64,000 nt of DNA from Agapetus fuscipes (lineage: Eukaryota > Arthropoda > Insecta > Trichoptera > Glossosomatidae): assembly GCA_951799405.1 (NCBI GenBank), contig OX637342.1:16663298-16727297 (forward strand), in the 5' to 3' direction. The position numbers were made by a program, and so were the translations under genes. The notes beneath the pieces were generated by a model that ran no database searches, was not told the origin of the DNA, and was given only the letters and a program-made list of their open reading frames with translations. Below, in pieces: positions 1 to 64,000 of the stretch. The number at the start of each line of letters is the position of its first letter. Positions within the stretch are counted from its first letter, which is position 1.

Positions 1-193
1 GGAGATGGAAGAGAATCAAATATGAGAAACAATTCGCATAGCATTAGTGTCGGTAACAAGCTGGTGATTATGTCGACCCCTTCACCCAGAAGGTCGCAGG
101 CGCTCAGGGTAGACTGTGAATACATTTCGTGCCAGATGTTTCAGAATACTGTGGATGGAACTCAGAGAGACATAATATGCTGCAATATAACAG

Positions 194-445
194 TCTAATC
201 TAATCTAATCTAAGTTGTAAAGATATGTAACATTGGGCATTCATATTAAGTGCATTCTCACAAGCAGACACGTACAAGTTCGCGCTTGAGCATGCCGCAT
301 GTGAACCTACAACATTTTCCAAATCTCAAATGGACACACACCCTGCAACTCCTGCCGACCTTCCCTGACACAGGGGTGACATTGGCAAAATGAAGCATTT
401 TCTACAGCATGGGTGGTTAGCCGCATACCAACCTATAAGTCAAGT
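194..445 (-). repeat. Element C copy
   Basis: Near full-length copy read on the minus strand. It ends in three TCTAAT-type units at the left and in the CTTGACTTATAGG head at the right. The microsatellite end and the variable head are typical of a retroposon copied from its 3' end. Confidence 0.8.
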
Positions 446-510
446 GCTGATAATAAACGTTTATCAGTCTTCTAGGATACCAATTTATTCAAAACCAACA
501 TCAATCGCCA

Positions 511-840
511 CTTCCTTGACATTTCTTGACTTAAAGGTTGGGAATTATTTGGTTTATAGGTTGGTATGAGGCTGACTACTATAATAATATAATATAATCT
601 ATAATCTAAGTTGCAAGGATATATTCATTTAAAGCTCTCAGATGTAAGCCCACAAACCAACAAGTGTAGTTCGCGCTTACAAATGCTGAATGTGTACTTA
701 CAAATAAAATCCAAACCTCAAATGAACATAAGCCCCACAACTTTTGCCGACCTTCCCTGAAACAGGGGTGACATTGGCAAAGTGAACCATTTTTTACAGT
801 ATGGGTGGTCAGCCTCATACCAACCTATAAGTCAAGGAAT
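511..840. repeat. Element C, head fragment plus inverted full copy
   Basis: A roughly 70-bp forward head fragment (511-580) abuts an almost complete reverse copy (586-840). The reverse copy happens to leave a 70-codon reading frame open, but other copies break it, so it is not a gene. Confidence 0.75.
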
Positions 841-999
841 TCTCATACTGTGAAAAATGGTTCACTGCTTCATATCACCCGCCAAGGAAAAAAATGTACT
901 AAAAAGTGGATAAGAAGCTAATACAATACAAGAAAACAAAAAAAAATCAGAACAATGTATCCGCGTTTCTGAATTTTTCGCACAAGGCTACCCGCCCAG

Positions 1000-1245
1000 T
1001 GGCTCAGCAGTGGTGAAGGGTGCCATGCAACTCGATTCCCATCGGCTTCCCTTTTAAAATGAGGCAACAAAGTAGTTATAAAATATAGGCACAAAGTAAA
1101 AAAAATACACTTAAAACCAAAGAAACAACACGTATTTTTTCCCCATTGAAACCATGCAGTCTACTTTATTGTCTTTTTTGCCTCATTTTAAAAGTTAAAC
1201 CGATGGGAATCGAGTTGTATGGCACCCTTCTCCACTGCTGCCTAC
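1000..1245. repeat. Foldback (inverted-repeat) element
   Basis: Two arms of about 75 bp (1003-1075 and 1165-1242) are reverse complements with a few mismatches. They share the block CAACTCGATTCCCATCGG. They enclose about 90 bp of AT-rich sequence. No coding capacity is seen. It is probably a foldback MITE. Confidence 0.7.
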
Positions 1246-1458
1246 ATTTTACTTGGACATCACACGTCTTTTCGTACATCAAAACGTCATGAATTTTATG
1301 TATGAAATATTGAATAAATGATCATATTCAGAAGGGGCCCTGTTCCAGAGTTTTTGTTTGAATTTCAAGTGAATCCCTCCATGCGTTAAATTTTCGTTGG
1401 AATCTGGAATGACCTCCAAAAGTGTACCACAATATTTTTATAATAAAGTCATTGTTAC

Positions 1459-1705
1459 GTATGGCTGACCACCCATATTGTAAAAAATGGTTCACTTTGC
1501 CAATGTCACCCCTGCTTCAGGGAAGGTCGGCAAGAGTTGCAGGGCTTATGCTCATTTGAGATTGGGTTTTTTATATTGTAGGTCCACATGCGGCATGTGT
1601 AAGCGCGAAATTATGCATGTCTGCTTGTGGGGATGCATTTAATATGAATCTCAAATGATAAATATCTTTGCAGCTTAGATTTAGATTAAGATTTAGTTAC
1701 GTTAA
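1459..1705 (+). repeat. Element C copy
   Basis: Forward copy from GCTGACCACCC to a TTAGATTTAGATTAAG tail. The first 25 bases of the head are missing. Confidence 0.8.
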
Positions 1706-2022
1706 AAACTATTATGATTTTAGGTTCTACTAGTCTCCAACTATTTTTTTACACTTTTACATTTATTTAGCAATTTACATTTAAATTTTATAAAGTTAGT
1801 GCATTCACAGAGTGAAAATTCATTTTATTTTAATTAAAAACCTTTTTTAAAACATAATTTTATTTTCACATGAAATCCTATACAATTTAAATAATATTAT
1901 CAATAAAAAATACCTAGTCCTTCTCCCCTACAAACAGTACCTGCCCAAAAAACCCCATCCACTTTCCCTTTCCTACCTTGAATTTTAACCCTTTTCTTTT
2001 TAACCTCTGTTAACCTCTGAAT

Positions 2023-2140
2023 ATGAATGAATTGAAAGAGGTTCGTAAGGATAGGAAAAAATGGAAGCAGCTCTGCAGAGGCTCTGACCACACCTAGCGG
2101 ATTGGGGACAGAGTTACAGTTACAGTTACAGAATGTTGAT
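2023..2140 (+). mobile_element. LINE 3' end (endonuclease-RT family), relic
   Basis: Plus-strand translation reads MNELKEV.KDRKKW.QLCR, the last residues of a non-LTR retrotransposon ORF2. A TTACAG x3 tail follows. The same C-terminus occurs at 10130-10500, 36290-36545 and 39500-40200. Confidence 0.6.
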
Positions 2141-2189
2141 GGTGGAATAAATAACTGCTTTTTCTTGAACAAAATAATATTTGTTATCG

Positions 2190-2450
2190 GTGTAATTGGC
2201 GAAGGAGTCGAGTGGCTGATCTTTCTAGCGTATTTGGAATAGAATAACGCTGGTTTGATTCACGCTTGAGTCGTTTGACCATAGCTTCGATCCAGATTCA
2301 ACAGATGTCATAGGGTTATTATTAGTTCTTTAAAATACACAGCAATGAATTATTAACTGATGTTATTAAAACCTGTCTCTGATCAGGCAGAAGAGGTTGG
2401 TGAAATGCATTCCTCTTCACAAATCTATTTAAAAAAAATACTTGCGAAGT
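2190..2450 (+). mobile_element. SINE D copy
   Basis: The sequence matches 46672-46900 and the two reversed copies at 38.0-38.5 kb. Its head resembles a tRNA of the long-variable-arm type (Leu/Ser): a degenerate TGGCCGAG-like A box and a B-box region near CTGGTTTGATTC. It continues past GATCAGGCAGAA to a short T/A tail. Confidence 0.55.
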
Positions 2451-3383
2451 TATTCATATCCATGCTCAAATCCATGGCTCAACAGCCACCTAACGTATCT
2501 ATAAAAAAAAAATGATCCATGATTCAATTATGGATTTAACGTTTTGTGAATAACCCTGTTAGACACTCACATAAAAATAAAACTTATTAGTGTTTTATAT
2601 ATTGAATGTCTTTGAAAATAATTAAACATTTCAACAATATAAATATAATAATAATCACAATTAAAAAATTGAACATGATCTGTATGTTTTCTTAAAAAAA
2701 TGTAAAACAAAGCCATAAAGATGAGAAAGAGGCAACGTTACAAATTGGGATGAAAAAAATAAATAATAAAACACAAAATTACCTTCGGCATAAAAAAAAA
2801 ATGCCTCTCTTAATGTTCATCTCTAGGCGCTTTAAAATACGCATTTTTATACGCTGTTTACTTTTAATGTCCGGCCATAATTTCATCAACGCAAAAAGCC
2901 AAAAACCGCCTCAAATTACTTTTAATTTGAAAGCTACGCCGCGGAAGGTTCTACGCCAAAAAAGCTCTACGCAGAAAAAGCTCTACGCCAGAAATCTCCC
3001 CGTGTAGCTTCCTGAAGACATATCTCAGACATTAGGCCTCCACAATAGCCGCGAAGCCTTTTTTATGGTCGTTAGTCTAATTGTAAGTGAAGTGACTTTA
3101 TATTGTGCGTTGGTCGGTCCATTAAAAAACCTGAAAATGCTATATTTTTTACACGGCGCAAGCTGATGTTTTAAGTACGGTACTAAAGTGTTTGGACCCT
3201 TATTTGTAGCAATATTTTTTCAGGTTAGCAGGCATTTATTATTTTAAATTTTATTTATTACTTTTATAATTTTTTTCGTGTTGTGATAAAAATCATGTAT
3301 TTTTCATTTTATTTTTCAAAAGAAGTTTAGAAAAACATACAAATTTCAAAGGAGAGTATTTTGAAAATTACTAAAGAAATTAT
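2451..3383. other. No recognisable feature
   Basis: AT-rich sequence. The only structure is a short run of GCTCTACGCCA-like units at 2930-2995. No convincing exon or named repeat was found. Confidence 0.5.
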
Positions 3384-3640
3384 GTCTATAATCTATAATC
3401 TAAGTTGCAAGGATATATTCATTCAAAGCTCTCAGATGTATGCCCACAAACAAACACGTGTAGTTTGCGCTTACAAAATATGCTGATTGTGTACTTACAA
3501 ATAAAATCCAAACCTCAAATGAACATAAGCCCTGCAACTCTTGCCGACATTCCCTGAAACAGGGGTGACATTGGCAAAGTGAACCATTTTTACAGTATGG
3601 GTGGTCAGCCTCATACCAACCTATAAGTCAAGGAATAATA
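3384..3640 (-). repeat. Element C copy
   Basis: Nearly complete reverse copy, with TATAATCTATAATCTAAG at its tail end and AAGTCAAGGAAT at its head end. Confidence 0.8.
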
Positions 3641-4420
3641 ATAATGTCGTTGTTTTTTTTTAAATTTTGTAGGTTTACACCATTTGGTTAATTTTTCCAT
3701 TATTGGTTTGATTTCATTAAAGTACACAATTTTTGTAATTTTAGAAAAGAAAATTCTTCAACCAAAAATGAAAATATAAATACATGTATGTACAAGGCAC
3801 ACAAGCATTCGCTTTCGCCTGAGGGTTAGATTCTAATAACAATGTATAAAAAAAAAAATGGAAATAAATAATGTAATCCATTTTTAAATAATAATAAAAA
3901 AAAAAAATGTATGTCTTTTTAAAACACACATGGATATACTTTTCGTGTTATGATAGTAAAATTGAGTCATTTTTTGAGGTATTTTCAAATCACAGAAAAT
4001 ATTTTTTACAAAGCAGCTTCTTAGTAGGTACCTACATCTTTAAGTAAATAACAGTTTTTGCCTTCCTGATGTCAATGTATTTCACTCCATTGCAGCCATA
4101 CACCGAAAAGCGCAGTCGCCAAAAGAATTGCGTGATTAACGGTATTTTGATACGGTGGTTGACATTAAAAAAAGAAATAAACAAAATGATTGGCAATGCA
4201 TGAAATTCGTTTACCAGCGAGTGCGAGTAAATTTTGCACTGGTGAGTTATCGCAGAAACGTGTGGAGAGGGTTTCACAGTCTCAACACGGTGAGGGTTTT
4301 TACAAAATAAATATCATCTCGCCCAGAATAACTTCCGCATGGAGATTACAATTCTTTAATGCATACACAAGCAGCTTGAGGGGATATTATACTGTTTGTG
4401 GTGCATTTCAAAGCACACCA
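3641..4420. other. No recognisable feature
   Basis: AT-rich sequence with A and T runs near 3850 and 3900. Short open frames at 3741-4447 have no family resemblance and overlap each other on both strands. Confidence 0.5.
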
Positions 4421-4605
4421 AAAAATAGCGATCTACAAAATAAATGACAACGCTTGAAAATAACAAAATAGTGATCAACAAAATAAATGACTATGGTTGG
4501 TGAGAAGAATAGTGATTAAAAAATAAATAACAACGTTTGGTGAGAAAGAAACAGGGATCTACAAAATAAATAATAACGCTTGAAAAGAACAAAATAGTGA
4601 TCTAC
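4421..4605. repeat. Tandem repeat, about 42-bp unit
   Basis: About four degenerate units, each ending in AACAAAATAGTGATC.ACAAAATAAATGAC or a variant. Unit starts fall near 4445, 4488, 4528 and 4571. Confidence 0.65.
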
Positions 4606-4985
4606 TATATTATTATGTAAATAGTAGATTAATATAGGTGTACATCGTAGGTAGTAACAGTTATTATAGTATTATGTCAAAAGTAAATTAATATAGGTGT
4701 ACACCGTAGGTAGCAATAATTATAGGCTTAAGAAATCTAGAAATTAAATGATCCTTTTGTACTCTCGAAGCTAGTAGAATGTGCTGGCAAAATTAGCCCC
4801 TAGTCTGTCTCTAGCGTATATAAGGAGCAAAATTGAGTGCACCTAGCCAGTGAGATAGTCGCCTTTGATCGAAGAGTGTGAGCGGTGCTAAACTATAAAA
4901 ATAAATTTGAGTTGCTAAAAGTGTTAAAATAAATATAAATTATATTATCTAGGTTTGTTGCAGTAACTTTGTGAAAGTTCATCTT
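4606..4985 (+). repeat. Degenerate LTR-like segment
   Basis: AATATAGGTGTACA.CGTAGGTAG occurs twice about 59 bp apart (4631, 4690). Downstream, GTGCTGGCAAAATTAGCCCC and a TATATAAGG box (about 4818) followed by AATAAA resemble the promoter part of the solo LTRs at 33339 and 26461. Its right end is cut by the Penelope-like element. Confidence 0.35.
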
Positions 4986-5128
4986 TAAAATTAAAAAAAA
5001 AATAATAAAAAACTTTGTTTTAATTCACTGTGAGTTTATTTTCGTAATGCACTACTAGTTTCGGCAGTGCAATATCTGCCATCGACGGGTGCTACCTTAA
5101 AACTAACATAAAAATACAAAGATGGAAT

Positions 5129-5437
5129 TTAATCACTTATAGAAGGGGAGGGGGTGTAAGGTGGGCGGAGCTTAAGAGGGAACAATGAAAGAAGAGGGGA
5201 TGTATTAGGAAAGACAATGTTGTTAATTATATTATTTTCAGAATTTAAATTTTTATGTATCTCAAGATTTTTGAAATTATTCATTATTTTTCCTTTGTTG
5301 GTAATATGGTGTAGGAGTTTTAATTTATGGGAGTGGAATGAATGGTTCGACTCCATGATGTGATTCGCAAATTCCGAGTGGTTGTTACTTGTGAGGCAGC
5401 GGCGATGTTCATCAATTCTCGTTTTCAAGTTAAACAA
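5129..5437 (-). pseudogene. Penelope-like GIY-YIG endonuclease C-terminal fragment
   Basis: The minus-strand frame reads LKTRIDEHRR, then SEFANHIMESNHSF, then KGKIMNNFKNLEIHK. These are the C-terminal motifs of the PLE GIY-YIG nuclease, including the Arg/His-containing segment and the late EIHK glutamate region. The catalytic GIY-YIG start is absent because the fragment is cut at the inversion junction near 5440. No function is expected. Confidence 0.7.
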
Positions 5438-5442
5438 GTAAT

Positions 5443-5640
5443 TAAGAACTGCCCTAACATTAATGAAAACGGTGGGAATTTCCTAACACTTATAAACCCA
5501 CAAGTACCAAGATTATATGGACTTCCCAAACTGCATAAAGAACACATTCCTATAAGACCTGTAGTATCATATGTTTGTGCTCCTAATTATAAACTTTGTA
5601 AGCAACTTAATTACCTTATAAATTCGTCAAAAATTTTTCA
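5443..5640 (+). pseudogene. Penelope-like reverse transcriptase fragment
   Basis: The plus-strand frame contains VPRLYGLPKLHKEHIPIRP followed by VVSYVCAPNYKL, the N-terminal RT signature (PRLYGLPKIHKP..PLRPIVS) of Penelope/Neptune-type enzymes. It stops being RT-like near 5640, where the terminal repeat begins. The YxDD core is missing. Confidence 0.75.
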
Positions 5641-5647
5641 AAGTTTT

Positions 5648-5705
5648 AAGGTAGCACCCGTCGATGGCAGATATTGCACTGCCGAAACTAGTAGTGCATT
5701 ACGAA
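5648..5705 (+). ncRNA. Hammerhead-ribozyme-like motif in PLE terminus
   Basis: GCAC, then TCGATG, a GGCAG/CTGCC stem, GAAAC, TA, GTA and GTGC lie in hammerhead order. GCAC/GTGC can form stem I, and AC..GT gives the tiny stem III seen in PLE hammerheads. The CUGAUGA core is degraded to UCGAUG, so activity is doubtful. The inverted copy is at 5044-5100 on the minus strand. Confidence 0.35.
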
Positions 5706-5760
5706 AATAAACTCACAGTGAATTAAAACAAAGTTTTTTATTATTTTTTTTTAATTTTTA

Positions 5761-6357
5761 AATATAAATTGTAAAAATAAATTAAGTGAAAATAAAGATC
5801 CTTGAAAAAGACCTGTATGTTTTAATTTAGAGACTTTCCGAACCCAAACACACTACAATATTATTTAAAGTTGAGTTGGTAGGTCACTGGGTAGCACATA
5901 TAACATTGCATAATTTATTTTTTACTGCATGAACTGCATTCGCTCGTTATAAATCAACTCGAAAACAAGCAGAATAAACGTTGAATTACATAAAATATGA
6001 CAACGTTGGTCGGTCTGAAAAGAGCCGAGGTGTTTTTTTTCAGCCGTTTTTCAGACTCGTGCAAAAAGCTGATAATGCCCCGCGTCGTAAATTCCTCAAA
6101 CAGCTCCAACTAACAACAATTTCATGGCGCCAACTTGTCACGGTGACACTTTTAAAAGTGAGACATGTCCACGTTTAAAGCGGCCACTAATGAGCTGGAG
6201 ACACGAGTACGTTCTATGGAACGCGACTCCTCGCCTGTATGGAAAAGTTTTTTTTTAACTAAAGGACGATGAGACAGGTGACATGCATTTACTTTTTGAT
6301 TTTTAAAAGAAAATTTTATTGTGCAAAAAAAATTATTTGGAGTTAATTAATAATAAT
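5761..6357. other. No recognisable feature
   Basis: Mixed sequence. The stretch 5990-6250 has more CpG than its surroundings but shows no exon or known repeat. Confidence 0.45.
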
Positions 6358-6606
6358 ATGAGGCTGATTTATTTGATGAGCGCTGTCTTTGTGTAAATCA
6401 CACCTCAAGATCCCTCTACAAACTTGGTCGTCGCTGAAGAAAGCGACAACTCTCAAAGAAGACCCAGTTGGTGTAAGGCTTGATGAAACCATGGTGACCG
6501 GTCTTTGGTAGAGTTTTTTTTTTTTTTTTGCGTGCAGCGCTGGAATTTGAGCCCACTACCTTCAAACCACGTGTCCGAAATGTTAACTACTAGACTACGG
6601 ACCGGT
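6358..6606 (-). mobile_element. SINE B copy, (ATT)n-type tail
   Basis: The reverse copy ends with the tRNA-like head ACTAGACTACGGACCGGT at 6588-6606. The body has CAACTCTCAAAGAAGACCCAG, and the tail carries the AGCGCTGT..GTGTAAATCACACCTC module. Confidence 0.8.
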
Positions 6607-6785
6607 ATGAAGTATGGAGAGTTCAAAAGAATCACTCAGGATAGGGAAGAGTGAAAATAAGGGGCAAAGGTTTTACGTGAATCAGTTAGACAAATTGAAA
6701 CCAGAAAAATATTGCGACTTTTTCCTCAACCAAATTTTTATTGACTATTTATTTATCCTTTGACTTATATTTATTTATAAAGGTA

Positions 6786-6950
6786 ATAGGCTGACCACGC
6801 ATACTGTACAAAATGGTTCACTTTGCCAATGCCACCCCTGTAACAGGGAAGATCGACAAAAGTTGCACGGGTTTATGTTCATTTGAGGTTTTGTTTGAAA
6901 TTTGTAAGTACACATACAGCATTTATAAGCGCGAACTTTCACGTGTAAGT
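6786..6950 (+). repeat. Element C, truncated copy
   Basis: Forward copy from GGCTGACCACGCATACTG to AACTTTCACGTGTAAG. It then runs into repeat F. Confidence 0.7.
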
Positions 6951-6974
6951 TTGTTGTATTTTTCTTCGCCTAAG

Positions 6975-7220
6975 TGCTTATTTGTCTTATGCCCATCACA
7001 CGTAATTGCACATGAGCAATGTTTGTATGTGTACTAGACCAATATGTCTTGTGAAAGCTGGAAATTGATTTAAACAAAATCTCTCAGAAGATCGAGTTTT
7101 ACGTTTTTTTTCTTAGCTCAGATTGTGTGGAATGTGATTGTTAAGACAATTTCATTGAAATGTCATGTTTGAATCAAATGGAAGATAAGCCAAACAAGCA
7201 TTGGGGGAACGATATCATAA
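6975..7220 (+). repeat. Repeat F copy
   Basis: Shares CACATGAGCAATGTTTGT, TTCTTAGCTCAGATTGTG and AAATGGAAGATAAGCC with 29425-29700 and, reversed, 59262-59490. A partial second copy of its 3' end follows SINE A at 7655-7710. Confidence 0.6.
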
Positions 7221-7258
7221 CTATTTGATGAAATAGTAAAATAGATCGATGATTGTCC

Positions 7259-7580
7259 GGTCGATAGCTCAGTTAGTAGAGTGCTTGCATTCCATGCCGT
7301 GAGCTCGGGTTCGAATCCCACCGAGGGTGTCAGAAATGATTTCCCGCTTCGGTGTTTATTTCAAATGCCAAAATAAAATACCGGCAGGGTTTACTCAGCC
7401 TTAACAAGAATTAAGTACCACTCTCGGAAGCTGGAAAACCTCCACTTCAACCGAAGTGGTTGGCGTAAGGCCGGCCGCCTTACCTATAAAAATAAATAGG
7501 TTCGAAACGCCACATGCGACCCGTCGGGGATAACGCGGTAAGAAGTTACACTGTATGTGTATCTTAGTTGCGTAGTTGCG
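7259..7580 (+). mobile_element. SINE A copy
   Basis: The tRNA-like head has an A box TAGCTCAGTTAGTAG and a B box GGTTCGAATCC (7309-7319). The SINE A body (ACCGGCAGGGTTTACTCAGCC, GGTTGGCGTAAGGCCGGCC) and a TTGCG-type tail follow. Copies of the repeat F 3' end lie on both sides. Confidence 0.85.
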
Positions 7581-8059
7581 CATGATTCAAATATGTACTC
7601 TTACCTCCATGTTGTCTTTCCAATTAGGTCTTATCTTTGACAGTACATGTTTTGTTTGTCATGTTTGAATTAAATGGTAGATAAGCCAAACAAGCAATGA
7701 GAGGACGATTACTGTGCCTTTTTTAACTACATAATACAAGTATCATTATTATTTTGATGAACCTGTTTTTCAGGGGGTTCCCTCTTACCCTTCCTTCCCC
7801 TGCTTCGGCTTGACACGGTGTTGCCACCTCATTAAAAAGTGTAACGTTTTTTCAGCGACGATTGAGTTTATTCAGCGAATCACATAATGCGACTTGTGTT
7901 GCCTCGTTAGTGCAGATTTAACGCGGAATTACTGTAGAATAAACAGATGCTTCATCCCTTTACAAATATGGCAACTAAATGCTACATTATATAAGTATAT
8001 TATTTTTTATTATTATTTTGTATTATATTTACAATAATTATAACTACACAGTGAGAAGT

Positions 8060-8160
8060 TGTATGCGGCTGACCACCCTTGCGGTAGAAAATGGTTCACT
8101 TTGCCAATTTCACTCTCGCTTCAGGAAAGGTCGGCAAGAGTTGCAGGGTGAATGTCCATT
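8060..8160 (+). repeat. Element C head fragment
   Basis: The forward copy stops at TGTCCATTTGAG, exactly where a SINE B head begins. Confidence 0.7.
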
Positions 8161-8162
8161 TG

Positions 8163-8452
8163 AGTCCGTAGTCTAATGGTTAACACTCGGACTCGTGATC
8201 AGAAGGTTTGAATCCCGGCGGAGCACGATAAATATTTAATTTTTCAAATATACCTACTATTAGTTGGGTAGAAAAAATAATCCAACTTTATCAAAGACCG
8301 GTCACCATATGCATCCTTGCACCAACTGGGTCTTGCTTGATAATTGGCGCTTTCTACAGCGAGGAGCGAGATTGCAGAGGGTTCTTGAGGTGTGATTCAC
8401 ACAAAAACAGCGCTCACTGAATAAATGAGCCTAATATTATTATTATAATGTG
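8163..8452 (+). mobile_element. SINE B copy, (ATT)n-type tail
   Basis: The head is TCCGTAGTCTAATGG..TTTGAATCCCGG. The body is followed by the CAGCGCTCACTGAATAAATGAGCC module and ATTATTATTATAA. It joins element C directly. Confidence 0.8.
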
Positions 8453-8469
8453 TGAGGAATATAATGACA

Positions 8470-8655
8470 CAGGCTTTATTGCAGATTGTCTGCAGGGCTC
8501 TACGTATGATACGTCACTTCCGGCCGCCTCTCGATTTATTTCCCGCCAAATCACTGACGGGGCCGAAAAATCTGGCGCGAAAAGCGCGAGCTTATTGCGC
8601 GAAAAATATTTATGAAAACAGAGCGTTTTTATGTACGTCGGCCGAGCAATAAAAA
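8470..8655. other. Unique CpG-containing block
   Basis: Non-repetitive sequence richer in CpG than its surroundings (TCTGGCGCGAAAAGCGCGAG). It has no coding similarity on either strand. It could be regulatory or simply old unique DNA. Confidence 0.3.
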
Positions 8656-8870
8656 TAATCGGGCAAACATATTTTTGAAAAAAAAAACAAAAAAAACTGT
8701 GCAATGACTATAAAACGCTTTGTCTGTTTTGAATGATTACTTACATATTATAATCTATATTTTTCATAAATCGGCTTAAAAAGGTTTGATAATAAACTAC
8801 TGTTTTTATTGAAATTTGATTCTTATTTTCCTATCACAAAATATTATTTTATATTTTTTTCTGCTTGTCC

Positions 8871-9193
8871 GGTCGATAGCTCAGTTGATAGAGTGCTTAC
8901 ATTCCATGCCTTGAACTCGGGTTCGCATCCCACCGAGGGTGTTAGAAATGATTTCCCGTTTCAGTGTTTATTTCTAACCCCAAAATGAAATACCGGCAAG
9001 GTTTACTCAGCCTTCACAAGAAATGAGTACCAGCTCCCGCGGGAGCTGGGAAACTCCCACTTCAACTGAAATGGTTGGCGTAAGGCCGGCCCCCTTACCT
9101 AAAAAAATAATAGGTTCCACTCACCACATGCGACCCCTTCGGGGAAAACGCGGTAGGAAGTTGCACTAATGTGTAGCTTAATTGCAGTTGCAG
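8871..9193 (+). mobile_element. SINE A copy next to the M4 exon
   Basis: Full-length copy from GGTCGATAGCTCAGTTG to ATTGCAGTTGCAGG. Its 3' end lies about 28 bp from the splice donor of the receptor exon ending at 9222. It is antisense to the host gene, inside the following intron. Confidence 0.85.
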
Positions 9194-9221
9194 GATGGAA
9201 GTATTGAAGATTTTTTCTTAC

Positions 9222-9377
9222 CTTTTCATCAACAGCCACCTGTTTGACGTTCCACAAGAACTCCATGATGGCAATGATGAAGGCGATAGCGACTCCTGCA
9301 CCCAATACCACAAACACACCACCAACGTTGGCAATACCCAGCTCTCCGGCAGAGGCATCTGATGCGCTGGTGTCGTC
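9222..9377 (-). CDS. Kainate-type glutamate receptor, M4 exon
   Basis: 156 bp, 52 codons, phase 0 at both ends. The acceptor is TTTCCAG and the donor AAG|GTAAGA. It encodes an acidic linker (DDTSASDASAGELG), then IANVGGVFVVLGAG and a hydrophobic helix ending IMEFLWNVK. This is the M4 segment and juxtamembrane stretch of kainate/AMPA receptors. The last exon (cytoplasmic tail) was not found at 1-9200, so it may lie outside the window or diverge. Retention of the following intron would add about 40 residues, partly from antisense SINE A, before a stop at 9099. Confidence 0.92.
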
Positions 9378-9868
9378 CTGGAAATAAACATGACAATGAT
9401 AATTAATTGCATATTGATGGTGATGACCTTGACAGTTCCTTGCAGTTAAATTAAAAGAGAACCCAGTGAAAACGTAACACTCAATAATTAATTGTGGACT
9501 ACTTCCATATTTCATGAAAAAGTTTTTCTTCTCAGAAATTCCACAGATATTGTTCAAAAGATATTTCCAAAGATATACTTTTTTGCTTTTTTGTAATATC
9601 TATTTTGAGAGAAAGGTCTATGCAAATGCAACCAGAATAGACAAATGAAAATTATATATTTATGACTACGAAGTAGTCGAAAACGTTTGTGTCATTTATA
9701 TAAATAATAAAAAAAGTGAAAATAAAACAAGATTTTTTAATAACTAAATAATTATATAAAAACATCAGAAACCCCACAATACGTCTTCTGATTAGTGTTT
9801 TTTTTTTTAAATAAACACAAGAAATAATGAGTAGTATAGGTTTTAAAGATAACAATGAACCAACTTAC

Positions 9869-9984
9869 CGGACATTTGTTGCTGACGTACATTTCTTTCC
9901 ACCATTTCGTCTTCAAAGCGTGAAGTTTACCTTCTTCTTGCATCTTCAATACTGCTCCACTGATTGCAGTGCGATAAGGAGAAT
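9869..9984 (-). CDS. Kainate-type glutamate receptor, distal S2 exon
   Basis: 116 bp; starts in phase 1 and ends in phase 0, with donor CCG|GTAAGT. It encodes [20 protein letters not shown] followed by HALKTKWWK and a Cys-Pro end. This is the last part of the S2 ligand-binding lobe, with the family's EEGKLH and KWW motifs and the Cys that forms the conserved lobe-2 disulphide. Confidence 0.93.
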
Positions 9985-10129
9985 CTACATAAATTAAAAT
10001 AAAATGATTAAAATCTCCTTAAATATGTACATGAAACAAATGTAACGAGGAAGATTTTAATGCCTTGAAACAAAGCTTTCTCTTGATATAATATTATCAA
10101 ACCAACATGCCAAAAAAAGTCTATCTTTC

Positions 10130-10500
10130 CATTGAATTGATGAACAGACGAAACGTGTGCTAGAAGAGATAATATGGTAATAAAAGTACAAAAAATACGA
10201 TGAGATGGTTTGGACGTCTTGAAAAAAATTATGAATAACGACTAACGGAGAAAGTGTACAGAAGAAATGGCAAAGAAAAGTGTAGGAGGGGAAGACTGAG
10301 GAAGAAATGGAAAAACCAAACAGGTGAGATTGTTAAGGAATAGACCCTGCAGAGAGAGAATAAGAGAAGAGTATGTATAAGGAAAGTGATGACTATTGAA
10401 GAGATGAAAGAAATATGCAAGGACGGAAAAAGTGGAAGCGCATATGCGGAAGTACTGGCCACCCCTAATGGAACGGTAGCAGTAAAGTAACAATAACAGA
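10130..10500 (+). mobile_element. LINE ORF2 C-terminal relic
   Basis: Shifted plus-strand frames give KIRWFGRLEK, RRNGKEKCRRGRLRKKW and VMTIEEMKEICKDGK. This is the same LINE C-terminus as at 39500-40200. It is broken by stops and frameshifts and lies in the intron between the two S2 exons. Confidence 0.65.
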
Positions 10501-10618
10501 ATAGAAGTGGACCAAGATGAGAGCCCTGAGGAACATCAAATGCAATGGTATAAAAATAGATTAAAAGCCAGCCATGCCAAGTTTCTGAGACCTTTTGATC
10601 AAATATGAAGATACTTAC

Positions 10619-10850
10619 TGACTGGCATGGCGATCCCATAGCCCTTGGAGTCCAGTTTCCCTCCCACCTGCTGAAGGTCACAGTTCCTCTCTACTATGTA
10701 CTCGATGGACGTGGACTCCATGATGAAAGCGTACAGCCTCTTGCCCTTGATGACGCGGTCCTTGCCTTCGTCATTGTTGCTCACGAAGACAGAAGGCTTG
10801 GCTGATTCCATGGCGGTGTACATGCGCTGATATGTAGAGAAGTTGGAGTC
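10619..10850 (-). CDS. Kainate-type glutamate receptor, S2 exon with binding Glu
   Basis: 232 bp; phase 0 start, phase 1 end. The acceptor is TTTATAG and the donor GTCA|GTAAGT. It encodes DSNFSTYQRMYTAMES, a basic loop, and YAFIMESTSIEYIVERNCDL followed by SKGYGIAMPV. The Glu in MEST aligns with GluA2 E705, which binds the ligand amino group. The Cys in RNCDL is the partner of the conserved S2 disulphide. Confidence 0.94.
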
Positions 10851-11210
10851 CTATAAAGTTTTACGTTTCAAATTTATCGAAACGTTGTTTTCAAAGAATA
10901 ATGGCACTGTTGAATTTTCCATTTTTTTATAACGAGAACAAAAATAAAAATTGTATTTTAGAAATGTATGCCTCAGTGGTTGAATAAGTGCTCACTAAAG
11001 CGTCAAGTTTGTATTCAAATACAGTTAACGTATAAAAAAATATTAACCATCTAATAGTTTCCATTTTAAACTAAACTAAGGACGGACACCAGTTGAACTA
11101 CGAGTATCTTTAAAAGCACCTTTGGAGTGAGCTTGATCAAAAAAATGTGCTGACTAAATTGAACATTTCAGATTGGTTTTTAAAGCAAAATACAAAGAAA
11201 TAATGAATAA

Positions 11211-11375
11211 GGAAGTCTCATCTCCACGGTAATTTTTACCTACCGAATATCGGTAATATTTGTATGAAGAGCTGTCATTCCAAGATGGCCGCAAGTGTAC
11301 AGCTGATTAGTCTTCATACAAATATTACCGATATTCGGTAGGCTAGAATTACCGTGGTGATGGGACTCCCAGCAC
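11211..11375. repeat. Foldback MITE
   Basis: Arms 11213-11265 and 11320-11375 are near-perfect reverse complements containing TACCGAATATCGGTAATA. They enclose about 50 bp. No coding. It sits in the intron between the M3 and S2 exons. Confidence 0.75.
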
Positions 11376-11417
11376 TGGTAATTTATATTACTGGTTAAGG
11401 ATTGTGGAACTTTTTAC

Positions 11418-11616
11418 TTTAAAGAAACCCAGAGTAGAACCTCCAGTCACAGCTCCATACTTGATTTTGGTCTGCTTGGCCAGGTCTTCGGCGCTGTCGA
11501 TGGTGGCATCCATGCCCTCCTTGGTGAGGAAGGCAGCCAGGTTAGCGGTGTAGGAGGAGATCATGATTAGGGTGAAGAACCACCACATGCCGGCCACCAT
11601 GCGCGTGGAGACGGCC
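11418..11616 (-). CDS. Kainate-type glutamate receptor, M3 exon
   Basis: 199 bp; phase 2 start, phase 0 end. The acceptor is TGTTCCAG and the donor AAA|GTAAAA. It encodes [20 protein letters not shown], then the invariant [11 protein letters not shown] gate motif of M3, then [20 protein letters not shown] and GFFK. Ser-Thr in GGST aligns with the S654/T655 glutamate contacts of GluA2. The exon accepts either pore exon: both supply the first two bases of the junction codon. Confidence 0.95.
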
Positions 11617-12253
11617 CTGGAACATCAAACACGCGGCTTCTGAATTGACATCTTAATCACGGCCAAACCTTAACAAATAGGTGGCCAAATGTTCTGATAG
11701 ATGAAGGTGGTCAGAAATGTCACAAGGCATTTTGAATATTAATTATAGTAGACAATTTACTTGTTTTGAAGGAAAGAAAGAAGGGACGCTGAAGGACATT
11801 GAGGTTGAAAAACTTGCGACAATAGTTCAACAAAATTCCAATTTCAAGCCGTAGTATCCAAGGTAAAATGGCTTAGATGATCGTCAATCTTTTATAGAAA
11901 TGGCCCAGAAGACTACTTTTAGGAATGAATCTACACGATTAAGTAAATGATTTACATATTTTTTCAAACTTATTTGTTATTCCTGATTTTGAAGCTTTCT
12001 TATTGATACGCGAAGAAATATATAGTTTTACTTAATGAAAAAGGATCAAAATTTTAAAACTCAATACTTGGTGGCAGATTGAGACGTAGACAATACGAAA
12101 AAAAACACAATCATGGACAAAAAGCCATGCAATGAGATTAATTTACATGGGTGAGTTTCTCAATATCTAACTGGATATCGTCCCCGCAAAGAAAACATTA
12201 AAAGCTCGAAGGGTCAGTTTAACTTTAAGTGTGCTGAAGGTGGAATAAGTAAC

Positions 12254-12391
12254 CTGGGCATGATGTCAGATCCCTGCTGCAGGAAACTGCCCATGCCAAT
12301 CCAGAGGCAGTTGATGAAGGTCAGAGAGTTCTCCAACTCCGGGGAGTCACTGTTGCAGGGGTGAGGGTTCTGCCACTCGGCTGGGGACATC
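12254..12391 (-). CDS. Alternative pore-loop (M2) exon a, Gln at Q/R site
   Basis: 138 bp with 1-nt and 2-nt split codons at its ends; acceptor GTGGCAG, donor CCCAG|GTTACT (weak). It encodes MSPAEWQNPHPCN and the pore loop GMGSFLQQGSDIMPR. The first Gln of QQG (codon CAG) is the vertebrate Q/R selectivity-filter site, and Asp is the +4 acidic residue. By hand alignment 26 of 46 residues match exon b. Same length and phases as exon b imply mutually exclusive use. Confidence 0.93.
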
Positions 12392-12569
12392 CTGCCACCA
12401 TCATAACACCCAAACACCGACACCAACACCAAAAACAACAAGGAAAGCCAGACATCAAAAGCGCGATCACAACATAACACGTAGGGCAATACGAAAATCC
12501 ATTACTCAATGGATCAAAAATGGTTTGTAAAGGGGAAGAGAGGGGACTTGATTTTATTTAAGCCAGATT

Positions 12570-12905
12570 TGAAAAGATGTGTGTACATCGTAACTATACA
12601 CAATCAACAACGTTTGGAGCACATATACATACGAGGATGATTTTTTTTTCGACAAGATAAAAATGCGCCGTGCCACTCATCAAGAGCCCTTTCAATCACG
12701 AATGAGATTTTTTATGAATATGGCGTTTCAGTGCTCCTTTAAAATGCCACAGATTCCAAAACCAACACTCCTTGTGGCAGTCAGTTCCAACCCATCGGTC
12801 TGGCAATCCGGAAAGCGCGATCCCCAAAATTGATGCATATTTGACGGCGAGGCTGCGTCAACCTAGCAGTATCACTCCCTGCTGACCACAGTGCCTTAAG
12901 TTATT
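12570..12905 (-). mobile_element. LINE 3'-end relic between the pore exons
   Basis: Reverse copy of the sequence at 36533-36800. The minus strand reads LTQPRRQ..ASILGIALSGLP-like, then a TALKRHIHKKSHS-like C-terminus, and the 3' UTR block ATCATCCTCGTATG. It belongs to a non-LTR RT with the GFKGTLKRHL-type ending, and it is broken. Confidence 0.55.
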
Positions 12906-13261
12906 TTCAGCCACTGTTTGGTCCTGACTGTTTTGGTTCATAAGGACCGTTTCTCACATGGCAACTTCAAAACGGGGAAAACAGATGGTATGAACGAGTA
13001 AAAAAAACACGTAAAATCAATGGTACAACAAGAACAATCTGCAATATAATCATGATTAAATTTGGAAAATATCTGAAAAGAGATTAAAACAAATTTACAA
13101 ATACATGTGTCGCTAATATTATCCACTGATTCTTCAATTTAATTTACAACGAAAAATAGTATTAAACATTGATTACATGGACATTTTTATAGCTTCATAT
13201 ATAAAATTCGACATTTACAACACGAAATTTCACAAAACAACATTTATACATCCGTTTGGCA

Positions 13262-13336
13262 CTCGCTTGACCAAGTTTGGACAAGGTTTGACAAATTTTG
13301 GGCCACAATTGACCAACTTTCGACCATGTTTGGACC
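13262..13336 (-). promoter_or_regulatory. 11-nt intronic repeat array beside the exon b donor
   Basis: Reading the minus strand from 6 nt inside the intron, about seven head-to-tail units of 10-11 nt occur with consensus GGTCCAAACTT: GGTCCAAACAT, GGTCGAAAGTT, GGTCAATTGT, GGCCCAAAATT, TGTCAAACCT, TGTCCAAACTT, GGTCAAGCG. No such array follows exon a. Its position suggests an intronic splicing regulator for the Gly-type pore exon; this is inference. Confidence 0.6.
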
Positions 13337-13342
13337 GCTTAC

Positions 13343-13480
13343 TTGGGCATGACGTCACACCCTTGTCCCATCATGGAGCCGAGGGTAAGCCAGTAGCAGT
13401 TGAGCATATTCCATGAGTTCTCTAAGCCGTCTGGTGACTTGTTGCATGGATGAGGATTCTGCCATTCCACCGGAGACATC
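13343..13480 (-). CDS. Alternative pore-loop (M2) exon b, Gly at Q/R site
   Basis: 138 bp, same phases as exon a; acceptor AACATCAG, donor CCCAA|GTAAGC (strong). It encodes MSPVEWQNPHPCN and the pore loop TLGSMMGQGCDVMPK. Gly (codon GGA) replaces the Q/R-site Gln; the next Gln, Gly and the +4 Asp are kept. GGA differs from CAG or CAA by two bases, so single A-to-I editing cannot explain it. It lies upstream of exon a in gene order. An open frame and intact splice sites argue against a dead duplicate. Confidence 0.92.
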
Positions 13481-13800
13481 CTGATGTTTGCAAAACGGTG
13501 ATTTGTAGAAATTTAATAAATATATGATAGAGTGTAACTCTTGTCGTTATTGCGATCCAAAATAATATTTTCTTCAGTATAACCAAAAACAAGGCACATA
13601 TTTTATAGTCTAAGATATTCAGATGCAGCTGGAGGAAAATGATATTTCTAATAAGAGTTGAAGGAGATTGACAAAAGAAAATATTGGCGGTAAATAAGAC
13701 TTTTTGGTCAAGATAAAAAGTAAAATTGAGACTCCACGATCAGTTGTTGTTATTTAAATATATTCGTTCAGAGATATTAAATGGCTTTAGAAATTGATAT

Positions 13801-14141
13801 TGTTACGAACTAAGGATTTGAAGTACCCACGCGCGCCTGAACATGTAGAACAATCTGGCTCTAGTATGATGGTAGTAGTATAGTAAGGTACATAGAACGG
13901 CGGTCTGGTATGAGCGAGAGATCAAATGATCTAGTATATGCAAGAATGATCCCTTTTTTACCTATATATAAGGACTGAAAAGGACATCAGTGGATTAGTT
14001 GCATCCAACATTTAGACGTGAATACCATACACGCAGAGAGTATCAATTATTGTAAATTGTGAACCAAACCTTGTAAAATAAATTCTGTGAAAATAAATAA
14101 TTGCAGTTTAATTAAAAGAGAACCCCAGTAAAAATGTAACA
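13801..14141 (+). mobile_element. Solo LTR with ATAT target duplication
   Basis: Begins TGTTACGAAC and ends AATGTAACA. ATAT flanks both sides (13797-13800, 14142-14145). It carries a TATA-like CTATATATAAGG and AATAAA further on. No internal region is present. Its closest relative is the LTR at 41610. It lies in the intron between M1 and exon b. Confidence 0.88.
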
Positions 14142-14285
14142 ATATGAAAGTACTCTCTGTTCAATTGATAAGTTAATACAGGATTGAATAAAAAAGTCAC
14201 GAAAAAGAGTTCAGGATTAAGTGAAAAAAACAGTTGAAGACTTTAGCAGCATGTTGAAGGAGATTCATTAGAAAGCAGACTTCAC

Positions 14286-14509
14286 CTGGCCAAAACGAAG
14301 AGTAAAATCGAGACTCCTAGATAAGCAGTTGCCATGTAGATCCACACGTCCAAGGAGAGAGGTTGCAGGAAGGAGAACAGATCCGGTGGCTGCTTGGTGG
14401 GCTTGCTGAACAGAATGCTGATGCCCAAGGTCATGAAGGGCATGGTGAAGTCCACGGCTGTACGTCTGTCGTAGGTGATGGTCAGGTCACAAATAGCTAA
14501 GTCAGCTTT
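14286..14509 (-). CDS. Kainate-type glutamate receptor, end of S1 and M1 exon
   Basis: 224 bp; phase 0 start, phase 2 end. The acceptor is ATTTCAG and the donor GCCAG|GTGAAG. It encodes [20 protein letters not shown], then [14 protein letters not shown] and the M1 helix up to ILLFVLAR. Thr and Arg in TITYDRR align with the T480/R485 ligand contacts of GluA2. The neighbouring conserved Pro is Asp here. Its donor must join one of two pore exons. Confidence 0.94.
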
Positions 14510-14532
14510 CTGAAATACGAAAAAAATTACCT

Positions 14533-14862
14533 GTTTTTTTTTTTTTTTTTTAAGAAATCCTGTGCGGGAGACTCCCTAGATTCTAAGGACTCTAGGGGTC
14601 TATGAAACTTGTTGTAGTGCCGCAGAGGTGTACGAGCTTGGTCGTCGCTACAAAGCGCCAATACTCAAGCAAGACCCAGTTGCTGTAAGGCTGGGTGGAC
14701 CTTTGGTGACCGGTCATTGGTAAAGGTTTATGAATTTTTCAACCCAACGAAGAGCACATTCGAAATATAAATGGTATATTTTTGTGCTCCGCCGGGATCC
14801 GAATCCACAACCTTCCATTTACGAGTCCGAAGTGTTGCCACTACGGACTACGGACCGGTCAA
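14533..14862 (-). mobile_element. SINE B copy, poly(A)-type tail
   Basis: The reverse copy starts at a T run (poly(A) on its own strand). It carries the long tail module with ACTCTAGGGGTCTATG and TGTAGTGCCGCAGAGGTG, then the body and the head TACGGACTACGGACCGGTC. Confidence 0.8.
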
Positions 14863-15289
14863 AGTTGTTGATGCTTATTTCACATAACTTTTGCATGCGA
14901 GTCCTGTCACACATCCCCGGACGGGATGGATATACAGGTCGTGGGTCAGTGGAGGGAGACTGACCCTGAGAGAAGGTGTTGTTGATGCTTATACTATAAG
15001 ATTATTTATGGCAACATCAAAGGCATTATTTGATTATTCTTTTTTCTCTCATGTTAGATGCATTGATTTATCCAAAGTCCCCAACAGTGACACTTAATAC
15101 CAAATGTCTACTCCACTTGTAAGAACTGGAGAGCCTGGTGGTCGTTGACCGATAGGCGGTTCCTTTGCTGCTACATTGGCTATCCGGTCTGCATCCATTC
15201 TGAACTCGTAGTGTCTCCAAAAATGTATTTTTTTTATTCTTTATCGGGCAACATTCTCAGTTGTACACGTTTTTGGATTTTGGCGTTTG

Positions 15290-15480
15290 TCATTCTGTCT
15301 TTGAGTCTTCTTCTTCGTGTCAGCTTCACACCGTATTGGCCCAGTAACGAGCAATGTCTACAGGTCTTTGGTTTCCCGCAAAGAGATCATCCATGGGGCA
15401 GCTTGTCGGACAGGAGGGACAACACCGCAGGTGCTCCATAGTTTGCTGAGCTCCACACTCACATGGTGTCTTTGAGTGTC
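15290..15480 (-). mobile_element. LINE ORF2 C-terminal relic (jockey-like)
   Basis: The minus strand encodes CECGAQQTMEHLR-like, then PSCPTSC-like and RYWANTV-like peptides. These are the zinc-ribbon-like end of jockey/R1-type RTs. The related plus-strand piece is at 42640-42842. Confidence 0.6.
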
Positions 15481-15600
15481 TGGAGAGTCTACGGCTCGGA
15501 GAGTTGCAATTCCTGATCTTCTTGCTTGTAAAACTTGGTTATTAGGTTATCTAATTAGTTGCTTTAAAAAACGAAAATCAACGATGGTTATGGTACTCAC

Positions 15601-15751
15601 CCCATCCAAGAGCTCCTTGATGAGACCATTCCATTGTTTGGTATCTTTATTATAATTTCCATAATTTTTATCGGGCGCCAGAGTAAAGATGTAATCAAAG
15701 TGAAGTATTTTTGCTATGCCGTCTATCAAGTCCATGGAATATCCTTCATAT
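15601..15751 (-). CDS. Kainate-type glutamate receptor, S1 exon
   Basis: 151 bp; phase 2 start, phase 0 end. The acceptor is TTTTTCTAG and the donor GGG|GTGAGT. It encodes YEGYSMDLIDGIAKILHFDY, then ending WNGLIKELLDG. The Tyr of EGY aligns with GluA2 Y450, which packs over the bound glutamate. The exon joins in frame to KADLAICDL of the next exon. Confidence 0.94.
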
Positions 15752-16169
15752 CTAGAAAAAATAAATCTCAGTGAATGTTGAATGACCATATTCGTATTTT
15801 GATGGCAATTTGTGACTCTAAAATAGTTGTCACTATTGTAAATAGTCGGGTAAAATTTGAGTTGTCAGCCCGCTATAAAGTTGCAAAGACTAGACATAGA
15901 CAGCTCCACCCTGTTGGAGGGTTTAAGGTTGTTTGTACCCAACTATTACAATCGGCGGCGAGGTCATGATCTATTTCATATACCAATGAGCCGCACCGAC
16001 GTCTTGGCACAGCATACTTGAACTCTGAGTGTCAAACTCATTAACGAGACAACAATTGACATATTTTAAAATAATTTAGACACCTTTAAAAGTATGGTGA
16101 AAGAGTTCCTCCCAGCTTGTTGATGGCTGTGAGGGTGCAATGTAATAACTGTTGTGCACCAAAAAAAAA

Positions 16170-16568
16170 CAGGGGTGACATTGGCAAAGTGAACCATTTA
16201 TTGACAGCCTCATATCAACCTACAAGTCAAGGGATGTCAAATAAAAAATGTTATCGGGAATCTTGATGCATTCGTTTGAGAAGTCATAGTTTTTTCTAAC
16301 AATATTATTTCAAGGTTAATTATTCCTTGACTTATAGCCTGGTATGAAGCTGACCACCCATATTATAAAAAAATGGTTCACTTTGCAAATGTCCCCCCTG
16401 TTTCAGTGAAGGTCGGCAAGAGTTGCAGTACTTCTGTTCATTTGAGATTTGGGTTTTTATATTGCAGGTCCACATGCGGCATGTGTAAGCGCGAACTTAC
16501 ACGTGTCTGCTCATGGGATTGCATTCAATATGAATCTTAAATGTAATTTATCTTTGCGACTTAGATAA
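16170..16568. repeat. Element C, reverse fragment plus forward copy
   Basis: A 70-bp reverse head fragment (16170-16240) is followed by an almost complete forward copy (16320-16568). The forward copy's tail ends about 10 bp from the donor of the S1 exon at 16579. Confidence 0.8.
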
Positions 16569-16578
16569 CAGATGATAC

Positions 16579-16859
16579 CTTCGATTTCCAGTGAGGATTT
16601 CTCCATCAGCCGCATGGCGCTCCATCAGAAATGGCGGCCCTAGCCTGGAGGTGACGATGAAGGTCTTGTTCTGCCACTTCTCCGACAGGATATTGATGAC
16701 GTCACCCTCGGATCTGGTGTAGTTGATGCCGCTGCTGGAGTCCCAGATGCCGATCTTCTTGAAGCTGCCCTTGGAGAACTCGATGATGTCCAAGGAGAAG
16801 TCGGCCCTCCTTCCGTCAGCGTCGAAGCGGATGGATCCAGACAGGCCGTTGGAAGGTTT
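16579..16859 (-). CDS. Kainate-type glutamate receptor, ATD-S1 junction exon
   Basis: 281 bp; phase 0 start, phase 2 end. The acceptor is TTTTCTAG and the donor CGAAG|GTATCA. It encodes KPSNGLSGSIRFDADGRRAD, the end of the amino-terminal domain, then IGIWDSSSGINYT and KTFIVTSRLGPPFLM, the first strand of S1. It follows a 13.5-kb intron. Confidence 0.93.
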
Positions 16860-17100
16860 CTAGAAAACCATAGAAGAGGTGCGTTAATGATTTGAAGAAC
16901 ATATAGTAGTAAATAAAAATATGTTTATTTTTTGGCATCATAATAATCGAAGAATATTTTCGCGCCTGGAGTATATGCAATCTAACACCTTAAAGCAGAG
17001 GTGTCCAACATAATATTGTGGAGGGCCAGATTTATTATTTTTGTAATCGTGGCGGGCCATAAATAGCGTCGACGACGGGGGGGGGGGGAAAGGTAGGCAT

Positions 17101-17466
17101 GTCTATAATCTATAATCTAAGTTGCAAGGATATATTCATTTTAAGTTCTCAAATGAATGCCCACAAACAAACACGTGTAGTTCGCGCTTACAAGTGCTGA
17201 ATGTGTACTTACAAATAAAATCCAAACCTCAAATGACCATAAGCCCTACAACTTTTGCCGACCTTTCCTGACACAGGGGTGACATTGGCAAAGTGAACTC
17301 TGAGTTGCATGGCTTTATTCAAGAGTTCATTTGTGTTTTTTTTTTGCTGTTTTAAGTCTACATGCAGCACGTGCAAGCCAGCAGTATGCGTTTCTCCTTA
17401 CGAAAATGCATACATTATGAATCTCAAATGTAGTATACCCTCGCAACTTAGATTATAGATCTTGAT
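17101..17466. repeat. Element C inverted pair
   Basis: A reverse copy (17101-17300) directly abuts a forward copy lacking its head (17300-17466). Together they can fold into a long hairpin. Confidence 0.7.
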
Positions 17467-17751
17467 TGTTTTTGGAGAATTTTGCAAAAGGCGTTGGTCA
17501 AGGAGTGACCTTACAACAAAAATAAGGAAGATTATTCTTTGTTGAAAATATTGTACTAAGATTACAAACAAAATAAACATACGCTTGTAAGCGCATTTAG
17601 AAACATATTTCGCTTACAAGGAAAATTGAAAAACAGGCGTTTTTCCGGCAAAGGGAACGCCAGAAAAGCTGTCGATGGTATTTTCATGTATTCGCAACGG
17701 AAAAAGCGTGAAAATGTGGGACCGGATTTCAACGGAAACGCGAAAATTTAC

Positions 17752-18085
17752 ATAATTCTAGGACCAGTAACCCGCTTGCAAAACCCTACGTCTAAACTCA
17801 ACCGCATAGTTGTACTAAATGGCTATGAAAACTTGAACCCTCACTGGGAAGCGCTGTTTAAATTTGCTTACATTTTTCGGTATACGCTTTTGTTGAGTTT
17901 TCGCGAGTATTTATATAATCCTAGGACCAGTAATCAGAGTTTAAAACTCTACATTTAAACACAAACGTAGAGTTTCAATAAATATCTATGAAAACTTTAA
18001 CCCTCACTTGGAAGCGCTGTTTAAGCTTGTTTGTATTTTTTGGTAAACGCTTTTGTCGAGTTTAAGCGAATATTTGCATAATTCT
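17752..18085. repeat. Tandem repeat, about 163-bp period
   Basis: TAAT.CTAGGACCAGTAA recurs at 17752 and 17915 and in altered form at 18077. GAAAACTT.AACCCTCACT.GG recurs at 17827 and 17990. A 110-codon frame across it (17626-17958) looks accidental. Related pieces occur near 44830 and 37440. Confidence 0.6.
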
Positions 18086-18345
18086 GGGAACAGACTGCAT
18101 ACAAATGCATTTGCGTGGAGAGGCGCACTTGCAAAAAAAATATAAAAATAAATAAAAACAGCAAAACACGGCCTTGTAAAATGTATGGACGCTAAAGTAA
18201 AGGGAAATTGCCATGCTGTACAAAAAGCAGTTATGTATGTATGTAGAAACAAAAACGGAAATCTAAGTTATTTTTATAGAAAATAAGATTAACTCATGTT
18301 TATAATATAAGTAACGCAAAAAAAGCGCAACTAAGCTACACATAT

Positions 18346-18975
18346 TGTTATGTTTAGATTGAAAGGTATCTTCAGGATACTTACATCCGGCTAGCTCTCA
18401 TCAGCATCACTCTCAGGGCGTGGGGGTCTTTCTTTCGGTTGCTCACTTGTACTTTGGGAAGGGTTTTATAATTAAAAGATAAAGTTAACATGAACAAATA
18501 AGGGTTTATTACTGTACTAATATGGGGGGGAAAAGGGGAAATAAGGGATTGGCCAGACCTACAGGTTTTCACCAGAACACTCCCTATTCCGTTGGCTGGA
18601 GTTCTAAACGGAAGGCCTGGGGCAGCGCCCCAGGCTAGCGGCGGTTCACGAGGCGGACGTCTCCACACGTGGAAGCCCCTGGGTGGGCGCTCCTATGCCT
18701 CTGGTCCACAAGGCGGGTGCCTTGCTGGCAGGAAATCCAAGTAGATGGGGGGGGAGGGAGCTCCATTGTAGTGCCCCCTCTTGCACCGCTTGGTGCTTGG
18801 TCGCTGACGTCTTAGTCGGTTGACATCTTGCCGGGAACTAACGAACGACGGCCTGATTAGTTCATACGGTGCAGTTCGGCCGCTTCCGTGACCGTTCGGC
18901 TCCGCTCGGCCCACAAACACACACTGCACACTTCGGGATTGTTTTTTATAATATGTTATTTAAAATAACATAACA
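18346..18975 (-). repeat. 3' LTR of non-coding LTR element
   Basis: 630 bp, TG..CA. It contains a G/C-rich centre (18590-18900) and, on the minus strand, an AATAAA at the TTTATTACTG position near 18510. The 95- and 78-codon frames inside are LTR sequence, repeated exactly in the other LTR, not genes. Confidence 0.9.
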
Positions 18976-18987
18976 TTCCCCTTTCTC
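18976..18987 (-). other. Polypurine tract of non-coding LTR element
   Basis: The minus strand reads GAGAAAGGGGAA directly before the TGTTATG start of the 3' LTR. This is the plus-strand primer position in LTR elements and it sets the element's orientation. Confidence 0.8.
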
Positions 18988-19073
18988 ACAAAAATAAAGA
19001 AAGAAAACCAGGAGCAACACAACAGTCTTCACACACAACACCAGGTCTTTGGCCATTAAGAAAATTGAAAATT

Positions 19074-19349
19074 TTATGGGAACACAAAAAAAGAGAAAGG
19101 GGATTTACAGGAACATCCTTCTGTCCTATCAACACACCAGAAAGAAGGAAGAAGAAAACTGGTGGCTGTGAGAATTATCGATTTGGTTTGGGAAATTTCA
19201 AGGTGGTTCCAATAACCGACAAGACGCGGATTAAAAGCGATCTTGTAACAAGGCCTTTTTTCTTCACCAAAACATGTCGAAAACTCTAAACAATAAATAA
19301 TAATCACAGCAATCAAAACATATTTTACACTAGTACTTATATTAACCAA
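19074..19349 (-). CDS. 91-codon open frame of unknown function
   Basis: It has a hydrophobic N-terminus (YVLIAVIIIYCLEF) like a signal peptide and several Cys residues, and it lies just before the 3' LTR, where env-like genes sit. No family recognised. In an otherwise non-coding AT-rich element it may well be chance. Confidence 0.2.
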   Translation of the reverse strand: MVNISTSVKYVLIAVIIIYCLEFSTCFGEEKRPCYKIAFNPRLVGYWNHLEISQTKSIILTATSFLLPSFWCVDRTEGCSCKSPFSFFVFP

Positions 19350-21172
19350 GTCATAACTCGTTACAGGAGTCGACTATTATATAACAATAAGTTCTGAGCT
19401 GAATACAAAAAAAATACAAATAGAGACAACATCCAAGCTCGCTCAAAATATTTAATATGTTAGTGCGTAAAATCCACTACGAACTCACTCGAAAAAGAGT
19501 GGAACATTCCATATAAAACATCTTGAAGTGAATATGGAATACACAAACAAAATATTACAAATACACCGGCTCTTTCGAGCCTCAAACACGTCTGTACTCA
19601 CAGACATTTTCCTCCTTCGACAAAATGAACAAGGCTTTAAGTGTCCTCTTATACACAAAAGTGCATATCAGATCCCAGATTTACGAAACGTAAAATCTCA
19701 AGAAAATGCGCTCCCTTTTCCAAGAAAAAGGCCAGCATTTCTTCCCCTTACATCAATTTCCACTCAAAGCAGTGATAATTTCATCCCTACATCAACATAC
19801 CGTGGAAAATCCACACACGGACCTACGAAAGTAGAATCCCGGAAAACGGCTTCCCTTGCCCAAAGGACCACATTTTCCCACTCTTTCTCGGTGGCGCCAC
19901 TTCATTTTTTAGAAGAATAAAGAAACTTCATTATTCAATCTTTTTCCAAAGGGTTAATTCGGAAAACCATTGAAATTTTACAAAAAAAAAACTGTAAAAG
20001 ATATTTACATACATAAAAACAAATGTAGTCAAGAAATCCTAATTCTAACTAAATTACCTATTTGTACACTATAAAACAAAATTTCTCCGATGTTTTTTGA
20101 GAACCGATCAAGTTTACATTTCTCCAAGTGACCCGTATATCAGTCAAACATCGCACAAAAGTGATATGCTATTGGCTTGCAAGAAATAAAACCATCTTAA
20201 ATATTAAACTAAAATGAATCCTAAGCTACCTTTTTACAAAAATTACAATCCTCTATCGTTTTTTTGAGGGTTCTTGGAACGATTTCAATGTTCCCTGACA
20301 ACACACAAAAGTACCTAAAGCTAATCTATAAAATTATTTACAAATGGCAGCCAACAGAATAGCCATAGTTCGTAGTAAATTTTCGAAAGGAGCTAATCAC
20401 CAGTCTACCCCGAAAAAAAATATATATTTTAAAATGTTTTTGAGAATAGCACATTAAAAAAACCAAATGGGGGAAAAAAAACATCATGAATTACCAAACA
20501 CTTAATCCTCACATTAAATAAAATACTTCTGAGAATCCTTTAATGTGGAAAAAAGTTTGTTAAAAGCTTTTATGAAAAAAAACATAAAGTGAAAGTTTAT
20601 TTGCCTAGCAACAAATAATGCATCAATTTCAAGGTAGGTACTTATGTAAAATAAACAAAGCTAGATTTCTGTGAAAAAAAATAAAACAAAATAATGATGC
20701 TTTCTCAAATGAATTCTCAAAAATGCATGTACATTTTATTGATATTAAAATTTCACAGAATTTTAAATCGTCAAAGTACATTTACGCAAATGCAAAAAAC
20801 AAAAAGGAAGCGACCAAAATAGTGTTAAAATCAAAATAGACAGAAATACTAAATGTTGAAGAAAAAATGAAATTTGGCGTAAAAAATTAAAATATGACGA
20901 GGTTTCTTAGCAAATGATACAAGATTTAATGATTTATTTTTCAGGCTTCTCAAAGATTGCATGTCAATTTATATTGATATAAAAATTCTATCATAATTTT
21001 TAATCGTCAAAAGGACATTAAAGCAAAATGCAAAAGCAATCAAAACAAAAACAATTCACTCCAAAATCAAGGCAAGAAAACATATGACGTCATAATGAAA
21101 GCAAAAAAAATACACTAAAAAAACAGAGCTTCACAAAACAATTCCCAAAATAAAAGTTCGCAATATCGAAAG
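19350..21172. other. Interior of non-coding LTR element
   Basis: AT-rich, with many A runs. No gag, protease, RT or integrase motif was found on either strand. A plus-strand 130-codon frame (19528-19920) has no recognisable motif and runs against the element. Confidence 0.7.
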
Positions 21173-21173
21173 A

Positions 21174-21193
21174 ATCCCAGTTGGATGCGCCAG
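21174..21193 (-). other. Primer-binding site of non-coding LTR element
   Basis: The minus strand right after the 5' LTR reads CTGGCGCATCCAACTGGG. A TGG-start one base from the LTR edge matches the complement of a tRNA 3' CCA end. TGGCGC is common in lysine-tRNA-type primer sites, but the rest differs, so the tRNA is not assigned. Confidence 0.75.
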
Positions 21194-21823
21194 TGTTATG
21201 TTTAGATTGAAAGGTATCTTCAGGATACTTACATCCGGCTAGCTCTCATCAGCATCACTCTCAGGGCGTGGGGGTCTTTCTTTCGGTTGCTCACTTGTAC
21301 TTTGGGAAGGGTTTTATAATTAAAAGATAAAGTTAACATGAACAAATAAGGGTTTATTACTGTACTAATATGGGGGGGAAAAGGGGAAATAAGGGATTGG
21401 CCAGACCTACAGGTTTTCACCAGAACACTCCCTATTCCGTTGGCTGGAGTTCTAAACGGAAGGCCTGGGGCAGCGCCCCAGGCTAGCGGCGGTTCACGAG
21501 GCGGACGTCTCCACACGTGGAAGCCCCTGGGTGGGCGCTCCTATGCCTCTGGTCCACAAGGCGGGTGCCTTGCTGGCAGGAAATCCAAGTAGATGGGGGG
21601 GGAGGGAGCTCCATTGTAGTGCCCCCTCTTGCACCGCTTGGTGCTTGGTCGCTGACGTCTTAGTCGGTTGACATCTTGCCGGGAACTAACGAACGACGGC
21701 CTGATTAGTTCATACGGTGCAGTTCGGCCGCTTCCGTGACCGTTCGGCTCCGCTCGGCCCACAAACACACACTGCACACTTCGGGATTGTTTTTTATAAT
21801 ATGTTATTTAAAATAACATAACA
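21194..21823 (-). repeat. 5' LTR of non-coding LTR element
   Basis: 630 bp, apparently identical to the other LTR, which implies recent insertion or gene conversion. Confidence 0.9.
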
Positions 21824-22344
21824 ATATAGTGTAAATTCTTGCTGCGTTATCCCCGAAGGGGTCGCATGTGGCGAGTTGAACCTATTTTTTTTTACAGGTA
21901 AGGGGGTCGGCCTTACGCCAACCATTTCAGTTGAACTCGTACTCGTTTCTTGTGAAGGCTGAGTAAACCTTGCCGGTATTTGATTTTGGGGTTTGAAATA
22001 AACACTAAAACGGGAAATCATTTCTGGCACCCTCGGTGGGATTCGAACCCGAGCTCACGGTATAGAATGCAAGCACTCTACCAACTGATTTATCGACCGG
22101 CAAAAATGTGTGTTTTCTAAAATTTGTTTTTATTCACGCAAATAATCTAGTTTACCGTTTTTCATTGTTTATAATATAAACTGTATGGCCGCTTGGGGAT
22201 AAAAAAATGCATTATTTTATTTTTTCACAAAAATAAATTTACATGGACATCTTTTTTGCAAAAACTCATTTTTCTGCATTCTTCAATATTTAAGTCGATA
22301 GATTAAATGTTTCTGCTTCTAACCTTAATATAAATGCTAAGTAA

Positions 22345-22650
22345 ATAAGCTGCACATATAGAGCAACTTCATACCGCGTTGTTCTCAAAAGGGTTACATA
22401 TTAAACCAATTTATTTTTATAGGCAAGGGTCGGTCTTACGCCAGCCCCGTCATTTGAAGTGAGGGTTTCTCAGCTTCCGAGGGGGCTGGTTCTCATTTCC
22501 TTTGATGGCCACGAAAGCCTTGCTGGTATTTCGATTTTGGCTATGATAATTGATAGAAATACTCAAACCGTAAATTGTTTCTGACACCCTCAGTAGAGTC
22601 AAACCCTAGTCCTCGGCATGGAATGCAAGTGTTCTACCAACTGAGCTATA
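22345..22650 (-). mobile_element. SINE A copy, diverged
   Basis: Reverse copy from CTGCACATATAGAGCAAC to a head ending ACCAACTGAGCTAT. Body matches include GGTCGGTCTTACGCCAGCC. Confidence 0.8.
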
Positions 22651-22783
22651 TAACAATTTGAGCGAAGTTATTTTAATTTTCACAAAAATAACTATTACCT
22701 GTTTATAAGGAAAAATATGAAACAATTGAAACAAATATGCAATGATAGGAAAATAAGAGAGAAAATTCAGCCTTCTCTGGTTA

Positions 22784-23711
22784 GGGTCAGTGTGGCAACA
22801 GTGGATCATTTTTTTTCAAGCGCTCAGAATTATTTTTGTATAAATGCAATCAATTTGCAACTTTTATCAAACGGTTAATAAATTAAGTACCTACAACTTG
22901 TTCTAAGAGCTCCATCTTTTTTATCCAATAAATACAGAGATATTTTGCATTTAGGGAAAAATGGGAAATGATCCACTGTGTACCCTATGGTGTACACAGT
23001 GGATCAAACAATAAAAACCAAAATTATTTGTATTTCAAAAAAACATATTCATTAGACAATTTTTTTTTCTGTTATACACAATGGTTATACACCAATTTTA
23101 ATCAAACGGAACAAAATAACATTAAATAAGTGGATGATAATACAGGAAAAATCCACATTGAAGAAGTAATAAGAATGTTGACGGGCATTGCTGCGTCTTC
23201 CGAGGTAAACGCAACTATGCTACACATTTAGTGTAACTTCTTTCTGCGTTCTTCCCAAAGGGTCTCATGTGGCGAGTGGAATCTATTTATTTTTACAGGT
23301 AAGATGATCGACTATGTACCCTATGATGTTGATCCACTGTGTACCCTTTCAACAAATTTCTTTTGGGGCAGAAATTTATGTATTTCACTTTGTACAAAGT
23401 AATGCAGTAATGTTATAATGGAAGTAGGATTATTGTTAATGAGGATAAATGAATAACTTCTAGCCGAACTTCAATACTTTAAAAATAAGAAGACAACAAA
23501 GCGAAGCTTAATTTTTACTTTTGACTGTCAGAAACACGTTTTGTAACTCAGCAAAACCAAACTGCATTGAAGTAGGACTCTGTTTGGTTCAGACATGTTC
23601 AGACATGAGCACCATGCCAGGGTGAAAGCAATAGCCCTGTATAACTACTCATCTGGAAGAAACTGCCCTGATCCACTGTACCCACATGATCCACTGTTGC
23701 CACTTTGACCC
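22784..23711. mobile_element. 928-bp MITE with 25-bp TIRs and TA duplication
   Basis: The ends are GGGTCAGTGTGGC and its reverse complement counterpart GCCACTTTGACCC, 25 bp with two mismatches, flanked by TA (22782-22783, 23712-23713). The motif TGATCCACTGTGTACCC recurs inside. A 15-bp-arm palindrome lies at 22969-23006. No transposase. The TA target and GGG-type TIRs suggest Tc1/mariner-type mobilisation. A SINE A tail fragment lies at 23228-23312. Confidence 0.75.
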
Positions 23712-23713
23712 TA

Positions 23714-24100
23714 CACCTAATAGAATTATGATTGAAATACAGTAACAGTTACAGCCATAAAACATTTTTAGAAACTGAGAAAAGCTAAAGAGAGTAATAA
23801 AACTGATAAGCCACAATGTTTATGCAAATAAATAGGTTCGCTAATTTTTTTTTCGCGGTAGTTTTGTTGCATTTTTTTTTATCAATTTAACGTAGATTTT
23901 TTTTATTGTAATCGATATACTATTAGCTAGCACATACGTGAAAAAACTGTAACATTTTCGTTTTGCGCCAGTCTAATAATAAATTTTCGCGCGGTTTTTG
24001 GGAACAGGCGCGCGTTCGTGAAAGAACCATCTATCTGACAAGAGCATTACCAAACTGACGTTGAATAGAATAATTGTAAAAAAAAAAGATTTAATGCCGA
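23714..24100. other. No recognisable feature
   Basis: AT-rich with a CG-containing patch (23970-24020). No exon or named repeat. Confidence 0.4.
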
Positions 24101-24104
24101 AACC

Positions 24105-24700
24105 TAGGGTTATTATTCCCACCAAGGGTGTCGGAAATTATTTCCGGTTTCAGTGTTTAATTTTGAGACCAAGATAAAATACTGGCAAGGTTAATTCAGC
24201 AGCCTTCACAATAAATGAGTATTAGCGCCATTGGGAGCTGGAAAGTCCTTATTTTAACTTCAAAGGGATTTATGTAAGACCGGCTTTCTTACTTATAATA
24301 GATTACGCACGCCATAAAAGTTCGTTAAAGGGACAACATCCTCTTCGGGAACAACGCAGTAAAGAGTTTCACACTATGTGTAGCGTATTGAAAAGTTGAT
24401 AGCTTTTGCCCCAAGTTCCAAGTTGTTATCCTCAAGTTGTAAGGCTCCCTTACTTACTATAGATTTAGCAATCCACAAATGTTCGTGAAATAGACAAAAC
24501 TTTCTTTGAAAACTACTCGGTAAGAAGTTTCCCTATATGTGCAGCTTATTTGAGAGTTAAAAGTTTTCTACTCCATCATAAAAAATGAACCTACTCCGTT
24601 GAAAGCAGGAGAGTCTTTGCTTAAAAATTTATAACTAAGAAATTAGTGTAAGAATGTCTGACTTGAACATGAAAATAAATAGGTTATATTTTTTGTCTCT
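24105..24700 (+). mobile_element. SINE A copies, old and partly tandem
   Basis: A headless forward copy (24105-24400) is followed by a second tail-half (24446-24545) with GGTAAGAAGTTTCCCTATATG. A third, very worn segment ends AAATAAATAGGTTAT near 24690. Confidence 0.6.
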
Positions 24701-24789
24701 CCGTGAACGTGACTGCAAAAAATTGCATCTTTTTTTATGAAGTTACTGTTGCAATCCAAAATACTTTATCTTTTTCAAAATTTCGACTT

Positions 24790-25060
24790 TCGTTTATTCA
24801 AAACTCATTTCCGAAAATTTCTTCACAGCTTGTTCCGCTAACACGGTTTCATTTTCAATATCCAGCCGCCGAATGGAATTCGTATTCCCGCGGCGAAGCC
24901 TCCCGAGAGCTGGAGCGCGGAACCGGAAGTCGGATAACCGGATGTGGACCGGAAAAAAACTAAAACCTCTGCTCCGAAAGTCGGCATCACTGCACGATCC
25001 ACCTTCATATCCATACCGAATAACAAGTATAAAAGCCTACGTCTTAACTGAACCATAGAG
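24790..25060. other. Unique CpG-containing block
   Basis: Non-repetitive, relatively GC-rich patch (CCCGCGGCGAAGCCTCCCG). Overlapping frames on both strands show no family resemblance. Confidence 0.3.
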
Positions 25061-25061
25061 T

Positions 25062-25465
25062 TTTACGTAACGCGAGCAAGCTACACATATAGTGATACTT
25101 TTTTTTCTCCGAAGGGATCACATGAGACGAGAAAAACCTTGGGGCGTGCATCTCATACAGGCATTTGCGCCTAATAGGTAGGCAATATATGGTAAAAACG
25201 AATTCAAGCAAGTTCGATTGGAGCTATCGTTAGCACCTCAGTAAATCTTAAATGAGTCATTTTAAGGGATGGGAGAAAATATTTATTAAGAAATGTATTT
25301 GCCTCTATTCTATACACGCGCTTGGTGCAACCTATTTGCGCCGACCGCTTCAGTTGAAGTGGGATTTTTCCAGCTCCCAAGGGGCTGGTACTCATTTCTT
25401 GTAAAGGCCGAGTAAGCCTTGCCGGTATTTCAATAAACACCGAGACGGAAAATCATTTCACCATA
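25062..25465 (-). mobile_element. SINE A copy interrupted by a 189-bp element
   Basis: Tail half 25062-25137 (AAGCTACACATATAGTG) and body 25327-25465 (CCGACCGCTTCAGTTGAAG) are one reverse SINE A lacking its head. Confidence 0.7.
25138..25326. mobile_element. 189-bp MITE-like insertion
   Basis: Insertion inside SINE A between two AACC sequences. It has GCGTGCATCTCATACAGG at one end and, inverted, GCGTGTATAGAATAGAGG at the other. A second copy occurs at 25745-25937. Confidence 0.55.
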
Positions 25466-25744
25466 AATGTATTATTATGATTATTAGTTTTCCTTGACTT
25501 CAGGTGGTCAGTCTCATGCCATCCTTTAAGACAAAGCATAGTGACTGAGTGTTAAAAAATGGTACGATTTTTTTTTTTAAAAATAGATTTACACTCGAAT
25601 AAAAAAAGCACATTTACATTTTAAATCTAGATGAACAAAAAAACAATTAAGCAGTGTACAAAATAAAACGCTGACTAAAGACGGTTTTTTTGTTTTCTTA
25701 CATTTTTTAGTTTGTTGAGGTCAACGTGAAGTTTACACTCGACT

Positions 25745-25937
25745 CAGGAGCGTGCATCCCATACAACCACATGCGCCTAATAGGTAGGCAATATATGGTA
25801 AAAAAAACACATTAACAAGTAAGCTTGATATTCAGATTTATAGTTCTAAATTTAAGTTCGATTTTAAAAAAGTTATTTTAAAGGAATGGAAGAAAATATT
25901 TATTCTGAAATGTACTTGCCTATACTCTATGCACGCG
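25745..25937. mobile_element. Second copy of the 189-bp element
   Basis: Shares GCGCCTAATAGGTAGGCAAT and AGAAAATATTTATT..GAAATGTA with 25138-25326, same order and ends. Confidence 0.55.
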
Positions 25938-26460
25938 CCTTCTCAAACCGTAGGCGCTAGAGTGCTACGCTTTTAGTATTATAGATTTAAGACATGAAAT
26001 ATGAGGTGAAACTTTATTGCGTTTTGAATTTGAATCGTAAACATGTATTGTTAAATTGAGACCGAAAAATGCAAACATTTTTATTGAAATTTCAAATTGA
26101 ATATTTATAAAAGTTTGCATGAAAAACGTAACCAATTACTACTGTTAATACCAATGGCTACTGTTGTTAAAAAGCTAAAATTGTATCAATCGTTGTTTAA
26201 ATGCAGCAGTTGTAGCAACATTTTCATCTTTTCGCTGAAGAAGCCTATCGCAGACATGAGCAAAACGTCCGGAGGCTCCAGCTCCGATAGACAACGGCAA
26301 CAGATCCCGGGAAACAACTATTTAGGGTCAATATTAAAATCATTGCATTAAAAATAACAATTTGACAAGCACAGAAAACAGCGATCCCACTTTAAATATT
26401 CAGTACTTCTTGAAGATTTTTTTTAAAGAAAAACCTAGTTCGTTGGATCAATGTATGTAT
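25938..26460. other. No recognisable feature
   Basis: AT-rich. An 84-codon frame at 26097-26351 includes a Ser-rich segment but no known domain. Confidence 0.4.
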
Positions 26461-27266
26461 TGTTACGAATCTGTGTTTGTTTAGTTATGATTGTGTGTTT
26501 GTACTTACTCGTATATGTGTGTCTAGACGTAAGTATTTGGATGGTTATACCTACTCGTATTCACTGGAAGCTTCTACTCGAGACGATTCTGGCATATGCT
26601 AGAATAGCCCTTAGTCACCTATAAATACGGATTGCAGTGCTTTGGAGGTCTTCAGCACCCGATTCGTCCCGAGCCGTTACAAACTGTGAACCTAATGTGT
26701 AAAAAAAAAACGCAACTGAGCTAGACATATTATATAGTGTAACTTCTTGCCTGCGTTTCCCCGAAGGGGTCGCATGTGGCGCTTCGGGACCTATTTATTT
26801 TTACAGGTAAGGAGGCCGCCCTCACACCAGCCACTTTCAGTTGAAGTGAGGGTTTCCCAGCTCCCGGGGGGGCTGGTTCTCATTTCTTGTAAAGGCTGAG
26901 GAAGCCTTTGAGATCGAACCCTTGCTCTCGGCATGGAATGCAAGCGTTCTACCAATTGGTACAATGCTTGCATTCTACCAATCGACCTCTCAGCTATCGA
27001 CCTTTTAACGAGCTTGATCGTCGTCGCTACAAAGCGCCAATTCTCAAGCAAGACCCAGTTGCTGTAAGACTGGATGGACCTTTGGTGGCCGGTCATTAGT
27101 AAAGGTTTTATGAATTTTTCAACCCAGCGAAGAGCAAATTTGAAAATATAAATCGTATATTTTTTGTGCTCCACCGGGAATCGAACCCATAACCTTCCCA
27201 TTCAGAGTCCGAAGTGTTACCACTGAACTACGGACCGGTCAAATTGAACCAAAGCAAATCGTGACA
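26461..27266 (+). mobile_element. Solo LTR with nested SINE dimer
   Basis: Begins TGTTACGAATCTG and ends CAAATCGTGACA, which is homologous to the end of the LTR at 41610. Flanks are GTAT and CTAT (one mismatch). It contains CACCTATAAATACGG as a TATA region and is interrupted by the SINE at 26711-27240. Confidence 0.65.
26711..27240 (-). mobile_element. SINE B-A heterodimer
   Basis: Reverse unit: SINE B (26998-27240, head ACTACGGACCGGTC) is joined through CGAGCTT..AGGTCGATAGC to SINE A (26711-26995). The A head is slightly duplicated (ATTCTACCAATTGGTA..). Same junction as at 40574 and 61945. Confidence 0.8.
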
Positions 27267-27399
27267 CTATGCTTGAATGATTCACAGAGCTTGTCAAAGA
27301 CTCGTGAAATCGAGAAGAGCCTTTGTTCATCAGTAGAATATTTTTTTTTTTTTTTTAGTAAAAACTGCAGGTTTCTGTATAACAAGCATAGAGTAATAA

Positions 27400-27640
27400 T
27401 TTCGGCGGTGACCGGTGAAACATTGACTTTGTATGCAGAGCGAGGGGAGACCGGGGCGACGCAGGACGCCGGCGGGGCGGGGCGGTAATAAATATGTTGT
27501 CGGCGATATATCCCGCGGGACGCGCGACCGTCCGTTATCCGGGGCGATTATCATGCGTGGATCGACACAATTTGTACAGAGGCGGGCTTCGCTACCAGAC
27601 CAACTGCGCAGTGATGGCCTACCGAAGAGAAACATTAAAA
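27400..27640. promoter_or_regulatory. GC-rich island with GC boxes
   Basis: The strongest local GC rise in the intron: GGCGGGGCGGGGCGG at about 27472-27486, then CGCGGGACGCGCGACCG. The GC-box repeats resemble Sp-family sites. No exon is apparent. It may be an intronic enhancer or a cryptic promoter. Confidence 0.35.
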
Positions 27641-27659
27641 ACTGAAGAAAAAATAGATC

Positions 27660-27880
27660 TACAATAACAGTTGCAAAGATACCTATATATTGAAATTTAA
27701 AATTCATATTAAATGCATGCCCACAAACAGGTTCATCAAGTTTTTGCTTACAAATGCTGCTTGTGTACTTAAAAATTAAAATCCAAACCTCAAAACAACT
27801 AAAGCCCTCCAACTTTGGCCGATCTTTGATGAAACATGTGGGGAAATGGCAAAGTGGACCATTTTTTACAGTATGGGAAT
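27660..27880 (-). repeat. Element C copy, diverged
   Basis: Reverse copy from AACAGTTGCAAAGATA to ACCATTTTTTACAGTATGG. It lacks the outer head. Confidence 0.65.
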
Positions 27881-28527
27881 ATGATTTTTAAGACAATTCA
27901 ATCAAAAAATCATTTTTGAAAAAAATGGAAAATAAACTACGCAAACCCTGAGGGGACAGACATTCACTATTTTTCGGCATCAATGAAAATATCTTTTAAA
28001 AAAAATAGCCCTTCACGTAGGGCTACATGAAGGATACTCGTTTTGTATAACATTTGAAATAGTCAACTCTTCACCAAAAACTAAGCCAAATCAAATATTG
28101 AAAAGGGAGGGAAAAGTTGTTGACCACTTTAACGTGCAGCGTGTAGTACAATAGTCCGCGTTTATCCACCGCTCCCCGATAATTCATCGCCATCGCAGAT
28201 CGTATATTGATCCGGAAATATTCGGGATCGTGCTTCGCGGTGTGTGAGATAGACTCTGCCATGCCGGGCTACGTACACTCACCTCGATAGCGTTAATGTA
28301 CAAAATGTATCAAAGCTTACTCGCTCACTAGGACTGCCATCGTATATTGCATACATTTTCAGTTTACGCGATGGAAGGGAGTTAACGCAGTATTTTGTAC
28401 TCGGGGTACAGCTATCTACCTGGGTCTATGATTATCGGGAATAAGTGAGAATCTAACTAGTTCAACTAACAGGAACACGGTTCATAGAAAAGTTAAAGTT
28501 AAAGTAAAATTATGATTTTTGTTTAAT
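27881..28527. other. No recognisable repeat; unique CpG-containing patch
   Basis: 28090-28290 is unique and CpG-containing (GATCGTGCTTCGCGGTGTG). A 63-codon minus-strand frame there has no known motif. Confidence 0.35.
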
Positions 28528-28640
28528 ATTTTTCTTTGACTTATAGGTTGGTATGAGGGTGATCACCCATGCTGTAGAAAATGGTTCACCTTGCCAATCT
28601 CAACCCTGTTTCAGGGAAGGCAGGAGTTGCAGGGTGCATA
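28528..28640 (+). repeat. Element C head fragment
   Basis: Forward copy from TTTGACTTATAGGTTGG to GGAGTTGCAGGGTG, fused to a truncated SINE B. Confidence 0.7.
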
Positions 28641-29030
28641 TTTGAATATATTGTTGTAATTTTGCTTTGGGTTTTATTAATTAAATAGCGATTTAAATTT
28701 ATTTTACAAAAAATATCTTTCACAAAATCGTTCACAATATACTCTTCACTCTCTGCTTCGCGTCTCGTATTTATATGTGCGGCAGAAACGATTCTTGCAT
28801 GTTCAAGAACATGGTAGATACTTCCTACATAGTAAATAGAACATTGTTCTACACTATACCAGAGATGTCACACACACCAACCTGCGTGCCTAGGCTCACG
28901 TATGAGCGAATCTATAGTTCGTAACAATATAAATGGTACTTTTTTTTTGTACTCCGCCGAGATTCGAATCTACGATCTTTTATTAAAACGAGTCCAAAGC
29001 GCTAACTACTAGACTACAGACCTGTCGAAA
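28632..29030 (-). mobile_element. SINE B fragment split by a solo LTR
   Basis: The body edge GCATATTTGAATAT (left of 28652) and the head part 28927-29030 (AAATGGTAC, GATTCGAATCTACGA, ACTAGACTACAGACC) were one reverse SINE B before the LTR inserted at its ATAT. Confidence 0.65.
28652..28926 (-). mobile_element. Solo LTR with ATAT target duplication
   Basis: On the minus strand it starts TGTTACGAACTATAG and ends ATTACAACA, with ATAT on both flanks (28648-28651, 28927-28930). TATA-like ACATATAAATACGAG lies within. 275 bp. Confidence 0.85.
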
Positions 29031-29424
29031 TTTTATGTCACAGCAGTAAAATAAAACAATTTCTGAAAAATATTGAAAAGGAGAAGCAAATTTCGGGTAA
29101 GCATGGTTTTGGTATGACTATTTGTGCAGCTTCATGGCTGTGTATGGACGATGAATGCCGTTGTCAGCGGTGCAAACTGCTGGTCAAATATTTATTTTGC
29201 GTTTCACCAGGGTGGCGTATCGGTCAGCCAGGTGCATCTACTGGGGGGAACATTGTGAGGGTGCTTTAACAAACATGCATACACCTGGATTTTCTATTTT
29301 TACCCTGGAGGACACTGAGCAAAGCCAGTTCTAGACTTCACTCATTTCTGGTTGCAATCTGTTAGAGCTCATTAGATGTTTGAAGCAACTGGATAATGCT
29401 TTCAAGCATGTGTAAAGTCGCCTT
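29031..29424. other. No recognisable feature
   Basis: Unique sequence. No exon or known repeat seen. Confidence 0.4.
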
Positions 29425-29700
29425 AGTGCATATTTATCTTATCTAAAACAGAGGTTGTTGGCTTAGAGATGTAGGTAATTTCACATGAGCAATGTTTGTT
29501 TATGTACTGGACCTATGCGTCTTATGAAAGCTGCAAATTGATTTTGAAAATATTAAAAACGCCTCTAACACTATCATTGCTAAATTTTTTCTTAGCTCAG
29601 ATTGTGTAAAATGAGATTTTGAAGAAAATCTCATTTAAGGTCATCATTGACTCAAATGGTAGACAGGTCGAACAAGTACGGGGGGGAAGATAAGTCAAGC
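29425..29700 (+). repeat. Repeat F copy
   Basis: Carries CACATGAGCAATGTTTGTTTATG and TTTCTTAGCTCAGATTGTG in the same order as at 6975-7220. Confidence 0.6.
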
Positions 29701-29731
29701 ATTGCGCCATCTAAAACATCAAGCAACATTG

Positions 29732-29995
29732 ACCGGTTCGTAGTCTAGTGATTAGCGCCTCGGACTTGTAATTACAAGGTTGTGAATTTGATTCCCAGCG
29801 GAGCACAAAATATATATTATTTATGTTTTCAAATATGCTCTTCGCTGGGTTGTAAAATTCATACTCCTATACTAATGGTCACCAAAGTCCATCCAGCCTT
29901 AAAACAACTGGGTCTTGTTTGAGAATTGGCGCTTTCTATAGCGAAAACCATGCTCTTGGGATTTGATTCGCACAAAAAGCAGAGATTTCAAAGTA
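29732..29995 (+). mobile_element. SINE B copy, (ATT)n-type tail
   Basis: Head GACCGGTTCGTAGTCTAGTG, B-box-like TTTGATTCCCAG, body, then a degraded CACAAAAAGCAG tail. Confidence 0.75.
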
Positions 29996-29999
29996 GATA

Positions 30000-30240
30000 A
30001 TTATAATCTTATGTTGCAAAGAGTTAAAATTCATATAAAATGCATGACCACAAACAGGCACATGTACGTTCACACTTACTAATGCTGCTTGTGTATTTAC
30101 AAATTAAAATCCAAACCTCAAATGAACCTAAACCCTGCAACTTTTGTCGAACTTCCCTCAAACAAGGGTGACATTAGCAAAGTGAACCATTTTCACAGTA
30201 TAATCGGTCAGCTTCATACCAACCTATAAGTCAAGGAATC
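30000..30240 (-). repeat. Element C copy
   Basis: Nearly complete reverse copy, ending CTATAAGTCAAGGAATC about 80 bp from the receptor exon at 30320. Confidence 0.78.
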
Positions 30241-30319
30241 ATCGTAATGTAAAATTATAAAGGTGTTTCGAGAGAGATGAAGTATTAGAAGAATCAAGAA
30301 AATAATATATAATACTCAC

Positions 30320-30472
30320 AATTTTCATAAATTGCATTAGACCAAGGCCATGTTCCCAAAGGTCCTGTCTGTCACATGGCAGGGACTTTGTCTCAATGCC
30401 TTGAGATTCTTCAAGTTCAGAAAAAGCTAATCCAAAATGGTTGACAGCATCACTCATGAGAGCAGTCTCCAG
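30320..30472 (-). CDS. Kainate-type glutamate receptor, ATD exon 5
   Basis: 153 bp, 51 codons, phase 0 on both sides; acceptor CTTTTAG, donor ATT|GTGAGT. It encodes LETALMSDAVNHFGLAFSEL and ends DLWEHGLGLMQFMKI. It resembles the ATD lobe-2 region of kainate receptors (ALMYDAV, W.HG..L..YM). It is followed by a 13.5-kb intron loaded with mobile DNA. Confidence 0.9.
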
Positions 30473-30615
30473 CTAAAAGATCAAGCAGGAATTAGAAAGA
30501 AAAAATCTTTGTGTTTTTTTTAGCTTAAAGTATAAAGATTTAGGTAATCTTAATTGATACTACTAAAAATATTTGTCTCAAGTAACTCAAATAGTTATGT
30601 AAATGAAAGAATCAC

Positions 30616-30804
30616 CTTGACAGTCTCTGGTCTGATATCTACAGGTCTGCCATTTCTCATTTCTCCTTGTTCCCAATCATTCACAGCAATTTTCAGCTCA
30701 TAGTTTGTTGGGTCTATCATACGGAAACCAGTGATGTTGGAGCGACTGTACTGAAGTTCAGCAAAATCTATAGTGTGGGCATCCAGGGACGTCAGGACGT
30801 AGCT
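30616..30804 (-). CDS. Kainate-type glutamate receptor, ATD exon 4
   Basis: 189 bp, 63 codons, phase 0 on both sides; acceptor TACTTCAG, donor AAG|GTGATT. It encodes SYVLTSLDAHTIDFAELQYS, then NITGFRMIDPTNYEL, typical of the LDxxxLDLxxFxxSxxNITGFRLxD stretch in insect and vertebrate kainate receptors. NITG is a potential N-glycosylation site. The intron to the next exon is only 143 bp. Confidence 0.92.
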
Positions 30805-30945
30805 CTGAAGTAAGAGATAATAGTTTCATAAGTTTTTTCATACAAAAATATACATGACAAACAAATAAAGACTGAGATGAGATCCTTGTGGAACACCGCT
30901 AGTGTGAAAAAAATGAAATTTCAAATTAAATAGATTTGTTCTCAC

Positions 30946-31157
30946 CTGGTAATCTCCCATCAGATTCACTTCATTGGCCTGCCTCAGATATTCAACAATA
31001 CGGTCAGCTTCGCAGTCCAGAATTATGTGAGCCTCACCAGATGCTTTGATTTCTTTCAATAGCGGACGATTATCACCTCCAACTTCTAGCTGCCGCAGTG
31101 TGATGGGTGGATCACTTGGACCGTGCTTCTTCAAAACTTCTTGGAGTCGCACTAGAC
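30946..31157 (-). CDS. Kainate-type glutamate receptor, ATD exon 3
   Basis: 212 bp; phase 1 start, phase 0 end; acceptor TTCTTCAG, donor CAG|GTGAGA. It encodes LVRLQEVLK, an ITLRQL segment, and LLKEIKASGEAHIILDC ending EVNLMGDYQ. These match the ATD Rossmann-like lobe motifs (LLKEIK, I.LDC, Q...VGMM..Y). Confidence 0.92.
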
Positions 31158-32246
31158 CTGAAGAAAATAAATATCAATGGATAAAATAAAATTGTTACAA
31201 ATTTGGTGAAGTTCCAAAATATATTTGATGAGTTCCAATGTTGATAGATTTCATTGATACGTTTAGTGTTTTGTATGATTGTATTACAAATATATAAAGT
31301 AAATTTCAAACAAAATATTGAATATAAAGTGTACTTTCAATTTATACAATTGATTTGTTTCAATCAATCTACTTCTACTCAATATTGACAAAATGTCATT
31401 CGTCTGCAAACATATGTACGGCAGTACTAAATCAGCAAACAAATTAATCAATTCTTTTGCGGACCGCACAAAATACAACAAGAAAAGCCCAGCTCTTTTA
31501 CGGCAATGAATTCGGACGGAATTAAATAAATTGTCGGAAGTTTCCCGGTGGAAAAACGCTAAGTCTCTGATATTGCCAAAAGCTCCCATAAACATGCAAT
31601 ATCTCTTAGGCGTTATGCGGTCGCCGCCTTGCTTTCGGGAACATAAAAATCTTCGGCAAAAGCTCGGCGGGTTGTGAGCTTAATGTACGGCGAGAGCTTT
31701 ATGAGCTTCCAGATCAAGTACCACCCACTCAGATAACGGTATTGATTAAGCTTTCGTAAATTCATCTGAAATTATTGACTGTGGATAGAGCGCGCTCCAG
31801 AGCTAAGTAATAGTTTTATTTATTAGGCGGAAATAAATTTTCATGAAAGTAAGGTTAGACCAGGAATTTATGATGAGTTTTATCGGTTCCTGATAAAGAA
31901 GCCTCTGTATGTTTTAAATTCAAATTTTAGGAAAATATATTTTTCCATAAAAGTTACGAGTCTCTGTAAAAAGGTATTGAAATTTATCATTGTACAACGC
32001 CGTGCCGTACTTATTTACATTATTTTAACTGTGAAACTAATTCACTATGAATATGTGTTACTTGTAAAAATTGAATGCTGCATATCTTTCCACAAGCAAG
32101 TTTGTTAAATTTGAAATAAAAGTGATCAAAAAGCTCCAAAAATACTTTATTTAAAATTTACATCTCTGATTTTCAAATCAACAAAACAGAAGAAAAAATT
32201 TAATAAATAGTTTTTTTTCTAAGGCAAATAAAAACATATATATTAC

Positions 32247-32284
<38 letters not shown>

Positions 32285-32790
32285 TTCGATTTTTTCAATT
32301 GCAAGTATAAAACAAGAATCAAATTAATAACTCTAATTTTTATGGTGACTTCAAAAGCTTGAAAATTTAAATTTTCAAGTGCTAGTGTGGCCATTCGATG
32401 CAGCATATTCCCTATTCACGAAATTGCCTCTACAATTTGGCTTTTGTAGGTGACACTTTGACTGGCCACTTAATTAAAAAGCTCCGGCCAATTTCAGTAC
32501 AAGTCTGAATAAGAAAACACATTTTTAGTGGCGATAAAATGTAACCTCTCAGCGGCAGAATGAAGTCGGGAGAGCTTTAAAATTAGTTCGCGGTTTTTGA
32601 CTTTCTTGAGCGCTGGCCAAAAATTGAATTGGGCACCTTCATAATCCCGCCAGAGTAGCGACGCAAAGTGGCCGGGGTGATTTTAGAAAGCCAACGGTAA
32701 ATTCACAAAACAGATTTTGAAGGAACCAATCAATTCGGAATTACAGTATTAAATTAATGTAATATTAGATTTTTTGAGTTATGTTTTGTA
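31158..32790. other. Unique intron sequence with (AT)n
   Basis: Few mobile repeats. Unique CpG-containing stretches lie at 31480-31780 and 32380-32720, and an (AT)n run at about 32248-32283. No exon found. The low repeat load may mark constrained non-coding DNA. Confidence 0.4.
32248..32283. repeat. (AT)n microsatellite
   Basis: About 16 uninterrupted AT units. Confidence 0.9.
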
Positions 32791-32794
32791 GGAA

Positions 32795-33050
32795 ACACTA
32801 ATAGTTTGGTGTGACGCTGTCCCCCCATGCTGTAAAAAATTGGTTTACCTTTGCCAATGTCACCTCGGTTTCAGAAAAACGTACGAGGTTTTATAAAGTT
32901 TATGTTCATGAGAAGTTTGGTTCATTTTGTGTGTACCTACACATGTAGTGTGTTTAAGCGCGAACTTGCATGCGCCTGCTTATAGGCATGCATTAAATAT
33001 GAGCTTTAAATGACAATAATACCTATCTGTACAACTTGGATTGTTGTTTG
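32795..33050 (+). repeat. Element C copy, diverged
   Basis: Forward copy from GTAGGAAACACTAATAG..TTGGTGTGACGCTG to ACCTATCTGTACAACTTGG. Confidence 0.7.
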
Positions 33051-33592
33051 ATCCTTTTTATCTTCTCTATATTGTATATCATTTATTTAAAATGCTACTA
33101 TTTAATCTGTGTACTTTACATGTTTGGTCATGTATTGCACCCTCCGCTCGACTTTGCTGGAATAAAATTAATGAATTATAATTTAAAAATTATTTTAGGA
33201 TTTCGCGGTTGAATTTAGATCTGATCAGAAGGTAGAGGGTAGAGATCCGAAGAAGTTACGCACAGTAGTAACGAAACGTAAACAAGAGAAGATGAAGAAA
33301 GAAACCATGGACCACGGTCAAACTCCAATATTATATATTGTTACAAATGTGTGCCTGTGTGTTTTTACTTGTGTGTCTAAAGATGTAGGTCTTTAAATAA
33401 TATTATGGTTGTATTTGTTCGGTGATGTGAGCATTCGCTCGAATCTTCTAAATAAGAATATTCTAGTGTGTGCCAGAATAACCCTTACACGCCTATAAAT
33501 AGAGATCGATAAGCTTTGAAGAGAGACTTATTTAAGAGCCGTCGAGCTGAACAGTTAAATAAAGCCACTTTGTAATCGAACTAACCAACGTT

Positions 33593-33709
33593 GTCAACGA
33601 AGATACCATGTTGAAAGCACCGGTTCTCATCAGATCACCGAAGTTAAGCAACATTGGGCGCGGATGCTACTTGGATGGGTGACCGCTAAGTACACCGCGT
33701 GTTGTTGGC
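33593..33709 (+). rRNA. 5S rRNA-derived head of a composite SINE
   Basis: 117 nt colinear with animal 5S rRNA: GTCAACGAAGATACCATG, then CGGTTCTCATCAGATCACCG, AAGTTAAGCAAC (A box), GGATGGGTGACCGC (C box) and CACCGCGTGTTGTTGGC. The internal pol III promoter parts are present. No T-run terminator follows; SINE B begins 7 nt later. It is a SINE module rather than a ribosomal gene. Confidence 0.88.
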
Positions 33710-33716
33710 ATTTCTT

Positions 33717-33990
33717 GGACCGGTCCGTAGTCCAGTGGCAACACTTCGGACTCGTAAATGGAAGGTTGTGGATCCGAATCTCGGCGGAGCACAAAAAATA
33801 TAATATTTTCAAATTTGCTCTTCGCTGGATTGAAAAATTCATAAACCTTTACCAAAGACCGGTCATCAAAAGGGCCATCCAGCCTTACAGCAACTGGGTC
33901 TTGTTTGAGAATTGGCGCTTTCTACAGCGACGACCAAGCTCGCAGAGGGCTCTTGAGGTGTGTTAAACAAATTAATCATCCTAATATTAC
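33717..33990 (+). mobile_element. SINE B part of 5S-SINE B composite
   Basis: Head GGACCGGTCCGTAGTCCAG with B-box-like GGATCCGAATCTCGG; body; (ATT)n-type tail ending TACTATTATTTTATTATT. Confidence 0.85.
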
Positions 33991-34072
33991 TATTATTTTA
34001 TTATTAACCGAAGTTTTAATTTAATTAAACCCGCAAATCATAACAATATCAAGCATATTTTCAACCACTCAC

Positions 34073-34333
34073 CTAAATCGTCTTCATACAGGATGGTGTA
34101 CCCTTTCCAATCATAGTCCTGCACCAGCGCGGCAAATGCCTTGGACAGCACCTGCTGGTCAGGGTACAGATTGACGGCCATCCGAGGATGCGTGGGCGGA
34201 GGAGACGCTGGTTGCCAGGCTGTCTGAAGATGTGGAACCTCTCGGGCCTGGCACGTGGACTCCACGATTCCTCTGCAAGGAATGGAAGGAGGACCGAAGA
34301 TGGCAGCTACACCCTCGGCAGTCAGGTTGCAAG
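34073..34333 (-). CDS. Kainate-type glutamate receptor, ATD exon 2
   Basis: 261 bp, phase 1 at both ends; acceptor CTTTCAG, donor TTAG|GTGAGT. It encodes CNLTAEGVAAIFGP, ESTCQAREVPHLQ, YPDQQVLSKAFAALVQDYDW and KGYTILYEDDL. This is the classic kainate ATD pattern (GVAAIFGP, C...E.PH.Q, W...T.LYE). NLT is a possible glycosylation site. Confidence 0.95.
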
Positions 34334-34441
34334 CTGAAAGAAAAAAAGGTGTTAAACAAGGACACAAACTGAGCCCATTATTGTTCAATAGCTTGAGTTA
34401 TGGTCAGTACCTATCGAAATATAGCGAAAGAACTAAGCTGC

Positions 34442-34705
34442 ACAAATCTAAATCTAAATCTAAGCTGCAAAGATATGTATCATTTGAGATTCATATTAAA
34501 TGCATTCCCACAAGCAGACATGCATAATTTCGCGCTTATACATGCCACATGTGGACCTACAATATAAAAAAAACCCAATCTCAAATGAAAATAAGCCCTG
34601 CAACTCTTGCCGACCTTCCCTGAAGCAGGGGTGACATTGGCAAAGTGAACCATTTTTTACAGTATGGGTGGTCAGTCGCATACCAACCTATCAGTCAAGG
34701 AATAC
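34442..34705 (-). repeat. Element C copy
   Basis: Full reverse copy with TAAATCTAAATCTAAG tail units and a CAAGGAATAC head end. Confidence 0.8.
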
Positions 34706-34997
34706 AAGCAATTAATACATTCAAATATATAAAACAAATAAACTCTAAACAATTAAACATTAAAAAAAAAAAAAAAATTAAAAGCCTCAGCTTTAACCGC
34801 CAGCATTACAGATCAACCGCCATTTCTTTCGATCCTTGCATACTTCTTTCATTTCGTCCAGAGCCATAACCTTTTTCATACAAGCTCTCCTTTTATTATG
34901 ACTCTGGATATCCCATTCATTCGCTATTTCAAAAATAGTGAATGAATGAACAAGTATTGAGATTTATTAAGAAATGCCCCCAAAGTATGACATGTGC

Positions 34998-35040
34998 TGT
35001 TTGTAACCTATTTATTTTTACAGGTAAGGGGCCGACCCTT
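34998..35040 (-). mobile_element. SINE A fragment
   Basis: Only the AACCTATTTATTTTTACAGG..GGGGCCGACC segment remains. Confidence 0.5.
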
Positions 35041-35313
35041 TTCAAAACAACTCAATTCAAAACTCAATCATTATGGAGAAAATTTCTCCAGGAGATGGAG
35101 AAAAACAATACTAAAAATATTTTAACACTCTACACTAGACTTTTTATTTTCATTTAAAGTGTAGATGTAAACGACACAAATGGAAAATTAAAAAAAAAAA
35201 ATATTCGCTTTATCGAACCAAAGATGGCAGTTTACATTTTTTTTTTAAATTACGAATTATTTTTTACATAATTCCCATAGTTGCATATCTTTATCGAATG
35301 AAAAAAAACGCGA

Positions 35314-35563
35314 ATAATCTATAATCTAAGATGCAAAGATATGCTGACATTTAATGCTCATATTAAATGCATACCCACAGACAGTCACATGCAGGTTCGC
35401 GCCTTCACATTCTGCATGTGTGCATACAAATAAAAAAACTCACATAAACATAAACCTTGCAACTCCTGCCGCCCTTCCCTGGAACCGGAGTGGCATTGGC
35501 AAAAGTAAACCAATCTTTTTCAGCACGAGAAGTCAGCCCCGTACCAACCTATCAGTCAAGGTG
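35314..35563 (-). repeat. Element C copy
   Basis: Reverse copy from TATAATCTAAGATGC to CCTATCAGTCAAGG, moderately diverged. Confidence 0.75.
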
Positions 35564-36065
35564 CAATCATAAATGACCATTTTTTAATTCCATACGACTC
35601 ATATAAAAGATTGTAAAAAAATTTGAAATTCGTAGAAGGCCTTAAAAAACTTTACCTTACGAAAAAGTTTCCGCAAAATGCTAACTATGTTAATAATTAA
35701 TTGAAAGTATAGTTTTTTTTATGTGGAGGGCGCCGAGCTTTTTTATAGCTTGTTACTCCAAACTAATTTTGTTGTAAAATTTACGCAGGACGTACATATT
35801 TACTCTACAAAAAGCACATAAACATAAAACAACCGTCAAAGTTTTAACAGAATTTTTAATTGGAGTAGTCTGAAGCTCTTTGCAAGTTTTCACGACAGAC
35901 ATCACTCTGTTTTAAGGCCCAGCAACGCGAGTATAAAATCTAAGTCTTTACTCAGACAAAACGTTTACCAAAAATCTGCTCCTTCTTGTTTTAGATCACT
36001 TATCTTAATAGATACAAATCCAAATTGATTATTGTTTCACACTTTTTATCGGCCAGTCAAAAAAG
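35564..36065. other. No recognisable feature
   Basis: AT-rich intron sequence. No exon or known repeat. Confidence 0.45.
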
Positions 36066-36175
36066 CAACTGAACAGATATCAGTCTGTTCTGAATGCAGC
36101 CACTAGACTCATCTTTAGGGTGTCCAAATTCTCTCACATTACTCCTCTGCTACATAAGCTACATTGTTAGGTTTA
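36066..36175 (+). pseudogene. Non-LTR RT fragment
   Basis: The plus-strand frame reads QLNRYQSVLNAATRLIFRV and HITPLLHKLH, the late RT motif of CR1/jockey-type LINEs. It is interrupted by another LINE tail, then resumes at 36533. Confidence 0.65.
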
Positions 36176-36289
36176 TGTTGGAATTACGGTCGTTAGACAT
36201 ATTTACAATAATAATAACTACACAGTTGAACTACATTGGCTTCGTTTTCCTGAGAGGGTGGTCTCCCGTGTGTACCTGTAATTTTAACT

Positions 36290-36545
36290 AGAGGCAGCCA
36301 GAGCCTCTGCAGAGCTGCGTTCATTTCTTCCTATCCTTACATAACTCTTTCAATTCATTCATATCCATCACCTTTTTCATGCATTTTCTTCTTTTACGCT
36401 CGCTTTGTACATCCCATTCTTTCACAATATGTGTGTTTGATGGAATTTTAAGCTCTAAATTGTATGGCTCCGTTATATCTGGCAGACAGACATGTTTTCC
36501 TCCATTGGGTGGACACTGAGGTAAGCGGGTGAGTAGCGCTGTCAA
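36290..36545 (-). mobile_element. LINE ORF2 C-terminal relic
   Basis: The minus strand encodes WDVQSERKRRKCMKKVMDM followed by NELKELCKDRKK and a tail. Same family as 39500-40200, opposite orientation, inserted within another LINE piece. Confidence 0.7.
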
Positions 36546-36800
36546 GTTGACGCAGCCTCGCCGTCAAACACGCACTAATTTTGGGGATCGCGCTTTCCGG
36601 GTTGCGCGACCAATGAAGTGGAATAGACTGCTACCTGGAGTAACGGCTCAGGAATCTGTTGGCATTTTTAAGGGAACACTAAAACGGCACCTTAATAAAA
36701 TATCTCATTCGTGATTGGAAGGACCCCTGACGTGTGACACATACAAAAACGGCGCTTTTTTAACATGCAGAAAAAAAAAAAATCATCCTCATATGTGTAC
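36533..36800 (+). pseudogene. Non-LTR RT C-terminal fragment
   Basis: LTQPRRQTRTNFGDRAFRVA, then MKWNRLLPGV and GIFKGTLKRHLNK: the usual end of CR1/jockey ORF2. A 3' UTR follows with ATCATCCTCATATGTG. A reversed copy lies between the pore exons. Confidence 0.7.
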
Positions 36801-36869
36801 ATAATGTAATCTGCTATTGAACGGAAGTCGTTCTCTTGGGAAGTAGAGCACCAGCTATCTCTTCAGTGG

Positions 36870-37010
36870 TCTTCCTTGCAGGTGATGTCCTACAGGTATA
36901 CTGTGGGCAGCCACATGGGGGATTCTCCAACTGTCCATCCTATCCACGTGGTCCCTCCAGTACCACCGCCTCTTCCTGCCCCATCTCACGATGTCATACG
37001 TTTGGGTAGT
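36870..37010 (-). mobile_element. LINE ORF2 C-terminal relic, another family
   Basis: The minus strand gives RWGRKRRWYWRDHVDRMDSW, the RRWxDHVDRMD motif near the end of endonuclease-RT LINEs. Short and broken. Confidence 0.55.
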
Positions 37011-37089
37011 CTTTCTTATTTCAAAATTTCTCACAGAGAGTTTACCAAAAATCTATAAAACAAAAATGCTCTTCAAAAGCGCTCTGTTT

Positions 37090-37400
37090 ATTTTGATACG
37101 GTTGCGAATACGTAGTTGTGTGTTTTTGTTTGTCTGTGAAGTCTCTAGATGTAAGGTACTTATATTATTGTATTTGTTTCTTTTCCAGACTGTGTGATTG
37201 TATACTAAAATATTCTAATTAGAATGTTCTGGAAAAATCTCGTATGTGCCAGTTTTCAATGTTTCGAGAACAAGTCTTATTTTCACCTATAAATAGAGAC
37301 CCAGATGCTCTGTAGCCAGACTAGTATCTGAGCCGTCGAGCTATAAAGTTCAAAAGAAACTCTATGTACGAACCATATCCGAAATAAATTGTGCAAAATA
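37090..37400 (+). repeat. Degenerate solo LTR
   Basis: GTTGCGAATACG start, GTGTGTTTTTG..GTCTCTAGATGTAAGG, CACCTATAAATAGAGACC and GAGCCGTCGAGCT parallel the LTR at 33339. Exact ends and target duplication are not clear. Confidence 0.5.
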
Positions 37401-38017
37401 AAAAACAGCATTTTTTTTCTACATTGAAATAAGAATATGTATTTTTTTTAGTAAACGCTTTGGTTGAGTGTAAAAATAAAGTGTTTTCTTTGGAGCACTG
37501 ATTAGCATATAAAAGGCCTTACTTCGCTTTTCACTTTCGCGAGAATCTTTTAAATCATCTGAGAGTATTGACTAAAAATAGAAATGTTTAATTTTTTATT
37601 GTTACTGCTATTTTTCTACTAAAAGCGAAACTTTGCACCTAGTTGTGAAGGTGATTTGCATAATCCTGAGTCGAAATTCGGTGATCCTATTCAAAGCTGT
37701 ACGAAATTGATCTAACACTTATTTATTCTAAGAAGAGACAAGGTAGAAATAATGCGCATACTTAGAAGAAATAAGATAGTTTGGAAGGTGAACTATATTT
37801 AGTAATAAGTACCCTGAGCTTAAACGCATTACTAAAGAAAAGAAAAAATCATTACAAAACACTTATAAAGTGTGAAAATCCTGTAGTTAATTTTCTTTTC
37901 ATGAGCACTACCTTTATTTAGTTTACTAACTATGAGAAGTTACACCCAATAAAATGTTTAATCCATGATTTCTCAAATCAGTGAATCAGCACTTATTCAG
38001 TTTTTTTACATAAATTT
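37401..38017. other. No recognisable feature
   Basis: AT-rich intron sequence. A short match to the 163-bp tandem unit appears near 37440. Confidence 0.4.
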
Positions 38018-38475
38018 GTGAAGAGGAACGCAATTCACACACCCATTCTGCCTGGCCAAAAACAGTTATTAAAATACATTTTTGTAGATTGTAATGTTTT
38101 TTTTTTTTTTTTAATAGATTTGTGGAAAGGAATGCCATCCACTAACCTATTTTGCCTGGCCAGTTGTCTTCATGCGAAAGCAGAAGTTTGTGTGCATGCA
38201 ACGGCATCTGTTGAACCAGGGTCGAAGTTATCGTTGCGAGATTCGAACCAACGTTATCCGGTTCCAAATAACCCGACTTGATCCCCGCGGCTAAAACACC
38301 GACGACATTAATATTATTAATAATATGCATTAATATTCTATCCAATGACAATTGTTGAACCAGGGTCAAAGTTATGGTCAATGGACCCAGGCGGGGATAG
38401 AACCAGCGTTATACTATTCCAAATACGCTAAAAAGATCGACCACTTGACTCATCAAGTGTTCGAAGTCAAAAAAA
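38018..38475 (-). mobile_element. SINE D, two or three tandem reverse copies
   Basis: Reverse blocks at 38018-38075, 38110-38300 and 38340-38475. They share TTGAACCAGGGTC.AAGTTAT, the Leu/Ser-type head region (CCGGTTCCAAATAACC) and the T-rich tail ATTTGTG.A.AGGAA. Confidence 0.6.
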
Positions 38476-38879
38476 AAAAATCAGACGTTCACAACAAGCT
38501 CTCAGGGTTTCTAAAACACAAATTAAAATTAACAGCTGGCTTTTATCGCAAAACATACTTTAGCCGGCGAAAAACAAAAAAAATACAGAAAGCAACACAG
38601 AAAACAAAACTCACTCAAAGTGGATTAGAGTTAATCGCGGGTACACATTTTCGTAGCGCTGAAGCACACTAGCGGGGTTTTCCAAAAATGTGAAAAATCA
38701 AATTTACCGTCGTCGGGTTGAATGTAAACAATGAAACGTGTTCTGTGGCGCGGTATGGAAATCACATGTGGTGTGGAATGATGTCGATGCTAAAAAAATG
38801 TGTGTGATAAGATGGCTGTATGACTTCGTTTATGTATAATTGAAGTTTTTTGATTTTAAATAAATTTTAACGTACAAAA
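38476..38879. other. No recognisable feature
   Basis: Unique sequence, with a CpG-containing patch at 38620-38760. No exon seen. Confidence 0.4.
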
Positions 38880-38960
38880 GCAACTAAACTACACGTACAG
38901 TGAAACTTATTGTCGCGTTTTTCCCGAAAGGGTCGCATGTGGCGAGTTGAACATATTTAT
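38880..38960 (-). mobile_element. SINE A tail fragment
   Basis: CAACTAAACTACACGTACAG to GGCGAGTTGAACATATTTA. It runs straight into element C. Confidence 0.65.
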
Positions 38961-39535
38961 ACAAGTTGCTTAGTTGCAAATATGTAGTAACATTTAAATT
39001 TCATATTAAATGCATGCTGCCAAACAGACACGTGTAAGTTTGAGCCTACAAATGCTGCATGTGTACTTACAAATTAAACTCTAAGCCTCAAATTAATATA
39101 AATAATAATAAAATTTACATGCTTTATTTGGTTGGCGCTGTTTTTGTGTGAATCACAACTCAAGAGCCCTCTGCAAGAGTGGTCGTTGCTAAAGAATGCG
39201 CAAATATTCAAGCAAGACCCAGTTGCTGTAAGGCTGGTTGGACCTTTCGACCGCTTTTTGGTAAAGGTATATAAATTTTTCAACCTAGCGAAGAGCATAT
39301 TTGAACATATAAATATTTATATTTTTGTTCCCCGCCAGGATTCGAACCCACAACCCTCCATTTACGAGTCCGAAGCGTTACCACTAGACAACGGCCCGGT
39401 CAGGTTTTGGATATTTTTGGATAGCATAAGCCCTGCAACTTTTCTGAATTCCCCTCAAACAGGGGTGACATTATAAACTGAACATTTTTTACAGTATCAA
39501 TGGTCTTCTTCATACCATCCTATAAGTCGAGGAGG
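38958..39535 (-). repeat. Element C copy split by SINE B
   Basis: The tail half (38958-39092) stops at CCTCAAATTAATATAAA; the head half resumes at AGCATAAGCCCTGCAAC (39422-39535). Confidence 0.75.
39093..39404 (-). mobile_element. SINE B copy nested in element C
   Basis: Reverse copy with an (ATT)n-type tail module (GGCGCTGTTTTTGTGTGAATC) and head ACTAGACAACGGCCCGGTC. Confidence 0.8.
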
Positions 39536-40200
39536 AACTACAAGATTTCTTTGAATTTAATTAAGATTTGTAAAAGAGCAACCATCCAAATGAAGCATTT
39601 GAGAAGCATGACAGGAAAAACTCTGGAGGATAGAGCTAGGAATGAATGGGTAAACAAAGAATGTAATTTTAAAGAGGATGTGCAAGTTAAGGTACAAAAG
39701 AATGTGATGAGATGGTTTGGACACGTGGAAAGAATCTAATCTAATCTAAGTTGCAAATATATGTTACATTGGAGATTCACATTACATGCATTCTCACAAC
39801 CAGACACGTACAAGTTCGCGCTTGCACATGCCTCATGTGAACCTACAACATAAAAACCAAATCTCAAATGGACATACACCCTGCAACTTTTGCCGTCCTT
39901 CCCTGAAACACGGGGTGACTTCGGTGGAAGTCAAGGTGGAAGTGAAAAGAACGAATGATGATATACTGACAAAGTATATATACTTACAGAGAAAGTGTGA
40001 AAGGAAAAAGAGGTAAAGGACGACCGTGAAAAGTATGGAGTGATCAGATTGAGGAGATTGTGAAAGAATGGGTTATACAAAGTGAGCGGAAAAGAAGAAA
40101 ATGCATGAAAAAGGTGATGGATATGAATGAATTGAAAGAGGTATGTCAGGATAGGAAAAAATGGAGGCAGCTCTGCAGAGACCATGAAATAACCATGCCA
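39500..40200 (+). pseudogene. LINE ORF2 C-terminus interrupted by element C
   Basis: Reads ATIQMKHLRSMTGKTLEDRA, then VMRWFGHVERI up to 39737. After the insert, frameshifted pieces give KRGKGRP-like, SDQIEEIVKEW and KKVMDMNELKEVCQDRKKW. This is the terminal part of an endonuclease-RT LINE; stops and frameshifts make it dead. Confidence 0.75.
39738..39918 (-). repeat. 5'-truncated element C nested in LINE
   Basis: Inserted after GTGGAAAGAA, with GAAAAGAAC on the far side. The TCTAAT tail is intact and the head is missing, as expected for 5' truncation during target-primed reverse transcription. Confidence 0.75.
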
Positions 40201-40573
40201 TTCTATGCTTTTCTCTTCATGTCTGGATCCAGTTGGCTTGGACCGCACACGAACTGTTTCCAGGCGAATGGAAGCGCCATAAACATGAGGAATGGCGAGT
40301 GTAAATTAAAACGGATGCAAAAGACCCGAAAACAGATGTTCCCCGAGCGAATCGATTTCCCAGCATACATATTGTGAGGTTTTTAGGGTTCAAATAGTCT
40401 TTAAATTAAAAAAAAAACCGGTCTTCTTTACAGGATATTTATTTTACATTTAGATTTATTTAACAATTTATATATATTTTTTACAATTCACATCTATGAT
40501 TTAGCGATTTACGTTTATTTCACAGATGGTTTGTGTTCACTTATACTGTCTTCGTGTTAAGAAGAAGAGTGTG
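40201..40573. other. No recognisable feature
   Basis: Unique sequence between the LINE relic and the SINE dimer. No exon seen. Confidence 0.4.
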
Positions 40574-41072
40574 GACCGGTCCGTAGTTTAGTGGTAACAC
40601 TTCAGACTCTGAATGAGAAGGTTGTGGGTTCGATTCCCGGTGGAGCACAAAAAATATACCATTTATATTTTCAAATTTGCTCTTCGCTGGGTTGAAAAAT
40701 TCATAGAAACCTTTAACAATGACCGGTCACCAAAGGTATATCCAGCCTAACAGCAACTGGATCTTGCTTGAGAATTGGCGCTTTGTAGCGACGACGATCA
40801 AGCTCGTTTAAAGGTCGATAACTCAATTGGTAGAAAGCTTGCATTCCATGCCGAGAGCAAGGGTTCGATCTCAAAGGTTTACTCAGCCTTCACAAGAAAT
40901 GAGAACCAGCCCCCCCGGGAGCTGGGAAACCTCCACTTCAACTGAAAGTGGTTGGTGTGAGGCCGGCCCCCTTACCTGAAAAAATAAATCAGTCCCGAAG
41001 CGCCACATGCGACCCCTTCAGGGGAAACGCAGGCAAGAAGTTACACTATTTGTGTAGTTTAGTTGCGTTTTT
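40574..41072 (+). mobile_element. SINE B-A heterodimer
   Basis: SINE B head GACCGGTCCGTAGTTTAGTG and B box GGTTCGATTCCCGG. Its body ends CGATCAAGCTCG, then TTTAAAGGTCGATAACTC starts SINE A at about 40810. The tail is TTGCGTTTTTTGCG. Confidence 0.85.
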
Positions 41073-41494
41073 TGCGTGTCGTATGAAGACTGACTCCTGC
41101 AAGCCGTTCGCGGCTTTTTTATACTCCAGCGATAGTCGTTACTAGAAGCCAATTTTACTGAAACCTTCGAGAGAACGGTCTTCCAAAAGCTACGAGTACA
41201 TGATGGGGATGATTGCTAGTTACTTTCTTATAATATCTCTTTACCCTAGATACTTACAATAATTAATCCTACTTATATACAGCTCCCATCATCTACAAAT
41301 GTTATATCTACCTACCTAAATGTTTATGTGTATTTGCTATTTACATAACAATATTGTCTACGCCCACTTTATGCGGGGTACACTCTTGTCTATGAGGATT
41401 TCTAATTTTGGAAGTGCGATTCACAAAAATTAAAAGCACATGTTATATGAGCTTTATTTCAATACGTATGAGACTATTAAATTTGTTCAATTTG
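41073..41494. other. No recognisable feature
   Basis: AT-rich. No exon or repeat recognised. Confidence 0.4.
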
Positions 41495-41555
41495 ACAATG
41501 ACACTGCTTTTTCAGGGAAGGTTGGCAAAAGTTGCAAGGCTTATGTGCATACACT
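41495..41555 (+). repeat. Element C fragment
   Basis: Only the central ACTGCTTTTTCAGGGAAGG..GTTGCAAGGCTTATG part is present. Confidence 0.5.
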
Positions 41556-41609
41556 ACACTTTTCAATGGATTTTTAAACTTTTTATTCATGTTTTCGGGA
41601 CGTTTATAC

Positions 41610-42281
41610 TGTTACGAACTAAGGATTTGAAGTACCCACGCGCTCCTGAACATGTACGCTAGTGTGTAGAACAATCTGGCTCTAGTATGATGTCAGTAGT
41701 AGTAAGGTACAAAGAACGGCGGTCTGGTATGAGCGAGAGATCGAATTGTCTGGAATATGCAAGAATGATCCCTTTTTACCTATATATACGGACTGCAAAG
41801 GGCATCCGTGAATTAGTTGCTCCATGTATTTTGCCGTGAAGATCAATCTAATCTTATCTAAATTGTAAAGATATGTTACATTGGAGATTCACACAACATG
41901 CATTCTCACAAACAGACACGTACAAATTCGCGCTTGCACATGCCTCATGTGCACCTACAATATAAAAACCAAATCTCAAATGGACATACACCCTGCAACT
42001 CTTGCCGACTTTTCCTCAAACAGAGATGAAATTTGCATGGTGAACCATTTCTTACAGTATGGGTGGTCAGCCGCATACCAACCTATAAGTCAAGGAACAC
42101 ACTCGACAATTTTTTTTTTTAAATCAATAAATAATAATAATATATATATGGACATCAAAAACTAAAACATAAAAACATAATGAGCAGAGATTATCAATCA
42201 TTGTAAATTGTGAACCAAACCGTGTAAAATAAATTCTGTTAAAATAAATAATTGCAAGAGAGACCCATTAAAATCGTAACA
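41610..42281 (+). mobile_element. Solo LTR with ATAC duplication and nested element C
   Basis: Begins TGTTACGAACTAAGG and ends AAATCGTAACA, flanked by ATAC (41606-41609, 42282-42285). It is closely related to 13801-14141. Element C interrupts it between CGTGAAGATCA and GAGCAGAGATTATC. Confidence 0.87.
41845..42115 (-). repeat. Element C nested in solo LTR
   Basis: Reverse copy with tail ATCTAATCTTATC. The head extends past CAAGGAA to ACACACTCGACAA, as does the copy at 51246-51850, which helps define its true 5' end. Confidence 0.75.
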
Positions 42282-42311
42282 ATACAAAGCTAAGGTTTCA
42301 AAAAGTCTCAC

Positions 42312-42458
42312 CGATTTTCCCGGCCTTGAAGCTGTCATCCTCTCCTATGAAGTGTACGACGGGCGTCAGCTCCACTCGGCGGTTGTGCATGTTGACGCGG
42401 TCAATAGTGTTGCGGAAAGCTATCTCTGCATCGCGGTTCGTCTCTAGGAAAATACCTC
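42312..42458 (-). CDS. Kainate-type glutamate receptor, first ATD exon seen
   Basis: 147 bp, phase 1 at both ends; acceptor TGTTTCAG, donor ATCG|GTGAGA. It encodes GGIFLETNRDAEIAFRNTID followed by HNRRVELTPVV and DSFKAGKI. It corresponds to the start of the mature ATD just after the signal peptide and the IRIGG motif. The upstream exon with the initiator and signal peptide was not identified in 42459-64000. Confidence 0.93.
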
Positions 42459-42639
42459 CTGAAACATGAAAAATATAACAGTTATTTAAATAGAAATAAA
42501 AAATGTTTTAAAAAATCACTCAATTTTTTTTGGAACATTTCAATTGTGTACTTGATTCAATGCTGTATCCTTATTTTAAATTTATACGAAAATTCCCCTG
42601 TGACAGGTATGAGTATAACCATATTTATTTCATTTCATT

Positions 42640-42842
42640 TTAATTTTTTAGCCCGGGCCAACATGTTGACCAGGGAATTTCTGGGACGGGAGGACTCTAC
42701 ATTATGTGAGTGTGGAGCTCAGCAAACTATGGAGCACCTGCGGTGTTGCCCCTCCTGTCCGACAAGCTGCTCCATGGATGATCTCTTTGCGGGAAACCAA
42801 AGAGCTGTAGACATTGCTCGTTACTGGGGCAATACGGTGTGA
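42640..42842 (+). pseudogene. LINE ORF2 C-terminus (jockey-like)
   Basis: Reads LTREFLGREDSTLCECGAQQ, MEHLRCCPSC and FAGNQRAVDIARYWGNTV then stop. The Cys/His cluster and ARYW ending are typical of jockey-clade RTs. Upstream RT domains are absent. Confidence 0.75.
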
Positions 42843-43042
42843 AGCTGACACGACGAAGATTTAATTTTTTTGATGAAAAAAAAACAACATCATTCTACAT
42901 CAAATATAGATTGAAACACTATTTAAGTTATGTTTTCATATGAATCTAATAGATGGCAGTATCATTAAAACAAAGAAAATTCAAAGCAGTGGCTAAATAA
43001 CCTTAAACAAAAAGTTTTTTTTCAGATACTATCCGGTATCCG

Positions 43043-43362
43043 GACCGGTCCGTAGCTCAGTGGTAACACTGCGGACTCTGAATGGGAAGGTTGTGGGCTC
43101 GAATCCCAGCGGAGCACACAAAATACACCATTTATATTTTCAAATTTGCTCTTCGCTGGGTTGAAAAATTCATAAACCTTTACCAATGACCGGTCACCAA
43201 AGGTCCATCCAGCCTTACAGCAACTGGGTCTTGCTTGAGTATTGGCGCTTTGTAGCGACGACCAAGCTCGTACACCTCTGCGGCACTACAACAAGTGTCA
43301 TAGACCTCTAGAGTCTCTAGAATCTAGGGAGTCTCACGCACAGAATTAAAAAAAATAAAAAA
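43043..43362 (+). mobile_element. SINE B copy, poly(A)-type tail
   Basis: Head GACCGGTCCGTAGCTCAGTG, B box GGCTCGAATCCC. Body, then CACCTCTGCGGCACTACAAC, CTAGGGAGTCTCACGCACAG and an A-rich end. A good reference copy. Confidence 0.88.
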
Positions 43363-43771
43363 TACGTAGGTTTGTTTATAGGTCAAATAAATAATGCAAA
43401 ATTGAGTTCACTCTGTCAGTATGTTTAAATCAGTGTCTCGCAGAGTACACGTGATGTAGGGGGCACAGTGAAGAGTAATAATTCCATACACCTCCGAGAT
43501 TATTTCCCAGGAGGGAGATTCCCCTGTTCTCGCAGCCGTTACAGGAGAAATTGCAAGAGCCAGAACTGCGAGAAAAATCGACGAGGTCTCACGGCACAAT
43601 AAAAAATAATATATTGATGCATTGCGGGAGTGCGCTACGGCTCAATTCGGAAAGTAAATTTAACAGTGATATCTGAGTTAAAATGAAATGAGGTAGCATA
43701 TTGAATTGACCAGTCAGAAAATATTAAGGTCAGTATTGTAAGGGGGTTTTACTTAGAGATAGTTATTTTTA
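43363..43771. other. No supported gene
   Basis: A minus-strand frame at 43408-43599 looks signal-peptide-like but starts at TTG and does not splice in phase to the first ATD exon. Confidence 0.35.
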
Positions 43772-44300
43772 TGTCAGACACACCTCAAAAGCCCTCTGCA
43801 AGCGTAATTGTTGCTTACGACAACGCATAATCTCATGAAAAATCCAGTTACTATGAGGCTCGATGGACCGTTGAAGACAGGTCATTGGTAAATATAGATG
43901 AATTTTTCAACCCAGCGACAAACATGTAAAAACGTTTCGATGAGAGTGAGAGCTTTTTTGTGTGAGTCACATCTTAAGAGCCCTCTGCAATCTTGATTGT
44001 TAATTTAGACAAAGCAACATCTTAAGAGAGATTCAATAACTGTAAAGCTCGATATACCGTTGAAGATAGGTCATTGGAAAATGCAGATGAAAAAAACCAC
44101 TGACGAGCATATACAATGTTTGGATAGTGTCATTGGTGAACGCTGTTTTTGTGTGAGCCACATCTCAAGAGTCATCTGCAAATTTGATAATCGCTTAAAA
44201 ACGCCAATTTTCAAGAAAGACACAATTATTTAAAGGTTGGATAAACCATTGGAGATGGGTCATTGGTAAAGAAAGATGTTTTTTTCAACCCAGCAAAGAG
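43772..44300 (-). repeat. Tandem array of three headless SINE B bodies
   Basis: Three reverse units of about 188-190 bp, with GTGTGAGTCACATCTTAAGA-type starts near 43777, 43965 and 44155. Each ends around CAACCCAGC.A.GAGC and lacks the tRNA-like head. Confidence 0.7.
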
Positions 44301-45122
44301 CAATTTAAGTATAATTATAGTTACTAAATTAATATTAGGCGACAAAAGAAGCAAACAATACAAGTGGCAGTAATAAAGACAAAATATATTATTAGAATCA
44401 GCACCACAGTCCTTGTGGTTGGAGTCTCCGCTAATCAATATCAAGTTTACCACCGCAGTCACCAGATGTCAGGCTACAGCTCAGACCACCGTCTACGCAT
44501 GGAAAAAGAAGATTGACAGCCATACCAAAATGTGTAACTAAATAGATAGCCAACTTTACCCCGAAGTAATATTTGAGTCAGTAAAAGACGGATCATTATT
44601 TTTTATATTAATAATTCAACGCTGATATTTTCACACCACCTCATCATATTTTCATCCCTGTGTAATAGAAAATATTACGTGACATTTTACGACGCGGATT
44701 CCTTCTTCACTATGATCCCAATAATATTTTTCTCTCTACATCCGGCCGTAGTTTCTGTGTGCCCAAAGAATACACATTCACGTTAACACTCAATCATACA
44801 GTTTCACAAAAAATATATTGAAACTAAATCTCTCATCAGAAGCGCTGTTTGAATGTCTATACATTTTTTGATAAAATGTTATAGTTGAATGGAAATCTTT
44901 AGTTTTATACTTGAGAGACTTGAATCTGTCGCATAGTGTTCCCAAGATCCGTCAGTTTACGGTACCATTCAACTTTATCGTTTATCCGATTCGACTGGTT
45001 AGAAGAAATAACTCGTAAAAGATTTCTTATAGGAAATGCTCCTTTATTGATCGCGGCCTCTGATATGACACTTTTGTATCAAACCAGATTTTTGATACCT
45101 AAAACTTACAATAATATTAAGA
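44301..45122. other. No recognisable feature
   Basis: AT-rich. Weak match to the 163-bp tandem unit near 44830-44900. No exon. Confidence 0.4.
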
Positions 45123-45307
45123 TAATTTATTTTGCGAGCGCTGTTTTTGTGTGAATAACACCTCAAGAGCCCTCTGCAAGCTTGGTCATCGCTATGGCAT
45201 ATATGGAGCATATTTGGAAAATGATATTTTTTATGCTCCACCGGGGCTCGAACCCACTACCTTCCAATCACTCGTCCGAAGCGTAGACCATTAGACCACG
45301 GACCGGT
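45123..45307 (-). mobile_element. SINE B copy, internally deleted
   Basis: Reverse copy whose body jumps from CTTGGTCATCGCTATGG to GAGCATATTTGG. Head ATTAGACCACGGACCGGT. Confidence 0.75.
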
Positions 45308-45451
45308 TTTTATCATAGTTAAATCTTGTATACAATTTGTATAAGTATTAATGTGTATTTGTGTGTGTTTTTAAAGTAATGTTTTATGAAAAATAATAAA
45401 TTGTTAGTGTCATCTTTGACCGGCAAAATCCTGCAAGAATTTCCCCAATTA

Positions 45452-45675
45452 TACGTGCTGTACAAATCGGTTCACTTTTGCCAATGCCACCCCGGTTCAG
45501 GGAACGGCGGTAGAAGTTGCAAGGCTTATGTCCATGTGAGGTTTTATTTATTTGTATGCACACATGCAGAATGTGTAGGCGCGAACCTACATGTGCCTGT
45601 CTGTAGGCATGCATTTCATATGAGCCTTAAATGGTAACATATCTTTGCAGCTTAGATTATAGATAGATAGATAGA
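45452..45675 (+). repeat. Element C copy with (ATAG)n tail
   Basis: Forward copy ending GCAGCTTAGATTATAGATAG, then four ATAG units to 45675. Divergent head. Confidence 0.75.
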
Positions 45676-45889
45676 TTACTATGGATCACGTCACATAGCC
45701 GAAGGATATTTTGAATGCTCGGACCTAATTTACTTTTAAAATATTCAATCAAGTTTCATGTCGCATGGTTATGATTGAAGCTAAAACAGTTTTAAATACA
45801 TAAATGAAATAAATAATTATAAGTGATATACAAAATCATTTGTAATAAATATTTGCAATCATATCAGCTGTAAAACAAAATAAAATGTA

Positions 45890-46160
45890 TGCCACACTGA
45901 AACGCTGCAAATCGCGCGTTGAAAATCCGCTGCAGAAAACTCGCCGGCGTTATTTTGATCCGCGGTAACAATGTGTTTGCCTCAAGCGGGCATGTTTATT
46001 ACTACGGCCGGGATTCGAACCCGGGCCCGTTATTGTGAGAGTATAACCATTACATAGGCTCCGGCGGGCAAGCAGGCGATGTTTGGCCTATATCCTGGGC
46101 CGTATGCGAGCCGGTTCGGCGTTATGTTCATCCCCCTAGCGATCGGATAATAGAAACGCG
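45890..46160. other. Unique CpG-rich block
   Basis: CpG-rich unique sequence (CGCTGCAGAAAACTCGCCGG, GTATGCGAGCCGGTTCGGCG) surrounding a tRNA-like piece. It may be regulatory or a relic of a pol III gene. Confidence 0.3.
46007..46070 (-). pseudogene. tRNA-like sequence, degenerate
   Basis: The minus strand has a perfect T-arm (CCGGGTTCGAATCCCGG) and an A-box-like GCCTATGTAATGGTTATAC. The acceptor halves do not pair, so it is a pseudogene or a SINE head of a family with no other copy here. Confidence 0.45.
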
Positions 46161-46292
46161 AGAATGAGGCGAGAATTGTGAGGGAGTTCAATGTGAAATT
46201 TTGTGAAAAAATTTAGAAAATTAAGATGGTAATAATTTTTTAAGTGAGTAAATTTAATATTTTTCAGAATTATATAATGAACATGAACTGTA

Positions 46293-46463
46293 CTTTGTTT
46301 CCTGTGCGGAAGACTCCGTAGATTTCAGAAAATCTAGGGTCTACGACACTCATTGTAGTACGGCAGAGGTGTTGGTGGTGTGGCGGTTAATGTACTGATC
46401 CTTTGTAGCAGAGCTATTAGCTGCGTAGTGCTGTGTTGTGCGTTGTGTTGTGTGTTGTGTTGA
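46293..46463. repeat. SINE B poly(A)-type tail fragment and (GTTGT)n
   Basis: Reverse tail module CTGTGCGGAAGACTCCGTAG..GTACGGCAGAGGTG (46293-46375). It is followed by a GTGTT/GTTGT-rich microsatellite at 46425-46463. Confidence 0.6.
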
Positions 46464-46474
46464 CAGTGCAAATA

Positions 46475-46590
46475 AATCTATAATCTATCTGTTATCTAAG
46501 TTGCATAGATATATTAAAATTCAAAACTCATATCAAATGCATGTCCACAAACAGACACGTGTAAGTTCGCACTTACAAACGCGCAAACAA
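46475..46590 (-). repeat. Element C tail fragment
   Basis: Tail TAATCTATCTGTTATCTAAG to GTAAGTTCGCACTTACAAAC. Head missing. Confidence 0.65.
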
Positions 46591-46671
46591 ACAAAAATAA
46601 AAACAGTGGTTCTCTTGATAATGGTGTAATAACATCGAAAGCGCTTAGTGAGCAAATAATTCAACAGTCGG

Positions 46672-46900
46672 TGTTATGGCCGAGGGGACCAAATGGGCCG
46701 CTCTTGCTAACTTGTTTGGAATGGAATAACGTTTTTTCAATCCCCGCTTGGGTCATTTGACCATAACTTTGACCCTGGTTCAACATATGTAATTGGGTAA
46801 TTATTAATTAATAATTCATTAAAATAAACCATAATGAATTACTTATTAATGATATTAATACCTATTTCTGGCCAGGCAGAACTCGTGAAGTTTTTTTTTT
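46672..46900 (+). mobile_element. SINE D copy
   Basis: Head TGTTATGGCCGAGGGGACC (class-II tRNA-like A box) with B-box position TTTCAATCCCCG. Body TTGACCCTGGTTCAACATATG, end GGCCAGGCAGAACTCGTGAAG and a T run. Confidence 0.6.
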
Positions 46901-47475
46901 GTGTGTGTGTTTTTTTTTTAACATTATTGATTCAGATAACAAATATTAACATAAAAACCAAAATACTTAAATGAATGATTTTCTTAATGTAAATTTAAAA
47001 CATGCTTTAACACATGAACTGCCTCGTGATAATACCTACAGTGGCTTTGAAAGTTTGAGCTTGCAGCGAAACATTGAAAAAGCTCTACGGCTGAGTAAAC
47101 TTCTGACTTTAACTTTGTTTGAATTCACAAAACAACACAGAGATAAACAAAAGCTCTGCGTCAACAGTTACAATGAATTTAGAAAATTTAAACTTTTAAT
47201 TAATTGAAATTCATTTGATGACTTAAAATCTTACAGTAACGAACTAAGTAATGCGGTGTATTAGAACTTTAAAATATGAGCGTGAGGACTCTAGACAAGT
47301 GAAAAAGCATTCTAATATGTTATTGCAAAACTGTAAAGTTTTAGATTTGTAAAATAAATTTGCACACTAAGGGCTTGTGGCACCAAACTCCAATCAGCCA
47401 AAAATCAAAATCAATTGTGATTTCTCCAATCAAATAAAAAATTTGGTTAAAAAACATGAAAAAACTGCAACTACT
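46901..47475. other. Unassigned, one 78-codon frame
   Basis: The plus-strand frame 46971-47207 (MNDFLNVNLKHALTHEL) is not repeat-derived as far as I can see and has no domain I know. Likely chance, possibly a worn transposon piece. Confidence 0.25.
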
Positions 47476-47868
47476 AAGCAACATTGGGCGTGGTCAGTGC
47501 TTGGATGGGTTACCGCTCAGGTACACCGCGTGTCGTTGGCATCTTGGACCGGTCCATAGTCCAGTGGCAGCACTTCGGACTCGTAAATGGAAGGTTGTGG
47601 ATTCGGATCCCGGCGGAGCACAAAAATATACCATTTATATTTCGAATGTGCTCTTCGCTGGGTTGAAAAATTCATAAGCCTTTACCAATGACCGGTCACC
47701 AAAGGTCCATCCAGCCTTACAGCAACTGGGTCTTGCTTGAGTATTGGCGCTTTGTAGCGACGCCCAAGCTCGTACACCTCTGCGCCACTACAACAAGTGT
47801 CATAGCTAGAGTCTTTAGAATCTAGGGAGTCTCTCGCACAGGATTTCTTACAAAAAAAAAAAAAAACT
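47476..47868 (+). mobile_element. 5S rRNA-SINE B composite, 5'-truncated
   Basis: 5S part 47476-47541 starts inside the A box (AAGCAACATTGGGCG) and keeps GGATGGGTTACCGC and CACCGCGTGTCGTTGGC. SINE B starts about 8 nt later (GGACCGGTCCATAGTCCAG) and carries the poly(A)-type tail. Confidence 0.85.
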
Positions 47869-48300
47869 CTTCAATGTTATTTTTATATTTTTTCTCAAAA
47901 TCTTTTCGCATTATCAAAATTATCAAAAATCGACATCTATTGAGTCTTAATTATGTGTAGTTTAAAAAAAATGCAGCACAAAAAAAAAACGATAAAAATA
48001 AGAAAAAACGAGATTGTAATAAAAAAAAAATTGTGACCCTTTTTAAATTATGTGCATTTTTCTTAAATTTATATTTGTTGAAAACAATACATTGATAAAC
48101 AAACAACTTTATAATTGTTGATAAACACGCGTGATTTTTTTCATAACTGCCACTCTTTTGCTTAACATACAAATTAAAAAACCAAAACGACAGGTTTAAG
48201 GTATAAAACTCTCTTAAAGTAAATTAAAAAAATACTGAAAAAGTATCCAGGGAAAAAACAAAGGTAAAACTTGCAACCTCAACAAAACTTGCAAAGACAA
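47869..48300. other. No recognisable feature
   Basis: AT-rich, with several A and T runs. No exon. Confidence 0.4.
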
Positions 48301-48580
48301 CAAAGTAGTCACCCGGATTTCAAGTTTTCCGGCATCATTTGAAATGATTATCCGCCCGTGGATGCGCCCCTTTCCGCCCGTTCCGCCGCAAGTTCCAGCA
48401 TGTTCGTAATGACATCTCCGAATGCGGCTGTTTACGGGCCGGAGTCTTTACCGTGCCACTAGTTTTAGACCTTAAACTTTCCGTGAGCTTTAAGCTCTCA
48501 TATACCCCCCGGAAGTTAATCCGAGAGTCGGTGCGGCCTGGTCCCATCACGCACACTGATGCATTTCACAACGGCTTGCA
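48301..48580. other. Unique CpG-rich block
   Basis: Non-repetitive (TCCGCCCGTGGATGCGCCCC, GTTTACGGGCCGGAGTC). Frames on both strands lack known motifs. Could hold the unseen 5' exon or promoter of the receptor, but no initiator/signal-peptide reading frame was found. Confidence 0.3.
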
Positions 48581-48584
48581 GTCC

Positions 48585-48722
48585 GGTCGATAGCTCAGTT
48601 GGAAGAACGCTTGCATTCTGTGCTGAGACTAAGGGCTTAGATCCCACAGAGGGTGATTGAATAATTTCCCGTTTCGGTATTAAATTATAGCCCACCGGCA
48701 AGGCTTAATCAGTCTTCACAAT
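48585..48722 (+). mobile_element. SINE A head half
   Basis: From GGTCGATAGCTCAGTTGG to AAGGCTTAATCAGTCTTCAC. The rest is replaced by the minisatellite that starts at once. Confidence 0.75.
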
Positions 48723-48723
48723 T

Positions 48724-49262
48724 TTGTCATATTGATGTATTTTCTGTGTTGTTTCGTCATAGCGATGTTTTGTCATGTAATGTACTGTCATTATGATTTT
48801 CTGCCATGTGTTGTTCTGCCATGTGTCATTCTGTCATGTGTCGTTATGTAATGTGTCATTACGACATGTTGTGTCATTTGTCGTTATGTTAAGTGTCGTT
48901 CTTTCATGTGTCGTTGTCATGTTTCGTTATGTCATGTGTCGTGTTGTCATGTGTCGTTATGACATGTGTCGTTGTGTCATTTGTCGTTATGTTATGTGTT
49001 GTTCTTTCATGTGTCGTTGTCATGTTTCGTTATGTCATGTGTCGTGTTGTCATGTGTCGTTATGTCATGTGTCGTTATGTCTTGTTTGTATGTCATGCGT
49101 CATTATGTAATGTGTCGTTTTGTCATGTGCTGTTATGTTATGTGTTTTTCTATCATGTGTCGTTGTCATGTTTCGTGAAGTCATATGTCGTTTTGTCATA
49201 TGTCATTATGTCGTTATGTCATGTGTGGTTATGTCACGTGTTGTATTATCACTGTGCTATTT
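48724..49262 (+). repeat. 15-bp minisatellite
   Basis: Consensus CGTTATGTCATGTGT, roughly 35 degenerate units. A higher-order period of about 103 bp is visible (CTTTCATGTGTCGTTGTCAT at 48901 and 49004). Long Cys/Val-rich frames are artefacts of the 15-bp period. Confidence 0.88.
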
Positions 49263-50354
49263 TATCCTGCTACCATCAGTGTTAATGCGTATACACTACC
49301 AGCGAAGTGACTAACATGGGTGTGTGTGTGATGGGTCGAGACTCGGATGACTCTCGGAATGCGCTTCCCGGAACCGGGTTTTCTGTACCCAAAATGTTAG
49401 ACGTTGAGTTTCTCTTTGCACCTGTGAAAACGGTGCATTTGCTGTAAACTTGGCTTATGGCTGGCGCGCTGAAATATTAAATAATACTGTGTTATTGTAG
49501 CTAGAACATTGTTGGGTTAAAAGGCTTTTAAGAGAAGTAAGAATAAATATAAGAAAAATGTGATTGGATTGGAAAATTTAAAGAAGGTTTCAAATGAATC
49601 TGATTATAGAAAGAGACTATTTGGTGACGCACAATTGAGCGTCATCTGTTTTATTTTTAATTAATTAGTCTAAGAAGCGAATTGTCATGTTGGTCTGTTA
49701 CAAACTGAAATAAAGGTGCAAATAAATCGCAAGATGGCAATATCAACTTTTTGACTGAGCGAAGTGAAACTAGCAATGGATTGAAGACTTCCGCTTCCGT
49801 CGTGTTCGCATGTAGACACGTTTTTATGTCTCTCGACCGATTTGAAATTTAACCGTAAAAATCTGTGAGTGAGTGTGATTGTTTTACATATAACTTGCAA
49901 GTGTGGCAGTTTGTGAACAGAGCTCAGCACCACAGGATCCTGAGAAAACGAGCATCATCTTGGACCAGCAGAGCACAATTTGAGGTGAGTGGCGGTCCAT
50001 TGATTTTCGCTTCTTTTGGTACGAGAAAGTCGTCCAACATTGAAAGCCACCTATTGAAGGTTGGCTTTTGTTTGAGAGAGAAAATAACATAGGCACTAGA
50101 TCTATGTATTTCATATCTCGCATTGGAGAATACGTTGCAGTTTCTCCATTTGTTGTTTTTTTGTATTTATATACTCCCTGAGGGGCAAAAGTTACACCTT
50201 GCCCTTCCACTATTAAAAGAAAACATTTACATGTGATGTATCTGTTTTAGAAGAAAACTCAACATTTCTTGCATTAAGAAACGTTGAGAAATGTCTTTGA
50301 TTGGTTTTATTACGTGGCTCGAATTTAGAGGAAATATTAAAGGGAAGATTCTGT
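49263..50354. other. No supported gene
   Basis: Unique sequence. ATTTGAG|GTGAGT at about 49987 on the plus strand is a good donor match, but no open frame with family resemblance precedes it. Confidence 0.35.
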
Positions 50355-50858
50355 GACTAATCGGTTGGTATGAGGCCGACCTCCATGTTGTACAATCTGG
50401 CTTCTCTTTTGTCAACACCACCCGAATTTCAGGGAAAGGCGGCAAGGATTGCTAAGTTTATGTTGCAAAGCAAGTGAGGTTTGGTGTAATTTGTATGTAA
50501 ACATGTAGCATGCGTTAGCGCGTACTTACAGGTTCCTGTTTGTTATTTAAATGCTAATATATATTTGTAATTAAGATTATAAAATATTACCAATTGTCAT
50601 TCATTTATATTACTTGCCTTATAAGTTGGTATGAGGCTGCCAAACCATACTGTAAAAAATGGTTAACTTTTGCCAATGTCGACCCTGTTTCAGGAAAGGT
50701 TGGCAAGAGTTGCAGGGCTTATGTTCATTTGAGATTTGGCTTTTATATTGTAGGTCCATATGTGGCATGTGTTAGCGCGAACTTATACATGTTTGCTGAT
50801 ATATATGAATCTTAAATGATATACATCTTTGCAGCTTAGATTTAGATTTAGATTTATG
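50355..50858 (+). repeat. Element C, two copies in tandem
   Basis: Forward copies at 50355-50585 and 50605-50858, differently diverged. The second ends GCAGCTTAGATTTAGATTTA. Confidence 0.75.
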
Positions 50859-51245
50859 GATATGTTCATAATAACAATAAATTTATAGACGAGACACAAC
50901 ATGAAAGTAATAAAAGTTAAAATAAGATAAAAAAAGAAATTTCAAATGAAAATCTTTCCGAGAAGAAAACATACTTTTCCAAGAACATTTCCACTCCAAT
51001 ATTAATAATTACAAAACCTGTTGTCTGCAGTCGGGAATTATCCCTACAAACCTGGTTACTCCTTTGTTTATAGGGCAATTATTTCTACATTGCACCCTCG
51101 CACGGCAGGCTCTAGAGCAGTGGAGGGCAAACTTTTCTAGTGGGGGGCCTGAAAGGTTATCAAATTTCATAAGAGGACCAGAATTATAGGAAAAATGCAT
51201 TTTGTGTTTAAACTTTATGTCAAATAAAAAATTACAGCATTACAC
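50859..51245. other. No recognisable feature
   Basis: Contains GCAGTGGAGGGCAAAC..GGGGGGCCTG near 51118, resembling 16996-17050 and 52690-52740 (a dispersed repeat edge). No exon. Confidence 0.4.
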
Positions 51246-51850
51246 TTATCTAATCTAATCTAAGTTGCAAAGATATGTTACATTGGAGATTCACATTACA
51301 TGCATTCTCACAACCAGACACGTACAAGTTCGCGCTTGCACATGCCTAATGTGAACCTACAACATAAAAACCAATTCTCAAATGGACATACAGGTCGATA
51401 GCTCAGTTGGTAGAGTGCTTGCATTCCATGCCGTGAGCTCGGGTTCGAATCCCACCGAGCGCGAGGGTGTCAGAAACGATTTCCCGTTTCGGTGTGTATT
51501 TCAGACCCCAAAATAATAATGCCGGCAAGGTTTACTCAGCCTTCACAAGAAATGAGTACCAGCTCTCTCGGGAGCTGGGAAAACACCACTTCAATTGAAG
51601 TGGTTGGCGTAAGGCCGGCCCCCTTACCTGTAAAAATAAATAGGTTCAACTCGCCACATGCGACCCCTTCGGGGATAACGCGGCAAGAAGTTACACTATA
51701 TGTGTAGCTTAGTTGCGAGTTGCGTTGCGTTTACATACACCCTGCAACTCTTGCCGTCCTTCCCTGAGACAGGGGTGACATTGTGCAAAGTGAATCATTT
51801 TTACAGCATGGGTGGTCAGCCGCATACCAACCTATAAGTCAAGGAACATA
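51246..51850 (-). repeat. Element C copy split by SINE A
   Basis: Tail (TCTAAT units at 51246) to ACATACA at 51392; resumes with ACATACA at 51733 to the head at 51850. Confidence 0.85.
51393..51732 (+). mobile_element. Complete SINE A with target duplication
   Basis: 340 bp between ACATACA repeats (51386-51392, 51733-51739). Head: A box TAGCTCAGTTGGTAGAG, B box GGTTCGAATCC. Body: CAGCTCTCTCGGGAGCTGGG hairpin and GACCCCTTCGGGGATAACG hairpin. Tail: GTTGCGAGTTGCGTTGCG. This copy defines the family boundaries. Confidence 0.93.
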
Positions 51851-52359
51851 CACGACAAATTACATTGTATACATCACAAAATAATAATATCTATGGACAC
51901 CCTTAACAAATGTTCAAAATTACTATTGAACTTTTATTCGAAGGCTCTGCCATGGCAGGAGTGTGAGACAATTGAAATTGCTTTTGATTTGCCATAATAT
52001 TTTTGAATGCAGGTTCGAGCTGTGACGAAGTAACTTTCAGCAGCGTGAAAATGTGTTCATCAGTAAGTCGGTTTCTGATTGAATTTATTCACACTTTCAT
52101 GATCGAATCATGAACTACACGGTTAGTCTAGCTGGCTCCTTAACCTATGCGTCTATTATTCTACCAAGTAGAATCTACTTTATACTTCTGGACCGTCAAA
52201 ATATAAATATCACGAGTCATATACTGCAGATACCTTCCTCCTTCGATTATTTGGAGAACCTCCTCATTTGTGGTGTACTCTCTCTAGGGAATTCCTAGTA
52301 GTCTTCTATATGACTACATCTCGAAAGCCTATAGTCTCCGTTTATCTCTTTTGGATAGG
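51851..52359. other. No recognisable feature
   Basis: Unique, AT-rich. No exon. Confidence 0.4.
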
Positions 52360-52650
52360 CACTATGTCTCGCAACCGTACATGAAGATACTTCATACATA
52401 GGTTCATGTCCGAAAGGCGTGCAAGATAGATCGGCCATGTAATACGACAAGAAGATCTCTTGCATGCCATAATGGAGGGGATGACCAAGGGGACCAATTC
52501 TAGGGGAAGCCCACGCGAAGAATACCTGGAGGACCTGTTGGTGGACGTGCGCTGCTCATCATATGCAGACCTTAAAAGAACCACACAAGACAGGGAAGAA
52601 TGGAAGAGAAAAGTGAAATTAATTGCTGCAAGCCAATCCCAGGGTTGAAA
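52360..52650 (+). pseudogene. LINE ORF2 C-terminal relic
   Basis: Frames give RQIGHVI-like, HAIMEGMTKGTNSRGSPREE and DLKRTTQDREEWKRKV, the end of an endonuclease-RT LINE (GHVxRxD, EGxxxGxRxRGRPR, DREEWR). Frameshifted at the start. Confidence 0.7.
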
Positions 52651-52837
52651 CTAGAGAAGAAGATGTACTATTCATGTCGATGGACCGTCGGCAGGCCGGA
52701 TTCAATGCTTTCGCGGGCCGTACTTTGCTCATCACTGCTCTAGAATCTTCTACTCTCTGAGCAAGGCTTTACCATTGTAAAGAGGTTGTTTCCGCGGGTT
52801 TATGGGTGTTTTGGAAGGCCGTAAAAATGTATGCGCC

Positions 52838-53004
52838 TGTGGCGAAGAAATAGTCATGTAAAACAGTCCACGTGGTTTCGCACACACACGCACTTGTCAC
52901 ACGTCTTGATACCTCGGTGTCTGTCACGCAACTCGCCGCGTGCGCATTCCCGCGTGGCGGCGTCTGCTTCGCTTGCTGACACGGGTGCGTTCGCTGTCAC
53001 CACA
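52838..53004 (-). repeat. 3' LTR of gag-pol element
   Basis: 167 bp, very short for an LTR. The plus strand starts TGTGGCGAAGAAATAG and ends GCTGTCACCACA. No clear TATA or AATAAA, so its promoter may be initiator-type. Confidence 0.9.
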
Positions 53005-53014
53005 CGCCCTCCTG
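53005..53014 (-). other. Polypurine tract of gag-pol element
   Basis: The minus strand reads CAGGAGGGCG immediately before the 3' LTR. Shorter than usual, but correctly placed. Confidence 0.55.
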
Positions 53015-53023
53015 ATGTTATCA

Positions 53024-55975
53024 TCACAAATAGTCACTCAACCAGGCTGGGGGTCTTCGTGGTCTAGAAGGTCTTTCCAACCGTCCTTCTTCCACTGGAC
53101 TGTCCTCTTCTGATTCCTCACCTTCCTGGCTTCTCGGGCTGTCTTCCTCCTGATGTGTTTCATTTGCCATCGGTTCCTCTGTTTCTTCTTCAAACAGATC
53201 TGATAGATTTAATAAGCGTGCATTAGCTCTTCTATTGACACTTCTACCAGGGTCCGTTTGCTTGACGCTATCTATCTTCCGCAGATCCAGCACGTGTCTT
53301 GGCATACCATCCACTTCAATATTGTTTACCGAGATGACTCCCGTTACTCTCCCAAGCCTCCACTGGGAAGTACATTTCGGATCTGATGGCTTCACTGCTA
53401 CAACGTCGCCAGCCTGAAACTCGGATGACAGCTTTTCCTGGAGTCTCACTAGGGCTGAAGGATGTTTCCAGGCATAGGAGTGAACCTGTCCAGAGGGTGC
53501 TGCACCCTGGTCACCCTGACTCTTAGCAGCCAGGTTGTACCAAAACACCGCCTGCAAAGGGTTGCTACCACTTCTGGCCGCCGTCCTCTTTATTGTACGA
53601 TGATGCCGTTCAACAATGCCATTCCCTGCTGGACGGTGAGCCGCTCGAAACCTCCTACTTACTCCCCACTTGTTGCACATGTCAGCAACCCTGTGCGAGC
53701 GAAATGCCGTGCCATTGTCCATCAGTAATTCTGCGGGTGGACCTCTTTCCCGAAAGATTTCCTCCAGATGCGAAATGACAGAAGTGGCATTTTCGGACTT
53801 TACTTCCCGCCATATAGCAAATCTGCTCGGTCCACAGTCGATTAGTGTAAGAAAGCATCTCCCATCAAAATGAGTCACGTCAACGGCCAGACGGCTCCAC
53901 GTATTCGGGACACTAAGGTTGCCCGCCTCATGGGAAGATGGTGAGGGGTCAATTGTTTTACATTTTATGCATGATCGCACACAGAGCTCCACGTCACTCC
54001 TTGTCACCCCGGGATTTACCATTTTTGCAAGGTGCAGCGTTCGATCCACACCGAAGTGGTGTTGAGCATGCATGTCTTCCAGAGTAACGGCGCAGATGGA
54101 AACGCTCTCTCCAATTGGCTTTACTTTGGCATTACACCTTGCCCAGGCTTTACAGACCCTAGTGAGTGGATCTGCCTTATTCCTGCAAGACTCAATGAAG
54201 TCGATTGACAGAGCTAGGCCAAATTCTTGTACGACCTCTTTTAACAATCCCAACCGCCGTTTTACAAGCATCTCTGACATCCCTGCAACTTTTACACGGT
54301 TACACCCAGTCAGTGTAGACCTCACCCAACACAGCACTGTTGCTGAATCTGTAATTATCTTCAAGGTCCTGAGATTCCACTTGAGAGCAAGATTCACCCC
54401 TTTCAGCACAGCATCCAATTCGGCTAGGTTTATATGACCCACATCAGACGCCTTTCGCAGCCATGCAGCATCTTCGACAGTCTTTCCATCGACTTCCAAG
54501 GTTACTCCCAGGGCCAGGGAGCTTGCATCGCAGAAGACCGTGGCATCGTTTGTGGCTTTAGGGACAGACCAGAATCCACGAACTGGATCATCAATGCGCA
54601 CTTTTATCACCAGATCCTCTGCCATTTGCTGTGCTCTGTCACCTATATAATCATCCCACCTTTGGCCTTCGCTTTCTCTCTTCAAGAAGCTGCAAGCCAC
54701 TCTCAGCCATCCACACACTGGATAATGTCCTATTAGTTTGCCGCAGATTGAGAACAATTCCCTTTTGCTAAGTCTCGATGCAGTCGGGAGAGCTGGAACA
54801 CTGTTGCCTCTTTTGAAGAGGAGTCTTTTGCTTTTGTCCCGCTCAACACACAGTCCAAGAACTTTGGCGCCCTCCAACTCCTGAGGCGGCTTAGTTACGA
54901 GGCCGTAGGCTAGTAGATGAGCCGCAACCTCTTCGGCAGATATTACCTCCTCATTCACAATAATGTCATCTATGTAGCTGTCGGTGCCTTGCCGCATTCT
55001 TTCATCCAGTGAGAGTACCTCGTTCACGATCCGGGACATTATTTTTGGCCCACACTTCAAACCAAAGCCTAGTCTTGTCAGGCAATATGTTTTTCCTTTA
55101 TACTTGACCAGCTGGTATTTCCACAGTTTTTCATGTACGTTTATCTGGAGATATGCGGACTGGAGGTCGAGCAGCTTGATTGATCCTCCCATCCTCCTCC
55201 ACTTCCTAAGGGTTTCATCACAGACCGCTGCATCCTCACCAGTGTGACACTGCACACTTTCATTGAGCTCCCGATAATCCATCACGGGGCGCACCTTCCC
55301 CTTATTTCTCTGAAGTACCGCCATCAGAGGAAGAATACCAAGCGAGCTCCCTTTCCATGGCTTAAGCCAGCCCTCGGCAATCCACTTTTGGATTTCTTTG
55401 TCAAATGCCTCCTCTGCTTCTGGTGACTTTACACTTTTATAACACTCCACAGTGTTGGCCAGCTCAGCAGGTGCATCCTTCCAAACCCAACTCACACACC
55501 AATGTTTTCCATTAAATGCCGCAGTGAAATCTTTGTCCTCAATTGACAAACTTGGTGGCGAGGCAACACTAACACAGCCGACATCTTGACTTCTGCCCTT
55601 AGCAAACTGAACCCGTGCATCACCCAGTATAGTCACACCGCCCATCTTCCCAATGACGTCCATCCCTAGCACCGCATCAACAGCGCTGAACAACTTTGCA
55701 GCGAGTACGCAGTCTACTGTCAGGGCTACACCATGCACACTTATCCTGGCCACACCTTGGCCCTCACACCTCACGTGGCTGCCATCCACAGCGATCACGT
55801 CCCCCACTGGGCTGAAGACCCTGCACAACCCACTCCTGAGCACGGTGCGCGAGCACCCTGAATCAACGAGAGCACGCACTTGCTTCCCGTTAACACTGAT
55901 GTCTATCACTGGCAGCGCCTTTAGTCCAGATGTCGGGGAGCTACCGGCGCACCAGCTCCCCGACTGCCGTTTCCC
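53024..55975 (-). CDS. pol: Pol polyprotein: protease, RT, RNase H, integrase
   Basis: The open frame runs 53024-56074 (1016 codons). Expressed pol should start at the frameshift near 55969-55975 (residue about 34). Residues: DSG protease active site 71-73; RT with VRPVMDYRELN 261-271, LLDLQSAYLQI 301-311, YIDD 367-370; RNase H Asp 515, Glu 552, Asp 576, late Asp 635 (NKADPL); integrase zinc finger His 673/681 with Cys 702/705, then D732, D786 and E822 (exactly 35 residues between the last two). The C-terminal tail is acidic/Pro-rich. All catalytic residues are present and the frame is unbroken. Stop 20 bp before the LTR. Confidence 0.93.
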   Translation of the reverse strand, partial: GKRQSGSWCAGSSPTSGLKALPVIDISVNGKQVRALVDSGCSRTVLRSGLCRVFSPVGDVIAVDGSHVRCEGQGVARISVHGVALTVDCVLAAKLFSAVDAVLGMDVIGKMGGVTILGDARVQFAKGRSQDVGCVSVASPPSLSIEDKDFTAAFNGKHWCVSWVWKDAPAELANTVECYKSVKSPEAEEAFDKEIQKWIAEGWLKPWKGSSLGILPLMAVLQRNKGKVRPVMDYRELNESVQCHTGEDAAVCDETLRKWRRMGGSIKLLDLQSAYLQINVHEKLWKYQLVKYKGKTYCLTRLGFGLKCGPKIMSRIVNEVLSLDERMRQGTDSYIDDIIVNEEVISAEEVAAHLLAYGLVTKPPQELEGAKVLGLCVERDKSKRLLFKRGNSVPALPTASRLSKRELFSICGKLIGHYPVCGWLRVACSFLKRESEGQRWDDYIGDRAQQMAEDLVIKVRIDDPVRGFWSVPKATNDATVFCDASSLALGVTLEVDGKTVEDAAWLRKASDVGHINLAELDAVLKGVNLALKWNLRTLKIITDSATVLCWVRSTLTGCNRVKVAGMSEMLVKRRLGLLKEVVQEFGLALSIDFIESCRNKADPLTRVCKAWARCNAKVKPIGESVSICAVTLEDMHAQHHFGVDRTLHLAKMVNPGVTRSDVELCVRSCIKCKTIDPSPSSHEAGNLSVPNTWSRLAVDVTHFDGRCFLTLIDCGPSRFAIWREVKSENATSVISHLEEIFRERGPPAELLMDNGTAFRSHRVADMCNKWGVSRRFRAAHRPAGNGIVERHHRTIKRTAARSGSNPLQAVFWYNLAAKSQGDQGAAPSGQVHSYAWKHPSALVRLQEKLSSEFQAGDVVAVKPSDPKCTSQWRLGRVTGVISVNNIEVDGMPRHVLDLRKIDSVKQTDPGRSVNRRANARLLNLSDLFEEETEEPMANETHQEEDSPRSQEGEESEEDSPVEEGRLERPSRPRRPPAWLSDYL

Positions 55976-56634
55976 TTGTCGCAATGTTTGGAGAGGTGGC
56001 CATCCTCCCCACAACTCCAGCAAGTGACACGCGGCTGCTCCGTGCAGAACCTGAGGAGATGCGGTCCCCCGCACCTGAAGCAGCGTCTCCCGCCACTTTG
56101 CGGCCCTGCAGCCTTCCGCCTGTCTTGAGCCACTGCAACGATTGGCTGGCTCACATACTCGGCCATCAGGGCTCTGGCTCGCTCCACGATACTTGACAGC
56201 GGCATGGTGCCCACGGCAGGAAGAGCGCGCAGCTCACGCGAAACCGCTGAGGGCAGCCCCACCACGAACGCCTTCATGAGGAGAGAGTCCGCTGTAACCC
56301 CCGCCAGCCGCGCCAGTCGCCTCAGGTCCGTGATGTAAACATCTACTGGTTCATCACGCCACGTGCGTCGGATAAATTCCTCGTAAGCCACGAACGGGTT
56401 CGTGGCAAACGCACTTATCAAGGCGTCTTTGATAGACCCGGCATTCCTTTTTTCTGCATCGCCGAGTTCGTTATACACAGCGAACGCTGGTCCCTCCAAA
56501 AAAAGAGGAATGATTATCGCCACATCCTTCTCCCCTTTAAGTTTGGCGACGAGCTCCAGCTTCGTTAACCACTGTATAACATCGCCTTCCCCGTCAAAGC
56601 ACCTCACCAAATCACCCATCTTCGCGCTCGACAT
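55921..56634 (-). CDS. gag: Gag with two zinc knuckles
   Basis: 237 codons from ATG at 56634 (MSSAKMGDLVRCFDGEGDV). The frame is open further upstream into the LTR, but this ATG follows the primer site. The capsid-like part has FVAYEEFIRRTWRDEPVDVY and L.RLARLAG. Two knuckles near the C-terminus: CFRCGGPHLLRFC (CX2CX3HX4C, one residue short) and CWSCGEDGHLSKHC (canonical). Packages the element RNA. The last codons overlap pol and hold the slippery site. Confidence 0.9.
   Translation of the reverse strand: MSSAKMGDLVRCFDGEGDVIQWLTKLELVAKLKGEKDVAIIIPLFLEGPAFAVYNELGDAEKRNAGSIKDALISAFATNPFVAYEEFIRRTWRDEPVDVYITDLRRLARLAGVTADSLLMKAFVVGLPSAVSRELRALPAVGTMPLSSIVERARALMAEYVSQPIVAVAQDRRKAAGPQSGGRRCFRCGGPHLLRFCTEQPRVTCWSCGEDGHLSKHCDKGNGSRGAGAPVAPRHLD
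55932..55975 (-). promoter_or_regulatory. -1 ribosomal frameshift signal between gag and pol
   Basis: Slippery heptamer GGGAAAC (55969-55975) lies in the gag frame as aaG-GGA-AAC. A 4-nt spacer follows, then a perfect 11-bp GC-rich stem, GTCGGGGAGCT with AGCTCCCCGAC (55954-55964 with 55932-55942), and an 11-nt loop. pol is in the -1 frame. The spacer is slightly shorter than typical. Confidence 0.85.
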
Positions 56635-56653
56635 ATTTACTTTTGGGGGGGGA

Positions 56654-56665
56654 GCCGAAATAGCT
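56654..56665 (-). other. Primer-binding site, tRNA-Phe 5' end type
   Basis: The minus strand directly after the 5' LTR reads AGCTATTTCGGC, the exact complement of the first 12 nt of animal tRNA-Phe (GCCGAAATAGCT, from memory). There is no TGG-start site. This implies priming by a tRNA 5' fragment, as copia does with initiator tRNA-Met. Confidence 0.55.
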
Positions 56666-56832
56666 TGTGGCGAAGAAATAGTCATGTAAAACAGTCCACG
56701 TGGTTTCGCACACACACGCACTTGTCACACGTCTTGATACCTCGGTGTCTGTCACGCAACTCGCCGCGTGCGCATTCCCGCGTGGCGGCGTCTGCTTCGC
56801 TTGCTGACACGGGTGCGTTCGCTGTCACCACA
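56666..56832 (-). repeat. 5' LTR of gag-pol element
   Basis: 167 bp, apparently identical to the 3' LTR. Transcription on the minus strand should begin within it. Confidence 0.9.
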
Positions 56833-57107
56833 GCGCCCATAGCGTTTTGCTGTTGCTTATTTACGACCCTGTTTGACGAATTCATTTATAACGTGTGTTA
56901 CTTTTTATACGACAATTGTACTGAATTTTTTAAGATCGAAAGGTACAAGAATGTATTGAATTTATTTATTGATTTTTTGGAACCTTTATAACAATTTAAA
57001 AAAATATATGAAAAATGTATTCATGTATGTTATCTGTAATCTAATGCATGTATGCAAAGAGACGAGGGTAAGATTGCGTTTGCATATGCTGTGCGTTTAC
57101 AGAATAA

Positions 57108-57475
57108 ATTTATAATCTAAGCTGCAAAGATCTATTGCATTTAAGATTCATTGTTAATGTATTTCCACAAGCAGACACGACCAAGTTATCGCTAATACAT
57201 GCCGAATGTGAACTTACTACAAAGAAACTCAAATCTTGAATGAACATAAGTCATGCAACTCTTGCCGATCTTCCCCGAAACAAGGGTGACATTGGAAAAG
57301 GTAATATTTTTTTACAGTGTAGATGGTCAGCCTCATACCAACCTATAAGTCAAGGAAATAAATACCAAAATCTCAAACAAACCATGCAATTCTTTGCGAC
57401 CATTCCTGAAACAGGGGTGACATTTGCAGAGTGAAATATTATTTTACAGTACCTACCTATAGGGAGCCAGGTTTA
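57108..57475 (-). repeat. Element C, full copy plus fragment
   Basis: Reverse copy 57108-57356 (tail TAATCTAAGCTGC) followed by a reverse central fragment 57380-57475. Confidence 0.75.
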
Positions 57476-57539
57476 CACCATCCTTTGAGTCCAGGAAAAC
57501 AAGTAACTATAAAGTTTATGAAAATCAAGATTCCTGGTG

Positions 57540-57800
57540 TTGTGACTTGTGATTGCAAGGTAGTGGGTTCGAATCCCGACGTAGCACTAAAAATATTATA
57601 TTTTTCAAATCTGGTCTTGTTGGGTTAATAGATTAATCTGCCTTCACCAAAGACCGGTTCCCATAGGTTCATCCAGCCTTACACTAACTAGGTCTTGCTT
57701 GAGAATTGGCGCTTTTTACAGTGACTACAAAGGTCGTAAAGGGCTTTTGAGGTGTGATTCATACAAAAACAGCGCTCATCAAATAAATCTTCCTAAAATT
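57540..57800 (+). mobile_element. SINE B copy, (ATT)n-type tail, worn head
   Basis: The A box is lost; B box GGTTCGAATCCCGACG is intact. Body and ACAGCGCTCATCAAATAAATC tail. Confidence 0.75.
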
Positions 57801-58055
57801 ATTATGATTTACCTAATAGAAAAAAAGGTATTTCGGAAAAATGAGACTGATTATAAAGAAAAGTGTAATGTTCCGGTATTCATTTGTATTTTCATTGCAA
57901 AATATTCTTCGCATTCGCGAAAAAACAATTCCGAATCTTTCCATTTGTAAAATCGTAAAAGTAATCCAACCACATTTCATGAGACCAAAACCCACGGGCT
58001 TGCAGTTACAGGGACCCCACATATAGGAAGTAGGGGGGACAGATTAGAACGGCAC

Positions 58056-58505
58056 AGTGACATAACAACACATTAAATAACTACACATGACAGAATGACA
58101 CATGACATAATGACACATGACAGAACGACACATGACAGAATGATACATGGCAGAATGATACATGACAGAACGACACATGACAGAACGACACAGGACAGAA
58201 CAACACTTGACAGAACGAACCATGCCAGAATGATACATGACACAAAAACAGAATGACACATGACAGAACGACACATGACAGAATGATACATGACAAAATG
58301 AATCATGAAAGAACGACACATGACAGAACGACACATGACAGAACAGCACATGACAGAACGACACATGGCAGAGCGACACATGAAAGAACAACACATGACA
58401 CAACGAATTAGGACAGAAGAACACCTCATAAAATATCACATGACAAAACAACACAGAAAATAGATCACATGATTAAACATCACATACCTAAAACAGAAAA
58501 TACCG
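58056..58505 (-). repeat. 15-bp minisatellite, inverted
   Basis: Units of ACATGACAGAACGAC, the reverse complement of the 48724-49262 unit with CTG in place of ATG. About 28 units. Frames of 118-136 codons here are period artefacts. Confidence 0.88.
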
Positions 58506-58547
58506 TAAACGGCCCATGAAAAACACAACACGATAAAAAATATTTTG

Positions 58548-58632
58548 CTTCCACATGCTATACGTAGATGCGACTCCTTCTGGGATAACGCGGTAAGAAG
58601 TTACTCTTTATGTGCGGCTTAGTTAGATTTTT
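58548..58632 (+). mobile_element. SINE A tail half
   Basis: CACATGCTATACGTAGATGCG to TTATGTGCGGCTTAGTTAG. It directly follows the minisatellite. Confidence 0.65.
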
Positions 58633-58724
58633 GGATATAATAATGATAACCGAGGGCGTTGACTTTTTTATAATCTTTACCAAATAATATATTCTGCATG
58701 AGTTCCATTTTCTGATGTCACACT

Positions 58725-58935
58725 TTCATGTCATGCTGTTTATGGTGTTTTCTGTTTTGTGGTGTTTTGCCATGTGATGTTTTTTCATGTGTCGTTTATG
58801 GTTGTTCTGTTTTAGGTACATATGTGATGTTTTGCCATGTGATGTACCTACTGTCACAGTGATGTTCTGTCATGTGTCGTTCTGTCAGGTGTTGTTCTGT
58901 CATGTGTTGTTTTGCCACTGTGTCGTTCTAATATG
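58725..58935 (+). repeat. 15-bp minisatellite, third locus
   Basis: Degenerate GTTCTGTCATGTGTC units in plus orientation, about 220 bp from the inverted array. Confidence 0.75.
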
Positions 58936-59261
58936 GAACCAAGAGTAGGATAGCAGGTAAAGCCTTTTTATGTACGCGGAAGTCTAAATTGCACGGCTAT
59001 ACAATCCGCAAATGCACTGGCCTAGAAATCTGGACCAACAACAAACCAGTTATGAAAATCTTCCCCTCTGTCCGATGCTTTGTTCTAGTGCTTTGTACAG
59101 CGAATATTTAGATAACGAATGTTTTGGTCTTTACATTTTTTTTTCGGAAGAATAAAGTAATTTGTATAAACGAAGAAAATATAGCTGCGTACAAAGGAAA
59201 TGTATTTTAGAATAAAAATCAAATAGGTTTGTCGTCGTCCTAGTGCTTGCTTGGCCATTGG

Positions 59262-59490
59262 ATTCAAATATGATCTTTTAATGAATTTGTCTTAAGAATC
59301 ATATTCTACACAATCTGAGCTAAGAAAAAACGTAAATCACGTTAATGTGAGACTTGCTCTTAATGTTTTCGAAATCAATTTCCAGCATTCATAAGGAACA
59401 TCGGTCCAGTACACATACAAACATTGCTCTTGTGGAATTACCTCTGATGGACATAAGACAAACAAGCACTAAGGCGACGTTGTGACTGAA
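59262..59490 (-). repeat. Repeat F copy
   Basis: Reverse copy with CACAATCTGAGCTAAGAAAA and ACATTGCTCTTGTGGAATTAC. Confidence 0.6.
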
Positions 59491-59559
59491 GATTTGAAAA
59501 TACCTACAAACAAAATATTAATTTGACCAAAGTGGAAGGCTCGACGACTGTCGATAGAT

Positions 59560-59705
59560 CTAGCCGTCTCTATTTGAAGATAGGACGAAATAAAGCACGG
59601 CGGCGTATCAACGGCTGATCCATTTTGTATGTAACCACGATCAGCTGTTCAAGCACTGCCATGTTTTATTTCGTCCTATCTTTAAATAGATATATGATCC
59701 ACTAA
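59560..59705. repeat. Foldback MITE
   Basis: Arms TCTATTTGAAGATAGGACG.. (59572-59604) and its complement (59663-59696), about 33 bp with three mismatches, around about 58 bp holding GATCAGCTG. Confidence 0.7.
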
Positions 59706-60300
59706 CGGCCGTTGAAGATTTCATCCCTGCTCACTACAAACGCTCTTTTTCGATAAAACAGATCACATTGGACAAAAAATTATGTACAAGTTTATAGGTA
59801 TGCGTGTTTTCTTTTACTCTACGAACTTTCTGAGATACGAGTAAAGATTTCTGAATCGTCTAATTTCGGTACAACTATTTATGTGTATATATTCAAAGGA
59901 ACAAAAGCCTTCCATGCAGTTTACACTATACAACCTCTTACGTAACGTACCAAGTTATACGGCTATAGTTTAAATGATATTATTTTTTATGCCTCCATGA
60001 AATTTTAGCGTTTTTGGCTCGTTTCCCGTCTTCTTTGTTTTGCTGCGAGAGACTTCGTGAGTTCTCCGAGCCTCGAGTCCGATCTCTGCTCGGAGATGTT
60101 CGGGTGTGCTCGTACGAATCAAAGGAATTTCCGGTGTTATGACGTAGCGTTCGCGAAATGTATGGCAATTTCGCAATCAAAATATTTAGTACCCACGTAA
60201 ATATTTCATTAGTTTCTGGGATATTTGAATCATTCGTACAATCACAAGCAAATGTAGACATTTTGTATTAAATTCTTCTTGTAGCATTTTATCTTTGTAT
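59706..60300. other. Unique sequence with CpG-containing patch
   Basis: 60000-60175 is unique and CpG-containing (CGAGCCTCGAGTCCGATCTC). Minus-strand frames there lack known motifs. Confidence 0.35.
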
Positions 60301-60324
60301 ATCTAGGTACTTATTATCACAACC

Positions 60325-60775
60325 ATGTCGAGGCGAAGTGGCATGTGTACTAGAAACACGGTCTCAACATCGTTTGCACAAAGATTCTTTCACTTTCAGG
60401 GTCCACTTTTAAACAACAGGATTGATAGTAAGGTGGATGTATACTCTTTGACAAAGTTGGAATGCAAAAGGAAGATGGCATCCTGGTTACAAGACCTTGA
60501 TTATGCCGCTACCGAATTCCTCTTGGAGGTTGTGGGTTAAAAATAAGTGCACACACTCACACACCCACACACACACACACATTCACACATACACGCACAC
60601 ACAAACACGCACACGGAGTGACTGGATACCTATATGAACAGGCAAGACCTAGTTTAGGCTCCAGCCCTCCAAAATAAAGTTTGTTCGATAAATAGTTTAA
60701 TATATTTCACTTATTACATAATTGTATTGTATTAATCTATAGAAAATAAATTATTATTATTATTATTATTCCTGT
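60325..60775 (+). mobile_element. Probable LINE 3' end with (CA)n and (ATT)n
   Basis: The 71-codon frame (60325-60540) has RFFHFQGPLLNNRI and TKLECKRKMASWLQDLD, resembling the last residues of LINE RTs. A (CA)-rich microsatellite (60548-60612) and an (ATT)n tail (60750-60770) follow. Not certain. Confidence 0.45.
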
Positions 60776-61029
60776 TCACACATACGAAGGCTGAAAACAA
60801 GTTGAAAATGATCATCTTATCAGTCGCAAGAAAACTAAGGATGGATCTTGACCTCTTTGATCCCAGTGCTATAAATTGTACATGTAGATGATCGAGAGAT
60901 CAAAAACGTTCATGTATATTAATTAAAATAAAACAGTGTTCTATTAGAACTGTTTTGGTTCTTTAAAATTTAGTGGAGATTCTAATTGTTCAACGTCTTT
61001 CTCTTCCAACACTATGGGTGGAAGTATCA

Positions 61030-61372
61030 TCAGCACCATAAGACATTCTCTGAAACAGGGGTGACATTGGCAAAGTGAACCATTTTTGAAAGCATGGGTA
61101 GTCAGCCAATTAATTGTCTATGTTCCTTAACTTAAAGGTTGGTATGCTGCTGACCACCCATGATGTCGAAAATGGTTCACTTTGCCAATGTCACCTTTGT
61201 TTCAGGGAAGGTCGGCAAGAGTTGCAGGGTGTATGTTCATTTGAGATTTGTGTTTTTATGTTGTAGATTCACATGCGGCATGTACAAGCATGAACTTATA
61301 CATGTTTGCGTGTGAAAATTCCTATAATGTGAATCCCCAATGGGAGATATCTTTGCAACTTAGATTAGAAAT
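61030..61372. repeat. Element C, reverse fragment plus forward full copy
   Basis: Reverse head fragment 61030-61105 and forward copy 61120-61372 (TTAACTTAAAGGTTGG to GCAACTTAGATTAG). Together a potential hairpin. Confidence 0.75.
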
Positions 61373-61739
61373 TAAATTAGTGCTATTGGAGAGTAGGACT
61401 TCGAAGTTGATAAAAGTGACCTTGACCATTGCTAATTTGTGAATCTAAGAATTATGACAATTTTTTTTAGTTACGTGTAAAAGTTTGCATATTTTTAAAA
61501 AGACTTGACACTGAAAATGGAGATTTCTTGTTGAGTATTTCTCTCAATTTCTCAGAAGTTCGCGAAGAAGATATAACTTTCTCGGCTGTGTTGAAACTTA
61601 ATCACTTGTCGCGTGGACTTAATTACTTACTTTGTGTTCGTTAGTTGTTACTTCATTTTTGTTAAAGTAATCCCTTCAAGAAATGAAAAATATCGTTTTA
61701 GTGAGATAAATTCGAGTTCCGATCTCCCACCAAAAAATA

Positions 61740-61943
61740 CTCAACTAAGCTACACATATAGAGTAACTTCTTGTCGCGTTTTCCCCAAAAAGGTCGCATA
61801 TGGCGAGTGAACGTATTTATTTTTACAGGTAAGGGGGCCGGCCTTACGCCAACCACTTCAATGAAGTGGCGGGTTTCCCAGCTCCCGAGAGAGCTGGTAC
61901 TCATTTCTTGTGAAGGCTGAGTAAACCTTGCCGGTTTTTTTTA
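61740..61943 (-). mobile_element. SINE A copy, head missing
   Basis: Reverse copy with intact tail CAACTAAGCTACACATATAG, the uninterrupted form of the site split at 18346. It stops at CCTTGCCGGTTTTTT, beside a SINE B-A unit. Confidence 0.8.
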
Positions 61944-61944
61944 T

Positions 61945-62432
61945 GTAAGGTTCAGTGGTAACACTTCGGATTCTGAATGGAAGGTTGTGGGTTCAAATCC
62001 CGGCGGAGCACAAAAAAATACCATTTATATTTTAAAATTTGCTCTTCACTGGGTTGAATAATTCATAAACCTTTACCAATGACTGGTCACTAAAGGTCCA
62101 TTCAGCCTTACAGCAACTGTGTCTTGCTTGAGAATTGGTGCTTTGTAGCGACGACGACCAAGCTCGTAAAAAGGTCGATAGCTCAATTGCTAGAATGATT
62201 GCATTCCATGCCGAGAGCAAGGTTTCGATCTCAAGGTTTACTTAGCCTTAACAACAAATCAGAACCAGCCTCCCCGGGAGCTGGGAAACCCCCACTTCAA
62301 TGAAAGTGGTTGGTGTGAGGCCGGCGCCCTCACCCGTAAAAATAAATAGGTCCGGAATCGCCACATGCGATCCCTTCGGGGATAACGTAGGCAAGAAATT
62401 ACACTATATGTGTAGCTTAGGTGCGTTTGCGT
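61945..62432 (+). mobile_element. SINE B-A heterodimer
   Basis: SINE B with worn A box (AGGTTCAGTGGTAAC) and good B box (GGTTCAAATCCCGG); joined at AAGCTCGTAAAAAGGTCGAT to SINE A (62172-62432) with tail GTGCGTTTGCG. Confidence 0.82.
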
Positions 62433-62449
62433 TTTTTTAAACGGGAAAT

Positions 62450-62518
62450 CGAAATCGGATTCGAACCCGAGCTAACGGCATAGAATGCAAGCACTCTACC
62501 AACTGAGCTATCGACCAG
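62450..62518 (-). mobile_element. SINE A head only
   Basis: Reverse tRNA-like head: B box GGATTCGAACCCG and A box CCAACTGAGCTATCG. Nothing of the body beyond GGGAAATCG. Confidence 0.7.
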
Positions 62519-62519
62519 A

Positions 62520-63039
62520 CATGCATCCAGAAAATTATAGACACAGACAAACAAGACGAAGAAGAAAAAAAAATAACATAAATAGATATGTAAGGTTGTT
62601 TTTGTGCAAATTTATGACATGTTATGTTGAGTGTTGTTTTTGTTAGGATCTATGTACTCGTGTGTGGCATATCTCGTCCTACTATCATTGTTTACGACAT
62701 GAATGCATCAAAACTCCAAGTAACAAACGTTCCAGCACATCGTTAACCAACAAAAATGCAAGGAAACTAAAAAAGCACCTCTATAGTTGATGCACTTGTA
62801 AGATAAAACGCTTTTGCGGAGTTTAAACGTTGTAGACTTGGCAGGCGTTTGCCAAATATGTAAGGCGGTTGAATAACTTTATTTTATTGATTCCGTAAAC
62901 GCAATACTGCCTTTGGCACACACAAGAAAACCAGCTTAATATCATTCACATATTTTGAGGTTTATTTCCTACAAAAATCAATGCGTTTTTACTGGATTTT
63001 ACTATTACCTTCAGTGCCACTTCTATCAAAGATCAGCGA
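62520..63039. other. No recognisable feature
   Basis: AT-rich. No exon. Confidence 0.4.
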
Positions 63040-63115
63040 TTATCCTGCAACTTTTTCCGACCTTCCCTGAAACAGGGGTGACATTTGCAAAGTGAACCAT
63101 TTTTTAACGGTATGG
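63040..63115 (-). repeat. Element C fragment
   Basis: Central and head part CCTGCAACTTTTTCCGACC..ACCATTTTTTAACGGTATGG. Confidence 0.6.
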
Positions 63116-63209
63116 TCAAAGAATCTCAATCTCGAAGCTCGTATCTCAAACGCAGTGTTAAGAAAATGTACACATTGATTATGTTTCACGTAAACATCGA
63201 TAGTTTACT

Positions 63210-63465
63210 TGGTGAGCGGTATTTTTGTATGCATCACACCTCAAGAGCCCTCTGCAAGCTTGGTTGTCGCTACAAAGCACCAATTCTGAAGCAAAATCCA
63301 TTTTCCGTAGAGCTGATGACCGGTTTGTTTTTAAAGGTTATTGAATTTTTCAAACCAGCGAAGAGCGTATTAAAAAAATACGTACCCATTTTTTGTGTTC
63401 CACTGGGAATCGAAATTACGACCTGCGGAATACGAGTACCTAGCCTAAACTAGTAGACTACAACC
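63210..63465 (-). mobile_element. SINE B copy, (ATT)n-type tail
   Basis: Reverse copy with TGTATGCATCACACCTCAAG module and head CTAGTAGACTACAACCGG. Confidence 0.75.
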
Positions 63466-63644
63466 GGAGCGGTTATTATTGATATAATATGTCCCATTTC
63501 TTCTTGCGTCATTTCTTCTTCAATCTATTTAATATCCTGCAGCATAAACAGGGCAATGTTTCTTTTCTAAAAAAATACTTCGTAAAATACAAACAGCTGT
63601 GAGAACAGTTAATTGTTTTAAGTTTGCCATCTTGCGCGTCAATA

Positions 63645-63860
63645 AAGAAAGCGCAAATTCTCAAGAAAGACCCGGTTTTCTGTAAGACTAGATGTACCTT
63701 TGGTGACCGGTTTTTGGTAAAGGTATTTTAATTTTTCACCCTAGCAAAGAGCATAATATTTGAAATTATAAATTATATTTTTTGTGCTCTTCCGGGAATC
63801 GAACCCGCAACCTTCCATTAACGAGTTCAAAACGTTACCAATAGACTATGGACCGGTCAT
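63645..63860 (-). mobile_element. SINE B copy, tail lost
   Basis: Reverse copy from AGCGCAAATTCTCAAGAAAG to head ACTATGGACCGGTC. B box GGAATCGAACCCGC intact. Confidence 0.8.
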
Positions 63861-64000
63861 ATATCTCTTATGATGTATTACTAATGTATGAGTATCTCTT
63901 AGGTCTTTTTCTCTAAAGTAACAATTCGTAAAAGATGATGTATTTATAAAGGAATATTTTCAGTGATGTCGTTTCTTGGATGCATGTAAAGTAAACCTCA

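Follow-up and report, generated by a model that had tools for sequence, protein, structure and literature searches.

No control point of calcium permeability in glutamate receptors is better known than the Q/R site, which in vertebrates is recoded by RNA editing; unedited vertebrate receptors with a Gln filter are calcium-permeable and are blocked by internal polyamines. Several described systems resemble, each in part, the caddisfly gene considered here. As described in PMC8257547, Q/R editing of GluA2, GluK1 and GluK2 changes the same pore residue after transcription and affects calcium permeability, although it is an A-to-I change which converts Gln to Arg only, whereas the caddisfly gene offers the swap of a 46-codon exon and a change from Gln to Gly. 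The same paper describes the flip/flop exons of AMPA receptors, which are likewise tandem exons in an ionotropic glutamate receptor and are mutually exclusive, but these are 115-nt exons at the end of S2 and their double inclusion causes a frameshift, which is not so in the present gene. In NALCN, according to PMC3557258, one gene also uses spliced alternative exons to swap selectivity-filter residues, and these filter exons are conserved across many invertebrates, with one form lost in some lineages; unlike the caddisfly gene, however, NALCN is a four-domain channel of the voltage-gated type, and the swap is between E and K (EEEE, EKEE or EEKE) rather than at a Q/R site.

A small non-canonical residue at the Q/R/N site, comparable to the Gly found here, is present in placozoan GluE1 (Ser) and in the epsilon receptors of Mnemiopsis (Gly), and polyamine block is lost in both, as measured for the former and inferred for the latter in PMC12226733; in contrast to the caddisfly gene, alternative splicing of these receptors is absent from the main text of that paper. 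Nearest of all is the paralogue KaiR1D of insects, with two pore exons between M1 and M3 in the same position, order and phase, and among the rows listed these either both carry Gln or, in Hymenoptera and a louse, include one with Arg, where the caddisfly gene has Gly. Individual isoforms in public annotation, the alternative filters of NALCN, flip/flop and Q/R editing are already known; the choice of the Q/R-site residue by exon is apparently new, in that no description of alternative Q/R-site pore exons in insects was recognised among the open-access papers listed, with subscription papers outside the scope of the search.

The stretch of DNA analysed, hereafter the window, comprises 64,000 nucleotides of the genome of Agapetus fuscipes. 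Its minus strand carries an open kainate-type glutamate receptor gene, of which 14 exons were mapped between 42458 and 9222; every one of them is open with AG/GT at its boundaries, and with either pore exon they encode 819 residues. In transcript order, and all on the minus strand, the amino-terminal domain is encoded by exons at 42312..42458 (the most 5' one found), 34073..34333, 30946..31157, 30616..30804 and 30320..30472, followed by shared exons for the end of this domain and the start of S1 (16579..16859), an S1 ligand-binding segment (15601..15751) and the end of S1 with M1 (14286..14509; Pfam Lig_chan-Glu_bd). Downstream of the two pore exons lie the shared exons for M3 and the start of S2 (11418..11616; Pfam Lig_chan), an S2 ligand-binding segment (10619..10850), the end of S2 (9869..9984) and M4 (9222..9377). 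The mapped span runs from the amino-terminal domain to M4, and neither a signal-peptide exon nor a cytoplasmic tail was found in the exon mapping. The intron between M1 and M2b also contains the remains of a copy of the M1 exon's 3' end together with some adjoining intron (13657-13774, minus strand); this decayed copy has no splice donor, and its local alignment score of 68 exceeds the best of 200 mononucleotide shuffles (41).

Pfam matches above cut-off were obtained for PF00060 in the frame of the M3 exon and for PF10613 in the frames of the M1 and S1 exons, while among the best 60 matches listed in a comparison with solved structures GluK1-3 came first, with AMPA receptors behind. The translation carries the motif SYTANLAAF, an Arg after the LTIT of S1, GST and MES-E, of which we take the first to be the gating motif and the others to be glutamate-contacting residues. 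Both protein searches and a gene tree place the gene among insect genes named kainate receptors. Judged by its sequence, the gene is a kainate-type ionotropic glutamate receptor subunit, and it is predicted to form a glutamate-gated channel.

Between M1 and M3 two pore exons follow one another in transcript order, first exon b (M2b; 13343..13480, minus strand; SMMGQGCDVMPK), with Gly at the Q/R site, and then exon a (M2a; 12254..12391, minus strand; SFLQQGSDIMPR), with Gln. Both are 138 bp long, in the same phase and flanked by AG/GT, so that either links M1 (..GCC AG) to M3 (G GCC..) in one phase. Exon a translates as RMSPAEWQNPHPCNSDSPELENSLTFINCLWIGMGSFLQQGSDIMPR and exon b as RMSPVEWQNPHPCNKSPDGLENSWNMLNCYWLTLGSMMGQGCDVMPK. 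When exon b is aligned to the solved GluK2, its Gly sits at the first Q of MQQG, which we take to be the position named the Q/R site; the Gln of exon a at this position is read from the length and register that it shares with exon b. The filter codons are CAG CAG GGA in exon a and GGA CAA GGG in exon b, and the +4 Asp is present in both. The coordinates, lengths, phases and Q/R residues of the two exons given in an earlier note on this DNA were all found correct on re-reading, and the conserved +4 Asp which it reported is seen in both translations.

The two exons are identical at 26 of 45 compared residues and differ at 49 of 135 nucleotides, and 11 of the 26 common residues are written with different codons. 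Of 20,000 neutral simulations run to the same divergence, starting from exon a under a single simple substitution scheme, 24% remained open and none was open with the observed identity, which makes chance or simple decay a very unlikely source of the likeness. On this evidence both exons have the appearance of constrained sequence; the earlier note had judged that both look functional.

The reading that we prefer, at a probability of roughly 0.85, is that this caddisfly kainate-type subunit takes its pore loop from one of two tandem, interchangeable exons. Inclusion of M2a would give a Gln filter that, by analogy with unedited vertebrate receptors, should be calcium-permeable and polyamine-blocked, while inclusion of M2b would give a Gly filter which keeps the +4 Asp and should conduct with less polyamine block and less rectification. 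PMC12226733 reports that Ser at the Q/R/N site lowers both calcium permeation and polyamine block, that lower polyamine block with Gly at the site can be inferred from GluR6 mutants, and that the +4 Asp matters for block; from this evidence the Gly isoform is predicted to be less rectifying than the Gln isoform. The Gly must be genomic, since A-to-I editing of CAG yields only CGG (Arg), in agreement with the earlier point that GGA is out of reach of CAG by one edit. That both exons are used in A. fuscipes, that the choice between them is near-exclusive and that the products differ physiologically is what we infer from these observations.

With residues 1-470 as the query, the best match is Arctopsyche grandis ‘kainate 2-like isoform X1’ (P0121), at 55% identity; larger query regions such as this gave matches, and a protein search with exon b alone gave no candidate. 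In a quick gene tree of 43 receptors, made with the pore segment left out, with SH-aLRT as its only support measure and without an NMDA or AMPA outgroup, the window gene is sister to P0121 (99), followed by the fly and mosquito ‘2-like’ genes (100), and the enclosing group (98) also has louse, hemipteran, dragonfly and mayfly genes, with KaiR1D apart; several branches of this tree are long, including those of the window gene and P0121, and the ostracod rows are loosely placed. A tree of the pore exons themselves (44 exons, 46 columns), many of whose other forks lack resolution, groups M2b with four dipteran Gly pores from mosquito, sandfly and midge orthologues (97/89) and M2a with the corresponding pore in Arctopsyche, also a caddisfly (96/84). 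Among the matches in two protein lists, each of the 14 dipteran orthologues whose pore has Gly shows that single pore only, and the Arctopsyche orthologue, seen through one representative of a 4-member cluster, has the Gln pore only; no fly or caddisfly among these matches shows both pores for this gene. Both pore exons are, on this sequence evidence, old, and the Gly common to Diptera and the Agapetus caddisfly suggests that this residue is older than the split between the two within Panorpida. Pores were classed by the residues after the Q/R site, those with Cys there being the GCD type and the others the GSD type; exon a has the GSD motif yet stands nearer the GCD class in the pore-exon tree, with the tree that holds all 20 GSD exons together also retained (AU p 0.396), and it may be either an old GSD exon or the product of a later re-duplication.

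Paired pore exons are found in two insect kainate receptor genes, and the layout, not unique to the window gene, is more widespread than the earlier note stated. The KaiR1D of the same genome (L009) has tandem pore exons reading QQSCD and then QQGSD before M3, the first of 141 bp, as against 138 bp in the window gene, and the second of 138 bp. Five of the seven stretches in which it aligns to Arctopsyche KaiR1D (P0127) are at 93-98%, and the remaining two (75% and 47%) correspond to the two pore exons plus some intron. The two-exon pore layout is old, since this sister gene has a matching pair. Isoforms which each use a single pore exon under one gene name are annotated in several insects: X1 and X4 use one exon and X2 and X3 the other in Schistocerca gregaria, and the same division is seen between X1 and X2 in S. 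americana, X2 and X1 in Macrosteles, X5 and X4 with X6 in Pieris napi, and X2 and X1 in Maniola jurtina. The pair is seen in the ‘2-like’ group too, as tandem-pore models in Ladona, Laodelphax, Rhodnius and Bemisia and, in two mayflies (Neocloeon and Cloeon), as different single pores. Both pore exon types are also present in one ostracod, Notodromas.

A search of the Agapetus genome with exon b at E up to 1 returned nine pore-like matches, two in the window gene, two in KaiR1D and the remaining five at as many other loci, of which the last two are weak. At one kainate-like locus (L014, 6615-6731, minus strand; C11:2704115-2704234) an Arg stands at the Q/R position (FLRQGSG); this is the sole pore exon matched there, and its match to exon b is weak.

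Filter residues were surveyed in 183 listed proteins, drawn as the best 120 of 7622 and the best 120 of 547 matches and non-independent, with several isoforms per species. Rows with one class comprised GSD-only with Gln (89), GCD-only with Gln (41), GCD with Gly (13) and GCD-only with Arg (4), and rows with two classes had Gln in both (20), GCD Arg with GSD Gln (4) or GCD Ala with GSD Gln (3). Five had no pore match, two of them joining M1 to M3 and the others being truncated or motif-less, and four were single odd rows (P0001, P0011, P0017 and P0149). P0001 has two GSD pores and is apparently a fused model; the other three have, by their remaining sequence, a GCD-type exon in which Cys has become Ser, and were moved to the GCD class. 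After these moves all 119 GSD segments in the listed proteins have Gln, a count which includes P0121 by motif although it may belong to either class, whereas in the GCD segments the residue is Gln in 61, Gly in 14, Arg in 10 and Ala in 3. The Arg rows belong to nine Hymenoptera (Vespa, Dufourea, Bombus, Mischocyttarus, Apis cerana, Osmia, Andrena, Venturia and Diachasmimorpha) and to the louse Menopon, and, going by the translations of gene models, this Arg would be genome-encoded.

Taken together with the paired exons of other insects, there appears to be a splice-selectable Q/R filter in insects. We favour with moderate confidence a bolder view, that the kainate receptors of insects, perhaps of pancrustaceans, contain an old pore cassette of two exons, one fixed for Gln and the other at liberty to change its filter, which would give arthropods a splice-based counterpart to the Q/R editing of vertebrates. 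The free exon would then appear to have changed several times, to Gly in Diptera and the Agapetus caddisfly, to Ala in Hemiptera and to Arg in Hymenoptera and, separately, in the louse.

Considering how a choice between the two exons might be made, their acceptor tracts stand out, that of M2a (6 pyrimidines of 16) being the weakest of the 14 exons and that of M2b (9 of 16) the third-weakest, whereas the count is 7 at S2 and 10-13 at the 11 exons that remain; weak tracts of this kind fit regulated exons. RNA pairing of the docking or editing type was sought in the pore-exon region by scans for repeats, folds and complementarity, and none was found beyond shuffles: the ungapped pairing between the last 53 nt of each exon and the next intron was equalled by 4 of 60 mononucleotide shuffles in each case, folds of each exon with about 100 nt had z of 1.25 (exon b) and -0.69 (exon a), and a short complementary match of exon b to the intron that follows it (I12) fell within the shuffle range. 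Just 3' of the M2b donor, at 13255-13332, a 36-nt stretch is repeated imperfectly in four overlapping copies, their starts spaced by 10, 11 and 21, which may be a splicing element or a simple repeat.

The anatomy of the locus shows no feature that would force an exclusive choice. With 951 bp of intron between M2b and M2a a steric block is not expected, and since 138 is divisible by three, splicing errors would escape policing by frameshift decay; the frame stays intact with both pore exons or with neither. This is one of the grounds for supposing that both exons are normally joined, giving two consecutive pore loops, or that they are loosely spliced cassettes with double or skipped products common. 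Another is that 28 of the 183 listed proteins from relatives, 29 if P0001 is counted, are double-pore models, among them named isoforms in Vespa velutina, Bombus pyrosoma and Helicoverpa zea, and that 2 of 183 join M1 straight to M3 in frame (Pararge aegeria jg16324, P0136; Fopius arisanus isoform X6, P0138). Against this, 149 of the 183 have a single pore, predictors may fuse adjacent in-frame exons, and no working example with two re-entrant loops in the M1-M3 segment is known to us, so that we regard such splicing as unlikely; the double-pore models themselves may represent rare products, artefacts of prediction or genuine forms. The proposal of the earlier note that the filter is chosen by splicing is supported in part, by alternative pore exons that each group with their own relatives and by single-use isoforms in KaiR1D; a strict either/or choice would go further than this evidence. 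Both exons in tandem, which that note had named as evidence against its proposal, are what those 28 models carry, all of them from other species.

That one of the two pore exons is dead or never spliced is rated as less likely still. It would agree with the occurrence, among the matches listed, of b-type pores only in the dipteran orthologues and of the a type only in the Arctopsyche representative, and with the weak acceptor of M2a, whose donor reads CAGgttact, but the frames and all splice dinucleotides are intact in both exons, their similarity is far above the neutral simulation and each groups with pores from other species. Least probable of all is an origin of the two exons in overlapping or nested receptor genes, for which one might cite the several ligand-gated-channel matches clustered elsewhere on the same contig; in the open-frame lists, inspected by eye, and in a family search, the pair is surrounded by one M1 and one M3 exon, with no second S1, S2 or M4 in those lists and only the decayed, donor-less M1 fragment in addition.

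If insects do have a splice-selectable filter, splicing may achieve in them what RNA editing achieves in vertebrates; the problem would then have been solved independently, and neurons could mix filters. The exons would provide subunits that occur naturally in Gln/Gly, Gln/Ala and Gln/Arg versions and are identical in all else, and the regulation of calcium entry and polyamine block through exon choice could be tested directly, bees (Arg/Gln) and bugs (Ala/Gln) being two examples. Should the bolder view of a two-exon cassette be true, bees and wasps would have a genome-encoded Q/R switch.

Elsewhere in the window, 18384-18959 and 21232-21807 show the same set of predicted open frames and are apparently copies of one repeat, and the long open frames of 1069 and 267 codons at 53027-56724 (minus strand) may belong to a mobile element. 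Contigs C8, C12, C4 and others in the genome hold many ligand-gated-channel matches within open frames of 473-771 codons, which are probably intronless chemosensory ionotropic receptors.
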